Positions 1 to 64,000 of a stretch of 64,000 bases of DNA are shown here, piece after piece (position 1 is the stretch's first letter; the number at the start of each line of letters is the position of its first letter). The notes under the pieces were generated by a model that was not told the DNA's origin, did not search any database, and saw only the letters and a list, made by a program, of their open reading frames with translations. A program made the position numbers and the translations under genes. This DNA comes from Flavobacterium sp. GTDB lineage: Bacteria > Bacteroidota > Bacteroidia > Flavobacteriales > Flavobacteriaceae. The DNA is taken from contig JAIXSK010000012.1 in NCBI GenBank assembly GCA_027484725.1, positions 1-64,000 on the forward strand, given 5' to 3'.

Positions 1-160
1 AAGTTTGTCCAGATTATTTTCCGAAAAGCTGCGAAATTTCCGCTAGGAAAATGCTTCAAAAATTGCCGACAAAGTTGAGCAAATTTCAACAGCGCGATTT
101 AAAAGTCAGATTGGCAATTGCGGAAGTTTGTCTTTTTGCGGCTCGTAAAATGCGCTGGCA

Positions 161-290
161 GATAACGTTTTGCGGCCATATCTCGTGGCGGAAAAGCGAG
201 CCGCGTACGCTCCGCTAAGATAGAATTTCTACGTGAAAAACAAACTTCCAGCTAAGAAAATCAAGCCATGAGTTATGACCGCGGTTATGC
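161..290 (-). repeat. attC-like recombination site (cassette end), copy 1
   Basis: Minus strand: GCATAAC-C-GCGGTCATAACTCATGG ... CCACGAGATATGGCCGC-AAAAC-GTTATCT. Imperfect inverted repeat; the stop codon of the 285-674 ORF lies inside the GCATAAC core; shares a central block with copy 2. Confidence 0.65.
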
Positions 291-674
291 GTTCGTGCTT
301 TTTGTATTCAGCGGCCAACAATCGATATTTAGATGTATTCCACTAACTCCAAGTCGTTTCATTTCCTGAGGATGAAATTCCATTGCGCATTGCTGATCAT
401 ACTCATATAGAAGCCAAAATAAAATATCATTTTTTGTAACTCCAATCTTTTCAAGATCGCCAAATTTAGGCTCTAAAATATCAAGAAACTTATTGATAAA
501 ATCAAAATAATCATCTTCATCTCGAGTTTCAACTTCGTATGTCCATATACTGTAAGGTTCACCAAATTTAAATTCTTTATCTATTTCTTTTGGTTTAAGA
601 TTTAATAATCTAGTAATCTTATTGTAAGTCTCGATTGTCCCGTCGGTACTTATATTTAAGTGATGATATTTCAT
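285..674 (-). CDS. small cassette-borne protein, DUF4279-like
   Basis: 129-aa ORF lying exactly between two attC-like repeats; sequence style resembles DUF4279 proteins (family assignment from memory). Confidence 0.65.
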   Translation of the reverse strand: MKYHHLNISTDGTIETYNKITRLLNLKPKEIDKEFKFGEPYSIWTYEVETRDEDDYFDFINKFLDILEPKFGDLEKIGVTKNDILFWLLYEYDQQCAMEFHPQEMKRLGVSGIHLNIDCWPLNTKSTNA

Positions 675-700
675 TATTCAGTTTCGTGTTTTAGCATGAC

Positions 701-834
701 GCATAACGTGTTGCGCATAGGCGAACGTTGCGGAACAGCGAGCAGCGTATGCTCCGCTAAGATAGATTTTTTACGTGAAAATTAAACAAAAAGTTAACGA
801 AATCCAGCAATGGCGCTTCATGCGCGGTTATGCA
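701..834 (-). repeat. attC-like recombination site, copy 2
   Basis: Minus strand: GCATAAC-C-GCGCAT...ATGCGC-AACAC-GTTATGC; central block CACGTARAAAWTCTATCTTAGCGGAGC shared with copy 1; lies immediately after the stop of the 841-1515 ORF. Confidence 0.68.
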
Positions 835-840
835 GCGTGG

Positions 841-1515
841 TTATTGTCCGAAATCGACGGGAAGCATAAATGTATTTTCCCATTCAACTACTTTTCCTTT
901 ATGCATAGCCGGTGTATATGTTACTGTGTTCGTAAAAATTTGTAAAAGTTTCATTTCAATTGGCTTTCGGTATTCAGCAGGCGCATCAAATCTAATTATT
1001 TTGCCATCAAATTTTCCATTCCTATTAACATGAAATTCAATAAATGCTTTTCCTTTTGTTCTCTTTAGCACTTCAGCATTTCTAATTTCTTTTAAAAGAA
1101 CTTCTAAATACTTTTTATTCAAATTATTCTCGACAAATAATGGAATAGCTTCACCTTTATAGATAAAGTTTGGTTTTTGATCAACATCTTTTATAGACAT
1201 GATAATATATTTCTCATTACCACTACAATATTGCTTCAGAAGTTTAATTGATTCACGGTTTTTTAAAGTATAACTTTTAAATAAATGCTCGCAAGCATTT
1301 TCATTTTCTCCAATATTTAATTCACTTGCAGCAAGATTAAACCAAGCTTTTTTATTTACAGAATCTAGCTCGGTAACATTTAAGTAAATCTTTTTAGCAG
1401 TTTCAAAATCACTTTTCAAATATGCTTCATCGCCAGAAATAAGTAATTTATCAATGTCAGAATTTTGTGAATAAATTATCGGTGAAAAAAGCAAAATAAG
1501 AATAAAATATTTCAT
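841..1515 (-). CDS. secreted TPR protein with TonB-C-terminal-like domain (cassette gene)
   Basis: Signal peptide (MKYFILILLFSPIIYSQ), TPR-like middle, C-terminal AFIEFHVNRNGKFDGKIIRF...YTPAMHKGKVVEWENTFMLPVDF typical of TonB-C-like domains. Confidence 0.7.
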   Translation of the reverse strand: MKYFILILLFSPIIYSQNSDIDKLLISGDEAYLKSDFETAKKIYLNVTELDSVNKKAWFNLAASELNIGENENACEHLFKSYTLKNRESIKLLKQYCSGNEKYIIMSIKDVDQKPNFIYKGEAIPLFVENNLNKKYLEVLLKEIRNAEVLKRTKGKAFIEFHVNRNGKFDGKIIRFDAPAEYRKPIEMKLLQIFTNTVTYTPAMHKGKVVEWENTFMLPVDFGQ

Positions 1516-1530
1516 TAGGTTATTTGTTTA

Positions 1531-1600
1531 GCATGATGCATAACTCTCATATATCTCTCAAAAAATCCTCTAAAGAATGACCAATGAAAGAGATATGCCT
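1531..1600 (-). other. attI-like junction between recombinase gene and first cassette
   Basis: GTTATGCATCATGCTAA (minus) matches GTTATGCGTCATGCTAA at the 691-707 cassette junction; inverted repeat ATATCTCT (1551-1558) / AGAGATAT (1589-1596) between this core and the recombinase stop. Confidence 0.5.
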
Positions 1601-1634
1601 GATTTTTGTGATTGAAATACGAATATAGAAAAAA

Positions 1635-2675
1635 TTATAAGTCGTCAAACGGGCTTTTGATAGATTGTATACTCAAGGTGCTCACATGGGTGTAAATTTC
1701 AGTGGTTTTGCTGCTTTTATGCCCTAATATTTCCTGAATGTAGCGCAGGTCGGTACCATTTTCTAGCAAATGAGTTGCATAACTGTGTCTAAGCCAGTGC
1801 AAGGTTATGGGTTTTTGTATGCCGGTTTTGCGCACCGCTTCTTTGAGTACGTGTTGCAGGCTTTTAGCGGCATATTGTTGGCCGGGTCTCGCCGATTCAA
1901 ACAGCCAAACTTTGGGTTTGTAGCCGGTATAATATTGTCTGAGCATTTCTAAAATATTGGGCGAAAGCGGAACAATTCTGTCCTTTTTACCTTTGGCTTG
2001 CCGAATCACAACAACATTGCGGTCTGACTGAATATCAGCAGGTTTTAGACCAATGAGTTCACTACAGCGTAGGCCGCAGCTATACACCATGCAAAGCATG
2101 ACTTTATGTTTAAAATTCACATGTGCATTCAGAATCATTTTTACTTCTGTCTTACTGAGCACATTGGGCAAAAGTTTTTGGCGTTTGGGCCGATGAACCA
2201 GTTCAACATCCAGTTTGCGTTGTTGAATTTGTGCAAAATAAAGTTTCACTGCATTTACAATTTGGTTTTGGAATGAGGCCGATCGTTTTTTTTCTAAAAT
2301 ATACTCATTGTTAAACCGAATCAAATCGTCTATATCAATTTCATCAACGGTTTTATGCTTAAAAAAGTCCAGAAAGCAAATCAGAGCGTCGGTATAAGTT
2401 TTGACCGTGTTTTCGCTGTAACGGCGCGATTGCAGCCAAAGTTTAAACCGGGCCACTTGTTGCACAATTGATATATCGGGGGTTTTATCTATTTTCGGAG
2501 CCAGATGCAAAATGGCTCGGTTACGGGTAGTGTCGGGCACATGCCAACTGCGGTGGGTTTTGCTCCAACGGGCGTCGGCAAAAGTTCTAATCCATAGAGT
2601 GGTATCAAAGTCTTGAGTTGTTACCAAGATTCTAAATTCGGCGCGATGCACCAGTGGGCGGGCGTTCCATTTCAT
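1635..2675 (-). CDS. tyrosine recombinase / site-specific integrase (XerC/D-like fold)
   Basis: Motifs CGLRCSELIGL, KGKKDRIVPL, LHWLRHSYATHLLENGTDLRYIQEILGHKSSKTTEIYTHV (R...K...HxxR...H...Y). No IntI-type insertion seen between the KGxKDR and HxLRH motifs. Confidence 0.92.
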   Translation of the reverse strand: MKWNARPLVHRAEFRILVTTQDFDTTLWIRTFADARWSKTHRSWHVPDTTRNRAILHLAPKIDKTPDISIVQQVARFKLWLQSRRYSENTVKTYTDALICFLDFFKHKTVDEIDIDDLIRFNNEYILEKKRSASFQNQIVNAVKLYFAQIQQRKLDVELVHRPKRQKLLPNVLSKTEVKMILNAHVNFKHKVMLCMVYSCGLRCSELIGLKPADIQSDRNVVVIRQAKGKKDRIVPLSPNILEMLRQYYTGYKPKVWLFESARPGQQYAAKSLQHVLKEAVRKTGIQKPITLHWLRHSYATHLLENGTDLRYIQEILGHKSSKTTEIYTHVSTLSIQSIKSPFDDL

Positions 2676-2861
2676 GGCGTTTAAAAAGATTAGGCGTATA
2701 CAGTTGTAAAAATAAAAATTTAATCTTCATGATGCCTATTTTTATTTTCAAAAGCCAACCATAAAAAAATGCTTACAATTTCTATTGAGTTCTGCCAAGT
2801 CTCAAGGCGCAGCCGCATCTTTAGCGCAGCGTTTCTCAAGGCGCAGCCGTGTCTTATAAGT

Positions 2862-2967
2862 AGGGCGTGCCACCGGCTCCGCTGCACTGCGCCGCTGTCG
2901 GGCTGTTCGCTTTTAGTCCTCGCTCGTGCCTCGCTGTGGGCTAACCGCTGCCATCCCTCACGCAAGC
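2862..2967 (+). repeat. intergenic repeat element A, copy 1 (agggcgtgcc ... ccctcacgcaa)
   Basis: Near-identical to 6774-6900. Confidence 0.85.
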
Positions 2968-3034
2968 GTAGCCGTATCTTTTTTTTAAGATAGAATTCTA
3001 AAGCTAAAATCTGAGTAACTGGCTTCTGACAGAG

Positions 3035-3103
3035 CCGCCCGCGTGAGCGGTTGCAGCTAAGTGCCGCGCACTGCGAAAAACGCGACCCGCAGGGGCACGC
3101 CCA
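3035..3103 (-). repeat. intergenic repeat element B, copy 1 (gcgtgagcggttg...gacccgcaggggcacgccc)
   Basis: Near-identical to 13170-13235 and 38131-38203; termini are the reverse complement of element A termini. Confidence 0.85.
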
Positions 3104-3163
3104 AGTGATTAATGATTGAAGAATGTTGATTGTTGATTTTTGAACTGAAGAGAAAATAATATT

Positions 3164-3219
3164 AATTACGAATTACGAATTGCGAATTACGAATTACGAA
3201 TTGCGAATTACGAATTACG
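3164..3219 (+). repeat. 7-bp tandem repeat (AATTACG/AATTGCG)n
   Basis: Direct read: aattacg aattacg aattgcg aattacg aattacg aattgcg aattacg aattacg. Confidence 0.9.
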
Positions 3220-3334
3220 TTTCAAACTAAACTTCTTAAACTGTTAAACTTTGATCAACTTTCTCAAACCATCCCTTTTGTCTTAAAGCGCAGCCGTGTC
3301 TATAGTGCAACGTGTCTCAAGCCGCAACGCACCA

Positions 3335-3366
3335 TTTGCCATATTCAGCTTTGTGCCTTACCTTTG
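3335..3366 (+). promoter_or_regulatory. Bacteroidota-type promoter for pyrD (TTTG-N20-TACCTTTG)
   Basis: TTTG at 3335-3338 and TACCTTTG at 3359-3366, 17 nt upstream of the ATG at 3384. Confidence 0.6.
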
Positions 3367-3383
3367 CTGCACAACAACACAAC

Positions 3384-4406
3384 ATGTACAAACAACTCAT
3401 TCGTCCGATTCTTTTTGGGTTTGACCCTGAAAAAGTTCATCATTTTACCTTTTCGGCTTTGCGTTTTGCGGGCCAAATACCTGGCGTGAAAAGTCTGCTC
3501 AAAAGTATTTATGAAGTATCCGATGCGCGGCTGGAGCGCGAAGTTTTTGGGCTCAAGTTTAAAAATCCGGTGGGTTTAGCGGCTGGTTTTGACAAAGATG
3601 CTTTGCTGTACCACGAATTATCCTGCTTGGGTTTTGGCTTTATCGAAGTGGGCACGCTCACACCCAAACCGCAAGACGGAAACCCTAAAAAGCGCTTGTT
3701 TCGTTTGCTAGAAGATTCTGCCATCATTAACCGCATGGGCTTTAACAACCAAGGTGTGGATGCGGCGGCCTTGCGTTTGCAAAAAAACAAAGGGGTGCTT
3801 GTGGGCGGCAACATCGGCAAAAACAAAAACACGCCCAATGAGTCGGCTACCGATGATTATGTATACAGTTTTCAAGCCTTGTACAGCGTAGTTGACTATT
3901 TTGTGGTCAATGTGAGTTCGCCCAATACGCCCAACTTACGCGCTTTGCAAGACAAAGAACCGCTCACGGCTTTGCTGCAAACCTTGCAAGATTTAAACCG
4001 AGCACAGGTAAAACCCAAACCCATCTTACTCAAAATAGCGCCTGATTTAACCAACGAACAATTACTCGATATTATTGATATTGTCAAAACCACCCAAATT
4101 GCGGGTGTAATTGCCACCAATACTACCTTATCGCGCGACGGATTGCAATCAGTGCATCAATCTGAAACCGGAGGCTTGTCGGGCAAACCACTTACAGCGC
4201 GCGCTACCGAAGTCATTCGTTTTTTGGCCCAAAACAGTGGCGGTGCTTTCCCGATTATAGGAGTAGGCGGGATACATTCGGCACAAGATGCGCTCGATAA
4301 GCTCGAAGCCGGCGCCAGTTTGGTACAGTTATACACCGGATTTATCTATGAAGGCCCGGGGCTGGTCAAACAAATCAATCAGGCTATTTTAGAAAAAATA
4401 GGGTAA
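3384..4406 (+). CDS. pyrD: quinone-dependent dihydroorotate dehydrogenase (class 2)
   Basis: [80 protein letters not shown] can start at 3312, but the promoter and the conserved start favour 3384. Confidence 0.95.
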
Positions 4407-5117
4407 GCAGCACAAGGTTAGATAACCCACGGCAATAGCAAAACCAAAACTGATGAGTGTTCCGATGAGCACGTATTCGGTGAGGCGTCGGTCTTTGGCT
4501 TGCGTTAAATCGCCAAATCGAAAGATAGACTTAGCCGCCATCAAAAAACCAATCGAGGCAAAGTTTCCGCCTACTACAAAAAAATACACGAACAAGCGTT
4601 CAAGCATGCCGATGTATTTACCTGCATTTTGCAAATCGGTTGGTTCATCAGACGGGTTGGTTTTGTTGGGTTCGGTGGGTGTCCAAATAGAGATGATGTT
4701 TTTAATGATGATGGATGCCGGTGTGGTTAAGAACAAAACTCCTGAGGCATACAGCCACAAACGTTGGTCTATCACATACAAACGAAGGTCAATTTTTTGA
4801 TACAACAGCACAATGAAGAGTATAGAAATCAAGTGCAGTAGCTGATCGCCCAAAAGCCAATACCGCGCTGTGTTGGTTTTTTGAAAGTACAGTTTGAGTA
4901 AATCAATGAGTCCGTGTAACAAGGCCAACAGCATTGCATAACCTGCAAAATGCCACGACCATGAAAACAGCCAAGCGAGCAAACCGTGCAAGGCTAGGTG
5001 CGCGTATAAATAAACACTTTTGTGTTTTTTCTGCATTTTATCGGCTACCCAAGCATTGGGTTGTAGTACAAAATCGCCCAGTAAATGAGCCAGTAAAAGT
5101 TGAGCAAATAAAATCAT
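4389..5117 (-). CDS. DUF3307 domain-containing membrane protein
   Basis: [45 protein letters not shown] is typical of DUF3307. Confidence 0.85.
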
Positions 5118-5725
5118 AGCACAATGTTTTGAAGGCGGTTGCGGTAATATAAGTCAAGTTCGAGCAAAAGATCAAATTCGGCGCGTTTGCGTCGGCGGCT
5201 CACGGCGGCTTGACTAATGCCGAGTTTTTGCCCGATTTCTTCTTGTGAAAATTTTGGGTTCTCTAAAGCGGCTACTACATATTCGGCGGGTTGCGCAAGC
5301 CAGTGATTCATAAAGGTCAGCCCCAGACGCAGCATCAGGTTGAGTTCAGTGTCAAAAGCAACGTTTCCGGTGTGTATTGCCAGAGTTAGTTTTTGCTTTT
5401 TGAGCGTTTCAAACAAATCGCCCGAGCGCACAAAAGCGCTGCCATTGCTTTCAGAAATTTTATCGGCGGCGAAGTTTTTTTCGCCCAATCCAATACTCAT
5501 GCGCGCGTCGAGTTTGCGTGTTTTTAAATAAGCTTTAATCAGAAAAGCGGTGTGCAAAGCTTCTTCAGGCTTATTGACTTCGAGTTGAAACTGATCCCCG
5601 CGGTAAATTTCCCATTGGGCAGGCGACTGTCCGTATTTGCTGAGTATTTTTTTTAATCCGTCCAGCCAATCCGTGTTGGATGGTTGGCGCGAATTGATCA
5701 TATCTCCGGTAATAATGGCTATCAT
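5114..5725 (-). CDS. SatD family protein with C-terminal HTH
   Basis: MIAIITGDMINSRQ...WEIYRGDQFQLEV; C-terminal FSQEEIGQKLGISQAAVSRRRKRA helix-turn-helix. ATGA overlap with the DUF3307 gene. ORF extends to 5776. Confidence 0.8.
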   Translation of the reverse strand: MIAIITGDMINSRQPSNTDWLDGLKKILSKYGQSPAQWEIYRGDQFQLEVNKPEEALHTAFLIKAYLKTRKLDARMSIGLGEKNFAADKISESNGSAFVRSGDLFETLKKQKLTLAIHTGNVAFDTELNLMLRLGLTFMNHWLAQPAEYVVAALENPKFSQEEIGQKLGISQAAVSRRRKRAEFDLLLELDLYYRNRLQNIVL

Positions 5726-5900
5726 AACAAATTGAATTACACCGCTAAAGTATAAAATAATTTTAATTATTACCATTTTGTGTAATATTTTAATTTATAA
5801 CCTTTTTATAGCATATTCTAAAATATACCACAAATACATCATAAAATAAGACTTGAAAACGATTTCGTAGCCCAAAATTCTTTATTATATTTGGCGCTCT

Positions 5901-6764
5901 ATGAACAAGCTCAAAATCATCGAATGTCCGCGCGATGCCATGCAAGGCATCAAACCGTTTATTCCCACACAGCGCAAGATTGCTTACATACAATCGTTGT
6001 TGCGGGTGGGTTTTGATACGATTGATTTTGGCAGTTTTGTTTCGCCCAAAGCCATTCCGCAAATGCAAGATACCGCTGAGGTACTCGCGGGGCTTGATTT
6101 ATCACAAACCACCAGCAAACTCTTGGCGATTATTGCCAATACACAAGGAGCGGTTTCGGCAGCTGAGCACTCAGAGATTCAGTATTTGGGTTTTCCGTTC
6201 TCAATTTCTGAGAACTTTCAGATGCGCAATACACATAAAACCATTGCCGAATCATTGATTACGTTACAAGAAATCTTAGACATCGCTTCGGCCAAAAACA
6301 AAGAAGTCGTGGCCTATTTGTCTATGGGTTTTGGCAATCCGTATGGCGACCCGTGGAATGTTGAAATCGTAGGCGAGTGGACCGAAAAACTCGCGCAAAT
6401 GGGTGTGCGCATCTTGTCATTGTCTGACACCATTGGAAGCTCAACGCCCGAGGTAATCAGCTATTTGTTCTCAAACTTGATTCCGAAATATCCTGAAGTA
6501 GAATTTGGCGCACATTTGCACACCACCCCCGATAGTTGGTATGAAAAAGTACACGCGGCTTATCAGGCAGGTTGCACGCGTTATGATGGCGCCATCAAAG
6601 GATTTGGCGGTTGCCCGATGGCCAAAGACGATTTAACCGGCAACATGCCCACCGAAAAATTGCTCTCGTATTTTACGGCACAAAAAGCCCCAACCGGACT
6701 CAATCCAACCTCATTTGAAAGCAGCTACAACGAGGCTTTAAAGCTGTTTGGAGAATTTCATTAA
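5901..6764 (+). CDS. hydroxymethylglutaryl-CoA lyase
   Basis: ECPRDAMQGIKPFIPTQRKIAYIQSLLRVGFDTIDFGSFVSPKAIPQM, GAHLHTTPDSWYEKVHAAYQAGCTRYDGAIKGFGGCPMAKDDLTGNMPTE. Confidence 0.92.
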   Translation: MNKLKIIECPRDAMQGIKPFIPTQRKIAYIQSLLRVGFDTIDFGSFVSPKAIPQMQDTAEVLAGLDLSQTTSKLLAIIANTQGAVSAAEHSEIQYLGFPFSISENFQMRNTHKTIAESLITLQEILDIASAKNKEVVAYLSMGFGNPYGDPWNVEIVGEWTEKLAQMGVRILSLSDTIGSSTPEVISYLFSNLIPKYPEVEFGAHLHTTPDSWYEKVHAAYQAGCTRYDGAIKGFGGCPMAKDDLTGNMPTEKLLSYFTAQKAPTGLNPTSFESSYNEALKLFGEFH

Positions 6765-6773
6765 ACTATTTTT

Positions 6774-6900
6774 AGGGCGTGCCACCGGCTCCGTTGCACT
6801 GCGCCGCTGTCAGGCTGTTCGCTCCTAGTCCTCGCTCGTGCCTCGCTGTGGGCTATCCGCTGCCACCTGCCTGCCGGCAGGCAGGTCCTTCACGCAAACG
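6774..6900 (+). repeat. intergenic repeat element A, copy 2, with CCTGCCTGCCGGCAGGCAGG palindrome
   Basis: Near-identical to 2862-2967; palindrome inserted before ccttcacgcaa. Confidence 0.85.
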
Positions 6901-7036
6901 AAAGATTAGTGATTGAAGATTAACGATTGTTGATTTTTGAAATGGAAGAGAAAATGAATATGAATTACGAATTAGGTTTCAAACTAAACTTCCTTATAAA
7001 CTTTTTCAACTTTCTCAAACAATCCCTTTTGTCCCA

Positions 7037-7203
7037 AAGCGCAGCGTGTCTCAAGGCGCAGCCGTGTCTATAGTGCAACGTGTCTTAAGGCGCAGCCGTG
7101 TCTAAAGCGCAGCGTGTCTCAAGGCGCAGCCGTGTCTAAAGCACAGCGTGTCTTAAGGCGCAGCCGTGTCTATAGTGCAACGTGTCTAAAGCGCAGCGTG
7201 TCC
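7037..7203 (+). repeat. GTGTC monomer higher-order array (34-bp dimers)
   Basis: GTGTC starts at 7046, 7064, 7080, 7098, 7114, 7132, 7148, 7166, 7182, 7198: spacing 18/16 alternating, then 16. Confidence 0.92.
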
Positions 7204-7246
7204 AAAAAATAACTATATTTGCCTGCAATTTAACAACAACAACTAA

Positions 7247-8725
<1,479 letters not shown>

Positions 8726-9244
8726 TTACATATAATTTTTGAGCTCTTTTTTCAAATAAGCGAGAGCGGTGTTGCTCGGGGCGCTTCTGTCGACCATTTC
8801 GGTCAAGATGGCCTCGCGCAACTCATCGGCACTGGTTACTTTTTCATTCAAAGCTGATTTGCGGATGATTTGAACCGTAGCGTTTTTAGCCATAACAATC
8901 GCCGTCCAACAATCATCAGACATATAGATTTGTTGGGTCATGTTGTGCTCAAATTCTTGCTCAATGAGTTCTATTAAGTAGTTTTCGTAGTGTTTTTTCT
9001 CTTCAGAAATCGGGGCCACGCGCAAAAGCATTTTACTCGGATTGATACGCTCTAAAAACAAAGCCATACGCTCAAAGGCTTGTAGTCTGAGCGGAAGAGA
9101 TTCTTTTTGTAATTCGCGTTGTACCAACCAACGACGGTTGTTGCGTTGATCTTTAAAATAAGCAGTAAAAAAGTAATAGGCAACGCCTCCGGTTACAAGT
9201 GAAGGCAAGGTGTAGCTCAAAATTTCAAACAGTTTATTTTCCAT
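8726..9244 (-). CDS. conserved hypothetical protein with N-terminal TM segment
   Basis: 172-aa ORF, ILSYTLPSLVTGGVAYYFFTAYF N-terminus. Confidence 0.75.
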   Translation of the reverse strand: MENKLFEILSYTLPSLVTGGVAYYFFTAYFKDQRNNRRWLVQRELQKESLPLRLQAFERMALFLERINPSKMLLRVAPISEEKKHYENYLIELIEQEFEHNMTQQIYMSDDCWTAIVMAKNATVQIIRKSALNEKVTSADELREAILTEMVDRSAPSNTALAYLKKELKNYM

Positions 9245-9380
9245 GGTACATGAGTTTTTTTAACGCGACAAAATTAGGATAATAGTTAGGTCAACAAAAC
9301 TTTGTTTGAAAGAAATTAACAATTGCGTTCTGAGTATCAATTTGGCTTATTTTAGCAGGAAACAAAAAAAAATCAGAATC

Positions 9381-10577
9381 ATGAAAGTTCTATGTGCCTT
9401 TTTATTGTTGTTTAGTTCATTGGTTTTTGCCCAAAATGTGGCTATTCGAGGTTGTATTAAAGATGCCCAAACCAAAGAACCACTTTTGGCGGCCTCAGTG
9501 GGGGTACAAAATTCAGGTTCGGGAACCATCACCAATGAAGAAGGCTTGTTTCAGCTTTCGGCACCCAAATCAGCGGCTATTGTTATTACCTATTTGGGTT
9601 ACAAAACGACTGTGATTCCGGTGTCTGAATTTACCCAAGAAGTTCGAAATATTGCCCTGGAGCCCAGCGAAGAAAAACTCGAAGAAGTCATTGTGACCAA
9701 AACTCCGTTGCATGAATATTTGTTGGATGTTTTTAAAGTGTCAAAAGCGCGTTTCAACAAGCCGATTTTGTTGCATACGTATTATCGTGAGTTTGTAAAA
9801 TCAAACGGAAAGCACGTAAAATTCTCAGACGGATTGCTTGATTATCACGTGAGCGGAACCACCAAAAAAACCAAGTCTGATTTGGTCATACCACAAAACC
9901 GTTCGTTCTTTTTATCTAGCGATGAAGACGATGAGGATTCGCGTTCGTTGGTGAATATTCAAACGGCTATTTCCAGAAGTTATGATTTTGGATATTTTAT
10001 TGAAACCTTGCTTGATGATGATCATTACGAAGATTATGAGTTTATGCTTAAGTCAAAGAAAGATAACTCGGGAGCAGAATTGTATACGATTTATTTTGAA
10101 CCCATCGCCAGTATTGAGAAACCGCTCAACAAAGGCTGGGTTACCTTTGACCCAAAAAACAAATTGATATATGAAATTGAAACTTTTATGGCTCCGTCGC
10201 ATCAGCAATATGCCCGAACCATTAATTTCTTGATTGGCAAAGCTTCTATTGTAGACATTAAGTACAAAGTTGCTTTTAAGTTGGTCAATAACAATTATCT
10301 CATGTATTATAGCAATCGGTATGGCAAGGTTAGAATTTGGAACAAAAAGCTCAATTATCTTGAAGAATGGCGCAGTGATTTGATTGTAACCGATTTTGAA
10401 AAAGATAAACCTTACGACAAAAAATCGCTGTATAAGAAAAAGCGACTCTACGACAAACCAACACAATACACCGATAAGTTCTGGCAAAAAAACAATGCCA
10501 TTGTGCTCACGGCTGAAGAAGAAAAAGTCATTTCTTCACTAGAAAAAGAAGCTGTAGCAGTACCCAAACCAGAATAA
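9381..10577 (+). CDS. secreted carboxypeptidase-like regulatory domain (CarboxypepD_reg-like) protein
   Basis: Signal peptide then AIRGCIKDAQTKEPLLAASVGVQNSGSGTITNEEGLFQLSAP...ITYLGYK. ORF extends to 9306; MKVLCAFLLLFSSLVFAQ at 9381 fits a signal peptide. Confidence 0.85.
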   Translation: MKVLCAFLLLFSSLVFAQNVAIRGCIKDAQTKEPLLAASVGVQNSGSGTITNEEGLFQLSAPKSAAIVITYLGYKTTVIPVSEFTQEVRNIALEPSEEKLEEVIVTKTPLHEYLLDVFKVSKARFNKPILLHTYYREFVKSNGKHVKFSDGLLDYHVSGTTKKTKSDLVIPQNRSFFLSSDEDDEDSRSLVNIQTAISRSYDFGYFIETLLDDDHYEDYEFMLKSKKDNSGAELYTIYFEPIASIEKPLNKGWVTFDPKNKLIYEIETFMAPSHQQYARTINFLIGKASIVDIKYKVAFKLVNNNYLMYYSNRYGKVRIWNKKLNYLEEWRSDLIVTDFEKDKPYDKKSLYKKKRLYDKPTQYTDKFWQKNNAIVLTAEEEKVISSLEKEAVAVPKPE

Positions 10578-10666
10578 TTTATGCCCAAAAGGAGCTTTAT
10601 TCATAAGGGTTAAATTCTTATTTTTGGCATCCGTCTCAAAGACATCAAAATTCAGCAACTCAAGAA

Positions 10667-12991
10667 ATGCAAAAATACATCAATCAACTCAACGAGGCCC
10701 AGCAAGCGCCTGTATTGCACAAAGATGGCCCGATGATTATTATTGCCGGTGCCGGATCCGGAAAAACGCGTGTGCTTACCGTGCGTATTGCTTATTTGAT
10801 GAGTCAAGGCGTTGATGCGTTCAATATTTTGGCGCTTACTTTTACCAACAAAGCAGCGCGCGAAATGAAAAGCCGCATTGCGCAAATTGTCGGGAGCGGT
10901 GAAGCCAAGAATTTATGGATGGGCACCTTTCACTCAGTATTTGCCAAAATCTTGCGTGCCGAAGCTGATAAACTGGGGTTTCCGTCCAACTTTACCATTT
11001 ATGATACGCAAGACAGCGTTCGATTGATATCAGCCATTATCAAAGAAAAGCAGCTGGACAAAGACATCTACAAACCCAAGCAAGTTTTGGGTCGGATTTC
11101 ATCTTTTAAAAACAGTTTGATTACGGTGAAGGCTTATTTCAATAATCCCGAATTGCAAGAAGCCGATGCCATGAGCAAGAAGCCGCGTTTGGGTGAGATT
11201 TATCAAGAATATGTAGAGCGTTGTTTTAAATCAGGCGCAATGGATTTTGATGATTTGCTTTTGCGCACCAACGAATTGCTCAACCGTTTTCCGGATGTAT
11301 TGGCCAAATACCAAGACCGATTCAGGTATATTTTGGTTGATGAGTACCAAGATACCAACCATTCACAGTACTTAATTGTGCGCGCGTTGTCTGATCGATT
11401 TCAGAATATTTGCGTGGTGGGCGATGATGCGCAGAGTATTTATGCTTTTCGCGGCGCCAACATCAACAACATCCTGAACTTTCAGAAAGATTATGAGCAA
11501 GCCAAAATGTACCGATTGGAGCAAAATTATCGCTCTACGGCCAACATTGTAGAAGCAGCCAATTCCATCATTGAAAAAAACAAATACAAACTTGACAAAG
11601 TGGTCTGGACGGCCAACGAACAAGGCAACCGTATCAAAGTGCACCGCAGTATTACCGATGGTGAAGAAGGTCGTTTTGTAGCGGCAACCATTTGGGAGCA
11701 AAAAATGCAATACCAAATGAACAACAATCAGTTTGCCATTTTGTACCGAACCAATGCGCAGTCACGTGCTATGGAAGACGCTTTGCGCAAACGCGATATT
11801 CCGTACCGCATTTACGGCGGTTTGTCATTTTATCAGCGCAAAGAAATCAAAGATGTGTTGTGCTATTTACGCTTGGTAATCAACCCCAAAGATGAAGAAG
11901 CTTTGGTGCGCGTGATCAATTATCCGGCGCGCGGTATTGGCGATACCACCGTTGAAAAACTCACCGTGGCGGCCAACCATTATCAGCGTTCTATTTTTGA
12001 AGTCATGGAAAACATTGACCGCATTGATTTAAAACTCAACGCGGGCACCAAAAATAAGTTGCAAGATTTTGTGACCATGATCAAGAGTTTTCAGGTAATC
12101 AATGAAACGCAAGACGCTTTTTTCTTGGCCGATCACGTAACCAAGAAAACCGGATTGGTGCAAGAACTCAGAAAAGATCCAACACCCGAAGGTATTCAGC
12201 GCATTGAAAACATTGAAGAATTACTCAACGGTATCAAAGATTTTACCGAGGGCCAAAAAGAAGTTGACGGTGCGCGTGGCGCTTTATCTGAGTTCTTGGA
12301 AGATGTTGCCTTGGCCACTGACCTGGACAAAGACACCGGCGATGATGACCGCGTGGCACTCATGACCATTCACTTGGCCAAAGGACTTGAATTTCCGACG
12401 GTGTTTATTGTAGGTATGGAAGAAGATTTGTTTCCGAGTGCCATGAGCGTGAGTACGCGCAGCGAACTTGAAGAAGAACGCCGTTTGTTTTATGTAGCGC
12501 TTACCCGCGCTGAAAAGCAAGCTTATTTGACTTATGCGCAATCGCGTTATCGTTGGGGTAAACTCACTGATAGCGAACCTTCGCGGTTTATTGAAGAAAT
12601 TGACGGACAATATTTAGAATACCTCACACCAGAAGAAAGCAACTATCGATTCAAACCGATGATGGACACCGACATATTTGGCGAGATTGACAAATCAAAA
12701 TTGCGTTTGGCCAAACCGGTCAGTGGAACACCGCCCAAAATACCATCGCCACCGCCGGCTGCCAACATTCGCAAACTCAAACCCATGAGCAGCCAGGCGC
12801 CGAGTCAAAATCAAAACTTATTTGATGGTCAGCTTGCGGTGGGCAACATGGTCATGCACGAGCGTTTCGGAAAAGGGCAGGTGCTGAGCCTTGAAGGCGC
12901 CGGTGCCGACAAAAAAGCCGAAATCAAGTTTGAAGTTGGCGGTATCAAAAAATTGCTCTTGCGCTTTGCCAAGCTCGACATCATTGGGTAA
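10667..12991 (+). CDS. UvrD/PcrA-type superfamily I DNA helicase
   Basis: LNEAQQAPVLHKDGPMIIIAGAGSGKTRVLT, LVDEYQDTNHSQY, VVGDDAQSIYAFRGA, MTIHLAKGLEFPTVFIVGMEEDLFPS. Confidence 0.96.
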   Translation: MQKYINQLNEAQQAPVLHKDGPMIIIAGAGSGKTRVLTVRIAYLMSQGVDAFNILALTFTNKAAREMKSRIAQIVGSGEAKNLWMGTFHSVFAKILRAEADKLGFPSNFTIYDTQDSVRLISAIIKEKQLDKDIYKPKQVLGRISSFKNSLITVKAYFNNPELQEADAMSKKPRLGEIYQEYVERCFKSGAMDFDDLLLRTNELLNRFPDVLAKYQDRFRYILVDEYQDTNHSQYLIVRALSDRFQNICVVGDDAQSIYAFRGANINNILNFQKDYEQAKMYRLEQNYRSTANIVEAANSIIEKNKYKLDKVVWTANEQGNRIKVHRSITDGEEGRFVAATIWEQKMQYQMNNNQFAILYRTNAQSRAMEDALRKRDIPYRIYGGLSFYQRKEIKDVLCYLRLVINPKDEEALVRVINYPARGIGDTTVEKLTVAANHYQRSIFEVMENIDRIDLKLNAGTKNKLQDFVTMIKSFQVINETQDAFFLADHVTKKTGLVQELRKDPTPEGIQRIENIEELLNGIKDFTEGQKEVDGARGALSEFLEDVALATDLDKDTGDDDRVALMTIHLAKGLEFPTVFIVGMEEDLFPSAMSVSTRSELEEERRLFYVALTRAEKQAYLTYAQSRYRWGKLTDSEPSRFIEEIDGQYLEYLTPEESNYRFKPMMDTDIFGEIDKSKLRLAKPVSGTPPKIPSPPPAANIRKLKPMSSQAPSQNQNLFDGQLAVGNMVMHERFGKGQVLSLEGAGADKKAEIKFEVGGIKKLLLRFAKLDIIG

Positions 12992-13052
12992 GTTTGATGA
13001 ACGATTAACGATTAACGATTGAGGATTTTTGATTTTTGATTTTTGATTGTTT

Positions 13053-13110
13053 CGTGTCTGCAGCGCAGCGTGTCCAAAGGCGTAGCCGTGTCTGTAGCAA
13101 AGCGTGTCCC
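13053..13110 (+). repeat. GTGTC monomer cluster (about 5 degenerate monomers)
   Basis: cgtgtctgcagcgcagcgtgtccaaaggcgtagccgtgtctgtagcaaagcgtgtccc. Confidence 0.8.
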
Positions 13111-13169
13111 AGCTTACCAAAAAAAAACTGCGGTTTCCGGATTATAATATACTTTCTACGGAAACAACT

Positions 13170-13235
13170 GCCCGCGTGAGCGGTTGGAGCTAAGTGCCGC
13201 GCACTGCGTAAAACGCGACCCGCAGGGGCACGCCC
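13170..13235 (-). repeat. intergenic repeat element B, copy 2
   Basis: cccgcgtgagcggttggagctaagtgccgcgcactgcgtaaaacgcgacccgcaggggcacgccc. Confidence 0.85.
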
Positions 13236-13398
13236 TAGAAATAAACGGTTGAATTGTTCTTGCTTTGATTTCTTTATTCGTTATTTTGCACAGACAAACA
13301 CAATACGGAGTATGTTTATGAAGTGTAAATGGTTGATGAGGTTTAGTTGAAACATCTGTAAACCGGAATGTTTTCTACACACAACGCGCAATTAAAAT

Positions 13399-14019
13399 AT
13401 GGCAGAATTTATTAAAATTTACGAAGACAAACCCAGCGAAGCCGCAATCAAGAAAGTGGCTGAGGTGCTCAGAAATGGCGGTTTGGTGATTTATCCAACT
13501 GATACGGTTTATGGGCTGGGCTGTGATATTACCAACAGTCGCGCGCTGGAACGCATTGCCAAAATCAAAGGCATCAAGCTCGAGAAAGCCAATTTCTCGT
13601 TTGTGTGTTATGATTTGAGCAACTTATCTGATTATGTGCGCCAGATTGATACCTCGACTTTTAAGTTGCTCAAACGCGCTTTGCCCGGGCCATATACTTT
13701 TATTTTGCCGGGCAACAACAATTTGCCTAAAGAATTTAAAAAGAAAAGCACTGTGGGAATTCGTGTGCCGGATAACAACATTGCGCGCGAGATGGTGCGT
13801 GTTTTGGGCAACCCGATTGTCTCTACTTCGATCCATGATGACGATGAGGTTTTAGAATATTCAACCGATCCGGAACTTATTTTTGAAAAATGGCAAAATC
13901 GGGTTGATTTGGTCATTGATGGTGGTTATGGCGACAATATAGGTTCAACCATTATTGATTTGTCGGGCTATGAACCGGTACTGGTGCGCGAAGGAAAAGG
14001 CGAAGTGGATATTTTTTAA
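13399..14019 (+). CDS. YciO-type Sua5/YrdC family protein
   Basis: EVLRNGGLVIYPTDTVYGLGCDITNSRALERIAKIKG...LKRALPGPYTFILPG...STVGIRVPDN. Confidence 0.9.
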   Translation: MAEFIKIYEDKPSEAAIKKVAEVLRNGGLVIYPTDTVYGLGCDITNSRALERIAKIKGIKLEKANFSFVCYDLSNLSDYVRQIDTSTFKLLKRALPGPYTFILPGNNNLPKEFKKKSTVGIRVPDNNIAREMVRVLGNPIVSTSIHDDDEVLEYSTDPELIFEKWQNRVDLVIDGGYGDNIGSTIIDLSGYEPVLVREGKGEVDIF

Positions 14020-14396
14020 ACACGCTGCTCTGTAGACACGGCTGCGCCTTAGGACACGTTTCACTACGGACACGCTGTGCTATAGACACGGCTGCGCCTT
14101 AGGACACCTTACACTACAGACACGCTGGGCTATAGACACGGCTGCGCCTTAGGACACGTTACACTACGGACACGCTGGGCTATAGACACGGCTGCGCCTA
14201 AGGACACGTTACACTACAGACACGCTGCGCTACAGACACGGCTGCGCCTTAGGACACGTTACACTACAGACACGCTGCGCTATAGAACACGGCTGCGCCT
14301 TAGGACACGTTACACTACAGACACGCTGCGCTACAGACACGGCTGCGCCTTAGGACACGTTACACTACAGACACGCTGCGCTTTGGACACGCCCTG
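14018..14396 (-). repeat. 50-bp higher-order tandem array of the same GTGTC (GACAC on +) monomer
   Basis: GACAC starts at 14035, 14053, 14069, 14085, 14103, 14119, 14135, 14153, 14169, 14185, 14203, 14219, 14235, 14253, 14269, (degenerate 14285), 14304, 14320, 14336, 14354, 14370, 14386: spacing 18/16/16 repeating. Confidence 0.95.
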
Positions 14397-14468
14397 CGGG
14401 CTTAAGATTGGATTTATTGGGAATAAATCACTCTATTAAACTTCTTAGACTTTTTAACTTATAGACAT

Positions 14469-14501
14469 AAAAAAACGCTCAGTGTTTGCTGAGCGTTTTT
14501 G
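14469..14501 (-). terminator. rho-independent (bidirectional) terminator
   Basis: aaaaaaacgctcagtgtttgctgagcgtttttg: perfect stem with A and T tracts on either side. Confidence 0.9.
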
Positions 14502-14519
14502 TTTTATAGAAGGCACAAA

Positions 14520-15356
14520 TTACTTGGCCGGTTTTTTCATTTCTTTTTCGATCATTTCGTAGAACTCATCGATTTTTGGCATGACCACAATGCGGGTTCT
14601 GCGGTTTTTAGAGCGATTGTCCGCCGTGTTGTTGGCCACGAGCGGAATATATTCGCTACGACCGGCGGCAATGAGTTGTGCCGGATTTACTTTTAAATCT
14701 TTGGTCAGTACGCGCACAATGGCGGTGGCGCGTTTAACGCTCAAATCCCAGTTGTCAAGCAATACAGCGTTTCCGGTAAACGGAACGTTGTCTGTATGGC
14801 CTTCAACCATACACTCAAAAGTTGGTTTGTCATTGATGACTTTGGCTACTTTGGCGAGTACTTCTTTGGCGCGGTCGCTCACCATATAACTGCCACTTTT
14901 AAAGAGTAATTTATCGGCAATAGAGATGAATACTACGCCTTTTTCAACATTCACTTCAATGTCTGGGTCAGAAATACCCACAGAGCTTTTCAGGCTGGTG
15001 ACCAAAGCTAGAGTAACACTGTCTTTTTTGGTTAAAGCATCTTGCATTCTTGAAATTTTCAAGTCTTTTTCTTTGATGGTTTCTAATGCTTTTTCAATAT
15101 TTTGAGCTCCTTGATGCGTGAGTGTGGTCATGTTGCCGACGTTGTTGATCAAATCAGCATTGTTCTTTTTCAAGAAATCAACTTGGCTTGATAACGACTC
15201 TTTTTCGCTCAAACACATATTGAGTTTTACCGTGGTTGCGTTTAACAAATCTTGGCACTCTTTATTTTTTTGCTCGAGTTCGGCAATTTTCTTTTTGGTA
15301 CCACATGAAGTGGATAGTAAACCAAGAACGGACAGGGCTAAAATGATTCTCTTCAT
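14520..15356 (-). CDS. OmpA family lipoprotein with coiled-coil
   Basis: Lipobox LLSTSC; C-terminal VEGHTDNVPFTG...NWDLSVKRATAIVRVL...AAGRSEYIPLVANNTADNRSKNRRTRIVVMP. Confidence 0.93.
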   Translation of the reverse strand: MKRIILALSVLGLLSTSCGTKKKIAELEQKNKECQDLLNATTVKLNMCLSEKESLSSQVDFLKKNNADLINNVGNMTTLTHQGAQNIEKALETIKEKDLKISRMQDALTKKDSVTLALVTSLKSSVGISDPDIEVNVEKGVVFISIADKLLFKSGSYMVSDRAKEVLAKVAKVINDKPTFECMVEGHTDNVPFTGNAVLLDNWDLSVKRATAIVRVLTKDLKVNPAQLIAAGRSEYIPLVANNTADNRSKNRRTRIVVMPKIDEFYEMIEKEMKKPAK

Positions 15357-15435
15357 AATAAAAGGCTTTGTTTGTTATGTGGGCAAAAATAAGGCATAAA
15401 ACGCAGAGCAGCCAACAGGATACTATAAACTAATG

Positions 15436-16437
15436 TTAAAAAATGTCTTGAAAGTGTTTTTTTCTACGCACAAAATATTGATAAACAATGCTGGTGGTCA
15501 GATAATATTTACGGATTGGGTTTGCGCGTCTTTTTTTGTAAGTTTTAGAAATCAAACCATAGAAAGCAAAATGCGCTCTGATAATAGCCCAACAATGTTT
15601 TGGTTTTTGTTGCAGTATGAATTGAATGCCGGCAATTCCGTCCAGAATCAATCGAGAAATGATGATGGGCATAATGCTTTGCTCGGGTAGATTTTTTACC
15701 AACATGAGCAACGAATTTCTAAAATTCAAAAAGGTTTTCTGCGGATGGCCTTGTTGCAAAGTAGCGCCGCCTAGATGATAAACGGTTGATTTGGGTTCAT
15801 AAACTACTTTGAAGCCCAGATTGTGGGCGCGCCAACACAAATCAATTTCTTCTTGATGCGCAAAAAAATCAGTATCAAAACCGCCTAAGGTTTTAAAAAT
15901 TTCATTTCTAATAAACAAACAGGCGCCCGAAGCCCAGAAAATATTGATAGTTTGGTCGTATTGGCCGCGATCTTCTTCAATCGTGTCAAACAAGCGTCCG
16001 CGGCAAAACGGATACCCGAATTGGTCCAAATAACCACCGGCAGCTCCGGCATATTCAAATTTAGATTTGTTTTTAAAGTCGAGGATTTTGGGTTGAACAA
16101 TGGCCGTTTTCGGTTGTGCTTTGAATTGTTCTAAAATAGGTTTGAGCCAATGCTGGGTGACTTCAATATCAGAATTAACCAAGGCCAAAATGGGCTCGCT
16201 TAGGTGTTGCAAAGCTTGATTGTATCCGCCGGCAAAACCCCAATTTTGTGTGTTTTGAATGATTTTTACTTCCGGGTGATTTGATTGAACCCAAACAATG
16301 GAATCATCGGTAGATGCATTGTCGGCTACATAAATATTAGCTTCAGGCGAATATTGTACAACCGAAGGCAAAAATTGTTCAAGCAATGGGCGTCCGTTCC
16401 AGTTCAGGATAACAACAGCAACTGAAGGTTGATTCAT
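15436..16437 (-). CDS. family 2 glycosyltransferase
   Basis: VAVVILNWNGRPLLEQFLPSVV...IYVADNASTDDSI...LVNSDIEVTQHWL...GGFDTDFFAHQEEIDLCWRAHNLGFKVVYEP. Confidence 0.92.
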   Translation of the reverse strand: MNQPSVAVVILNWNGRPLLEQFLPSVVQYSPEANIYVADNASTDDSIVWVQSNHPEVKIIQNTQNWGFAGGYNQALQHLSEPILALVNSDIEVTQHWLKPILEQFKAQPKTAIVQPKILDFKNKSKFEYAGAAGGYLDQFGYPFCRGRLFDTIEEDRGQYDQTINIFWASGACLFIRNEIFKTLGGFDTDFFAHQEEIDLCWRAHNLGFKVVYEPKSTVYHLGGATLQQGHPQKTFLNFRNSLLMLVKNLPEQSIMPIIISRLILDGIAGIQFILQQKPKHCWAIIRAHFAFYGLISKTYKKRRANPIRKYYLTTSIVYQYFVRRKKHFQDIF

Positions 16438-16886
16438 AAACGTTGGTTTTGCGTGGGTAAATCGGCCAAAAATTGATAGCGCTGGTTTTGAACATCCATT
16501 TGACAAAAGTAGTGATTCAAACCATTGGTGACCATGAGATATTCGGCATCAAGGGTCAGATTGTAGCGCGCAATTTGATCAAAAACTTCTTGGGTGATTT
16601 TTACTTCGGGCGCTTTGCACTCAACCAATAAGAAAATGCTTCCGTCAGGCTTGAAAACCAGAGCGTCGTAGCGTTTATTCAGTCCGTTTACTTTGAGTGA
16701 TTTCTCTACATTCAGGTGTGAAATTGGGTATTTTTTTTCTTGCAACAACCATTGAACGGCGTGTTGACGCACCCATTCTTCGGGGGTGAGCATCACAAAT
16801 TTTTTACGGATTGCATCAAAAATAGCAGTTTTATTTTCACTATTTTTGAGCCGAAACCGATAAGCCGGAAAATTGAGTTTTTGCAT
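16434..16886 (-). CDS. type I restriction enzyme HsdR N-terminal domain-like (HSDR_N) protein
   Basis: LTPEEWVRQHAVQWLLQEKKYPISHLNVEKSLKVNGLNKRYDALVF...LLVECKAPEVKITQEVFDQIARYN: PD-(D/E)xK-like. Stand-alone, no hsdM/S nearby. Confidence 0.85.
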   Translation of the reverse strand: MQKLNFPAYRFRLKNSENKTAIFDAIRKKFVMLTPEEWVRQHAVQWLLQEKKYPISHLNVEKSLKVNGLNKRYDALVFKPDGSIFLLVECKAPEVKITQEVFDQIARYNLTLDAEYLMVTNGLNHYFCQMDVQNQRYQFLADLPTQNQRL

Positions 16887-16955
16887 GCGTCAAAGATAAA
16901 TAAATTGTTCATTGACGCTGAATTTGATTTAAAAACCGGCGCATCAGCAAACTTA

Positions 16956-17041
16956 AAGCCCAGCCCCGATGGGAGGGAAAATCCTTTTGCAGCGTTCTTG
17001 AGCGCAAAAGATTTGGAAGGACAGCGGGAATTTGCTACAAA
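16956..17041 (+). repeat. intergenic repeat element C, copy 1 (gcccagccccgatgg...atccttttgc/gcaaaagat...gacagcggga)
   Basis: Aligns with the reverse complement of 40143-40224; internal hairpin. Confidence 0.8.
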
Positions 17042-17056
17042 AATAAAATAAAAACC

Positions 17057-18061
17057 TTGGACGAAGTAGTTAAAATAGTCAACGACATCAAAGCCGGAAA
17101 CATCAAACCCATTTATTTTTTGATGGGCGAGGAGCCGTATTATATTGATAAACTCAGCGATTTTATTGAAGAAAATGTGCTCACTGAAGACGAGAAAGGC
17201 TTTAACCAAACCGTGATGTACGGCCGCGATGTGAGTATGGAAGAGATTATTTCGGCTGCAAAGCGCTATCCGATGATGGCCGAGCGCCAAGTAATTATTG
17301 TGAAAGAAGCCCAAGATTTGTCTCGTTATATGGACAAGTTTGAAGCTTATGCCGAACAACCCACACCTACAACGGTTTTGGTTTTTGGCTATAAATACAA
17401 AACGCTTGACAAACGCAAAAAAGTAACCAAATTGATCGAAAAAAACGGTTTGGTGTTCGAGAGTAAAAAGCTGTACGAAAATCAAGTAGGCGATTGGATC
17501 AAACGCGTCTTGCAAGGCAAAAACTACGGTATTGAACCCAAAGCCAACGCCATGCTCGTAGAGTTTTTGGGTACTGATTTGAGCAAAATCAACAATGAAC
17601 TTGAAAAGTTGCAGATTGTTTTGCCCAAAGGAACAACCATCAATGCACAGCACATTGAAGAAAACATTGGTTTTAGTAAAGACTTTAATGTGTTTGAGTT
17701 GCGCAAAGCCATTGGCGAGAAGAACCAACTCAAGGCCTATCAGATTGCTAAATATTTTGCTGATAACCCGAAAGAAAATCCGATGATTTTTATAATACCG
17801 CAAGTGTTTTCATTTTTTGTGAGCTTGTTGCAATACCACGGTTTGAAAGATAGAAACCCCAAAAATGTTGCGGCGGTGCTCAAGGTGAATCCGTATTTTT
17901 TAAAAGATTACGATGTGGCTTTGCGGAATTATCCGATGAAAAAAGTGAGTAGCATTGTGGCCAAACTGCGCAATATTGATGTGAAAAGCAAAGGCGTTGG
18001 CGCGAATGCATTGCCCATGCACGATTTGCTCAAAGAAATGTTGGTGACGATTTTCTCATAA
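17057..18061 (+). CDS. holA: DNA polymerase III subunit delta
   Basis: NIKPIYFLMGEEPYYIDKLSDFIEENVL...GRDVSMEEIISAAKRYPMMAERQVIIVKEAQ. TTG start. Confidence 0.92.
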   Translation: MDEVVKIVNDIKAGNIKPIYFLMGEEPYYIDKLSDFIEENVLTEDEKGFNQTVMYGRDVSMEEIISAAKRYPMMAERQVIIVKEAQDLSRYMDKFEAYAEQPTPTTVLVFGYKYKTLDKRKKVTKLIEKNGLVFESKKLYENQVGDWIKRVLQGKNYGIEPKANAMLVEFLGTDLSKINNELEKLQIVLPKGTTINAQHIEENIGFSKDFNVFELRKAIGEKNQLKAYQIAKYFADNPKENPMIFIIPQVFSFFVSLLQYHGLKDRNPKNVAAVLKVNPYFLKDYDVALRNYPMKKVSSIVAKLRNIDVKSKGVGANALPMHDLLKEMLVTIFS

Positions 18062-18114
18062 CTGATGACTTTGTATATTTGGCGCTGCTATAACCACCAC
18101 TAAAAATTCTAAAC

Positions 18115-18300
18115 ATGAAAATGATGAATAAAAATACCGTCTTGGGCTGGGCTACCCTTATCATGGTGATTATGGGATTAATCCTCATAGGCATGGGCAT
18201 TTTTAAATACAATGAAATAGCCGGCTGGGGTTTTGGCACCGTCGGGGTTGGTTTTTTGGCCAATGCATGGGTATTCAATGCGCTCAAGGGTAGAGTCTAA
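18115..18300 (+). CDS. small CAL67264-family-like membrane protein
   Basis: 61-aa two-TM protein MNKNTVLGWATLIMVIMGLILIGMGIFKYNEIAGWGFGTVGVGFLANAWVFNALKGRV. Confidence 0.7.
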   Translation: MKMMNKNTVLGWATLIMVIMGLILIGMGIFKYNEIAGWGFGTVGVGFLANAWVFNALKGRV

Positions 18301-18323
18301 CATTCTGGTTGTTGATAACTTTT

Positions 18324-18348
18324 AAGCTCCTTAAGTGGGGCTTTTTTT
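18324..18348 (+). terminator. rho-independent terminator
   Basis: aagctccttaagtggggcttttttt. Confidence 0.65.
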
Positions 18349-18469
18349 ATGTCAACTGTTAACGTTTGGGTAACTATTTTTTAACCGACACTATTGAGTG
18401 GTTTACCTCAAATTTTTGAATAGACCGCCAAACTATTCTAATATTGACCCTCTAAACCCAAAAAAAACT

Positions 18470-18949
18470 ATGATTAAAATGAAAAAAACGATTGGTGGGT
18501 TGTTGCTCTTGTTCACTGCGTATGCCCATGCGCAAACAGGCGTGACAGTAACCTATTACGATGGCAACGTGCAAAGCTTTAGCGTGGCCACGAGCGGAAA
18601 ACTCTATTTTGACGCATCAAATGTATTGATTAAAGCCGACGCTTCGGTGGCTGTACCGACCACGATTCCGGTAGCGCTCATCAGAAAAATCACTTTGGGC
18701 AGTAACTTGGCCAACGAAACTTTTCAAGTAGACAACAGCTTGGCATTGTATCCGAATCCGGGTGCGCAGGAAGTGCGTATTAGCTCAATTGTAGAGCAAA
18801 CACTCAAAACAGAAGTTTATAACTTAACCGGACAATTGATGTTGCAAGGTGAATATCAACCCAACCAGAGCATTGATGTTTCTGGTTTGACTTCGGGTTT
18901 GTATTTTTTTAAAATCAATGGTGTCACCCTTAAATTCAGCAAAAAATGA
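18470..18949 (+). CDS. secreted protein with T9SS type A sorting domain
   Basis: Signal peptide; C-terminal ALYPNPGAQEVRISSIVEQTLKTEVYNLTGQLMLQGEY...GLTSGLYFFKINGVTLKFSKK. Confidence 0.85.
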   Translation: MIKMKKTIGGLLLLFTAYAHAQTGVTVTYYDGNVQSFSVATSGKLYFDASNVLIKADASVAVPTTIPVALIRKITLGSNLANETFQVDNSLALYPNPGAQEVRISSIVEQTLKTEVYNLTGQLMLQGEYQPNQSIDVSGLTSGLYFFKINGVTLKFSKK

Positions 18950-21858
18950 GCAAGTTCTATTGTATTTTAGTCGCTTTGTTGCTGATGGGTTCCTTATCGG
19001 CACAACAAAAAATCAGAGTGCACAACTCAGGCAATGTGATGTATGCCAAAGAAATCACTTCGGTAGACAGCATCAAACTCGATAACACTTATGCCAAGTT
19101 CAAACTATCGGCTGATCCAACAGTTTTAAATCTGCAAAAAGCGGTCATTGACAGTTTGACTTTTACTGCGAGTAATGTGGTTTTAGATAAAATTTACATT
19201 ATTTATAACGGTGCTGACAACGCCACCATCATCAATCCGTTTGCAACGCAAGGTGTAAATATTACTGCCAATGCCGGAACAGTGGTGGTCAACGCAACTT
19301 CGGGCATCGCCAATCTTGAATACAATGTTTTGGGTGCAACCGATAACGGAAGCCTGACACTTACCTCAGATACCGATGTTCAGTTGGTGTTGAACAACCT
19401 TACTTTGACCAACCCAAGCGGGGCAGCTTTTGATCTTTTGGGCGGACATACGGCTCATATACTTTTGACACCCGGAACCACTAATACATTAAATGACGGA
19501 GCCACGAGTGCCCGCAATGGTGTCATTACCTCTGATGGCGCGGTTACGGTAAGCAACACAGGTTCGTTGATTATTCATGGATTCGCCAAGCACGGAATCA
19601 ACACCTCTTCGAGCATTTCGGTAGATAATGCCAACATTACCATTGCTTCGGCGGTGACTGATGGTTTGCACTGCGAAGGTTTTTTGATGAATTCAGGAAC
19701 GCTCAACATTACTTCATTGGGTGATGGCATTGATGCCGGAAACGCGCTTGTAGCCATTCACGGAGGAACCATCAATATCACTTCGACTACGGCTGATGTA
19801 AAAGCCATCAAGACCGGAACCAATGTGATTAATATAGATGGCGGAACATTTACGCTCAATGTTTCCGGAGCACAATCTAAAGCGGTGAGTGCCAAAGGCG
19901 ATATCAACATCAGTGGCGGAAGCTTTACCGTGAATATATCAGGCGCTGCGGTTTTAGTAGCTGAAGGAAGCGGATTCAATCCGTCGTATGCTACTGCTTT
20001 TAAAACCGATGCCAACATCAATATTGCTAACGGAACTTTTAATGTTACTTTGACTACAACGGCCAACGGAGCCAAAGGTTTTTCGGGCGCTACGGGCATC
20101 AACATTAGTGGAGGTAATTTTACCATGACTGCTGCCGGAGGTGCTGCTACTTATACCAATGCCAGTGGTGCTGCCGATGCTTATTCGGTAACTTGTTTTA
20201 GTTCAGATGCCGCTATTTCGGTTGACGGAGGAACATTCAACCTAAACATTTCAGGCGCCGGCGGAAAAGGAATTTCAGCCGATACTTTGGTCAACATCGG
20301 AAACGCATCGGCCGGACCCAATATGACCATCACCAACACGGCTTCGAGATTTTTGGTATCGGGCACGAACAATTCGGCAACCGCCAATTATGTAACGCCT
20401 AAATGTATCAAAGGAACCACCGGAGTAAATATAGTTAATGGTCAGTTGACGCTTTCAGTAGCCAATCAAAACAGCGTTTGTATTGATTCAGATGCAACCA
20501 TTCATGTCAATGGCGGAACCATCGGTTGTACGGTGGGCGGAAATCAATCAAAAGCATTGAAATCAGTAGGCGATATGAACCTTGGAGGCGGAACCATCAA
20601 CATTACTGCTACCGGAGGAGTGGCTTTAGAAACTTCAGGAACCGGAAATATTCCATCTTACTGCGCCGGACTCAAATCAGATACCAACATCAATTTAGCC
20701 GGAACCAACGTAACTATTTCAGGAACCGGGGCTGCTTTTAAAGGCGTTTCGGCCAACAACATCAACATGATTGGCGGTATTGTAAATGTTACCTCTTCGG
20801 GCACCGGAGCTACTTTTACCAATGCATCCAATGCAGTTGATTCATACAGTTCGGCTGCTTTCTCGGCCGATACCAGTTTGAATATTACCGGCGGAACTGT
20901 GACCACCAGTTGTTCTGGCAACGGCGGAAAAGGTTTAAAATCAGACGGAACTATTACGATTGGTTCTGATACGGGCAATCCGACGATTAGCATTACTACT
21001 ACAGGCAACAGATTTACCGTATCAGGTTCTGATTACAACCACCCGAAAACTTTGGTAAGTGTTGGCGTACTCAACATCAACAACGGAAACATCACGATCA
21101 ATTCTTCAGACGACGGAATTCACTCAGATGCTACAGTAGTAGTGAATGGCGGTAATATTGTGGTGAATGCCAATTCAACCACGCAAGGAATGGGCGAAGG
21201 CGTTGAGGCTCCGATTATTCGTTTCAATGGCGGGGTCACCAATATTACTTCTTCAAACGACGGAATCAATGCTACCTTCGGAATGGTGGCCGGCGGAACC
21301 GAATCGAATGACAACAGCCATTTGTATATTACCGGTGGAATTGTCATTGTGGCCGGTAAAGATGCTATTGACAGCAACGGAAATATTACCATCACCGGTG
21401 GAACTACCATTGTCAATGGCCCGACGAGCTCGCCCGAGGAAGGTTTAGATTTCAACGGAACGTTTTTGATGAACGGCGGATTGTTGATTTCAGCAGGATC
21501 AAATTCTAACATGACCAAAGCCATGGCCAATACGTCAACCCAAGTGAGTATGTACATTAAATCTTCGGGGCAATTAGCCACCACATCGTTGTTGCATATT
21601 CGCGATAATGCAGGTAATGAACTGTTGACTTTTAAACCTAAAAATGCGGTGTATTATTTCCATTTTTCAAGACCAGAATTGACTCAAAATACCGGGTACA
21701 ACATTTATTTTGGCGGAACATACACCGGCGGAAGTTATGTAGGCGGAACCACCGGCTGGGGCTTATATACCGGCGGAAGTTATTCACTCACCGGAGCCAC
21801 ACTCAAGAAAACCTTTACATCTTCGGCATCAGCTACGGTCAATACAGTGACTTTTTAA
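18946..21858 (+). CDS. carbohydrate-binding domain protein, Cthe_2159-like beta-helix
   Basis: 970 aa; NGSLTLTSDTDVQLVLNNLTLTNPSGAAFDL...; repeated I(N/D)GGTxNIT strands; two large internal repeats. ATGA overlap with upstream gene. Confidence 0.82.
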   Translation: MSKFYCILVALLLMGSLSAQQKIRVHNSGNVMYAKEITSVDSIKLDNTYAKFKLSADPTVLNLQKAVIDSLTFTASNVVLDKIYIIYNGADNATIINPFATQGVNITANAGTVVVNATSGIANLEYNVLGATDNGSLTLTSDTDVQLVLNNLTLTNPSGAAFDLLGGHTAHILLTPGTTNTLNDGATSARNGVITSDGAVTVSNTGSLIIHGFAKHGINTSSSISVDNANITIASAVTDGLHCEGFLMNSGTLNITSLGDGIDAGNALVAIHGGTINITSTTADVKAIKTGTNVINIDGGTFTLNVSGAQSKAVSAKGDINISGGSFTVNISGAAVLVAEGSGFNPSYATAFKTDANINIANGTFNVTLTTTANGAKGFSGATGINISGGNFTMTAAGGAATYTNASGAADAYSVTCFSSDAAISVDGGTFNLNISGAGGKGISADTLVNIGNASAGPNMTITNTASRFLVSGTNNSATANYVTPKCIKGTTGVNIVNGQLTLSVANQNSVCIDSDATIHVNGGTIGCTVGGNQSKALKSVGDMNLGGGTINITATGGVALETSGTGNIPSYCAGLKSDTNINLAGTNVTISGTGAAFKGVSANNINMIGGIVNVTSSGTGATFTNASNAVDSYSSAAFSADTSLNITGGTVTTSCSGNGGKGLKSDGTITIGSDTGNPTISITTTGNRFTVSGSDYNHPKTLVSVGVLNINNGNITINSSDDGIHSDATVVVNGGNIVVNANSTTQGMGEGVEAPIIRFNGGVTNITSSNDGINATFGMVAGGTESNDNSHLYITGGIVIVAGKDAIDSNGNITITGGTTIVNGPTSSPEEGLDFNGTFLMNGGLLISAGSNSNMTKAMANTSTQVSMYIKSSGQLATTSLLHIRDNAGNELLTFKPKNAVYYFHFSRPELTQNTGYNIYFGGTYTGGSYVGGTTGWGLYTGGSYSLTGATLKKTFTSSASATVNTVTF

Positions 21859-21884
21859 AATTATAACCTACCACATAACCACCC

Positions 21885-21917
21885 AACCGGCTTTGAAGCA
21901 ATTCAGGCCGGTTTTTT
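21885..21917 (+). terminator. rho-independent terminator
   Basis: aaccggctttgaagcaattcaggccggtttttt. Confidence 0.85.
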
Positions 21918-21976
21918 CATGACCAAATCAATCACACTAAAGTTATCTTTTTGTATACAGAATTCTCTTTTGATGG

Positions 21977-22007
21977 CTTGCATTCTTTTTATTATCAATT
22001 ATCTTTG
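21977..22007 (+). promoter_or_regulatory. Bacteroidota-type promoter for ettA (CTTG-N19-TATCTTTG)
   Basis: TATCTTTG at 22000-22007 with TTG at 21978-21980. Confidence 0.55.
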
Positions 22008-22054
22008 CACACATTGTTCTTTAAAATTAACATTAATTAAATCATACTGTAGTT

Positions 22055-23749
22055 ATGTCAGACGATAAGAAAGTCATATTCTCAATGCAAAAAGTCAGCA
22101 AGGCTTACCAAGGAAGTGACAAACAAGTCTTAAAAAATATTTATCTCAGTTTCTTTTACGGAGCCAAAATCGGCATCTTGGGTCTGAACGGATCGGGTAA
22201 ATCATCTTTGCTCAAAATCATTGCCGGAGTTGATAAAAGCTACCAAGGCGATGTGGTATTTGCACCGGGTTATACCGTAGGCTATTTAGAGCAAGAACCC
22301 CAACTCGATGACAGCAAAACCGTGATTGAAATTGTCCGTGAAGGTGTGGCTGAGACGATGGCTGTTTTGGATGAGTTCAACAAAATCAACGATATGTTTG
22401 GTTTGCCTGAGGTGTATGAAGATGCCGATAAGATGCAAAAACTCATGGATCGTCAAGCTGAATTACAAGACAAAATTGACGCATTGGGCGCTTGGGAGAT
22501 CGACAATAAATTAGAAGTTGCCATGGATGCACTCCGCACTCCTGAGGGTGATGCGCCGATTAAAAATCTATCGGGTGGTGAGCGTCGTCGCGTGGCTTTG
22601 TGTCGATTATTGTTGCAGCAACCCGATGTTTTATTGCTTGATGAGCCTACCAACCACCTCGATGCCGAAAGCGTTTTGTGGTTAGAGCAACACTTAGCCC
22701 AATATGCCGGAACCGTGATTGCCGTAACGCACGACCGTTATTTCTTAGACAATGTGGCCGGTTGGATTTTAGAGTTGGATAGAGGAGAAGGTATTCCGTG
22801 GAAAGGAAACTATTCCTCATGGCTCGATCAAAAATCGAAACGTTTAGAGCAAGAAGAGAAAGTAGCTTCCAAGCGTCGTAAAACTTTAGAGCGCGAGTTA
22901 GATTGGGTACGACAAGGTGCCAAAGGTCGTCAGACCAAGCAAAAAGCGCGTTTGCAGAACTACGATAAATTGCTCAACGAAGATCAAAAACAACTCGAAG
23001 AGAAACTCGAAATCTATATTCCGAATGGTCCGCGTTTAGGGACCAACGTAATTGAAGCGCAAAATGTAGCCAAAGCGTTTGGTGATAAATTGTTGTATGA
23101 CAATCTCAATTTTACGCTTCCACAGGCGGGTATAGTGGGAATTATTGGGCCAAACGGCGCCGGTAAATCAACCATTTTTAAAATGATTATGGGGCAAGAG
23201 CAACCTGATTCAGGAAGCTTTACCATTGGTGATACCGTGAAGATTGCATATGTGGATCAATCGCACAGCAACATTGACCCAAACAAAACTATTTGGGAAA
23301 ACTTCTGCGATGGTCAAGAACTCATCATGATGGGCGGCAGACAAGTCAATTCACGCGCTTATTTGTCAAGATTCAATTTTGGCGGAAGCGATCAAAACAA
23401 AAAAGTATCGGCTTTGTCTGGTGGTGAGCGCAACCGTTTGCATTTGGCCATGACACTCAAAGAAGAAGGCAACGTTTTATTGCTTGATGAGCCCACCAAT
23501 GACTTAGACATCAATACGCTGCGCGCGCTTGAAGAAGGCCTTGAAAACTTTGCGGGTTGCGCGGTGATTATCTCACACGACCGTTGGTTTTTAGATAGAA
23601 TTTGTACCCATATTTTGGCTTTTGAAGGAAACTCTGAAGTATATTTCTTTGAGGGTGGATTCTCAGATTATGAAGAAAACAAGAAAAAACGTTTGGGTGG
23701 CGATTTAACGCCGAAACGCATCAAATACAGAAAACTCATCCGCAATTAA
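22055..23749 (+). CDS. ettA: energy-dependent translational throttle protein (ABC-F ATPase)
   Basis: Two ABC cassettes (GLNGSGKSSLLKIIAG; GPNGAGKSTIFKMIMG), LSGGERRRVALCRLLLQQPDVLLLDEPTNHLD, full-length 564 aa EttA architecture. Confidence 0.95.
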   Translation: MSDDKKVIFSMQKVSKAYQGSDKQVLKNIYLSFFYGAKIGILGLNGSGKSSLLKIIAGVDKSYQGDVVFAPGYTVGYLEQEPQLDDSKTVIEIVREGVAETMAVLDEFNKINDMFGLPEVYEDADKMQKLMDRQAELQDKIDALGAWEIDNKLEVAMDALRTPEGDAPIKNLSGGERRRVALCRLLLQQPDVLLLDEPTNHLDAESVLWLEQHLAQYAGTVIAVTHDRYFLDNVAGWILELDRGEGIPWKGNYSSWLDQKSKRLEQEEKVASKRRKTLERELDWVRQGAKGRQTKQKARLQNYDKLLNEDQKQLEEKLEIYIPNGPRLGTNVIEAQNVAKAFGDKLLYDNLNFTLPQAGIVGIIGPNGAGKSTIFKMIMGQEQPDSGSFTIGDTVKIAYVDQSHSNIDPNKTIWENFCDGQELIMMGGRQVNSRAYLSRFNFGGSDQNKKVSALSGGERNRLHLAMTLKEEGNVLLLDEPTNDLDINTLRALEEGLENFAGCAVIISHDRWFLDRICTHILAFEGNSEVYFFEGGFSDYEENKKKRLGGDLTPKRIKYRKLIRN

Positions 23750-23779
23750 TCTGAATCAAATCAATATAATGTAAATTTC

Positions 23780-25957
23780 ATGCGTGATTTGAATAGGATT
23801 TTTTATTGGATATTGATTTTGCCGTTTTTTGTTCATGGTCAACAAGTTTATGAGCGTGAGCTCATTGAGCAACAAATCAACAAAGCCGGGAATTATTTTA
23901 ATCAGGGCGATTATGCGCGCGCACTCGATTTATCCAAAACGGCACTTAAACATTCATATAGAATCAATGATGATTATTGTTTGGCGCATGCCTACAATGC
24001 CATTGGCGTGATTTACGATGAATTTTCTGAGGCTAAATATGCGCTCTCTTTTTATAACAAAGCGCTCGAACATGCGCTTAAAATTGAAAATGATTCGCTC
24101 AAAGATTGGATTTACAGCAATTTAGGCAGTGTTTATTACTTCAATAAAATTGATGTAAAAAAAGGAATTGGCTATTACAAAAAAGCTTTGGTTTATGCCG
24201 AAAAAATTCAAGACAGCACCCAAATCACTTTTGGAAAACTCAATATTGCGAGTGCTTATTTCTCAATCAACGATTTTAAAAATGGCGTTCCGTATTTAAA
24301 AGATTCAGAGAGTTTTGTCAAACGCCGCGGCTTGCCCGAAATGCGGTTTACTTTTACTTCGCTCTCAGGCATATACAATACACATATTGAAAAGCCCCAA
24401 AAAGCCATAGAGTTGTATGCGCAAGCCGTTCAAATTGCCCAAAAAAACAAACTCGATTCTTTTTTGGTCAATGCTTATGACAACATCGCTGAGCACTATA
24501 AAATGTACCATGAGCCTGAGTTAGAAAAACAATTCAGAGCCAAATCAGTGGCACTCAAAGGGCAGTTGTACTCACAAGAAGACAAAGAAATTCTATCAGA
24601 ATCGGCTACGCAAATTCAAATGGATGAATATCGTGTGCAGTTAGACCGTATTGAGCTTGAAAACGAAAAACATATACAGAAACTTCAAGAATCAAAAGCA
24701 GTTTTATGGCTGGGATCTGTATTGGGTATTGCTTTGTTGGTATTGGTTTTTACGTTGTATCGAAGCAATCGGTTTCGTCAAAAAGCCAATGCTGAATTGC
24801 TGTTGGCCAATCAAGAACTCAAAATAGCCAAAGAAAAAGCCGAAGAAGCCTCGCAGCTTAAAACCCAATTTGTTTCAACCATCACTCATGAACTCAGAAC
24901 GCCTTTGTACGGAGTGGTAGGTATTACGGATATGTTGTCTGACGAGCATCCGGAACTCAAAGAAAGTACCCATTTAAATTCGCTCAAATTCTCTGCGCGT
25001 TATCTGCTTTCACTGGTCAATGATATTTTGCAACTCAATAAAATTGAAGAAAAAAAGATTTCTCTTGAAAAAGTTCCATTTAACTTGGTTGATGAGGTTC
25101 ATATCATTCGAAATTCAGTACAATATATTGCCACCAACAACAACAATCTGTTGGAAATTATCATCGATGAAAATATTCCCGAGCGTCTTTTGGGCGATAA
25201 ATTGCGATTGTCACAAATCATCATGAATTTAACCTCAAATGCACTCAAATTTACGCGGGATGGCTGGGTGAAAGTTCAAGCGCAACTCACAGAAGTTCGG
25301 GGTTCGGTTTATGAAATACAGTTTTCGGTCCAAGACAATGGTGTGGGAATTTCACCCAATGATCAAAGCAAAATTTTTGACATGTTTGTTCAGGTGGGCC
25401 GCAGTGATGAGGATTACCAAGGAACCGGTTTGGGATTGGCCATTGTCAAGAAGTTGGTAAACTTATTCGGGGGGCAAATTCATCTGGAAAGTACTTTGGG
25501 CAAAGGAACCACTTTTACTTTTAGCATCGGGTTTGAAAAGGCTGATGAATTGGCTCAGGAAATTGTTCCTGAATTAGCAACAACTGAATTGTCCAACATT
25601 AAAATCCTCATTGTTGAAGACAACAAAATCAATCAACTGGTTACCCAAAAAATCATGGACAAACACCAAATTCAATGTGATATGGTGGCCGATGGATTTG
25701 ATGCATTAAAAATACTTGAAACGCGCACTTATGATGCTATTTTAATGGATATCAACATGCCTGGAATGAATGGCTATGAAACCACCAAAAGATTGCGCGC
25801 GATGGGTGTGAAAGCTCCGGTAATTGCTCTTACGGCTTTTGATAAAGACGAGGTCAAGTCAGAGGTTTTTGCCAGCGGAATGAACGACATTATGATCAAA
25901 CCTTTTGAGCCCAATCAACTTTTTGAAGTAATTCATAAGCAATTAAACAACGCTTAG
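23780..25957 (+). CDS. TPR-containing hybrid sensor histidine kinase / response regulator
   Basis: N-terminal TPRs, TM, FVSTITHELRTPLYGVVGITDML, N/G boxes, C-terminal receiver ILIVEDNKINQLVTQKIM...ILMDINMPGMNGYE. Confidence 0.95.
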   Translation: MRDLNRIFYWILILPFFVHGQQVYERELIEQQINKAGNYFNQGDYARALDLSKTALKHSYRINDDYCLAHAYNAIGVIYDEFSEAKYALSFYNKALEHALKIENDSLKDWIYSNLGSVYYFNKIDVKKGIGYYKKALVYAEKIQDSTQITFGKLNIASAYFSINDFKNGVPYLKDSESFVKRRGLPEMRFTFTSLSGIYNTHIEKPQKAIELYAQAVQIAQKNKLDSFLVNAYDNIAEHYKMYHEPELEKQFRAKSVALKGQLYSQEDKEILSESATQIQMDEYRVQLDRIELENEKHIQKLQESKAVLWLGSVLGIALLVLVFTLYRSNRFRQKANAELLLANQELKIAKEKAEEASQLKTQFVSTITHELRTPLYGVVGITDMLSDEHPELKESTHLNSLKFSARYLLSLVNDILQLNKIEEKKISLEKVPFNLVDEVHIIRNSVQYIATNNNNLLEIIIDENIPERLLGDKLRLSQIIMNLTSNALKFTRDGWVKVQAQLTEVRGSVYEIQFSVQDNGVGISPNDQSKIFDMFVQVGRSDEDYQGTGLGLAIVKKLVNLFGGQIHLESTLGKGTTFTFSIGFEKADELAQEIVPELATTELSNIKILIVEDNKINQLVTQKIMDKHQIQCDMVADGFDALKILETRTYDAILMDINMPGMNGYETTKRLRAMGVKAPVIALTAFDKDEVKSEVFASGMNDIMIKPFEPNQLFEVIHKQLNNA

Positions 25958-25958
25958 T

Positions 25959-27227
25959 TTAATACCAGCGTTTTTTGTTCTTTTTTGAACCGCTGGATTT
26001 TCTGGAGTTTTTGGTTTTTCCGCTGCGTTGCTGTCCTTTGGCTTCCGGCTGGGTGGCTCCTGAACGATTTTGTACCGGTTTTTCTTCTTCTTTCCAAGTA
26101 AACGGATGATCGGCGATGGTTTTTACATCCACTTTGATGAGTCGCTGAATGTCTTTCCAATAAGGAGCTTCATCTTTTGAGCAAAATGATATGGCCAATC
26201 CGCCATGACCTGCACGTCCGGTTCTGCCAATGCGATGTACATAAGTTTCGGGAATATTGGGCAAATCAAAATTAATCACAAAGGGCAATTGCTCAATATC
26301 AATACCGCGCGCCGCAATATCTGTGGCTACCAAAATACTTACTTCTTTGTTTTTAAAAGCATCAAGCACGCGTTGACGCGAGGTTTGGGTTTTATCGCCG
26401 TGAATCGCTTCGGCAGGAACACCGCGTTTGCGCAATGAACGTACTATATTGTCAGCGCCGTGTTTGGTTCGTGAGAAAACCAACACGTTGGCTAAGTTTT
26501 CATTGCGAATTAAGTGATACAGTAAATTTCTTTTTTCAGATTTCTCAACAAAGTAAATCTGCTGTTCTACTTTTTCAGCCGTTGATGAAACCGGAGTTAC
26601 CGTTACAGTAGCAGGATCGGTTAAAAACATTTCAGCCAATTCGCGAATCGGAAGTGGCATGGTGGCCGAGAACAATAGCGTTTGCCGATTATCAGGAGTG
26701 AGTTTGACAATCTTTTTGACATCGTTTACAAAACCCATGTCGAGCATCTGATCAGCTTCGTCCAAAACCAAGGTATGTAAATGGTCTAGGTCAATGAATC
26801 CTTGTTTGTGTAAGTCGAGCAATCTGCCCGGTGTAGCAATCAAAACATCAATGCCTTTTTGGAGTTTTTCTACTTGCGGATTCTGTGAAACGCCCCCAAA
26901 AATAGTCAGTTGGGTAACGTTGGTGTATTTTCCGTAGGCATCAAAATTCTCACCAATTTGCAGCGCCAATTCTCGGGTAGGGGTAACAATGAGCGCACGG
27001 ATGAGTTTTCTTTTTTTGTTTGATCCGACAATTCGGTGTAAGTGATGTATGATAGGAATGGCAAAAGCAGCTGTTTTTCCGGTACCGGTTTGGGCGCAAC
27101 CGACCAAGTCGCGACCGTCGAGTACCACCGGAATGGCTTGTTCTTGTATAGGAGTAGGTTGGGTATATCCTTGTTCAGCAACTGCAGTTAGGATGCTTTT
27201 GGATAGGAGTAATTCTTCAAATAACAT
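25959..27227 (-). CDS. DEAD-box ATP-dependent RNA helicase (RhlE-like)
   Basis: PTPIQEQAIPVVLDGRDLVGCAQTGTGKTAAFAIPI, VLDEADQMLDMGF, SATMP, HRIGRTGRAG. Confidence 0.95.
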   Translation of the reverse strand: MLFEELLLSKSILTAVAEQGYTQPTPIQEQAIPVVLDGRDLVGCAQTGTGKTAAFAIPIIHHLHRIVGSNKKRKLIRALIVTPTRELALQIGENFDAYGKYTNVTQLTIFGGVSQNPQVEKLQKGIDVLIATPGRLLDLHKQGFIDLDHLHTLVLDEADQMLDMGFVNDVKKIVKLTPDNRQTLLFSATMPLPIRELAEMFLTDPATVTVTPVSSTAEKVEQQIYFVEKSEKRNLLYHLIRNENLANVLVFSRTKHGADNIVRSLRKRGVPAEAIHGDKTQTSRQRVLDAFKNKEVSILVATDIAARGIDIEQLPFVINFDLPNIPETYVHRIGRTGRAGHGGLAISFCSKDEAPYWKDIQRLIKVDVKTIADHPFTWKEEEKPVQNRSGATQPEAKGQQRSGKTKNSRKSSGSKKNKKRWY

Positions 27228-27276
27228 ATAATTTTGGCCAGGACACTTAGTTGGTGTCAAGCGCTGCAAAGATAGG

Positions 27277-28374
27277 TTATTTAATTGAAGCAGATTTTAC
27301 TTCGGTAAAGTTCACTTCCATTCGGGCAATTAGCTGTGGTTTCGGATCATTGGCTTTCATAAAATCAGTGACCAAATAACCGATGAGTTTACCCACTAAA
27401 TGCGCGTTTTTTTCCTCGCCCAATTCGGGAGCACCTTCACAGATATGTAAATAGGCGGCATTTTGGTCGCTTCCAAAAAAATGAATAAACTGACGCAATT
27501 GTTCAACCGAAAAGCCGCTCAAAGTCATAGCACTGCTCGCAATCCCCGGAATGGCATCGAGGTCAACTTCAATTCCGTAGGTATTGTCTTTGAGAAAGTT
27601 TTGTGCTACTTGCAGTTCATTTTGAAAAGTTTTAGCTTGTCGAATCGCTATCTCGTCATAGGTATTGAAACGAACACGCGAATGAATTTTTTTGATGCGC
27701 GTGAGCACTTTTTTAGAAGTATAGTTTTCGTGCAAACCAAAAATGAAATATTTGTTCAGAAAACCTTCTTCATAGGCATAGGAGAACCCGTTGCCGCTGT
27801 GTCTGCCTTCTAAAATTCTAAAATCTGAATGGGCGTCAAAGTTTACTGCATTGATGGGTTTTCCTTTGGCCAGAGCAGTTCCTTTGATGTTTCCGTAGGC
27901 GTTGTTGTGCCCGCCGCCAATGACAATCGGAATTTTTCCGGCTTTGACTATCATGGAAATGATGTGGGCCACTTCTTTGTCAATACGCACTACTAAATCG
28001 TTAAATTTTTTACGATCAGCGATGTTGTGGTAGTTCAAATTTTGAGCTTCGGCCATTTCTTCAGAAACATCTAAATGACCTAAAACGAGCAATTCACTTC
28101 CTTTACAGAACTTATTAAACTGAATATTAGCGATGCTTTTGATGGCACTTTCCCAGGCAGAATAAGTTCCCGGACGGCCAAAATTAGCGCGAACACCTAT
28201 GTCTTCGGGGATTCCAAAAAGCACATAACGCGCAACAGATTGTTGTAAAAAAGTTGCTATAGATTTGGTGCCTTTGGGAACAACCTGCATCTTTTCGCCA
28301 AATTTAATTTCGCCGCTTCGATGGTTGGTAACCCGCGCCAAATCTAGGTTGCTAAACGGTATGAGCTTGTCCAT
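27277..28374 (-). CDS. hutG: formimidoylglutamase-like arginase/agmatinase family protein
   Basis: GIPEDIGVRANFGRPGTYSAWESAI, VIGGGHNNAYGN, NFDAHSDFR, GIEVDLDAIPG; hutI lies nearby. ORF extends to 28449. Confidence 0.82.
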   Translation of the reverse strand: MDKLIPFSNLDLARVTNHRSGEIKFGEKMQVVPKGTKSIATFLQQSVARYVLFGIPEDIGVRANFGRPGTYSAWESAIKSIANIQFNKFCKGSELLVLGHLDVSEEMAEAQNLNYHNIADRKKFNDLVVRIDKEVAHIISMIVKAGKIPIVIGGGHNNAYGNIKGTALAKGKPINAVNFDAHSDFRILEGRHSGNGFSYAYEEGFLNKYFIFGLHENYTSKKVLTRIKKIHSRVRFNTYDEIAIRQAKTFQNELQVAQNFLKDNTYGIEVDLDAIPGIASSAMTLSGFSVEQLRQFIHFFGSDQNAAYLHICEGAPELGEEKNAHLVGKLIGYLVTDFMKANDPKPQLIARMEVNFTEVKSASIK

Positions 28375-28464
28375 AAAAACTTTTTTAACCCTAAAAATAT
28401 ATTCGAGCAAACTTACGTTATAAACCCAAATATTATTACTTTTGTTCAAATAAAATGTAAAATT

Positions 28465-29349
28465 ATGGAAAATCAGAAAAGCAATTCAAATTTAAAAGCA
28501 GTTATAGCTGTGTTGGCTTTGCTTTTGGTAGGAAGCCTCGTGTACATCTTCAAGATGACTTCAGACGCCAAAGCAATGCAAACCGAACTGACTGAAACTA
28601 AATCTGACAAGGCATCAGTCATGAAAGATTTAGAAGAACTCAAAGCCAGATACGATGCAGCCATTGCTGAAAACACTTCAATGTCAGATGAGTTAATCGC
28701 TGAGCGCGAGAAAGTGGTAAATTTGATGGCTGATTTGAAAAAGTCTAAAGGTGATGCAGCTTCGATGGCCAAGTACAAAAAAATGTACAATGAGCTTGAA
28801 GGTAAAATGAAAACGCTCATGGCTGAGAACGATGCACTCAAAAAAGACAATGCGAAGTTAACTACCCAACGCGACAGTACAGTTACCGTTTTGGGTGAAG
28901 CACGCAAATACAACGAAGTTTTAGTCGGACAAAATGAAGAATTGTCTAAAACTGTTGAAATTGCTCAGAAATTAACCATCAGCAATTTAAAAACAGCCGC
29001 TTACAAACTCAGAAGTTCAGGAAAACAAATTGAAACTGATAAAGCACGCAAGGCAGATATTTTAAAAATCAGTTTTACCATTGCTGAAAACAAAGTAGCC
29101 AAACAAGGTGATAAAACTTATTATATTCAAGTGATTGACAGTAAAAACAATGTGTTGGGCGAAAAACAAACTGAGAATTTTGGTGATAATTCACTCACAT
29201 ATAGCTTTCAAACTACTGTAAAATATGAGAATAAATCTGTAAATGTTTCTCAAGATTTGCCTGGTAAGAGCTTTGAAAAAGGAACTTATTTTGTAAACGT
29301 ATTTGACAAAGGCGAACTCGTTTCAAAATCAAGTTTTAGTTTGAGATAA
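28465..29349 (+). CDS. hypothetical protein with N-terminal TM and coiled coil
   Basis: KAVIAVLALLLVGSLVYIFKM followed by a long heptad-rich region. Confidence 0.75.
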   Translation: MENQKSNSNLKAVIAVLALLLVGSLVYIFKMTSDAKAMQTELTETKSDKASVMKDLEELKARYDAAIAENTSMSDELIAEREKVVNLMADLKKSKGDAASMAKYKKMYNELEGKMKTLMAENDALKKDNAKLTTQRDSTVTVLGEARKYNEVLVGQNEELSKTVEIAQKLTISNLKTAAYKLRSSGKQIETDKARKADILKISFTIAENKVAKQGDKTYYIQVIDSKNNVLGEKQTENFGDNSLTYSFQTTVKYENKSVNVSQDLPGKSFEKGTYFVNVFDKGELVSKSSFSLR

Positions 29350-29370
29350 TATTTCAATTACTATAAAATT

Positions 29371-29401
29371 AAAAGGGAATCTAATTAGATTCCCTTTTTT
29401 T
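29371..29401. terminator. bidirectional rho-independent terminator
   Basis: aaaagggaatctaattagattcccttttttt between convergent genes. Confidence 0.92.
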
Positions 29402-30638
29402 ATCTCAGTACTTTTCCGTCAATGATGACCTGATCAATCAAATTACTGCCAAAAGCATAAGGTAACTGATAATACGAAGGAATAAGTTGTGTAATAATCA
29501 AATTGGCTTTTTTGCCTATGGTAATACTGCCGTGTGTTTTTGATAATCCCAGGGCGTAAGCACCGTTGATGGTGGCTGCATTGATGGCTTCTTCGGGGGT
29601 CATTTTCATTTTGATACAAGCTGTTGCCACTACAAAATTCATATTGCCTGAAGGTGTAGAACCCGGATTAAAATCAGTAGCCAAAGCCAATGGAAGCCCG
29701 GCTTGGAGCATTTTTCGGGCGGGTGTATACGGAATGCTCAAAAAATAGGAACACGAAGGCAAGGCAACCGGCATGGTATTCGAATTTTTCAAAGCTTCAA
29801 TATCTTCATCGCTCACCAATTCCAGATGGTCTACAGAAAGTGCTTGATATTGAACGCCCAAAGCCACGCCGCCCAGCACATTGAATTGGTTGACGTGAAT
29901 TTTTGGAATCAATCCGTGTTTATGGCCGGCTTTTAGAATTTGCTCGGTTTCTTGGGTTGAGAAGTAACCGCTTTCGCAAAAAACATCGATGTATTCAGCT
30001 AATTTTTCAGAGGCAATTTGCGGTATCATCTCATTTATGATCTGATAGATGTATCCTTGATGATTGTTTTTAAATTCTGTGGGATATGCATGCGCGCCCA
30101 AAAAAGTGGCTTTAATGGCTACCGGATACGTTTCTTTTAATCGTTTGATAACGCGCAACATTTTGATTTCATTCTCTGGTGTAAGACCGTAACCAGATTT
30201 AATCTCAACAGCTCCGGTGCCCAATTTCATGACTTCTTCCAACCGAACTTTAGATTGTTCATACAATTCGTCTTCAGTAGTTTGCTGTAGCTTGGCCGCT
30301 GAATTCAGAATTCCACCACCGCGCTCGGCAATTTGCTCATAGCTGAGTCCGTTGATTCTGTCAACAAATTCCTGTGATCGGTTTCCGGCGTAAACAATGT
30401 GGGTATGGCTGTCACACCAAGCCGGAAGTACTGTTTTACCGGTGGCGTCAATGATGTGTTCAGGTTCAAATTTCGGACAGTTTTCCATTGACCCAAAATC
30501 GCGGATTAAATCATTTTCAATGAGTAAATATGCATTTTTAATCAAGGGTAATTCGGCCATAGCCGCACCTGAAACTTTTAAAACCGAGGCTTCTCTGATT
30601 TGCAAAAGTTCCTGAATATTGATGATGAGTGTGCGCAT
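29400..30638 (-). CDS. hutI: imidazolonepropionase
   Basis: VLPAWCDSHTHIVYAGNRSQEFVDRINGLSYEQIAERGGGILNSA, STPSGNMNFVVATACIKMKMTPEEAINAATINGAYAL. Confidence 0.95.
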   Translation of the reverse strand: MRTLIINIQELLQIREASVLKVSGAAMAELPLIKNAYLLIENDLIRDFGSMENCPKFEPEHIIDATGKTVLPAWCDSHTHIVYAGNRSQEFVDRINGLSYEQIAERGGGILNSAAKLQQTTEDELYEQSKVRLEEVMKLGTGAVEIKSGYGLTPENEIKMLRVIKRLKETYPVAIKATFLGAHAYPTEFKNNHQGYIYQIINEMIPQIASEKLAEYIDVFCESGYFSTQETEQILKAGHKHGLIPKIHVNQFNVLGGVALGVQYQALSVDHLELVSDEDIEALKNSNTMPVALPSCSYFLSIPYTPARKMLQAGLPLALATDFNPGSTPSGNMNFVVATACIKMKMTPEEAINAATINGAYALGLSKTHGSITIGKKANLIITQLIPSYYQLPYAFGSNLIDQVIIDGKVLR

Positions 30639-30704
30639 TTGGTTTTTTTGGTAAATGTAATTTGAAATTTAAAAACTCCTATATTTAGTCGCAAATAATT
30701 CTCG

Positions 30705-31784
30705 ATGAAAAAGGTTCAATACGATAAAGTCAGAAAGGTGCAACCAGAATATTTTGTATACACCGGTACACACAATACTGAGCCGGTTGATATGCAAATG
30801 TTTGTGTACAATGATGTGGGTTTTGAACAATACGATCATGTTTCTGTTGAACGGATTCAAAAAGAAATGCATGATGAAAAACAATTGCAAGATGTAATAT
30901 GGCTTAATATTCACGGTTTACATCAAGTAGAGATCATTCAAAAAATCGGCGCACTTTTATCGGTAGAACCTTTTGTGGTGAGCGATATTCTCAATGTAAC
31001 GCGCCGACCCAAAATCGAAGAATTGAATGATATTTTGTTTTTCAGCATCAAATCGATCCTGCCGGATAAACAAAAAAAACTGCGTATAGAGCAATTGAGT
31101 TTTATTCTCAAAGACAATTTGTTGGTTTCGTTTCAAGAAAAGAAGAGCGATTTTTTTGCACACATTCGCGAGCGCATCAAAACCCACAGCGGAATTGTCC
31201 GTAAAAAACGCAATGACTATTTGCTTTATTTGTTGCTTGATGCGGTCATGGAGAACTTTTATATTACCCTTGAATATTATGAAGATCTGATTGAAGTTTT
31301 GATGGTCGAATCTAAAACCAATGAAAATCAAGAAGTTTTGGTGCGTATTGAAAAAACGCGTGAAGAACTCAATTTTCTCAAGCGTTCACTACTACCCATG
31401 CGCGATGCACTGTTGAGTTTGAAAACCAAGCACAGTGATGATGACATCAAAGCAATTGACCATACCAACCATGTATTTTTTGCGCGTCTGCACCAAAAAT
31501 CTTTAGAAATTCTCGAGCAAATTGAATACGATATGAATACGCTTGACAGTGCATCAAACTTTTATTTTTCGGCACAAAGCCATAGAATGAATCAAATCAT
31601 GAAATTGCTTACAGCCGTTTCAGTCATCTTTATGCCACTTACTTTTATAGTAGGCGTCTACGGAATGAACTTTGAATTCATGCCAGAACTTCATTACAAA
31701 CCCGCTTATTTTATGGTATTGGCAGCCATGTTTTTGATTGTGGTTGGCATGGTTGTGTATTTTAAAAAGAAGAAGTGGTTTTAG
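30705..31784 (+). CDS. corA: magnesium/cobalt transporter CorA
   Basis: C-terminal MNQIMKLLTAVSVIFMPLTFIVGVYGMNFEFMPEL (YGMNF motif). Confidence 0.95.
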   Translation: MKKVQYDKVRKVQPEYFVYTGTHNTEPVDMQMFVYNDVGFEQYDHVSVERIQKEMHDEKQLQDVIWLNIHGLHQVEIIQKIGALLSVEPFVVSDILNVTRRPKIEELNDILFFSIKSILPDKQKKLRIEQLSFILKDNLLVSFQEKKSDFFAHIRERIKTHSGIVRKKRNDYLLYLLLDAVMENFYITLEYYEDLIEVLMVESKTNENQEVLVRIEKTREELNFLKRSLLPMRDALLSLKTKHSDDDIKAIDHTNHVFFARLHQKSLEILEQIEYDMNTLDSASNFYFSAQSHRMNQIMKLLTAVSVIFMPLTFIVGVYGMNFEFMPELHYKPAYFMVLAAMFLIVVGMVVYFKKKKWF

Positions 31785-32791
31785 CGACTTGGTTTGAGTT
31801 TGATCCAAATGCCTTTCATAGAAGTTATGTTGAGTGGAAACTCTAAAAAGACATGTGCCAAACTCAAAAAACTCAGAGCGATAAAGCCTATTTTAAAATT
31901 ATAAATGTACAAAGCACTGCTGACTGCCCAAATGGCTAAAATAGTTTTGAGTTTGCTGCCGCTTAAGTTTTTTCCCCAACCAATGATGGATGTTTTAGAG
32001 AACCAATTCAAGTAGTGATAAGTATAGGCAAAGGCAATAAAAATCTGAATTTTAATGCCCATTTCAGACAAATAAGCGTATTGATTTGATTGAATTCCTG
32101 TGAAGAAATTGGATATCGTGGCTCCAACAATAGCAAAACCGCTGTCATTGAATGATTGTTGACTGCGCTCTGAAATGTTGTAATACTCTACCGGATTTAT
32201 TTTGCTGATCCAAATAATGATGGGCACCAGAAACATCAATACAATGGCGATGATACCGGGTTTGCTCTTTGAATTCATGGTTCCATAAATCATGAAGAGC
32301 AATGTAAAAAGATAAACGTGTATCAAAGTCGGAACAAAAATCATTACGCCTAATGAAATCATGGGTAAAAAATGCATGATAGGGATTGCCACCGCTATGC
32401 TCGCCAACAAAAACAAAGCTAAATGCATTTTGTTTTTAAAGTGAATTAATCCAATGGCAAACAACAATGAAATCAGTAAAATTTCATCGGTTGATTGAAT
32501 TATCGAATCAAAAAAACTTTTAGCAGCAGTTGTTTGCGCCCAACCAAATGCATCGACGCGTTGTAAAAACGGTAGCGAAACCACCAATGACAGCCCCACA
32601 AACAACCAAATCCAGTTGGTGTTTTTTGAAAAGTAGTTTTTTTCTTTGAGCCAATTGATTTCAGTCATATAATGAAGCGGTCCTAAAAAGGCATACGAAA
32701 ACAAAAACATCTCATAAGGAACATGAAAGGCCAAAAAGAGTGATACTACGATAAGAATCAGATTGAGCAAATCGACATCGCGGGTGTTCAT
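31781..32791 (-). CDS. polytopic membrane protein of unknown function
   Basis: About 9 hydrophobic segments; conserved-looking His motifs GPLHYMTEINWLKEK, FAYTYHYLNWFSKT, LSLAHVFLEFPLN. Confidence 0.75.
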   Translation of the reverse strand: MNTRDVDLLNLILIVVSLFLAFHVPYEMFLFSYAFLGPLHYMTEINWLKEKNYFSKNTNWIWLFVGLSLVVSLPFLQRVDAFGWAQTTAAKSFFDSIIQSTDEILLISLLFAIGLIHFKNKMHLALFLLASIAVAIPIMHFLPMISLGVMIFVPTLIHVYLFTLLFMIYGTMNSKSKPGIIAIVLMFLVPIIIWISKINPVEYYNISERSQQSFNDSGFAIVGATISNFFTGIQSNQYAYLSEMGIKIQIFIAFAYTYHYLNWFSKTSIIGWGKNLSGSKLKTILAIWAVSSALYIYNFKIGFIALSFLSLAHVFLEFPLNITSMKGIWIKLKPSR

Positions 32792-32933
32792 CGGTTCAAT
32801 TTATGTATTAGATGTTCAAAAATAGCAATTATTGTAGGCGGGTGACAATTCATCCTTAAAAATTGACAATTCGGTAGCGAATAATTTTTTTCTGAGCATA
32901 AGCCTTTTACTTTTGGAACACTAAACTCATAAA

Positions 32934-35093
32934 ATGAAAACCATTATTACTTTTTGCTTATTGTTCTTTGGCGCAACACTTATGGCGCAACAAACAATTT
33001 CAGGGACTGTTTTAGACAACAAATCAAAACCCATTGCCGGTGCCAATATTTACTTGGACGGAACTTATGACGGCGCTTCTAGCGATCAAAACGGGCACTT
33101 TTCATTTACCACCACCACCACCGGGAATCAAACATTGGTGGTGAGTTTTTTGGCCTTTGAAACCACCAAACTCATCATTGATGTAGCTGATTTTAAAGGA
33201 AAAACGGTCAAAATGCGAGAAAGTGTCAACTCATTAGATGCTGTTGTTGTTACTGCCGGAACCATGGAAACCGGTGAAAAAGCCCGTGTTTCTGTACTCA
33301 AACCACTTGATATTGTCACGACTGCTGGTTCAGCTGGAAACATCATATCAGCTTTGCAAACTTTGCCCGGAACCCAAAATGTGGGCGAAGACGGTAGATT
33401 GTTTGTGCGCGGTGGCGAGGCCGATGAAACCCAAACTTTTGTAGATGGCATTCGCGTGGGTCAACCATACGGAGCAGCGGCCAACAATGTGCCTACACGC
33501 GGAAGATTCTCTCCGTTTTTGTTCAGCGGAATTTCATTTTCAACCGGTGGCTATTCAGCAGAATACGGTGAAGCGCTCTCTAGTGTACTTTTGCTCAACA
33601 CCCAAGATCAGGCCGATCAGAACAAAACTGATGTATCATTGATGACCGTTGGTTTGGGCGTGGGGCATACGCAAAAATGGAAGAAAAGCTCACTGAGTTT
33701 TAATACTGCATATATTGATTTGGCTCCATACCAGGTGTTGATTCCTCAAAATGTTGATTGGAACCGTCCGTACCAATCCTTATCTGGCGAAACGGTATAC
33801 CGATACAATACTGAACGCGGTATTTTTAAACTTTATGCAGCTTTTGACGCGGCTCGATTTGACATCAACCAAGAAAGTGTAAATTCAATCAATCCGATTC
33901 GATTTAACCTTGAAAACAACAATTTTTATCTGAATTCATCTTATAAAGTAAATTATTCAGGACAATGGCAACTTACTTCGGGATTGGGTTATGGCTATGC
34001 ACACAATTTAATTTACATTGACCAGAATCAGGTGCGCAACGATGAGCACACATCTCACTTAAAACTCAAATTCCGCAAAGGTTTTTCTGATCGGTTCAAA
34101 TTATCATTTGGCGGAGATTATTTTTTGACAAAATTTTCAGAATCATACCATGTTTACCAAGGGGATACTAATTTTTTGGATTATCATTCGGGTATTTTTG
34201 CCGCCTATACCGAGGGTGAATTATACATGTCCAAACAACTCGGAGCCAAAATAGGGGTTCGCTGGTCATACAACGATTTACTTAAAATTTCGGCGGTTAC
34301 TCCGCGTGTTTCTGTGGCGTATAAATTCAATAAATCAGCCCAATTTTCAGTAGCCTATGGAACCTTTGAACAAACGCCTGGTCAGGCTTATCTCAAGTAT
34401 TCTAAATTCCACAACTTTGAAAATGAGCAAGCGGCACATTATATTTTGAATTTTCAATACGCCAAAAACAAAAAGACGTTGCGTTTAGAAGCGTACTACA
34501 AAGACTATCAAAATTTGATTAAGTTCAATACCGATCAAATAGCTTATAATTCTGTTTTTAGCAATAACGGTCAAGGTTATGCCAAAGGAATCGACTGCTT
34601 TTGGCGCGATGGTTATACATTTAAAAACTTAGAATATTGGGTTTCGTATTCATACATTGACACCCAGCGCGATTATAAAAATTTCAAAACGCAAACGACT
34701 CCGAGTTTTGTTGCCAACCACAGTTTGTCGGTGGTGACCAAATATTGGATCGAGAAGTGGCGTTCGCAATTGGGCCTTACCCATTCATTTGCTTCGGGCA
34801 GACCATATACCAATCCGAATGTGGGTGGTTTTTTAAATCAACGAACCCAATCATACAGCAATTTGAGTTTTAGTTGGGCTTATTTACTGAGCCAACAAAA
34901 GATTTTGTATTTTTCAGTATCCAACGTTCTGGGAACTCGCAATGTGTTTGGTTATGAATATGCCAATCAGCCCAACAGCAACGGATACTACAACAGGCGT
35001 GAAATTATACCTACGGCCGATAGATTTTTCTTTATTGGCTTTTTCTGGACCATCAGCGACAACAAAAAAGACAATCAACTCAACAACTTATAA
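32934..35093 (+). CDS. TonB-dependent receptor with CarboxypepD_reg-like domain
   Basis: QTISGTVLDNKSKPIAGANIYLDGTYDGASSDQNGHFSF; plug ALQTLPGTQNVGEDGRLFVRGGEADETQTFVDGIRV. Confidence 0.92.
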   Translation: MKTIITFCLLFFGATLMAQQTISGTVLDNKSKPIAGANIYLDGTYDGASSDQNGHFSFTTTTTGNQTLVVSFLAFETTKLIIDVADFKGKTVKMRESVNSLDAVVVTAGTMETGEKARVSVLKPLDIVTTAGSAGNIISALQTLPGTQNVGEDGRLFVRGGEADETQTFVDGIRVGQPYGAAANNVPTRGRFSPFLFSGISFSTGGYSAEYGEALSSVLLLNTQDQADQNKTDVSLMTVGLGVGHTQKWKKSSLSFNTAYIDLAPYQVLIPQNVDWNRPYQSLSGETVYRYNTERGIFKLYAAFDAARFDINQESVNSINPIRFNLENNNFYLNSSYKVNYSGQWQLTSGLGYGYAHNLIYIDQNQVRNDEHTSHLKLKFRKGFSDRFKLSFGGDYFLTKFSESYHVYQGDTNFLDYHSGIFAAYTEGELYMSKQLGAKIGVRWSYNDLLKISAVTPRVSVAYKFNKSAQFSVAYGTFEQTPGQAYLKYSKFHNFENEQAAHYILNFQYAKNKKTLRLEAYYKDYQNLIKFNTDQIAYNSVFSNNGQGYAKGIDCFWRDGYTFKNLEYWVSYSYIDTQRDYKNFKTQTTPSFVANHSLSVVTKYWIEKWRSQLGLTHSFASGRPYTNPNVGGFLNQRTQSYSNLSFSWAYLLSQQKILYFSVSNVLGTRNVFGYEYANQPNSNGYYNRREIIPTADRFFFIGFFWTISDNKKDNQLNNL

Positions 35094-35203
35094 GTTGCTA
35101 TTCATCCTCAAAAATCAACAGTTCAGTAGCATTTAGTTGTAAGCCTAAAATCATCAGACTACTTTTGAATCATAAATTAACAACAAATAATAAAGACAAA
35201 CTC

Positions 35204-35833
35204 ATGAAAAAAATCATCACACTCGCAATTGTTTTAATCGCCGGATTCACCCAGGCACAACAAGGAAAATTTGAAGAAGGCATGGGCCGTGCATTTGCTC
35301 TTTGGGGCGAAGGAAAAAGTCAAGAAGCCTCAGATTTGTTTGAGCGAATTGCTTCAGCAGAAAAAGGCAGTTGGTTGCCCAACTATTACGTGGCTTTGGT
35401 CAACACAACCCAGTCTTTTATGGAAAAAGACAAAGAAAAAGTTAGTGCAGAGCTAGCCAAAGCACAAAGCGCTCTTGATATTGAATTGGCCAAAGACCCA
35501 AATAACTCAGAGCTTTGGGTGATGCAAGCCATGATTTATACCGCTTGGGTGGTTTATGACCCGATGACCAACGGAATGAAACTAACCGGAAAAGTCATGG
35601 AAGCCTACGGAAAAGCACAAGCATTATCACCTGAAAATCCGCGCGCTGTGTTTGGTAAAGCTGAATATGAAATGAACGGAGCTAAATACTTTGGCAATGA
35701 TATCACACCTATGTGCGCAGAAATTAATCGTTCGATTGAATTGTTTAACAAGTTTAAACCCGCAACACCATTTGCACCAAATTGGGGATTAGAACGCGCA
35801 CTAGAATCACAAAAGATTTGTAACAAGAAATAA
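35204..35833 (+). CDS. secreted TPR-like protein
   Basis: Signal peptide MKKIITLAIVLIAGFTQAQ; helical repeat content. Confidence 0.75.
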   Translation: MKKIITLAIVLIAGFTQAQQGKFEEGMGRAFALWGEGKSQEASDLFERIASAEKGSWLPNYYVALVNTTQSFMEKDKEKVSAELAKAQSALDIELAKDPNNSELWVMQAMIYTAWVVYDPMTNGMKLTGKVMEAYGKAQALSPENPRAVFGKAEYEMNGAKYFGNDITPMCAEINRSIELFNKFKPATPFAPNWGLERALESQKICNKK

Positions 35834-35850
35834 TCTTTATTCACATTAAA

Positions 35851-37182
35851 ATGAAAGCATCCACGCATATTGTTAGAGTTAGTATATTGGCTTTCTTGGT
35901 GTTCTCAGTCATGGTATTAATCAGCGCTCTGACGGGAAATTCAATTCATTTTGACCGCGGATTGCTCATCAATTTTGGATACACTGTTTTATACACCTAT
36001 GCGCTTTATTTTGCTAATGCTTTTGTTTTTGTGGCTTTAGACAAATGGTTTTCTTATGATCGATTTTCAAAAAAGCGATTGTTTATAGGTTTTTTAGGCT
36101 CATTTGTGGTGACGCTCATCGTTATTTTTTTATTGCATCTGCTGGAAGCTGTTTTGGTTGAACAACAGGCTTTTAATGATTTTTTAGCCAAAGAAAGCGC
36201 CTCAAATTATATTGTATCGGTAGTCATTACTTTGATTGTTACTTTGTCTTTGTATGCTTTTTATTTCTATAAAGCTTATCAAGATTCAAAAGTCAAAGAG
36301 CAAAAAATCATAGCCGGAACAGCCAACGCCAAATTTGAAAGTTTAAAAAACCAAATTGATCCGCATTTTTTGTTCAACAGTTTGAATGTCTTGAGTTCAC
36401 TCATTGAAGAAAACCCTGAAAGCGCGCAAAAGTTTACGACTTCGCTTTCAAAAATTTATCGCTATGTGCTCGAGCAAAAAGACAAAGAACTGGTTCCGCT
36501 TGAAGAAGAACTCTCATTTGCCAAAACCTATATGAACCTGCTCAAAATGCGATTTGAAAACAGTTTGTTCTATGAATTGCCCTTGGGTGAAATAGACCCT
36601 GAAGCCAAAGTGGTTCCGCTCTCGTTGCAGTTGTTGCTTGAAAACACCGTCAAACACAATGTAGTGAGCGAGCAAAAACCCTTAAACATTAAGATTTATG
36701 TTGACGGAGATTATCTGGCTGTTGAGAATAATTATCAAAAAAAAGAAGTCCTACAAGACCGAAAAGGCGTTGGCTTAGACAACATTGCCAGTCGTTATGG
36801 CATCATTTCTCGAAGAAAGGTTTTGGTGCAACAAACACAAGATTATTTTACAGTACGTATTCCTATTTTAACCAAACAAGTCATCGGTATGGAACTATCA
36901 CTTCAGCAACAAAACACGGCTTATTACAGAGCTAAAAAACGCGTAGATGAGCTCAAAGGTTTTTACGGAAATCTCATTTCGTATCTCATCGTCATTCCCA
37001 TTTTAATTATTGTCAATGTCTGTTTTACTCCCGGATTCCACTGGTTTTGGTTTTCGTTGTGCGGTTGGGGCTTTGGTTTGATGGCGCATGCCTTCAAGGT
37101 TTTTGGCTACCGAGATCAATGGGAAGAACGCAAAATCAGACAACTCATGCATCAAAATAAACACAATCAATCATGGAAATAA
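35851..37182 (+). CDS. LytS/YehU-type sensor histidine kinase with C-terminal 2TM domain
   Basis: KNQIDPHFLFNSLNVLSSLI (His_kinase motif); C-terminal AYYRAKKRVDELKGFYGNLISYLIV...WEERKIRQLM (2TM domain). Confidence 0.92.
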   Translation: MKASTHIVRVSILAFLVFSVMVLISALTGNSIHFDRGLLINFGYTVLYTYALYFANAFVFVALDKWFSYDRFSKKRLFIGFLGSFVVTLIVIFLLHLLEAVLVEQQAFNDFLAKESASNYIVSVVITLIVTLSLYAFYFYKAYQDSKVKEQKIIAGTANAKFESLKNQIDPHFLFNSLNVLSSLIEENPESAQKFTTSLSKIYRYVLEQKDKELVPLEEELSFAKTYMNLLKMRFENSLFYELPLGEIDPEAKVVPLSLQLLLENTVKHNVVSEQKPLNIKIYVDGDYLAVENNYQKKEVLQDRKGVGLDNIASRYGIISRRKVLVQQTQDYFTVRIPILTKQVIGMELSLQQQNTAYYRAKKRVDELKGFYGNLISYLIVIPILIIVNVCFTPGFHWFWFSLCGWGFGLMAHAFKVFGYRDQWEERKIRQLMHQNKHNQSWK

Positions 37183-37190
37183 ACAGCAAT

Positions 37191-37511
37191 ATGGAAACAA
37201 ATTTCAACGAACAAGATCAATACCTTCGTGCTCAAAAGCAAGTAGAAGAGCTCAAAGGTTTTTACGGACATTTGGCATCCTACATCCTTGTCAATACCGG
37301 ACTCATAGTCTTAAATTTAGTTACTTCGCCCAGACAAATCTGGTTTCTATGGCCGCTTATTGGCTGGGGCATCGGACTCGCTTTTCACGCTATGCGGGTC
37401 TTTAATTTCAATCCGTTTTTTGGCAAAGAATGGGAAGAGCGCAAAATTAGAGAGTTCATGAATGAAGAACTCCAAAAAAGTAAAAAATTTAACCAAACGT
37501 ATCATGAATAA
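37191..37511 (+). CDS. 2TM domain-containing protein
   Basis: YLRAQKQVEELKGFYGHLASYILVNTGLIVLNL...WEERKIREFM; paralogous to the HK C-terminus. Confidence 0.9.
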   Translation: METNFNEQDQYLRAQKQVEELKGFYGHLASYILVNTGLIVLNLVTSPRQIWFLWPLIGWGIGLAFHAMRVFNFNPFFGKEWEERKIREFMNEELQKSKKFNQTYHE

Positions 37512-37836
37512 TCATTTCAATTCAGTGCAAAACCCTATGGATGCAGAATATCAATGGGCACAGAGAAGAGTCAAAAAACTCAAAGGTTTTTATACGCATT
37601 TAATGGTTTACATTATTGTTAATATATTTATCATGATAGCCCGTCAAAGCCCGGATTCAGCCGAAATAAACTTAACATTCTGGAGTTTTGAAAATTTCTC
37701 AGTAGCCTTTTTCTGGGGATTTGGTCTTGCCATGCACGCGCTATCAGTTTTTGGAAAAGATTGGCTTTTGGGCAAGCGTTGGGAAGAAAACAAGATCAAA
37801 GAATTAATGCGACGCGAAGAGCAGAGAAGAGGTTGA
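37504..37836 (+). CDS. 2TM domain-containing protein
   Basis: YQWAQRRVKKLKGFYTHLMVYIIVNIFIMI...WEENKIKELM. Confidence 0.9.
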   Translation: MNNHFNSVQNPMDAEYQWAQRRVKKLKGFYTHLMVYIIVNIFIMIARQSPDSAEINLTFWSFENFSVAFFWGFGLAMHALSVFGKDWLLGKRWEENKIKELMRREEQRRG

Positions 37837-37837
37837 G

Positions 37838-37982
37838 AAAGTTTAAGAGGGTTAAGAAGGTTTAAAAGGTATAAGAAGTTTAAGAAGGTTTAAGAAGTTT
37901 AAGAAGTTTGAGAAGTTTAAGAAGTTTAAGAAGTTTAAGAAGTTTAAGAAGTTTAAGAAGTTTGAGAAGTTTAAGAAGTTTA
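37838..37982 (+). repeat. 9-bp tandem repeat (GTTTAAGAA)n
   Basis: Direct read; more than 10 units with occasional GTTTGAGAA variants and degenerate left edge. Confidence 0.93.
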
Positions 37983-38030
37983 GTGCAGCGGTCTAATTGC
38001 TTAGCCGTTTGTTAAAACTATTGGCCTTTT

Positions 38031-38070
38031 TAGGGTGCTTGTCTGCCGGCAGGCAGGTTCCTCACGCAAA
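38031..38070 (+). repeat. degenerate element A copy with CTGCCGGCAGGCAGG palindrome
   Basis: agggtgcttgtctgccggcaggcaggttcctcacgcaaa matches both ends of 6774-6900. Confidence 0.65.
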
Positions 38071-38130
38071 AGAATGTGCACCGTTACAGCAAAAGTGAAG
38101 TCAAAATTTAAAATACACAAAAGCCTCCGA

Positions 38131-38203
38131 CAGACGCTCTGCGTGAGCGGTTGGAGCTAAGTGCCGTGCACTGCGTAAAACGCGACCCGCAGGGGCACGC
38201 CCA
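38131..38203 (-). repeat. intergenic repeat element B, copy 3
   Basis: gcgtgagcggttggagctaagtgccgtgcactgcgtaaaacgcgacccgcaggggcacgccc. Confidence 0.85.
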
Positions 38204-38237
38204 AAAATCAAGTTTTAATCATCATCAAAAAAAGAAC

Positions 38238-38984
38238 ATGCAAACGCTTATCATTGAAGACGAAAAACCCGCTGCGCGCCTGTTGCAACGCAAACTTGAA
38301 AAACTTGGCATACCGGTGTCGGTGATGCTGCATTCGGTGCAAGAAGCTTTGGATTGGTTTGAACAAAACCCGCACCCGGATTTGATTTTTCTGGATATTC
38401 AATTATCAGACGGCTTGTCATTTGAGATATTTGAGGCTATTGAAATCAAGAGCGCAATTATTTTTACCACCGCTTACGACGAATATGCCCTCAAAGCTTT
38501 TAAACTCAACAGTATTGATTATTTACTCAAGCCTATTGATGAAGAAGAGCTCGAAACTGCCGTTCGTAAATTTCAATCGCAACAAAGCCAAGCTCCAACT
38601 TTTGACATAGACCAAATCAGAAAAATGTTTCAACCCGAGCAACCTGTATTTAAAAAGCGTTTTACGGTTAAAATTGGTCAGCAAATTAAAGTGATTCCTA
38701 TTGAAGAAGTGGAGTGTTTTTACAGCGAAAATAAAGGCACTTATTTGCACACTTTTGACAACCGGAATTATTTACTCGAAACCTCACTGGATGTGCTCGA
38801 ACAAGAGCTCGACAAGCAAGTTTTTTTTAGGGTCAGCAGAAAGTATATTTTGCCTATGAAGGCCATTCGTGAGATTTCGGTTTATTCAAATTCGCGGCTT
38901 AAAATTTTACTGCCAACTTATAATGAAGACGAGATTATTGTAAGCCGTGAGCGCGTTTCTGATTTTAAAAACTGGATCGGATAA
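38238..38984 (+). CDS. LytTR-family response regulator
   Basis: MQTLIIEDEKPAARLLQRKLEKL...LIFLDIQLSDGLSFEIFEAI; LytTR domain IEEVECFYSENKGTYLHTFDNRNYLLETSLDVLEQEL. Start moved from 38151 because upstream codons are element B. Confidence 0.93.
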   Translation: MQTLIIEDEKPAARLLQRKLEKLGIPVSVMLHSVQEALDWFEQNPHPDLIFLDIQLSDGLSFEIFEAIEIKSAIIFTTAYDEYALKAFKLNSIDYLLKPIDEEELETAVRKFQSQQSQAPTFDIDQIRKMFQPEQPVFKKRFTVKIGQQIKVIPIEEVECFYSENKGTYLHTFDNRNYLLETSLDVLEQELDKQVFFRVSRKYILPMKAIREISVYSNSRLKILLPTYNEDEIIVSRERVSDFKNWIG

Positions 38985-39079
38985 AGGTTATCTATTAAAT
39001 TAAATAACTTTTTTTAAAAATCTAGAAAACATAAACTTAAGTTTTATATATAGAATTTGTCTATCGTGTTTTTTTTAGG

Positions 39080-40102
39080 TTATTTACTCAAACGGTGGAG
39101 CGTGTAAACCGTAAAACTGAGCAAGATAAAAGCGCCCACTTGGTGTAGCAATCCGAGCGAAATTGGAACGTAGTTCAAAAGCGTAAAAACACCCAAAGCA
39201 AACTGAACAACCACCATGCCGCCCATAGCATAAATGCCTTTTTGCTGCTGTGCATTTAAACTAAATTGACGCGATTTTACAAGCAGCCAAACAATCAATC
39301 CAACCACGATATAAGCCAAAGTTCTGTGTACGAATTGCACGCCGCTTTTGCCTTCGGTAAGGTTAAGCAATACGCTTTTTTGTTCCATCCAAACGCTGTC
39401 GTGAATGAGTTGTTCGTCGCTCATAAGCGGCCAATGATTGTGGATCAGCCCGGCATTGAGACCAGCCACAAAACCACCGTAAATAATTTGAACAATCAGT
39501 GCAACAAGCACCCATCGAGCTATTTTTCTCAGTTCGACAACGGGAAGTTTTCGTTCAGGATAAACCAAATCCAACGCCACCCATAGTGTATAAGCAAAGG
39601 TCAAAAAGGCAAAAGTTAAATGCAAAGCCAGTCTGAAATGGCTCACATCCGGGTTGTCTACCAATCCGCTTTTGACCATAAACCAACCAAAGAATCCTTG
39701 TAAAGCGCCCATGCCCAAAAGCACAAAACATTTTTGAAGCGTGCTTTTATCGAGTTGTTTTTTATACCAGAAATAGGCAAACGGAATAAGGAAAACCAAT
39801 CCAATCACCCGGCCAATGAGCCTGTGAAACCATTCCCAGAAATAAATAAATTTATAATCAGACAGCGTAAAATTGTTGTGGATGTTGATTTTTTGATACT
39901 CAGGAAACTTCTGATATTCAGCAAAAGCGTGTTCCCAAGCGGCCTCGTTCATCGGCGGAAAAGTATCGGTCACCAAATGCCAATCAGTCATTGAAAGCCC
40001 TGAATTGGTCAAGCGCGTGATGCCGCCCACAATAACCATTATAAACACCAAAACACAGCCGCTCAGCAGCCAGATAATTACAGATTTGTTTGCTTTTTTC
40101 AT
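39080..40102 (-). CDS. ctaA: heme A synthase (COX15/CtaA)
   Basis: VGGITRLTNSGLSMTDWHLVTDTFPPMNEAAWEHAFAEYQKFPEYQKIN...YFWEWFHRLIGRVIGL. Confidence 0.95.
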   Translation of the reverse strand: MKKANKSVIIWLLSGCVLVFIMVIVGGITRLTNSGLSMTDWHLVTDTFPPMNEAAWEHAFAEYQKFPEYQKINIHNNFTLSDYKFIYFWEWFHRLIGRVIGLVFLIPFAYFWYKKQLDKSTLQKCFVLLGMGALQGFFGWFMVKSGLVDNPDVSHFRLALHLTFAFLTFAYTLWVALDLVYPERKLPVVELRKIARWVLVALIVQIIYGGFVAGLNAGLIHNHWPLMSDEQLIHDSVWMEQKSVLLNLTEGKSGVQFVHRTLAYIVVGLIVWLLVKSRQFSLNAQQQKGIYAMGGMVVVQFALGVFTLLNYVPISLGLLHQVGAFILLSFTVYTLHRLSK

Positions 40103-40142
40103 GATATTTGAGACTGTTTGATTTCTTTTTTTGAGCGTTTTT

Positions 40143-40224
40143 AGTAGCTATTTCCCGCTGTTCACTTCAATCTTTGCCTTGAACACCTTCGGCAAAGGAT
40201 TTCCGTTGCCATCGGGGCTAGGGC
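40143..40224 (-). repeat. intergenic repeat element C, copy 2
   Basis: Reverse complement aligns with 16956-17041; sits directly downstream of cca. Confidence 0.8.
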
Positions 40225-40237
40225 AGCAGCGTTTGGT

Positions 40238-41665
40238 TTAAGTTGCTACTTTTTTTAAACCCATTTGATCGGCTTTGCGCATCATAAACTCATAAGCCGC
40301 GGCGTATTCATTGGCAATTTCTCCTTCAAGAATCGCTTCTTTAATGGCTTCTTTGAGTGTGCCAATTTCGCGCGAGGGCTGTAAATTAAAAATCTCCATG
40401 ATTTCTTCACCGGTAATGGGTGGTTGAAAGTTCCGCACATGGTCGCGTTCTTCTACTTCAACTATTTTTCGGCGCACAATTTCAAAGTTGTGGTGGTATT
40501 TTTTAAACTTAGTCGGGTTTTTGGTGGTAATGTCGGCTTCGCACAAAATCATCAGCGATTCTACATCTTCGCCTGCATCAAAAACCAATCTGCGCACCGC
40601 TGAATCGGTCACCAAATCTTGCGAAAGCACAATTGGTCGCGAACTCATCATGACCATTTTTTGCACAAACTTCATTTTTTGATTCAGGGGCATGTGCAAT
40701 CTTTCAAAGATTTTTTTGACCATTTTCCCGCCCAAAAATTCGTGTCCGTGAAATGTCCAACCTTGTTTTTTGTTGAACCGTTTGGTGGGCGCTTTGCCAA
40801 TGTCGTGCAACAAAGCTGCCCAGCGCAACCAAAGATTATCGGTGTTTCGGCATATGTTGTCAACTACTTCTAAAGTATGATAAAAATTGTTTTTGTGGGT
40901 TTGACCTTCTATTTCCTCAACTTGATTCAGCGCGGTAAGTTCAGGCAGAATAATCGGCAGCAAACCGGTTTTATACAACAATAAAAAACCAATGGATGGT
41001 TGGTTCGTCAGCAAGATTTTGTTGAGTTCTTCTACAATGCGCTCGCCCGAGATAATTTTGATGCGCTCGTTGTTTTGGCTAATGGCCTCGAGTGATTTTT
41101 CTTCAATTTCAAAACCGAGTTGGTTGGCAAATCGAATGGCGCGCAGCATTCTCAGCGGATCATCAGAATAGGTAATATCCGGATCAAGTGGCGTTCGGAT
41201 GATTTTATTTTTCAAATCTTCTAAGCCATTAAATGGGTCAAGTAAATCTCCGTAAGAATCTCTATTTAAAGAAATTGCGAGTGCGTTAATTGTAAAATCA
41301 CGACGGTTTTGATCATCTTCTAAAGTGCCGTTTTCAACCACCGGATTGCGGCTTTCAAAAAAGTAACTCTCTTTTCGGGCACCTACAAATTCTATATCGG
41401 TATCCTCAAAGCGCAACATGGCCGTTCCGTAGTTTTTAAACACTTGCACTTTGGGTTTGTGCGGCAAAAGCTCGGCTACTTTGAGTGCCAAATCAATGCC
41501 GCTCCCCACTGTAACAATATCAATGTCTTTTTTGAAATTTCGTTGTAGTAAAAAGTCGCGCACAAAACCGCCAATCACATAACTCGGAACGCCCATTTCT
41601 AAAGAAGCTTTTGTGACCACTTCAAAAATAGGATGCTGTAAAGCGTTGGAATAGTTTGGTTTCAT
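40238..41665 (-). CDS. cca: CCA tRNA nucleotidyltransferase / HD domain
   Basis: [29 protein letters not shown]...[15 protein letters not shown] motif [11 protein letters not shown]. Confidence 0.94.
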
Positions 41666-42232
41666 TTAACGGCGGATGATTTTTACCTGTGCGTCTTGGG
41701 TTAATTTAATGATGGTTGAAGGCTTGGTACCTGATTTTTCACGGTGCAAATTTACTACATAGTCTACACCTTTAATAATTTCTGGTGCAATTTCTTTAAA
41801 TGAATTTGGTGTGGGTTTTCCGGATATGTTGGCAGAAGTTGATACAAGCGGTTTTTTCATGCGCTCCATGAGTTTGTAGCAAAAAGGTTCTTTGACCAAT
41901 CTAATGCCCAAAGTTTGGTCTGGAGCAATTAAGTTAGCTGCAACATTTCTGGGATGATCTAAAATGAGTGTGGTTGGTTTTTCAGACAAATCTAAAATTT
42001 GCCAGGCCACCTCGGGAATTTCTTTAAAAACCTGATACATCATGCGTTCTGAATTCATCAGACAAATCATACTTTTTGCTTCTTGGCGTTGTTTGAGTTG
42101 GTATATTCTCTGAACTGCTTCAACATTGGTAGCATCACAACCCAAGCCCCAAACTGTATCGGTTGGGTAGAGTATGATTCCGCCTTGTTGAATGATTTCA
42201 AATGCTTGATGTACTTCGGTATTAATATCCAT
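41666..42232 (-). CDS. L-threonylcarbamoyladenylate synthase (Sua5/TsaC)
   Basis: GGIILYPTDTVWGLGCDATN...KQRQEAKSMICL...LVSTSANISGKPTP...GTKPSTII. Confidence 0.92.
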   Translation of the reverse strand: MDINTEVHQAFEIIQQGGIILYPTDTVWGLGCDATNVEAVQRIYQLKQRQEAKSMICLMNSERMMYQVFKEIPEVAWQILDLSEKPTTLILDHPRNVAANLIAPDQTLGIRLVKEPFCYKLMERMKKPLVSTSANISGKPTPNSFKEIAPEIIKGVDYVVNLHREKSGTKPSTIIKLTQDAQVKIIRR

Positions 42233-42328
42233 AGCAAAAATTTGCTGTAAAGATAATAAACAGCACTTTTTTTAGCAGCCAAAAACCAATGATTCTTTTG
42301 AGTATATTTGCTCATTAAAATTGAACAA

Positions 42329-43342
42329 ATGCTCAGTAACAAATCCATTCTCATTACCGGTGGCACCGGTTCACTTGGTAAAGAACTCACCAAAACCATA
42401 CTTCAAAAATGGCCCGATGTAAAGCGATTGGTCATATATTCACGAGACGAACAAAAACAATATCAGATGGCTCAGGAATTTCCTGAGTCAAAATATGCAG
42501 CCATTCGCTATTTTATTGGTGATGTACGTGATTTAGAGCGCCTCAAACGCGCTTTCAACGGAATTGATTATGTAATTCACGCTGCCGCCATGAAACATGT
42601 GCACATTGCTGAGTACAATCCGGATGAATGCGTTAAAACCAATATCGGAGGTGCCGAGAATGTGATCAAAGCGGCTCTTTCATCTCATGTGACCAAAGTA
42701 GTGGCTTTGTCTACTGATAAAGCTTGCGCACCGATCAATTTGTACGGTGCGACCAAACTTACTTCAGACAAATTGTTCATTGCGGCCAACAACATCAAAG
42801 GACGTCAAGATATTCGTTTTTCGGTAGTTCGTTACGGAAATGTAATGGGCTCAAATGGTTCGGTGATTCCTTATTTTATGGCCAAGCGCGATGAAGGCGT
42901 ATTGCCGATTACCGATCCGACCATGACTCGTTTTAACATTTCGCTTCAAGGCGGTGTTGATATGGTTTTGCATGCCCTCGATCAGGCTTGGGGAGGCGAA
43001 TTGTTTGTACCCAAAATTCCATCGTATAAAATTTTAGATGTGGCTCAGGCGATTGCTCCCAACTGTGAACATCGCGTGGTAGGAATTCGTCCGGGCGAGA
43101 AAATTCACGAAGAAATGATTACCGCTTCAGACTCGTTTACGACCTATGATTTAGGAAAGTACTATGTGATTTTGCCGCAAGTAACCAATTGGAATTTAGA
43201 AGATTACAAAAAAGAATTCAATGCGCAATTGGTACCGCAAGGATTCAGCTATACATCGGGGGACAACACCGAATGGGAAACCGTTGACTCGATGCGCAGC
43301 CAAATAAAAGAACATTTATATCCTGATTTTCAACCGAAGTAA
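42329..43342 (+). CDS. pseB: UDP-N-acetylglucosamine 4,6-dehydratase (inverting)
   Basis: KSILITGGTGSLGKELTKTIL...HAAAMKHVHIAEYNPDECVKTNIGGAENVI...LSTDKACAPINLYGATKLTSD. Neighbouring pse genes. Confidence 0.95.
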   Translation: MLSNKSILITGGTGSLGKELTKTILQKWPDVKRLVIYSRDEQKQYQMAQEFPESKYAAIRYFIGDVRDLERLKRAFNGIDYVIHAAAMKHVHIAEYNPDECVKTNIGGAENVIKAALSSHVTKVVALSTDKACAPINLYGATKLTSDKLFIAANNIKGRQDIRFSVVRYGNVMGSNGSVIPYFMAKRDEGVLPITDPTMTRFNISLQGGVDMVLHALDQAWGGELFVPKIPSYKILDVAQAIAPNCEHRVVGIRPGEKIHEEMITASDSFTTYDLGKYYVILPQVTNWNLEDYKKEFNAQLVPQGFSYTSGDNTEWETVDSMRSQIKEHLYPDFQPK

Positions 43343-43347
43343 TCGTT

Positions 43348-44535
43348 ATGATACCCTACGGAAAACAACATATTACACAAGCAGATATTGACGCGGTAAG
43401 TGTGGCGCTTCAAGGTGATTTTCTCACCCAAGGGCCAACCATTTTGGCATTTGAACAAGCTTTTTCAAAATACATTGGTTGTGCATATGCTGTGGCGGTT
43501 GCCAACGGAACAGCCGCTTTGCATTTATCGGCTTTGGCGCTTAATGTTCAGCCGGGTCAAAAAATCATTACTTCGCCCATAACTTTTGCTGCTTCGGCCA
43601 ATTGTATTCGTTATTGCGGTGGTGAAGTGGTTTTTGCCGATATTGATCCTAAAACATATTTGCTCGACATAAAAAAAGTTCAAGCTTTGTTAGAAGCTGC
43701 TCCGCGCGGAACTTACCACGGAATCGTTCCGGTTGATTTTGCCGGAAACGCTGTTGATCTTGAAGCGTTCAGAAAATTAGCCGACGAGCACGGATTGTGG
43801 TTGCTTGAAGATGCGTGTCATGCGCCCGGCGGATTTTTTACTGACCACAATGGCCAGCCTCAAAATTGTGGCAATGGTCAGTTTGCTGATTTGGCTATTT
43901 TTTCATTTCATCCGGTCAAGCATATTGCTACCGGCGAAGGAGGAATGATAACCACCAACGACGAAAAATTATACCGCAAATTACTCGAGTTGCGCACCCA
44001 CGGAATCACGCGTGATGCAGCTCAGTTCAAAAATTCAAAATCTTTCGCAGCCGGCCAGCCTGTTGATGAGCAGTCATCTTATCCGGGTTGGTATATGGAA
44101 ATGCAAACTTTGGGTTATAACTACCGATTTACCGATTTTCAGGCGGCTCTGGGCATTAGCCAATTATCGCGTGCCGATGAGGGAATTGCTCGTCGTCGGG
44201 CCATTGCTGAGCACTATCAAAAAGCTTTTGAAAATCAAACCTTCATTCAAGGACAATCAGGTGTGGTTGCAGGCCATGCTTATCATTTATATGTGATTGA
44301 GGTTCCCAATCGTCTGGGTTTGTACAACTATTTGCGCGAACAACAAATTTTTGCGCAGATTCATTACATTCCGTGTCATCTGATGCCTTATTACAGAGAT
44401 TTAGGTTGGAACGAAGGCGATTTGCCAATGGCTGAAACATATTACAAACATTGTATTAGTTTGCCAATGTATCCAACATTGACGGATGAGCAACAGGATT
44501 TTGTGATTCAATCCATCAAGAATTTTTATGCGTAG
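43348..44535 (+). CDS. pseC: UDP-4-amino-4,6-dideoxy-N-acetyl-beta-L-altrosamine transaminase
   Basis: MIPYGKQHITQADIDAVSVALQGDFLTQGPTILAFEQAFSKY...FHPVKHIATGEGGMITTND. Confidence 0.94.
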   Translation: MIPYGKQHITQADIDAVSVALQGDFLTQGPTILAFEQAFSKYIGCAYAVAVANGTAALHLSALALNVQPGQKIITSPITFAASANCIRYCGGEVVFADIDPKTYLLDIKKVQALLEAAPRGTYHGIVPVDFAGNAVDLEAFRKLADEHGLWLLEDACHAPGGFFTDHNGQPQNCGNGQFADLAIFSFHPVKHIATGEGGMITTNDEKLYRKLLELRTHGITRDAAQFKNSKSFAAGQPVDEQSSYPGWYMEMQTLGYNYRFTDFQAALGISQLSRADEGIARRRAIAEHYQKAFENQTFIQGQSGVVAGHAYHLYVIEVPNRLGLYNYLREQQIFAQIHYIPCHLMPYYRDLGWNEGDLPMAETYYKHCISLPMYPTLTDEQQDFVIQSIKNFYA

Positions 44536-45214
44536 ACTGGCCATCATACCGGCTCGTGGCGGAAGCAAACGAATTCCGCGCAAGAACATTCGTGATTTTC
44601 TCGGAAAACCCATTATTGCTTATGCCATTGAAGCTGCTCTTGAAAGTGGCTTGTTTGACCAAGTCATTGTGTCAACCGACGATGTACAAATTGCTGAAAT
44701 TGCTAGAAATTTCGGAGCAGAGACTCCTTTTTTACGCAGTGCTCAAAACAGCAATGATACCGCAACCACAGCCGATGTTATATCAGAAGTTTTGGATGCC
44801 TATAAAAAACAACACATCGTTTGGCAACAAGCAGCTTGTATTTATCCGTGTGCACCTTTTGTCACCGCTGATTTGATCCTGCAAGCTTCGAAGCTTTTAG
44901 CTCAACAGCAAGCCGATGTTGTTTTTCCGGTGATTCGCTACGGACATCCCATTCAAAGAGCTTTAAAGTTAGATGCAGCCGGAAAAATAAGTTCATTTTT
45001 GGACGGATACGCACAAGCCAGAACCCAAGATTTAGAATCGGCTTTTCACGATGCAGGCATGTTTTACTTTTTTGATGTGGCCAGATTTGAAGAAACCCGA
45101 TCTCTCAGAACAGAAAATACCATCGCTATTGAAATTGACGAAAACCACGCGCAAGATATTGACAGCGAATCAGATTGGCAATTGGCAGAACTCAAATATC
45201 AGAACCTAAAATGA
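44528..45214 (+). CDS. pseF: pseudaminic acid cytidylyltransferase
   Basis: RLAIIPARGGSKRIPRKNIRDFLGKPIIAYAIEAAL...HDAGMFYFF. Confidence 0.93.
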   Translation: MRRLAIIPARGGSKRIPRKNIRDFLGKPIIAYAIEAALESGLFDQVIVSTDDVQIAEIARNFGAETPFLRSAQNSNDTATTADVISEVLDAYKKQHIVWQQAACIYPCAPFVTADLILQASKLLAQQQADVVFPVIRYGHPIQRALKLDAAGKISSFLDGYAQARTQDLESAFHDAGMFYFFDVARFEETRSLRTENTIAIEIDENHAQDIDSESDWQLAELKYQNLK

Positions 45215-46227
45215 GACCATACAAATGTTTAAATCAAACCATTTTTAGCGCGCAGGCTTTTCATATTGAGCCTATTCGCGATGAAGATCAGCGGGCGATT
45301 ATGAACATTCGCAATGAACAATTGTATCATTTGCGTCAGGCCGAACCTTTAACGCCCGAAAAACAAGCGCATTATTTCTCGACGGTTGTAGCAGATTTGT
45401 TTAAGCAAGAAAAGCCTTCGCAATTGCTTTTTTCTTTTTTTGAAAACGATGTGTTTATTGGCTATGGCGGATTGGTGCACATCAATTGGATTGATTTGAA
45501 CGCTGAGATTTCATTTGTCATGAAGACTGAGTTAGAAAAAGAACATTTTGCTCATTATTGGACTCATTATCTAAACCTCATTGAGCAAGTGGCTTTTGAA
45601 GCATTAAATTTTCACAAGATTTTTACCTACGCTTTTGATTTGCGTCCGCATTTGTATCCGGTTTTAGAATCGTGCGGTTTTAAGCCAGAAGCGCGTTTGC
45701 CCGAACATTGTTGGTTTGAAAATCGCTTTTATGATGTGGTTTATCACGGTAAAATCAACCGAAATTTACATTTTAGACGAGCAACTCAATCTGATGCGCG
45801 ATTGTATTTTGATTGGGCCAATGATGCCAGTGTTCGAGCACATTCGTATCAATCTCAAACCATTGATTGGGAAACCCATTTGGCTTGGTTTACGCAAAAA
45901 TGTACCGAACCAACTTGTTTGATGCTGGTTTTTGAAAACCATTTGCAACAAGCGGTTGGTCAAGTCAGAATTCAAAACAATCCTGAGCAACAAGCCGTTA
46001 TTGGTATTTCGGTTGATGCGCATCACCGCGCAAAAGGCTATGCCAGCAAAATGATTGCCCAAGCTGCCGATTATTTCTTACAACAAAATCCGTCAGCGGT
46101 AATCAATGCTTATATAAAATTATCGAATCCGGCCTCGGCACATGCCTTTCAAAAAGCGGGATTTAGTTTGTTTCAAACCCTCGATTACCAGCAAATTCCC
46201 AGCGAACAATACACCAAAAGTCTATGA
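45211..46227 (+). CDS. tandem double-GNAT acetyltransferase (PseH-like plus second GNAT)
   Basis: Two GNAT-like halves: residues ~IRDEDQRAIMNIRN...CGFKPEARLPEHCWFENRFYDVVYHGKI and NLHFRRATQSDARLYFDWANDASVRAHSYQSQTIDWETHLAWF...AFQKAGF. Confidence 0.8.
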   Translation: MRPYKCLNQTIFSAQAFHIEPIRDEDQRAIMNIRNEQLYHLRQAEPLTPEKQAHYFSTVVADLFKQEKPSQLLFSFFENDVFIGYGGLVHINWIDLNAEISFVMKTELEKEHFAHYWTHYLNLIEQVAFEALNFHKIFTYAFDLRPHLYPVLESCGFKPEARLPEHCWFENRFYDVVYHGKINRNLHFRRATQSDARLYFDWANDASVRAHSYQSQTIDWETHLAWFTQKCTEPTCLMLVFENHLQQAVGQVRIQNNPEQQAVIGISVDAHHRAKGYASKMIAQAADYFLQQNPSAVINAYIKLSNPASAHAFQKAGFSLFQTLDYQQIPSEQYTKSL

Positions 46228-47249
46228 AAATAGCCCATTATAACATCGATGCACAGAGTCCGGTTTTTATCATTGCCGAACTTTCAGCCAACCACAACGG
46301 AAGTCTTGAAAATGCGCTTGAAACCATCAAAGCGGCCAAAAGAGCTGGCGCCGATTGTATCAAGTTGCAAACCTATACAGCCGACACCATTACCTTAGAT
46401 TCTGATCAAGAAGATTTTTTGATCAAAGGAACCATTTGGGACGGTCGAAAATTACACGAATTATATCAAGAAGCCTACACGCCTTGGGCATGGCACAAAC
46501 AATTGTTTGACGCCGCAGCAGCTGAAGGTTTGGTTTGTTTCTCATCGCCGTTTGACAAAACAGCGGTTGATTTGCTTGAATCGCTCCATGCGCCGGCATA
46601 TAAAATTGCATCGTTTGAAATTACCGATATACCACTCATTGAATACGTGGCATCTAAAGGCAAACCCGTGATTATTTCAACCGGAATTGCCCGTCAAGAA
46701 GATATTGAGTTGGCCTTGAAGGCTTGTCATAGCATGGGCAACCACGATATTGCTTTGCTCAAATGTACTTCGAGTTATCCGGCTCCGATTGAAGAAGCCA
46801 ATATGGTGATGGTGCGCGATTTGGCCGAGCGATATGGCGTAATCAGCGGTTTGTCAGACCACACCATGGGCAGTACGGTTCCGATTGTAGCCACGGCTTT
46901 TGGTGCCAAAATCATTGAAAAGCATTTTATTTTAGATCGATCTTTGGGCGGTCCGGATGCTTCTTTTTCTATGAATGAAGCCGAATTTACCGCGATGGTT
47001 CAAGCGGTGCGCGAGGCCGAAAAAGCCATCGGTATTGTTGATTATGAATTGACCGAAAAACAAGCCAAAGGCCGTGATTTCAGTCGTTCTTTATATATTG
47101 CACAAGAGGTCAAAGCAGGCGACATGCTTACGGATGTTAATTTGCGTTCGGTGCGTCCGGGTTTTGGAATGCATCCGAAATACCTCAAAGATTATCTTGG
47201 CAAACCAGCCTCGCGTTCTTATAACAAAGGCGATCGATTTGAAGGATAA
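46224..47249 (+). CDS. pseI: pseudaminic acid synthase
   Basis: PVFIIAELSANHNGSLENALETIKAAKRAGADCIKLQTYTADTITL...SDHTMGS...C-terminal SAF-like FSRSLYIAQEVKAGDMLTDVNLRSVRPGFG. Confidence 0.95.
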   Translation: MKIAHYNIDAQSPVFIIAELSANHNGSLENALETIKAAKRAGADCIKLQTYTADTITLDSDQEDFLIKGTIWDGRKLHELYQEAYTPWAWHKQLFDAAAAEGLVCFSSPFDKTAVDLLESLHAPAYKIASFEITDIPLIEYVASKGKPVIISTGIARQEDIELALKACHSMGNHDIALLKCTSSYPAPIEEANMVMVRDLAERYGVISGLSDHTMGSTVPIVATAFGAKIIEKHFILDRSLGGPDASFSMNEAEFTAMVQAVREAEKAIGIVDYELTEKQAKGRDFSRSLYIAQEVKAGDMLTDVNLRSVRPGFGMHPKYLKDYLGKPASRSYNKGDRFEG

Positions 47250-47279
47250 AAGCTTATTTTTAAACCAAAGAACTCATTT

Positions 47280-48296
47280 ATGATAGCACCTATTGCCCGT
47301 TGGATCAAAAAGGCTAAATACCAAAAAAGGTTTTCAAGCGAATACAAGAATTTCTTGCAACATCAGACCCACACGCCCAAAGGTTATGCGGCGTTCAGAA
47401 AGTTGTTTGTGCTTACACGCGGTAAAAGCAACGATGCGCTTTCGGCAGACATCAACCAAAAAGTAGGCAAATATCCTGAGGTTCCGTTGGATGGAATTTT
47501 GGCCAACTTTACGGGTGAATCGCTTCAAAAAGCCGTGGAGCAAATGCAAAAAGACGGTTTTTATATTTTTGAACAAAAGCTTGATGCGGCGGTTATTGAA
47601 GAAATTTATCGCTACGCACAACAAACACCGGCCAGTTATATTGACGTAGATCATTCCGGGCAAGCTTATACAAAAGAGCAGATTTTATTTGATCCGAAAA
47701 AACCGGTTTCGCCTCGTTATCAATTTAATGACCGACAAGTTTTGGCTTGCGCTCCTTTGCAAAAACTCATTTTTGATACTTCTTTACTGGCTTTTGCCCA
47801 AGAGTATTTGGGCTGCAAACCCATTTTAGATATAGTGGCTTTTTGGTGGAGCGCACCTTTTGGCGGTAAAGCCAAGAATGCAGCAGCACAGATGTATCAT
47901 TTTGATTTAGACCGTATCAAGTTCATCAAATTCTTTTTTTATCTCACCGATGTTGACACGCATACCGGACCCCATTGCTATGTCAAAGGTTCGCATCAGA
48001 CTTTACCCAACGAAATAGATCGCGATGGTCGTTTTGAAGACGAAGAAATGTCGGCGGTGTACGGAGCAGAAAATGTTCTGGAACTGGCCGGAAAAAAAGG
48101 AACCATCATGGCCGTTGATACGCGTGGATTTCACAAAGGAAAAGAACTCGAACACGGCGAACGTTTGTTGTTTCAGATTCAATATACCAACAGCATGTTT
48201 GGGCAATCATATGCCAAGTTTGATGCGCAAAGTATTTTACCCGAGTTTGCGCAACAAATCCAACAATATTCTTATTCTTACCAAAATATAGCTTAG
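47280..48296 (+). CDS. phytanoyl-CoA dioxygenase (PhyH)-like Fe(II)/2OG oxygenase
   Basis: MYHFDLDRIKFIKFFFYLTDVDTHTGPHCYVKGSHQ (HxD) ... DTRGFHKGKELEHGERLLFQIQY. Confidence 0.8.
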   Translation: MIAPIARWIKKAKYQKRFSSEYKNFLQHQTHTPKGYAAFRKLFVLTRGKSNDALSADINQKVGKYPEVPLDGILANFTGESLQKAVEQMQKDGFYIFEQKLDAAVIEEIYRYAQQTPASYIDVDHSGQAYTKEQILFDPKKPVSPRYQFNDRQVLACAPLQKLIFDTSLLAFAQEYLGCKPILDIVAFWWSAPFGGKAKNAAAQMYHFDLDRIKFIKFFFYLTDVDTHTGPHCYVKGSHQTLPNEIDRDGRFEDEEMSAVYGAENVLELAGKKGTIMAVDTRGFHKGKELEHGERLLFQIQYTNSMFGQSYAKFDAQSILPEFAQQIQQYSYSYQNIA

Positions 48297-48299
48297 CCT

Positions 48300-49769
48300 A
48301 TGTCTATAGAAAGCATCCAAAATCAAAAAATTCTCCTTCAGACTTCGAATCACCCGACGCCGCATCTGGAAACCGAACTCGAAATCATGCAGCGTTTGCT
48401 CGAGCAAGGAAACACCATTTACTGGATGATTTGTCAAGGCGATTTTCAGACATGCTTTCACAATCCGCAGCACAAAATTATGCATTGTCAGGTTTGTCAT
48501 TCGCGGGTAAACCAAGGTGCTCGCGTTTTAAAGCAAAGTGTTCAGAACCACAAAAATCTGCATATTATTCATTATCGCGATTACCTCAAATTAGCTGATT
48601 TTAAAGCGCAAGCTTATCCGGATGGTTTGTCTTTTGATTCGATTGATGCACTCAAAACGCATCAATATAAAACCTACGACAATGGTTTAGCGACGATGTC
48701 ATCATTGGTATCCTTCACGCGTGACCATCGCCCGGATTTGCGCAAACATCAAGATTTTATTCAGCGCGGATTATTGACCGGTGCTTATTTATACGATACT
48801 TTTGATTTGGTGACCGATCAAATCAAACCTGATTTGGTTATTTTATTTAACGGTAGATTTATTGAAAACCGTCCGTTGTTGCGTATTTGCGAGCACAAGA
48901 ATATTCGCTATGCCACGCATGAACGCGGCGGAAAAATGAAGAACTTTTTGTTTCGATTTAACTCGATTCCACATTCGTTTGAAGCCATTGCTGCAGAAAT
49001 CCAAACGCTTTGGCAAAGAAATGACCCGAAACGCGATGAGATTGGCGCGCATTTTTATAATAAACGCATTAAAAGGGTAGAAGACGCTTGGTATTCGTTT
49101 ACCAAAAATCAGAAATACGGACAGCTTCCGGCGAGTTTTGAGCAGAACAAAGACAAAAAAATCATTACCATTTTCAACTCGTCTTTAGATGAATACGAAG
49201 GTTTGTCGGGTTTTGGACCAAAGTTTTATCCAAACGATAACGACGGTATTTTGCAGTTGTGCGAAAGCCTCAAAGCGCATCCGAACATCAAAGTTTATAT
49301 GCGGGTTCATCCGAACCTCAAAGGCATTGACAACACACAAAACCGATTCATCAACAACCAACTCAAGCATTCAAATCTAGAGATTATTCCGCCCGAAGAT
49401 ACCGTGGACAGTTATGAACTCGTAAACAAAAGCGATATCATTATTGTCTTTACATCAACGGTGGGTATTGAGGCAGCTTTTGCCGGTAAGAAAGTGATTT
49501 TGCTTGGTCGTGCGGCATATGAAAGCCTTGATTGCGCTGTGATTCCGCAAAGTCATGACGAACTCATGACAATTTTGACTGATGATGACTATGTTTTTCC
49601 GACCATCAATCCTGAAAATCCCATTAAGTTTGGTTATTGGTTTGAGAGTTATGGCATTGATTATAAGCATTATCAACCGCAAGGCATCAGCAAAGGTTTG
49701 TTCAACGGAAAACGCATCAAAGCTAATTTTATCTTACGCAGAATCAAGCGTTTGGCCAAATGGTTTTAA
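48300..49769 (+). CDS. surface/capsular carbohydrate biosynthesis protein (glycosyltransferase-B-like)
   Basis: ILFNGRFIENRPLLRICEHKNIRYATHERGG; KSDIIIVFTSTVGIEAAFAGKKVILLGRAAYE. Confidence 0.7.
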   Translation: MSIESIQNQKILLQTSNHPTPHLETELEIMQRLLEQGNTIYWMICQGDFQTCFHNPQHKIMHCQVCHSRVNQGARVLKQSVQNHKNLHIIHYRDYLKLADFKAQAYPDGLSFDSIDALKTHQYKTYDNGLATMSSLVSFTRDHRPDLRKHQDFIQRGLLTGAYLYDTFDLVTDQIKPDLVILFNGRFIENRPLLRICEHKNIRYATHERGGKMKNFLFRFNSIPHSFEAIAAEIQTLWQRNDPKRDEIGAHFYNKRIKRVEDAWYSFTKNQKYGQLPASFEQNKDKKIITIFNSSLDEYEGLSGFGPKFYPNDNDGILQLCESLKAHPNIKVYMRVHPNLKGIDNTQNRFINNQLKHSNLEIIPPEDTVDSYELVNKSDIIIVFTSTVGIEAAFAGKKVILLGRAAYESLDCAVIPQSHDELMTILTDDDYVFPTINPENPIKFGYWFESYGIDYKHYQPQGISKGLFNGKRIKANFILRRIKRLAKWF

Positions 49770-49799
49770 TCGTTCATTTTAATTTCTAAGCTTGTTATC

Positions 49800-50663
49800 A
49801 TGAAGAAAATACACGTCGGGTTTTTGTTGTCGTATGATTATGAATTGCTCAAAAAATCATTGCCTACGGTTTATGAAGATGCCGATCGAATTTTCTTGGC
49901 CCGCGATAAAGAACTCAGAACCTGGAAAGGGCAAACCTTTACGATTGACTCGGCTTTTTACGATTGGCTCAAAGCTTTTGACGTGGATGGTAAAATTGAG
50001 ATTTACGAAGATGATTTTTATGTACCGGAGTTGTCAACCATGCAGAATGACACACGTGAGCGGACGATGCTTTCACAAAAAATGGGCATTGGTAATTGGC
50101 TGATTCAAGTTGATTCTGACGAGTATTTTATCGATTTCAAAAAATTTGTAACCGACCTCAGAAAATACGATCATTACCTAGACAACCCTGAGAAAAATAA
50201 GATTCAGATTTTTGCTTTTTGGCTCATTATTTACAAATACACCCAAAACGGAATTCTGTATGTCGATCAACCGCAAAAGGCCGTTTTTGCTACTAATTAC
50301 CCAAATTATACCCAAGCGCGCAGAACCAGTGAACGCGTTATTTATGTAGATAGTTTGGTGTTGCATGAATCAGTGGCGCGCTCAGAATCAGAATTGAGAT
50401 TCAAAATTGAGAATTGGTCGCACAATGTAGATGTGAATCCGGACTTTTTAGAGAAATGGATCCGTGTTGATGAAACCAATTATGAGCAAATGACTGATTA
50501 TTATTACATAGAACCGGAACGTTGGAAGAAACTCAGTTATTTTCCGACCCAAGACATAGCTGAAATTAAGAATTTTATGGCTAGTTCACCTAATTTGAAA
50601 ATCTCTAAAACCTTTATTGCGCTCAAGAATTTTGGGCAATGGTTTAAATTCTTGTTCAAATAA
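49800..50663 (+). CDS. putative glycosyltransferase
   Basis: MKKIHVGFLLSYDYELLKKSLPTVYEDADRIFLARDKE...NWLIQVDSDEYFIDF (DxD). Confidence 0.7.
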   Translation: MKKIHVGFLLSYDYELLKKSLPTVYEDADRIFLARDKELRTWKGQTFTIDSAFYDWLKAFDVDGKIEIYEDDFYVPELSTMQNDTRERTMLSQKMGIGNWLIQVDSDEYFIDFKKFVTDLRKYDHYLDNPEKNKIQIFAFWLIIYKYTQNGILYVDQPQKAVFATNYPNYTQARRTSERVIYVDSLVLHESVARSESELRFKIENWSHNVDVNPDFLEKWIRVDETNYEQMTDYYYIEPERWKKLSYFPTQDIAEIKNFMASSPNLKISKTFIALKNFGQWFKFLFK

Positions 50664-52535
50664 TTACTTCTTTTTATAAAATCGATTGAGGTTTTTCATT
50701 TCTTGGGTTACCAATTCGTAATCAATTTGTTCGTCGGCTAAAGGTTGTAGCTTTTTATCAGTGACATCAAATAAGCCCGATGGATAAATATTAGTAATCT
50801 GATTGGGCTGAATAACGGCAAAACGTTGATTATAGCCACAAATAAAGCTTTTTCTGACTTTGGGTTGATACATATCACAGCCAAAACTATACTCAGAAAT
50901 CGGGTTTTTCACACCTAAATAATGTTGCATCATTGTTGGCACCAAATCGTAATGCAACGTTTGCGCGGTGTATTTTTGAGGTGCTTTAGACGCATCAAAA
51001 ATCATCATAGGCGTTCTGATTTGGTAATCGGTAAAGTTTCCGCCGTGTTGCCAATACCCTTTGTGGTTGTCATTGAATTCTTGTCCGTGATCTGAGGTGA
51101 TGACCACAATCGTATTTTTAAGTTTTCCGCTTTGTTCGAGTTGTTGTAACACTTGTCCGATTAAGCTGTCCACATAATGCAGCGAGTTTTTGTAGCGATT
51201 GATGAGCTGGGTCGGGTTGTAATCATCATCCAATTCAAGATAATTAACTTCGGTAAGCGAAGGTTTAAAAACGATGGGATAATCTTTTGGATAATCAAAT
51301 CCGTGGGCAGAATCATAAAACAAAAAGCCAAAAAACGGTTCTTTCTTTTGGGTGTATTGGGTAAAATGTTGCAGCCATAAATCATTGATTTCGCGGTCGC
51401 GATCAGCCGGACGTTCGGCTTTTGAAGCCAAGCGCAGGTCGGGAATATGTGAAAACACATTGCGGTTAAATGGTGGATTCTCGACATTTGAACTGCTCAA
51501 AATATCGAGCTGATATTTTTGTTTCTGCAATTCGGCCATCATCACCGGTTGTATTTCCTGTCCGGTGAAGGTGTCAAAATAGGTGGCCGGAATTCCGTAG
51601 AACATTGAGAAAATTCCGCCGGTGGTCATATTGGCTCCGCTAAAATGGTTCTCAAAAACCTGGCAGCGTTTTGAGAAAGCATAAATATTTGGGGTAATTT
51701 GCTCGTTCATCATACCGTTGCGCCAAGTATCAATCACCAAATACAAGATGTTTTTGGGCGAATCAACAGCTTCAGATATGATAGGTTGCAGCGGATATTG
51801 TACATTTTGCGCGGTTTGTTCTTGAGCCATTTGTTCATTGCGTTTGGCTTTTTCTAAATCAACCAAACCAAGTTTCATGAGCAAGCTATCGGCCGTAAGC
51901 GGATAAAAAACCGGGAACACATTCTTGATTTGGGTCACCGGCCGGAAGTAATTGGCATCTGACCAAGCATAAACCAAATGCGAAGTCAATAGGGCCAAAA
52001 ACCAAATAATCAAGGTTGGTTTGATGCGCAGTTTAATTTTTTTGAGGATGATTTTTTGTGCCAAAAAGTAAAACAAAACTTGTAAACCAATCAGCAGCAA
52101 TACAAATAGAAAGGCTAATATTATATTAAGTGTTGAGAATTGAAAAATATCGGAAGCGCGTTTGCCAAAAACCAATTTGAGCACTATAGGCGATAAGTGA
52201 TATCGGAATTGTTCAAATATTACCGCATCAAGTTTAATGATTACCAAAAGCAAAGTTGATAAAATGATGTGAATGACTTGGCCGACTTTTTCAGACTTTG
52301 TGATTTTAAACAATAATAAACTCAGTATAAGCGGTAAACTTCCCAATAAAAAGAAGTGACTCATGGTAGTCAATCCCAAATAAATCTTGAGCCAAAAGCC
52401 CTCAATGTTTTCAAGAAAATGTATGTATTGAAAAGAGATGAAAAAAATAATAACCAAATTCAACAGAAAGACTAAATACAGTTTTTGCTGAAATGAGGAT
52501 GCTGAGTTTTGCATGCTTAATTTGGTAATAAACAA
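50664..52535 (-). CDS. membrane-anchored sulfatase-like hydrolase/transferase
   Basis: N-terminal TM helices; NILYLVIDTWRNGMMNEQITPNIYAFSKRC...SGANMTTGGIFSMFYGIP...VVITSDHGQEFNDN. Confidence 0.85.
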   Translation of the reverse strand: MFITKLSMQNSASSFQQKLYLVFLLNLVIIFFISFQYIHFLENIEGFWLKIYLGLTTMSHFFLLGSLPLILSLLLFKITKSEKVGQVIHIILSTLLLVIIKLDAVIFEQFRYHLSPIVLKLVFGKRASDIFQFSTLNIILAFLFVLLLIGLQVLFYFLAQKIILKKIKLRIKPTLIIWFLALLTSHLVYAWSDANYFRPVTQIKNVFPVFYPLTADSLLMKLGLVDLEKAKRNEQMAQEQTAQNVQYPLQPIISEAVDSPKNILYLVIDTWRNGMMNEQITPNIYAFSKRCQVFENHFSGANMTTGGIFSMFYGIPATYFDTFTGQEIQPVMMAELQKQKYQLDILSSSNVENPPFNRNVFSHIPDLRLASKAERPADRDREINDLWLQHFTQYTQKKEPFFGFLFYDSAHGFDYPKDYPIVFKPSLTEVNYLELDDDYNPTQLINRYKNSLHYVDSLIGQVLQQLEQSGKLKNTIVVITSDHGQEFNDNHKGYWQHGGNFTDYQIRTPMMIFDASKAPQKYTAQTLHYDLVPTMMQHYLGVKNPISEYSFGCDMYQPKVRKSFICGYNQRFAVIQPNQITNIYPSGLFDVTDKKLQPLADEQIDYELVTQEMKNLNRFYKKK

Positions 52536-52653
52536 TAAATGAACTACTTATAATTTTTGAGATGTTAAATTAACAACTGTTAGCGGTAAAAATAGCTATT
52601 AAATTGCAAAAATATATTGCATTAGCTACTTTTGTTTTCATATAAAGATGTGA

Positions 52654-53418
52654 ATGCGTTTAGTTGTTAATCCTCGTTTTGAAAACCAAAAGCCCGAAAT
52701 TAAAGGGTTTATTGAAAATTTTGACCTCTCGGGGAAAATGTTTGTCAATGGTCAGCGCAACAAAATCAAACTTTTTGAGCTCAACCAGACCACACTCAAC
52801 ATCAAGTCTTTTAAAGTTCCGAATCTGATCAATAGAATTGCCTATAAATTCATCCGAAAATCAAAAGCGCAACGCTCTTATGAATTTGCCATGCGCTTGT
52901 TAGAATGCGGTATTGGTACACCAGAGCCCATTGCTTACAGTGAGGCTTCTACATGGTGGAGCATGGGCAGAAGTTTTTACGTGAGTGAGCAACTTTCAGT
53001 AGATTTAACCTATCGTGAATTGGTTGAAATTCCTAATTATCCCGATGCCGAAAATATTTTGCGACAATTTGTTGGATTTACTTTTTTACTGCATGAAAAA
53101 GGCATTGAGTTTTTAGATCATTCACCCGGAAATACACTTATCAAAAGACGTGAAGATGGTTTGTATGATTTTTATTTGGTTGATTTGAACCGAATGAATT
53201 TTCACAACGCTCTTGATTTTGATACACGTATGAAAAATATGTCTCATCTTACCCCACAAAAGAAAATGGTTGATTTGATGAGCCATGAATATGCACGTTT
53301 ATATACACAAAAATCTGAGGCTGAAATTGCGCAGCGCTTGTGGTTTTATACTGATGATTTTCAGCGAAAATTTCACCGGAAAATTCGCTTAAAAAAGAAA
53401 CTTAAATTTTGGAAATAA
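52654..53418 (+). CDS. lipopolysaccharide (Kdo/InaA-like) kinase family protein
   Basis: LNIKSFKVPNLINRIAYKFIRKSKAQRSYEFAMRLLECGIGTPEPIAY...HEKGIEFLDHSPGNTLI...FYLVDLNRMNF. Confidence 0.85.
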   Translation: MRLVVNPRFENQKPEIKGFIENFDLSGKMFVNGQRNKIKLFELNQTTLNIKSFKVPNLINRIAYKFIRKSKAQRSYEFAMRLLECGIGTPEPIAYSEASTWWSMGRSFYVSEQLSVDLTYRELVEIPNYPDAENILRQFVGFTFLLHEKGIEFLDHSPGNTLIKRREDGLYDFYLVDLNRMNFHNALDFDTRMKNMSHLTPQKKMVDLMSHEYARLYTQKSEAEIAQRLWFYTDDFQRKFHRKIRLKKKLKFWK

Positions 53419-53421
53419 TTA

Positions 53422-55281
53422 TTAAAGATTGGCCCTCATTTTTTTGAGTTCACGATATCTTACCGCAACACTCAATGCATTCAGATAGCAAATAATGATT
53501 CCTTTTTGACCGTCTAAAAAGCCCAATCGAACCAAGTATTGGTATAAGAATTTATAAGCCGGGTGTAAGTAAAAATGAAAGAAATTAGGCCTGACACCTT
53601 TAGACATTTCTTCTTTGGCTTTTAGTTTTCCGTAGCTGACCATTTTGTCTTTGTAAGATTCGTAATCAGTGTATGAATAGTGAATGAGTTTGTGTTTGAG
53701 CTTACCCACACGACCATTCACTTTGAGTTTTTCATGCACCAAACGCTCGGTTACATACCGCGCCTTATCTTTCTGGAACAACCTGAAAATTTTGTCCGTT
53801 TGCCATCCGCTAAAATGCAAATGTTCGTTTTTGAAGTAAAAAATTCTATAAAATAAATAGGCACTGCAAGCATCGGGTTTTTGAATGGTTTCAATGACTT
53901 CTTCGCGCAATTCATCCGTAAAACGTTCATCGGCATCAATAAATAAGATCCAAGGATTATGGGCACATTCAATGGCAAAGTTGCGTTGTGTGCTGTAATC
54001 TACAAACTTGTTTTGAATGAGTTTGGCTTTCGGAAACGAACGTACCAGTTCAATGGTTTTGTCAGTACTGAATGAATCAATAACCAAAATTTCTTCTGCA
54101 AAATCAATATCTTGCAAAACCTCTTTGATGTGTTTTTCTTCGTTGTAGGTAATGATCAGCGCACTCAAAGGCAATTTAATCGGAACTACTGATAACTTGA
54201 CTTGCGCAATATCATGTGATAAATTCTCTTGTAAAAAATGATCAAATTGACTAAAAAATAATTCAGGTTTAAATTCTTGATATAGTTCAGGAGTTAGGTT
54301 TTTGAGTTCTTTTTCTGAATATTGACGAATGAGATCGGGTTTAAAATCATTGAGATGAACAGAAACTTGCTGGTGACCGTCTTCAAAAGTGGCCCAAATT
54401 TTCTTTTCAATCCAAGGCGAAAAAATAATGAAGGATGATTTTCCGAGTGATTTGGCAATGTTGATCGCGCCGCCGTCGTTGCCCACAATTAAATCACACT
54501 GATTCATGATAGCGATAAAACTGCGCAAATCGGGCCCAAGTAAATCAAAATATATTTTGCTTTTGGTGCGCTCAGAGCACAAATCATATACTTTTTGGGC
54601 TTGCTCGATTTGTTTAGGAAAATAGTTGAACAAGAGATTTACATCGTATTTTTCAGCTATAAAATTGATTATTTGCGCCATGTATTCCAGCGGATAAGTC
54701 TTTGAAGGTTCACTGCCAATAAGACTGATCATGACTGTCTTTCTATTCGGATTTACCTTGTGTTGTGCAAATAAAGCCTGCGCTTGCTGATCTTCATGCT
54801 CAGAAACAAATAATTTTGGAAGCGGATCAATGTTTATATCCAGATTGAGTGGTTTGAGCAATGAAAGTCTGCGTTCAATGGCCAAACCTAAATTGGTTTT
54901 CGGATAAGCCGTAAAAGGCAAATTGTCAGTATATAAAAAGCTTCTCCCGGGTTTTTTATATGATATTTTGCGTTTGGCACCACTTAAAAATACAAACAAC
55001 CAACTTTCAAGTTTTGAATAAGCATCAATGACCAAATCATATTGTTCTTTGCGTATTTGCCAAGCCAGCTGAAGAAAAGCCAAGTTGTTTTTTCGGTGTT
55101 TTTTTTCAAAAAGAATAATTCGGTCAATGTTTGGATTTCCTTCTAAAACCGGTGTGGTTGCTTCATACACCAAATAGTCAATACTGGCCTGAGGATAGGC
55201 CTTTTTAAGATTGTTGCAAATAATGCTACTTACAAGCACATCGCCAATCATTTTTTGTTGTATGACCAGTATCTTTTTCAA
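53422..55281 (-). CDS. GT9 (heptosyltransferase-like) - GT2 (WaaE-like) fusion glycosyltransferase
   Basis: N-term KKILVIQQKMIGDVLVSSIICNNLKKAYP...CDLIVGNDGGAINIAKSLGKSSFIIFSPW; C-term ALIITYNEEKHIKEVLQDIDFAEEILVIDSFSTDKTIEL...FIDADERFTDEL. Confidence 0.9.
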   Translation of the reverse strand: MKKILVIQQKMIGDVLVSSIICNNLKKAYPQASIDYLVYEATTPVLEGNPNIDRIILFEKKHRKNNLAFLQLAWQIRKEQYDLVIDAYSKLESWLFVFLSGAKRKISYKKPGRSFLYTDNLPFTAYPKTNLGLAIERRLSLLKPLNLDINIDPLPKLFVSEHEDQQAQALFAQHKVNPNRKTVMISLIGSEPSKTYPLEYMAQIINFIAEKYDVNLLFNYFPKQIEQAQKVYDLCSERTKSKIYFDLLGPDLRSFIAIMNQCDLIVGNDGGAINIAKSLGKSSFIIFSPWIEKKIWATFEDGHQQVSVHLNDFKPDLIRQYSEKELKNLTPELYQEFKPELFFSQFDHFLQENLSHDIAQVKLSVVPIKLPLSALIITYNEEKHIKEVLQDIDFAEEILVIDSFSTDKTIELVRSFPKAKLIQNKFVDYSTQRNFAIECAHNPWILFIDADERFTDELREEVIETIQKPDACSAYLFYRIFYFKNEHLHFSGWQTDKIFRLFQKDKARYVTERLVHEKLKVNGRVGKLKHKLIHYSYTDYESYKDKMVSYGKLKAKEEMSKGVRPNFFHFYLHPAYKFLYQYLVRLGFLDGQKGIIICYLNALSVAVRYRELKKMRANL

Positions 55282-55283
55282 TG

Positions 55284-57158
55284 CTATTTTTTCTTAACGG
55301 TCAGCTCGTTTTGGCTCACGCGCTCATTAAAGGATTGTATGTATGCTTTGATAAAGCGTTCCATTTGCGATTTTAGCTTGGGCTCGCGCATCAATAAATT
55401 GTTTTGAAACAAAGAATCATTTTTAAAATTGTACAAACCCAGAGATTTATTTCCGTCAAAAGCCAAGTAATAGTCTCCGCTGATATAATTGTAAACATTA
55501 TCTACATAGGATACCACAAAGTCTTTGGGCGAACGATACGATTTTCCGTAAGTCACAATCGTGTCACTAATATTCAACTCATCTAATACACTCGGAAGAA
55601 TGTCAATTTGCTGGAAATTCTTTTCATTAACGCCCTGAAAATTTGGATTCGATGGGTCAATCATCAAAATAGGAATTCTAAACTTGCCTACATTGTTGGT
55701 GTATTTTCCTTTTCCTGAGGATGAAGTATGATCGGCCGTGAGCACAAACAAAGTGTTCTGGTACCAATCTTGTTTTTGCGCTTTTTTAAAGAACAGTCGC
55801 AATGCATAATCTGTATAGGCCACACTTTCGTGGATTTCGGCCGTTCCTTTAGGAAATTTTCCTTGGTATCGCTCAGGGATTGTATATGGAATATGTGATG
55901 AAATAGTGAAGATTGAACTAAAAAATGGTCTTTTAAATGTGCTGATTTTATCACAAAAAAACTGTAGAAACTCTTCGTCATAAATGCCCCAAGAACCATC
56001 AAAAGCACCGTCTTTAGGGTATTGATCTTTGCCGAAATAAGCGTCAAATCCGGCTACACGACAGTATTGGTCAAAGTTTTGACTTCCGTTAAAAGCTCCG
56101 TGAAAAAAACTGGTATAGTATCCGTTTTTCTTGAGAATTTTGGGCAATCCATACACTTCATTGAGTGCATATGCTGAAGAAATCAGCGGAGAATTCATCA
56201 AACTCGGAATGCTGGACATGGTAGACGGAACCGCATCAATAGAGACTTTTCCGTTGGCAAAACCATTTTTGAAATAATATGATTGAGTAATAAGCGAATC
56301 CAGAAAAGGAGTTTGCCCAATGTGAATGTTCTCATCACCAAAACTCTCTAAAATAATAATGACCAGATTTTTTTTGTTGGGCTCACCTTTGGTTGGATGA
56401 TACAATACCGGATTGAAAATTTTGTTCAGTTCAGTTTGACTGTAGTAATTCGGGTCAGTTAGGGTTTCTTTGCTGCCCAAAGTTTTCAAAATACTGTAAG
56501 GAGTGTTTAAAACAATTGCAGTATTGCCAATAGAGGTATAGTTTACAGCGTCAACAATGCGAATGGGTTTTGAATTGATTCCGCCCCGGGCCATCAAAAA
56601 GCAGATGCCCAATCCGGTGAGCATAACGGCCGATTGCTTGACAACAATGGATGGTTTGTATTCAGTTTTTTTATTCTTGAAATCAGCATTTCCAAGCAGC
56701 TTCCACAGTACAACAGAAAAGACGATGAATCCTAGAGGTAAATACCAATAATTGATCAAGAACATCGGAATCAAACCGCCAATTTCATGTTCCATTCCTT
56801 TGGCTGTAATCAACCCAAATGAACTGCGTCTTCCGGTGAATTTAAAGTATTCAAAATCTACAAAATTAGTCGCTAAGAAAATTAAATTGACTACATAAAA
56901 AGCAATCTTCAATCCTTTTTGATAACCTTTTCGGTATTGAAATGAACCCGGAAGCAAATGCAGCAAAACAAACAATAAGTTGGTAAATCCAATAGCAGAT
57001 AAATCAAATACAGCTCCGCCTAAAAAACTATTCGCATCAATATTCGGGAAGTAACTTTTGTTGCAAGCAATAAAAACAACCCGACAAAGTTGATAAGCTA
57101 CGAAAATCACCAAGATCCTTCGGCACAATAATTTCACTAAACAGTAATATGATTTCAT
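55284..57158 (-). CDS. LTA synthase-like sulfatase family membrane protein
   Basis: 5 TM N-terminus; NLVIIILESFGDENIH...PSTMSSIPSLMNSP...SIFTISSHIPYTIPERYQGKFPKG...VLTADHTSSSGKGKYTNNVGKFRIPILMIDP. Confidence 0.92.
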   Translation of the reverse strand: MKSYYCLVKLLCRRILVIFVAYQLCRVVFIACNKSYFPNIDANSFLGGAVFDLSAIGFTNLLFVLLHLLPGSFQYRKGYQKGLKIAFYVVNLIFLATNFVDFEYFKFTGRRSSFGLITAKGMEHEIGGLIPMFLINYWYLPLGFIVFSVVLWKLLGNADFKNKKTEYKPSIVVKQSAVMLTGLGICFLMARGGINSKPIRIVDAVNYTSIGNTAIVLNTPYSILKTLGSKETLTDPNYYSQTELNKIFNPVLYHPTKGEPNKKNLVIIILESFGDENIHIGQTPFLDSLITQSYYFKNGFANGKVSIDAVPSTMSSIPSLMNSPLISSAYALNEVYGLPKILKKNGYYTSFFHGAFNGSQNFDQYCRVAGFDAYFGKDQYPKDGAFDGSWGIYDEEFLQFFCDKISTFKRPFFSSIFTISSHIPYTIPERYQGKFPKGTAEIHESVAYTDYALRLFFKKAQKQDWYQNTLFVLTADHTSSSGKGKYTNNVGKFRIPILMIDPSNPNFQGVNEKNFQQIDILPSVLDELNISDTIVTYGKSYRSPKDFVVSYVDNVYNYISGDYYLAFDGNKSLGLYNFKNDSLFQNNLLMREPKLKSQMERFIKAYIQSFNERVSQNELTVKKK

Positions 57159-57176
57159 CCGAGCTTGGTTTGTCGA

Positions 57177-57992
57177 TTAGACGGCTACGTCATATTCGCG
57201 CAAAGCGTCGTTGAGCGAAGTTTTTAAATCGGTAGATGGTTTTCTTTTTCCAATAATCAGCGCGCATGGAACTTGGTATTCACCGGCGGCAAATTTTTTG
57301 GTATAACTGCCCGGAATAACTACTGATCTAGCCGGAACTACTCCTTTCATTTCAATAGGGGTATCACCGGTAACATCAATAATTTTGGTAGATGCAGTAA
57401 GACAAACATTAGCTCCTAATACGGCTTCGGCTTCCACGCGCACACCTTCTACCACGATGCATCGCGAACCGATAAAAGCGTGGTCTTCAATAATTACCGG
57501 AGCAGCTTGAAGTGGTTCTAAAACCCCGCCAATTCCAACTCCGCCGCTCAGATGTACATTTTTGCCAATTTGTGCACAGCTGCCTACAGTGGCCCAAGTA
57601 TCTACCATGGTTCCCTCATCAACGTAAGCACCGATATTTACATAACTAGGCATCATGATTACACCTTTTGAAATGTATGCTCCGTGTCGTGCCACTGCAT
57701 GCGGAACTACGCGGATGCCTTTTTCTGCATAACCTCGTTTGAGCGGAATTTTATCGTGATATTCAAAAATACCTACTTCAAAGGTTTCCATTTTTTGAAT
57801 CGGAAAATATAGGATTACGGCTTTTTTGACCCATTCGTTGATTTGCCATCCGTGTGCAGTTGGTTCTGCAACGCGCAAATTTCCGGAATCGAGTAACTCA
57901 ATGACTTCTCTAATGGCTGAAGTTGTGGCAGTATTTTGTAATAAATCGCGGTTTTCCCAGGCCGATTCAATAATTAAACGCAATGATTCCAT
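57177..57992 (-). CDS. dapD: 2,3,4,5-tetrahydropyridine-2,6-dicarboxylate N-succinyltransferase
   Basis: VRVVPHAVARHGAYISKGVIMMPSYVNIGAYVDEGTMVDTWATVGSCAQIGKNVHLSGGVGIGGVLEPLQ. Confidence 0.97.
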   Translation of the reverse strand: MESLRLIIESAWENRDLLQNTATTSAIREVIELLDSGNLRVAEPTAHGWQINEWVKKAVILYFPIQKMETFEVGIFEYHDKIPLKRGYAEKGIRVVPHAVARHGAYISKGVIMMPSYVNIGAYVDEGTMVDTWATVGSCAQIGKNVHLSGGVGIGGVLEPLQAAPVIIEDHAFIGSRCIVVEGVRVEAEAVLGANVCLTASTKIIDVTGDTPIEMKGVVPARSVVIPGSYTKKFAAGEYQVPCALIIGKRKPSTDLKTSLNDALREYDVAV

Positions 57993-58071
57993 AGCTCATG
58001 TTTTTGCACAAATATAGGGGCAATTTTTAAAAAGAAAAATCAGTAAAACAAAAACCTTTTGTGAATGCAAT

Positions 58072-58458
58072 TTATTCTGAATCTGCCAAAGTAGAAGAGG
58101 TTGCAGCGTGCTGAAAATTAATCAGAAATCTTTTGGTTTTAGCGTATAAATACATTTTAATATTGTCAAACAACATTACGGTAATCGGGTTTGACTTCTC
58201 ATCTTTACACAAATAAATGGTTCCTTTATCAGGTAAATCAGTTTTAGAAATTACGGTCAAATGATATTCTTGATCCGCTTGAAGCTTGATTTCATTGTCT
58301 GTGAATTCGGCACGTTGTGGAGCAATGGTTTGTATGTTTCCCCATTGTTGTACTTCATTTCGTGATTGAATCTGATTGTACGTAAACACTTTGCATTGCG
58401 CAAATCCGCTTAAGGAAAATAAAATACAAAAAAGGGGCAACAGTTGTTTCAGCTTCAT
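58072..58458 (-). CDS. hypothetical secreted protein
   Basis: Signal peptide MKLKQLLPLFCILFSLSGFAQ. Confidence 0.6.
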   Translation of the reverse strand: MKLKQLLPLFCILFSLSGFAQCKVFTYNQIQSRNEVQQWGNIQTIAPQRAEFTDNEIKLQADQEYHLTVISKTDLPDKGTIYLCKDEKSNPITVMLFDNIKMYLYAKTKRFLINFQHAATSSTLADSE

Positions 58459-58618
58459 TTAAAATGATTTGGTAGCGCAATTAACTTAAAATTTCTTTTA
58501 ACAAGGCAGCAAATTAAGACAATATTTTAACAACTGTCAACAATTTTATGTTGATAACTTTAAAAATATTGTTTAAAGTCCTTTTTTTAACTTGTATTTT
58601 TGACTTAAATATCAGTTC

Positions 58619-59035
58619 ATGCCCAGAATTTTAGCTATTGATTACGGACAAAAGCGCAGCGGACTCGCTGTGACGGATGAGTTGCAGATCATCGCTTCCG
58701 GATTGACTACTGTTGCAAGTTCAGAACTCATGCTTTTTTTAGAAAACTATTTCAATCAAGAAAATGTATCTAAGATTCTTATTGGCGAACCCAAACAAAT
58801 GAACGGGCTTCCGTCGCAAAGTGCTGAAATCATTCAAAAGTTTGTCGCTGATTTTAAATCAAAATTCCCCGAAAAAGAAGTGGTCAGAGTTGATGAACGC
58901 TTTACATCAAAACTTGCTTTTCAGTCTATGATAGACAGTGGTTTGTCTAAAAAGCAACGGCAAAACAAAGCGCTCATTGATGAAATATCAGCAACCATTA
59001 TGTTGCAAGATTACTTGACCCGCAGCATGATATAA
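58619..59035 (+). CDS. ruvX: Holliday junction resolvase-like RuvX/YqgF
   Basis: RILAIDYGQKRSGLAVTDELQIIASGLTTV...VDERFTSKLA. Confidence 0.93.
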   Translation: MPRILAIDYGQKRSGLAVTDELQIIASGLTTVASSELMLFLENYFNQENVSKILIGEPKQMNGLPSQSAEIIQKFVADFKSKFPEKEVVRVDERFTSKLAFQSMIDSGLSKKQRQNKALIDEISATIMLQDYLTRSMI

Positions 59036-59127
59036 TAAAGAATTAAAAAAATACTAATTCTTCGGCTCAAAAAGTCGTATGTGTATTTTTTGATTATTTT
59101 TGCCACACTTTTTAGTGAATATAACAG

Positions 59128-59715
59128 ATGATATTATCAATTGTAGGATATGGCGATCCGGTTCTGCGCAAAGTTTGCGAGCCCATTACTGCTCATTATC
59201 CCGAATTAAAAGAAACCATTGACAGCATGTACGAAACCATGTACAATGCTTATGGTGTTGGTTTGGCCGCTCCTCAAGTAGGTTTGCCCATTCGTCTTTT
59301 TGTGGTGGATACGAGTCCTTTTGGTGAAGACGAAGATTTGTCAACCGATGAACAAAAACAACTCAAAAATTTTAAACGAACCTTTATCAATGCCCAAATT
59401 TTAAAAGAAGAAGGCGAGGAGTGGGGTTTTAATGAAGGTTGCTTGAGTATACCCGAAGTACGTGAAGATGTGTATCGTCATGAGCGCATTACCATTGAGT
59501 ATGACGACGAAAATTTCAACCGTACAACCGAAGTCTTTGATGGCTTGATTGCGCGCGTCATTCAACATGAGTATGATCATATTGAAGGTATATTGTTTAC
59601 CGATCGCATCTCGACCCTTAAAAAGCAACTCATCAAAAAGAAACTGCAAAACATCATGGAAGGCAAAACACGTCCGGAGTACAAAATGAAGTTTGCTGCC
59701 AAAAAAGGCCGATAA
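59128..59715 (+). CDS. def: peptide deformylase
   Basis: GVGLAAPQVGLPIRLFVVD, EGCLSIPEVREDV, IQHEYDHIEGILFTDRI. Confidence 0.97.
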   Translation: MILSIVGYGDPVLRKVCEPITAHYPELKETIDSMYETMYNAYGVGLAAPQVGLPIRLFVVDTSPFGEDEDLSTDEQKQLKNFKRTFINAQILKEEGEEWGFNEGCLSIPEVREDVYRHERITIEYDDENFNRTTEVFDGLIARVIQHEYDHIEGILFTDRISTLKKQLIKKKLQNIMEGKTRPEYKMKFAAKKGR

Positions 59716-59747
59716 AAAAAATTAACCTAAAGAAATAAAATACCAAA

Positions 59748-60230
59748 ATGAATTTAGAAAGAATACTCGCCATTTCAGGAATGCCCGGCATTTACTCATT
59801 GAAATTGCAAACACGTACCGGTTTTGTGGCCGAATCACTCATTGACGGAAAAAAAGTAACCGTTGGCTTAAGAAGCAATGTGAGTTTATTGTCTGAGATT
59901 TCAATGTATACCCATGAGGGTGAAAAACCATTGGCCGAAGTGATGCGTGCTATAGCCGTCAAAGAAAACGAAGGTCCGGCCATTTCGCATAAAGAAGACA
60001 ACGCAAAACTAGCTGCCTATTTTCAGAGTGTAGTTCCGGATTATGATGCCGATAGAGTTTATCCATCCGATATTAAAAAGGTACTCAATTGGTACAACAT
60101 CTTACAATCAAAAGGTTTGGTTTCAAAAGAAGAAACCAGTGCCGAAAAACAAGCTGAAATTGAAGCGGTTGTTGAAGAAAAAGTAGCCGAAGCCAAAGCG
60201 GCCAAAAAGACAAAATCTAAAAAAGAATAG
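59748..60230 (+). CDS. DUF5606-like protein
   Basis: MNLERILAISGMPGIYSLKLQTRTGFVAESLIDGKKVTVGLRSNVSLLSEISMYT. Confidence 0.8.
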   Translation: MNLERILAISGMPGIYSLKLQTRTGFVAESLIDGKKVTVGLRSNVSLLSEISMYTHEGEKPLAEVMRAIAVKENEGPAISHKEDNAKLAAYFQSVVPDYDADRVYPSDIKKVLNWYNILQSKGLVSKEETSAEKQAEIEAVVEEKVAEAKAAKKTKSKKE

Positions 60231-60247
60231 TTTTTCAAACCTAAATG

Positions 60248-60284
60248 AATCCCGCTGACGAGCATTTGTAAGCGGGATTTTTTA
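60248..60284 (+). terminator. rho-independent terminator
   Basis: aatcccgctgacgagcatttgtaagcgggatttttta. Confidence 0.85.
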
Positions 60285-60305
60285 TTTTTACACAAATCAC
60301 TTCCG

Positions 60306-61079
60306 ATGAATTCCAGAGCCCAGCAACTACAAGCTTTTGACCGATTGTTGAACATTATGGACGACTTGCGCGCGCAATGTCCGTGGGATAAAAAACAAAC
60401 CCTGGAATCATTGCGCCATTTGACTATTGAAGAAACCTACGAACTTGGCGATGCCATTCTGAATAATGATCTCAATGAAGTCAAAAAAGAACTCGGCGAT
60501 TTGTTGCTTCACATAGTTTTTTATGCCAAAATCGGCAGTGAAACCCAAGATTTTGACATCGCTGATGTTTGTAACGAAATTTGTGAAAAACTCATTCATC
60601 GCCATCCGCATATTTACGGTGATGTTCAGGTAAAAGACGAAGAAGAAGTCAAGCAAAACTGGGAAAAACTCAAACTCAAAGAAGGCAAAAAATCAGTTTT
60701 AGAAGGTGTTCCGCAAGGTTTACCGGCACTGGTCAAAGCCAGTCGCATTCAAGACAAAGCCAAAGGTGTGGGTTTTGATTGGGAAGAACCGCATCAGGTT
60801 TGGGACAAGGTTCAAGAAGAACTCAGCGAATTACAGGCTGAAGTGGCCGACGGAAATCAACAGCGTATTGTAGCCGAATTTGGCGATGTCTTATTTTCGA
60901 TGATTAATTATGCTCGCTTTTTGAATGTGAATCCTGAAGATGCACTTGAGCGTACCAATAAAAAATTCATCAAACGTTTTCAGTATTTAGAATCAAAAGC
61001 CGCAGAAATTGGCAAACCATTGTCAGAAATGACTTTGGCTGAAATGGATGTTTTTTGGAACGAAGCCAAAAAGTTATAA
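60306..61079 (+). CDS. mazG: nucleoside triphosphate pyrophosphohydrolase
   Basis: LRAQCPWDKKQTLESLRHLTIEETYELGDAI...HPHIYGDVQVKDEEEVKQNWEKLK. Confidence 0.95.
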   Translation: MNSRAQQLQAFDRLLNIMDDLRAQCPWDKKQTLESLRHLTIEETYELGDAILNNDLNEVKKELGDLLLHIVFYAKIGSETQDFDIADVCNEICEKLIHRHPHIYGDVQVKDEEEVKQNWEKLKLKEGKKSVLEGVPQGLPALVKASRIQDKAKGVGFDWEEPHQVWDKVQEELSELQAEVADGNQQRIVAEFGDVLFSMINYARFLNVNPEDALERTNKKFIKRFQYLESKAAEIGKPLSEMTLAEMDVFWNEAKKL

Positions 61080-61080
61080 A

Positions 61081-61761
61081 TTATTCTGAAGCTCTTCTGA
61101 GTCCGTTGCGGTCCAGCAAAGTAATTTTCTTGCCTGAAAGTTCAATGAGTTTACTTTTGTTGAATTCTGACAACAATCTGATACAGCTTTCGGTTGCTGT
61201 GCCAATCATTCCGGCCAATTCCTCTCGCGATACGTGTAATCTAAGTGAGCCATCCTCATTTTTACCAAAAGTATTTTCTAAATACAAAAGTGTTTCAGCC
61301 AATCTTTCCTTGACATTTTTCTGTGCCATAGATACCATATGATCGTCCGCTTCTTTGAGATCGCCACAAATGGTGCGCATGACATTCATAGAAAACTGAT
61401 TGTTCTGGTTGAAGAACTGCAGAACTTCGCTTTTTGGAATAAAGCAAACTTCCATGTCTTCCATAGCTACTGCCGAAAGATTGGCCGGTTCATCGCTGAT
61501 CATCGAACGCTGACCGAGTAATTCTCCGGGTTTGGCCAGTTTAACAATTTGATCTTTTCCGTTGGCGCTGAGTTTGGTCAGCTTACAAACGCCATCTTTC
61601 ACACAATAAATACCGTTGACATTCTCGCCTTCTTCAAAAATAGGTTCGCCTTTTTTAATGGTATATGAAGTTTTGCAATTGGCCATTTTGATGAGCTCAT
61701 CTTTTGAAAGCGCTTTGAGCGAGCTGAATTCTCGCACAATACATTGTTCACATTTACTCAT
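61081..61761 (-). CDS. Crp/Fnr family transcriptional regulator
   Basis: cNMP-binding fold ANCKTSYTIKKGEPIFEEGENVNGIYCVKDGVCKLTK; HTH SREELAGMIGTATESCIRLLSEFNKSKLIEL; N-terminal CEQC. Confidence 0.94.
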   Translation of the reverse strand: MSKCEQCIVREFSSLKALSKDELIKMANCKTSYTIKKGEPIFEEGENVNGIYCVKDGVCKLTKLSANGKDQIVKLAKPGELLGQRSMISDEPANLSAVAMEDMEVCFIPKSEVLQFFNQNNQFSMNVMRTICGDLKEADDHMVSMAQKNVKERLAETLLYLENTFGKNEDGSLRLHVSREELAGMIGTATESCIRLLSEFNKSKLIELSGKKITLLDRNGLRRASE

Positions 61762-61800
61762 AATTGTTCGCAGTTAACAGTGGGTTCAAATTTAAACATT

Positions 61801-61820
61801 AATATGACAAAAATCATATT
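61801..61820. promoter_or_regulatory. candidate Crp/Fnr-type operator AATATGACAAAAATCATATT
   Basis: Perfect 7-bp inverted repeat AATATGA-N6-TCATATT (TGA-N6-TCA spacing) in the divergent intergenic region between the Fnr-like gene and the CcoI-like ATPase. Confidence 0.7.
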
Positions 61821-61870
61821 TTGTTTTGAACAACTGGCGGTACTTTGTCTCAGGTAAAATTGAGCAAATT

Positions 61871-64000
61871 ATGGACACCAACCAATGTTTTCACTGCGGG
61901 TTGGATGTGGTCGAATCAGACACAATTCATTTGGACGGCAAGACTTTTTGTTGTGCCGGATGCAAAACAGTGTATGAAATTTTCAGTTCTAACGGCATGG
62001 ACTGTTACTACGATTTTCAACAATCGCCCGGCGCCACACCCCAAGAAATAAAAGGCAAGTACGACTTTCTAGACAATCCCGAAATTGCTGAAAAACTGCT
62101 TGAATTCAATGAGTCTGAAACGGCTATTGTATCATTGTATATTCCGCACATACACTGTAGTTCTTGTATTTGGGTACTTGAAAATCTGCAACGTCTTCAG
62201 GGTGGTATCACCCAATCGCAAGTAAACTTCCCGCAAAAGAAAGTGCGTATCACCTACAAACCCCATTTGGTTTCGCTCAAAGAAATGGTTTTGCTTTTGA
62301 GTTCTATTGGCTATGAACCTTATATCAGTTTAGAGCAATATGAATCTGGGAAGCACAAGGTTGATCGCAGTTTGACTTATAAATTAGGCGTGGCGTTTTT
62401 CTGCTTTGGCAACATTATGCTCTTGTCGTTTCCGGAGTATTTTGAAGTGAGCGAATTTTGGCTGGATCAATACAAAGGATTCTTTAGATGGCTCATATTT
62501 GCTTTGGCTCTGCCGAGTTTTTTGTATTCGGCCAGCGGATATTACCAAGCTGCCTACAAAAGCATGCGCGCCGGCTTGCTCAATATTGAAATTCCGATTG
62601 CGCTGGGCATCATTGTGATGTTTGTGCGCAGTACTTTTGATATGCTCATGAATTACGGCCCAGGCTTTTTTGACAGCATGACCGGACTGGTTTTTTTCAT
62701 GTTGCTGGGCAAAACGTTTCAGACCAAAACCTATAGTTTTTTGAGTTTTGAGCGCGATTTTAAATCTTATTTTCCGATTGCGGTGTCTCGCATCCGCGGA
62801 AATCTCGAAGAAAACGTTGCGGTTTATGACATTGTCAAAGGTGACCGACTGTTGATTCGCAATCAAGAACTTATTCCGGTAGACGGAATATTGATCTCAG
62901 CCACGGCCGAAATTGATTACAGTTTTGTAAGTGGCGAGGCCAATCCGGTCTTTAAACAATCTGGCGATAAAGTTTACGCCGGCGGAAAACAAGTAGGACA
63001 AGTCATTGAAATGGAAGTGTTGCACAGCGTTTCGCAGAGTTACCTTACACAACTTTGGAGCAATGATGTCTTTCAGAAAAAAGTCAACCAAAAACACAAA
63101 AGCATTACCGATACGGTGAGTCGATATTTTACACCGGCTTTGCTGTTGATTTCTGTGATTGGTTTTGGCATTTGGATTCCGAGCGATACCAACACCGCTT
63201 TTAATGTATTCACAGCGGTGCTGATTGTGGCTTGTCCGTGTGCACTTGCGCTAACTGCTCCGTTTACTTTGGGCAATATGTTGCGCATTTTGGGTAATCA
63301 AAAATTCTATCTTAAAAATGCTACGGTCATTGAGCAATTGGCACAAGCCGATACGATTGTTTTTGACAAAACCGGAACCATCACTACCAATGCCGGAGCG
63401 GCAATTACTTATCAAGGCGAAGCTCTGTCAGAAGAGCAGACTTTGGTTCTGAAAAATGTACTGCGCGCGTCGAATCATCCGCTGAGTCGAATGCTTTATA
63501 ATCATTTGCCATCGGCAGCACGAATGAGCGTTGCTTTGTTTGAAGAAATTCCCGGAAAAGGCATTGTTGCAAGTGTTCAAGGAATCAATTACAAAGTAGG
63601 CTCTGCTTCTTTTACCGGAAGTGCAGCTACTTCAGAAATGCATCAGACGGCGGTGCACATTCAAATTAACGATACATATATAGGTAAGTTTGTTTTCAAT
63701 AATCAATATCGTCATGGTTTGAGTGAATTGTTTGAAAAACTCAGTCAAAAATATACGCTCAAAGTTTTATCGGGGGACAACGAAGGCGAACGCGAAGTTT
63801 TGCAAAAAATATTGCCAGTAGGAACCGAATTGGTTTTTAATCAAACGCCCGAGCAAAAACTTGAATTTGTTAAGAATCTGCAACATCAAGGTGCCAAAGT
63901 AATGATGGTGGGTGACGGGCTCAACGATGCCGGAGCACTGGCACAAAGTGATGTAGGTATTGCCATTGCTGAAAATGTCAATGTGTTTTCACCGGCGTGT
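61871..64000 (+). CDS. heavy-metal (copper) translocating P-type ATPase, CcoI/FixI-like (3' truncated by window)
   Basis: Own translation: MDTNQCFHCGLDVVESDTIHLDGKTFCCAGCKTVYEIF...PHIHCSSCIWVLENL...IVACPCALALTAPF...IVFDKTGTITTN...GDGLNDAGALAQSDVGIAI; open to 64000 (710 codons). Confidence 0.94.
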   Translation, partial: MDTNQCFHCGLDVVESDTIHLDGKTFCCAGCKTVYEIFSSNGMDCYYDFQQSPGATPQEIKGKYDFLDNPEIAEKLLEFNESETAIVSLYIPHIHCSSCIWVLENLQRLQGGITQSQVNFPQKKVRITYKPHLVSLKEMVLLLSSIGYEPYISLEQYESGKHKVDRSLTYKLGVAFFCFGNIMLLSFPEYFEVSEFWLDQYKGFFRWLIFALALPSFLYSASGYYQAAYKSMRAGLLNIEIPIALGIIVMFVRSTFDMLMNYGPGFFDSMTGLVFFMLLGKTFQTKTYSFLSFERDFKSYFPIAVSRIRGNLEENVAVYDIVKGDRLLIRNQELIPVDGILISATAEIDYSFVSGEANPVFKQSGDKVYAGGKQVGQVIEMEVLHSVSQSYLTQLWSNDVFQKKVNQKHKSITDTVSRYFTPALLLISVIGFGIWIPSDTNTAFNVFTAVLIVACPCALALTAPFTLGNMLRILGNQKFYLKNATVIEQLAQADTIVFDKTGTITTNAGAAITYQGEALSEEQTLVLKNVLRASNHPLSRMLYNHLPSAARMSVALFEEIPGKGIVASVQGINYKVGSASFTGSAATSEMHQTAVHIQINDTYIGKFVFNNQYRHGLSELFEKLSQKYTLKVLSGDNEGEREVLQKILPVGTELVFNQTPEQKLEFVKNLQHQGAKVMMVGDGLNDAGALAQSDVGIAIAENVNVFSPAC

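What the first reader, a model, noticed from the sequence alone, without database searches (positions are those of the whole stretch)
14018..14396. Same monomer organised as a seven-fold 50-bp higher-order array in opposite orientation
GACAC starts repeat with 18/16/16 spacing, giving 50-bp units acacggctgcgccttagg-acacgttacactacag-acacgctgcgctatag. Monomers match the 7037-7203 array (reverse complement), but the higher-order unit is a trimer rather than a dimer, so the two arrays were amplified independently from the same monomer set. The units are highly homogenised (few differences, one 1-bp insertion near 14285), implying recent expansion. The array begins at the stop of the YciO gene and ends before a strong terminator. 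The logic resembles eukaryotic alpha-satellite higher-order repeats.
Basis: seen in the sequence. Interest (0 to 1): 0.66.

Follow-up and report, generated by a model that had tools for sequence, protein, structure and literature searches.

The report
Flavobacterium mini-hairpin satellite array
Between two Flavobacterium genes lies a real tandem array of 23 short DNA units, each with a tiny self-complementary core, in which a three-unit block has been copied seven times; it belongs to a family of such arrays scattered between genes in this and several related species, and its copy number differs sharply from that in the nearest sequenced relative.

Summary
Units of the same type are 92% identical and units of different type 69%, so this is a true higher-order repeat. 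BLAST finds the family at 39 places in the same genome; it is almost wholly intergenic and lies patchily across Flavobacterium. All five arrays in this part of the window have an array or unit at the orthologous place in the sister species CYK-55, with other copy numbers: 3 units versus 23 here. The unexpected part is the unit itself. Read on the minus strand it is NNNA-stem-loop-stem'-GTGTC, with stems of 2, 3 or 4 bp that vary but stay complementary. The commonest core, GCGNAGC, is the known, extraordinarily stable GNA-loop DNA mini-hairpin. The genome lacks the Y1 transposase that moves classical REPs. Best reading: an intergenic minisatellite of TGTC-tagged mini-hairpins, close in design to CGTC-tagged REPs, growing and shrinking by replication slippage or recombination. 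The alpha-satellite analogy holds for organisation only. The single-strand hairpin step and any host function are inferred.

The parts
14020..14406 (-). Whole array, 23 units, C-(ABC)x7-D; given on the strand that reads stem-GNA loop-stem'-GTGTC
14020..14035 (-). First unit (type C, stem imperfect), directly after the yciO stop
14036..14085 (-). Higher-order block 1 (A 18 + B 16 + C 16 bp)
14086..14135 (-). Higher-order block 2
14136..14185 (-). Higher-order block 3
14186..14235 (-). Higher-order block 4
14236..14286 (-). Higher-order block 5 (51 bp, 1-bp insertion)
14287..14336 (-). Higher-order block 6
14337..14386 (-). Higher-order block 7
14387..14406 (-). Terminal unit D, stem GCCC/GGGC with GCA loop; a similar unit ends the CYK-55 array at the same site
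7038..7202 (+). Second array, 10 units, upstream of guaB (IMP dehydrogenase); 5 units at the orthologous site in CYK-55
2805..2853 (+). Array of 3 units; more units at the orthologous site in CYK-55
3287..3316 (+). Array of 2 units near the dihydroorotate dehydrogenase gene; 4 units at the orthologous site in CYK-55
13062..13108 (+). Array of 3 units between the uvrD-like helicase gene and yciO; at least one unit at the orthologous site in CYK-55
13399..14019 (+). yciO-like gene (Sua5_yciO_yrdC); the array starts at its stop codon
   Evidence: PF01300 E 1.2e-48
14471..14500 (.). Terminator-like hairpin, T-rich on both strands, between the convergent genes
14520..15356 (-). OmpA-family gene, convergent with yciO
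   Evidence: PF00691 E 1.6e-17

Best explanation
The array is a non-coding intergenic minisatellite built from TGTC-tagged mini-hairpin units. Each unit (minus strand) is NNNA, a 2-4 bp stem, a 3-4 nt loop ending in A (usually GNA), the complementary arm, then GTGTC. Shown here: tandem and higher-order structure; a dispersed intergenic family; orthologous positions kept between sister species while copy number turns over; stem arms that change together. Inferred: when this strand is single (lagging-strand replication, repair, uptake of DNA) each core folds into the mini-hairpin, which stalls or shortens the template and promotes slippage and unequal recombination, so blocks of units are duplicated and lost; the trimer block arose by duplication of three neighbouring units after or around the split from CYK-55. 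Complementarity is kept either because hairpin folding helps the units multiply, or because hairpin-templated copying (quasi-palindrome correction) mends one arm from the other. New sites are probably seeded as parts of larger composite repeat blocks. A benefit to the host is not needed; side effects on neighbouring transcripts are possible.
For: Higher-order repeat C-(ABC)x7-D. 39 BLAST matches in the genome. 28 of 31 multi-unit arrays lie between ORFs in 1.2 Mb that is 92% ORF; orientation to genes is mixed. Arrays of 3 or more hairpin-tail units: 29 in the real sequence, 1 in the reversed control (three of the 29 look like chance). Neighbour units not chosen for complementarity: 25 of 31 16-mers have both pairs formed, shuffled arms 13.9 +/- 2.2, maximum 21 in 2000; stem types GC/GC, GT/AC, AC/GT, GGC/GCC, GCC/GGC, GGT/ACC, GCCC/GGGC, GCGC/GCGC. 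Unit length is bimodal, 16 or 18 bp with few 17, as expected if bases are added to both arms together. GCGNAGC is the published GNA mini-hairpin, Tm 78 C for GCGAAGC (PMC4686876). Same site in CYK-55: 3 units B-C-D; in C8_MAG none. No Y1 transposase in this genome.
Against: Nearest-neighbour folding of the whole array as DNA shows no excess structure over shuffles, z +3.0 and +1.8; these parameters may not credit GNA loops, but a folded state in the cell is not shown. Only about 60% of loops in this genome begin with G; ANA loops are common, and the published stability is for GNA. Many units are copies of each other, so the shuffle test overstates independent events. Polarity (gain here or loss in CYK-55) is not proven.
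Confidence: 0.62

Rival explanations
1. The units are small members of the CGTC-tagged REP superfamily, moved in trans by a transposase; tandem growth is secondary.
For: The tag TGTC is a listed variant of CGTC (PMC3733652). All ten copies of a CGTC-REP-like element (TCATTCCGACGCAGGAGGAATC) found in the sampled DNA of this species and CYK-55 lie on the same strand just after such a unit or a decayed one. CGTC REPs have no known own transposase.
Against: CGTC REPs have 8-9 bp stems, 4-5 nt loops and mostly head-to-head dimers; these units have 2-4 bp stems, mostly 3-nt loops and head-to-tail tandems. No Y1_Tnp in this genome. No target-site duplication was looked for systematically.
Confidence: 0.2
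2. The arrays act as RNA: hairpins in 3' or intercistronic transcripts that stabilise or end messages.
For: Arrays often lie directly after stop codons or before starts. RNA folding of the minus strand is somewhat better than shuffles, z -2.2.
Against: Orientation to the flanking genes is mixed; the yciO-sense RNA shows no excess structure, z 0.6; no Rfam match near its threshold.
Confidence: 0.1
3. The arrays are binding sites for a nucleoid or segregation protein, as the alpha-satellite comparison would suggest.
For: Array positions are kept between sister species; GTGTC is the constant part.
Against: Patchy in the genus, 4 clear cases of 150 genomes at the search used; no fixed orientation; loop middle base free and arms covarying fit a folded strand better than a duplex site.
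Confidence: 0.06
4. The 23-unit length is an assembly artefact.
For: Draft of 41 contigs; several family copies lie at contig ends; copy number in short-read assemblies is unsure.
Against: The blocks are distinguishable by point differences and one insertion; related arrays are found in independent assemblies.
Confidence: 0.02

Closest known systems
CGTC-tagged REPs (Di Nocera 2013, PMC3733652; includes Neisseria dRS3, Rickettsia RPE-4/6)
   Same: Short intergenic hairpins with an unpaired CGTC/TGTC tag, heterogeneous stems and loops, no dedicated transposase; CGTC-REP-like elements sit next to these arrays.
   Different: Stems of 2-4 bp instead of 8-9; mostly 3-nt loops instead of 4-5; head-to-tail tandems with higher-order blocks instead of head-to-head dimers.
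BrickBuilt minisatellite/MITE of Porphyromonas gingivalis (PMC4596501)
   Same: Bacteroidota, intergenic, spacerless tandem short units, about 19 sites, copy number varies by site and strain.
   Different: 23-nt unit inside a MITE with leader, tail and terminal inverted repeats; here 16/18-nt hairpin units and no such ends found for the yciO array.
Prokaryotic satellites of Subirana and Messeguer (PMC6749651), e.g. Leptospira interrogans families
   Same: Non-coding tandem repeats dispersed in a genome.
   Different: That survey describes no higher-order trimer and no covarying hairpin core in the passages read; its Flavobacterium family is a 69-nt unit of F. psychrophilum.
GNA/GNNA-loop DNA mini-hairpins (Hirao, Yoshizawa; via PMC4686876)
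   Same: The commonest core here, GCGNAGC, is exactly this structure; at least two G-C pairs.
   Different: Studied as oligonucleotides; many units here have ANA or TTTA loops or GT/AC stems.
Primate alpha-satellite higher-order repeats
   Same: Diverged monomers, homogenised multi-monomer blocks.
   Different: Hundreds of bp instead of megabases; 16-18 bp units; no centromere function shown.

Membership tests
CGTC-tagged REP | CGTC tag (variants TGTC, CCTC), unpaired at one end | tested here: met
   GTGTC tail in nearly all units; variants listed in PMC3733652
CGTC-tagged REP | Stem of 8-9 bp | tested here: not met
   2, 3 or 4 bp
CGTC-tagged REP | Head-to-head dimers, head-to-tail rare | tested here: not met
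   Head-to-tail tandems
GTAG-tagged REP moved by RAYT | Y1 transposase (RAYT) gene in the genome | tested here: not met
   PF01797 finds none in G000; it is found in 7 of 11 genomes searched
GTAG-tagged REP moved by RAYT | GTAG at the foot of the hairpin | tested here: not met
   Only some units read GTAG there; CTAAG, TATAG, TAAAG and TCAAG are as common
BrickBuilt MITE | Leader and tail with terminal inverted repeats around the tandem units | tested here: inconclusive
   Some arrays share AT-rich left flanks and GCGTGAG..CACGC or ATTCC..GGAAT elements on the right; the yciO array shows neither
Prokaryotic satellite (Subirana definition) | At least four tandem repeats of 10-200 nt | tested here: met
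   Seven 50-bp copies
Higher-order satellite repeat | Same-position monomers more alike across blocks than neighbours within a block | tested here: met
   92% against 69%
Higher-order satellite repeat | Centromere or segregation function | not testable with these tools
   Needs experiments
CRISPR array | Unique spacers between repeats | tested here: not met
   No spacers
Rfam RNA families | Match above gathering score | tested here: not met
   Best 23.3 bits against 141

The most novel reading that the evidence does not exclude
A bacterial satellite family whose unit is selected, as DNA, for a minimal extraordinarily stable single-strand hairpin: folding on the lagging strand drives its own tandem expansion into higher-order blocks, so the sequence spreads without any transposase, and similar GCGNAGC tandems in unrelated lineages arose convergently for the same physical reason.
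Probability: 0.25. Interest if true: 0.75.

Novelty: new variant of a known kind. Interest (0 to 1): 0.5.

Why it matters
If right, it gives a small, testable case of how bacterial satellites and their higher-order blocks arise: related species carry the same sites with 0, 3 or 23 units. It also links two separate topics, extraordinarily stable DNA mini-hairpins known from oligonucleotide chemistry and REP-like intergenic repeats, and offers a way in which a repeat could spread without a transposase. The copy-number differences could serve for strain typing.

Tried and rejected
RAYT/Y1 transposase as driver: absent from this genome. SbcCD loss as the condition for arrays: sbcD was found in 0 of 11 array-bearing and 4 of 8 other genomes, but only 25 of 150 genomes of the genus pass the cut-off, so 0 of 11 is not surprising; not supported. 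Global folding of the array as evidence for structure: no excess as DNA, none for the sense RNA, weak for the other strand. Rfam: nothing near threshold. A first mutual-information test on all tail-to-tail segments was polluted by chance segments and replaced by the anchored test. A conserved leader before all arrays: found for 11 of 31 only. Literature: no paper found with the unit sequence. Array upstream of pyrB as a conserved regulator: present only in the sister pair UBA7665/USDV, absent in 17 others including this genome.

Full report
Observation. The sequence at 14020-14391 is a 50-bp tandem repeat with 7.4 copies and 93% matches. Same-type units are on average 92% identical and different types 69%; whole blocks are 90-98% identical to each other. 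The three blocks nearest yciO carry more of the private differences in B and C. The array begins at the stop of a Sua5/YciO/YrdC-family gene and ends before a terminator-like hairpin; the next gene, OmpA-family, is convergent.

A dispersed family. BLAST with the array finds 39 matches in the 3.13-Mb genome, several near contig ends. In 1.2 Mb of this genome taken as stretches (chosen among contigs with matches, so somewhat enriched), 31 clusters of two or more units were found, 28 of them outside ORFs although ORFs cover 92% of the DNA; the other three overlap ORFs that may be spurious. Orientation to the neighbouring genes is mixed. Arrays of three or more hairpin-tail units number 29 in the real sequence and 1 in the reversed one.

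Relatives. A genome-wide scan places the family in Flavobacterium species and MAGs (CYK-55, UBA7665, PMG_257, C8_MAG_00003, USDV_maxbin.055, agri and others). Among 150 genomes of the genus, the tandem pattern with two mismatches clearly rings in four; shorter or more diverged arrays would be missed. On a PyrB tree of 19 genomes array carriers form several separate groups, needing at least two changes on well-supported branches. Similar GCGNAGC tandems in other settings occur in Pseudoalteromonas, a Nanoarchaeota MAG and a few others; common descent with these was not tested.

Turnover at fixed sites. CYK-55 is the sister species in hand (about 88% nucleotide identity around the window). All five arrays at 2.8, 3.3, 7.0, 13.1 and 14.0 kb have units at the orthologous place there, with other numbers and order. 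At yciO CYK-55 has three units, B-C-D; C8_MAG and more distant species have none. So the ABC block was amplified here, or lost there; the closeness of the blocks (90-98%) relative to flank divergence (about 7-12%) favours recent amplification or homogenisation here. The pyrB site shows the same kind of history elsewhere: a four-unit array shared by UBA7665 and USDV, and a short empty spacer in the 17 other genomes read.

The unit is a mini-hairpin. On the minus strand units read NNNA-stem-loop-stem'-GTGTC. Unit lengths are 16 or 18 bp, rarely 17: the longer form has one extra G on one arm and one extra C on the other. To test this without choosing units for complementarity, neighbours of exact anchor units were taken as they came. 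Of 31 distinct 16-bp neighbours 25 have both pairs formed; dealing the arms out anew gives 13.9 +/- 2.2, at most 21 in 2000 trials. Eight different complementary arm pairs occur, of 2, 3 and 4 bp. Related copies inflate the count, but the variety of stems does not depend on it. The commonest core is GCGNAGC. Hirao and colleagues report that GNA or GNNA loops closed by two or more G-C pairs make extraordinarily stable DNA mini-hairpins, GCGAAGC melting at 78 C (PMC4686876). Standard folding of the whole array does not favour these structures, so the single-strand fold rests on covariation and on the published oligonucleotides, not on the energy model.

What moves or multiplies it. No Y1 transposase is found in this genome, so classical RAYT-driven movement is unlikely now. 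A CGTC-REP-like element, TCATTCCGACGCAGGAGGAATC, was found ten times in the sampled DNA of the two species, every time just downstream of a unit or decayed unit on the same strand. With the TGTC tag this ties the arrays in design to CGTC-tagged REPs, for which no transposase is known (PMC3733652); stem length, loop length and arrangement differ, so I do not file them as members. The simplest mechanism is slippage and unequal recombination, helped by the hairpin; this is inference.

Verdict. Real, non-coding, a genuine if tiny higher-order satellite, with an unusual hairpin unit. The alpha-satellite comparison is fair for organisation and untested for function. Closest relatives in kind are CGTC-tagged REPs and the BrickBuilt minisatellite of Porphyromonas gingivalis (PMC4596501). 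I rate it a new variant of a known kind.

Noticed in passing
window 3041-3100, 13174-13233, 38141-38200: A second dispersed intergenic element, GCGTGAGCGGTTG..CCGCAGGGGCACGC, nearly identical in three places of the window, nine times in the 1.2 Mb sampled and four times in 400 kb of CYK-55.
   Followed up: partly
own contig C22 83702, 87822, 88060; C20 7167; C18 about 28136; CYK-55 C4 and C2: CGTC-REP-like element TCATTCCGACGCAGGAGGAATC, ten of ten copies just downstream of a mini-hairpin unit or a decayed one on the same strand.
   Followed up: partly
window 3164-3219, 13024-13048, 37839-37982: Simple tandem repeats with 7- and 9-bp periods (AATTACG, GATTTTT, AAGTTTAAG) that often lie just left of mini-hairpin arrays.
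   Followed up: no
L134, L147, L155, L156, L163, L165 (Pseudoalteromonas sp. MMG010): Many copies of a longer repeat holding two GCGNAGC cores next to CTCTTTGTG, with CACAAAGAG nearby; looks like an independent use of the same mini-hairpin.
   Followed up: no
L166, L171 (Nanoarchaeota MAG); L144 (Deltaproteobacteria MAG); L142 (Bacteroidaceae MAG): Tandem GCGNAGC-type units, some with other complementary stems such as GGCCGTAGGCC in L142.
   Followed up: no
L138 and L177, upstream of pyrB: Four-unit array shared one to one by two sister Flavobacterium MAGs, ending a few bases before the pyrB start; absent in 17 other genomes.
   Followed up: yes
L013 (own) and L174 (C8_MAG_00003), upstream of an RluA-like pseudouridine synthase gene: Array kept at the same place in a more distant species, with similar unit order, ending 2-3 bases before the start codon.
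   Followed up: partly
L141, L161 and L181 record titles: MAG records titled Bifidobacterium breve and Sphingobacterium thalpophilum carry Flavobacterium-like arrays and group with Flavobacterium by PyrB, so the titles look wrong.
   Followed up: no
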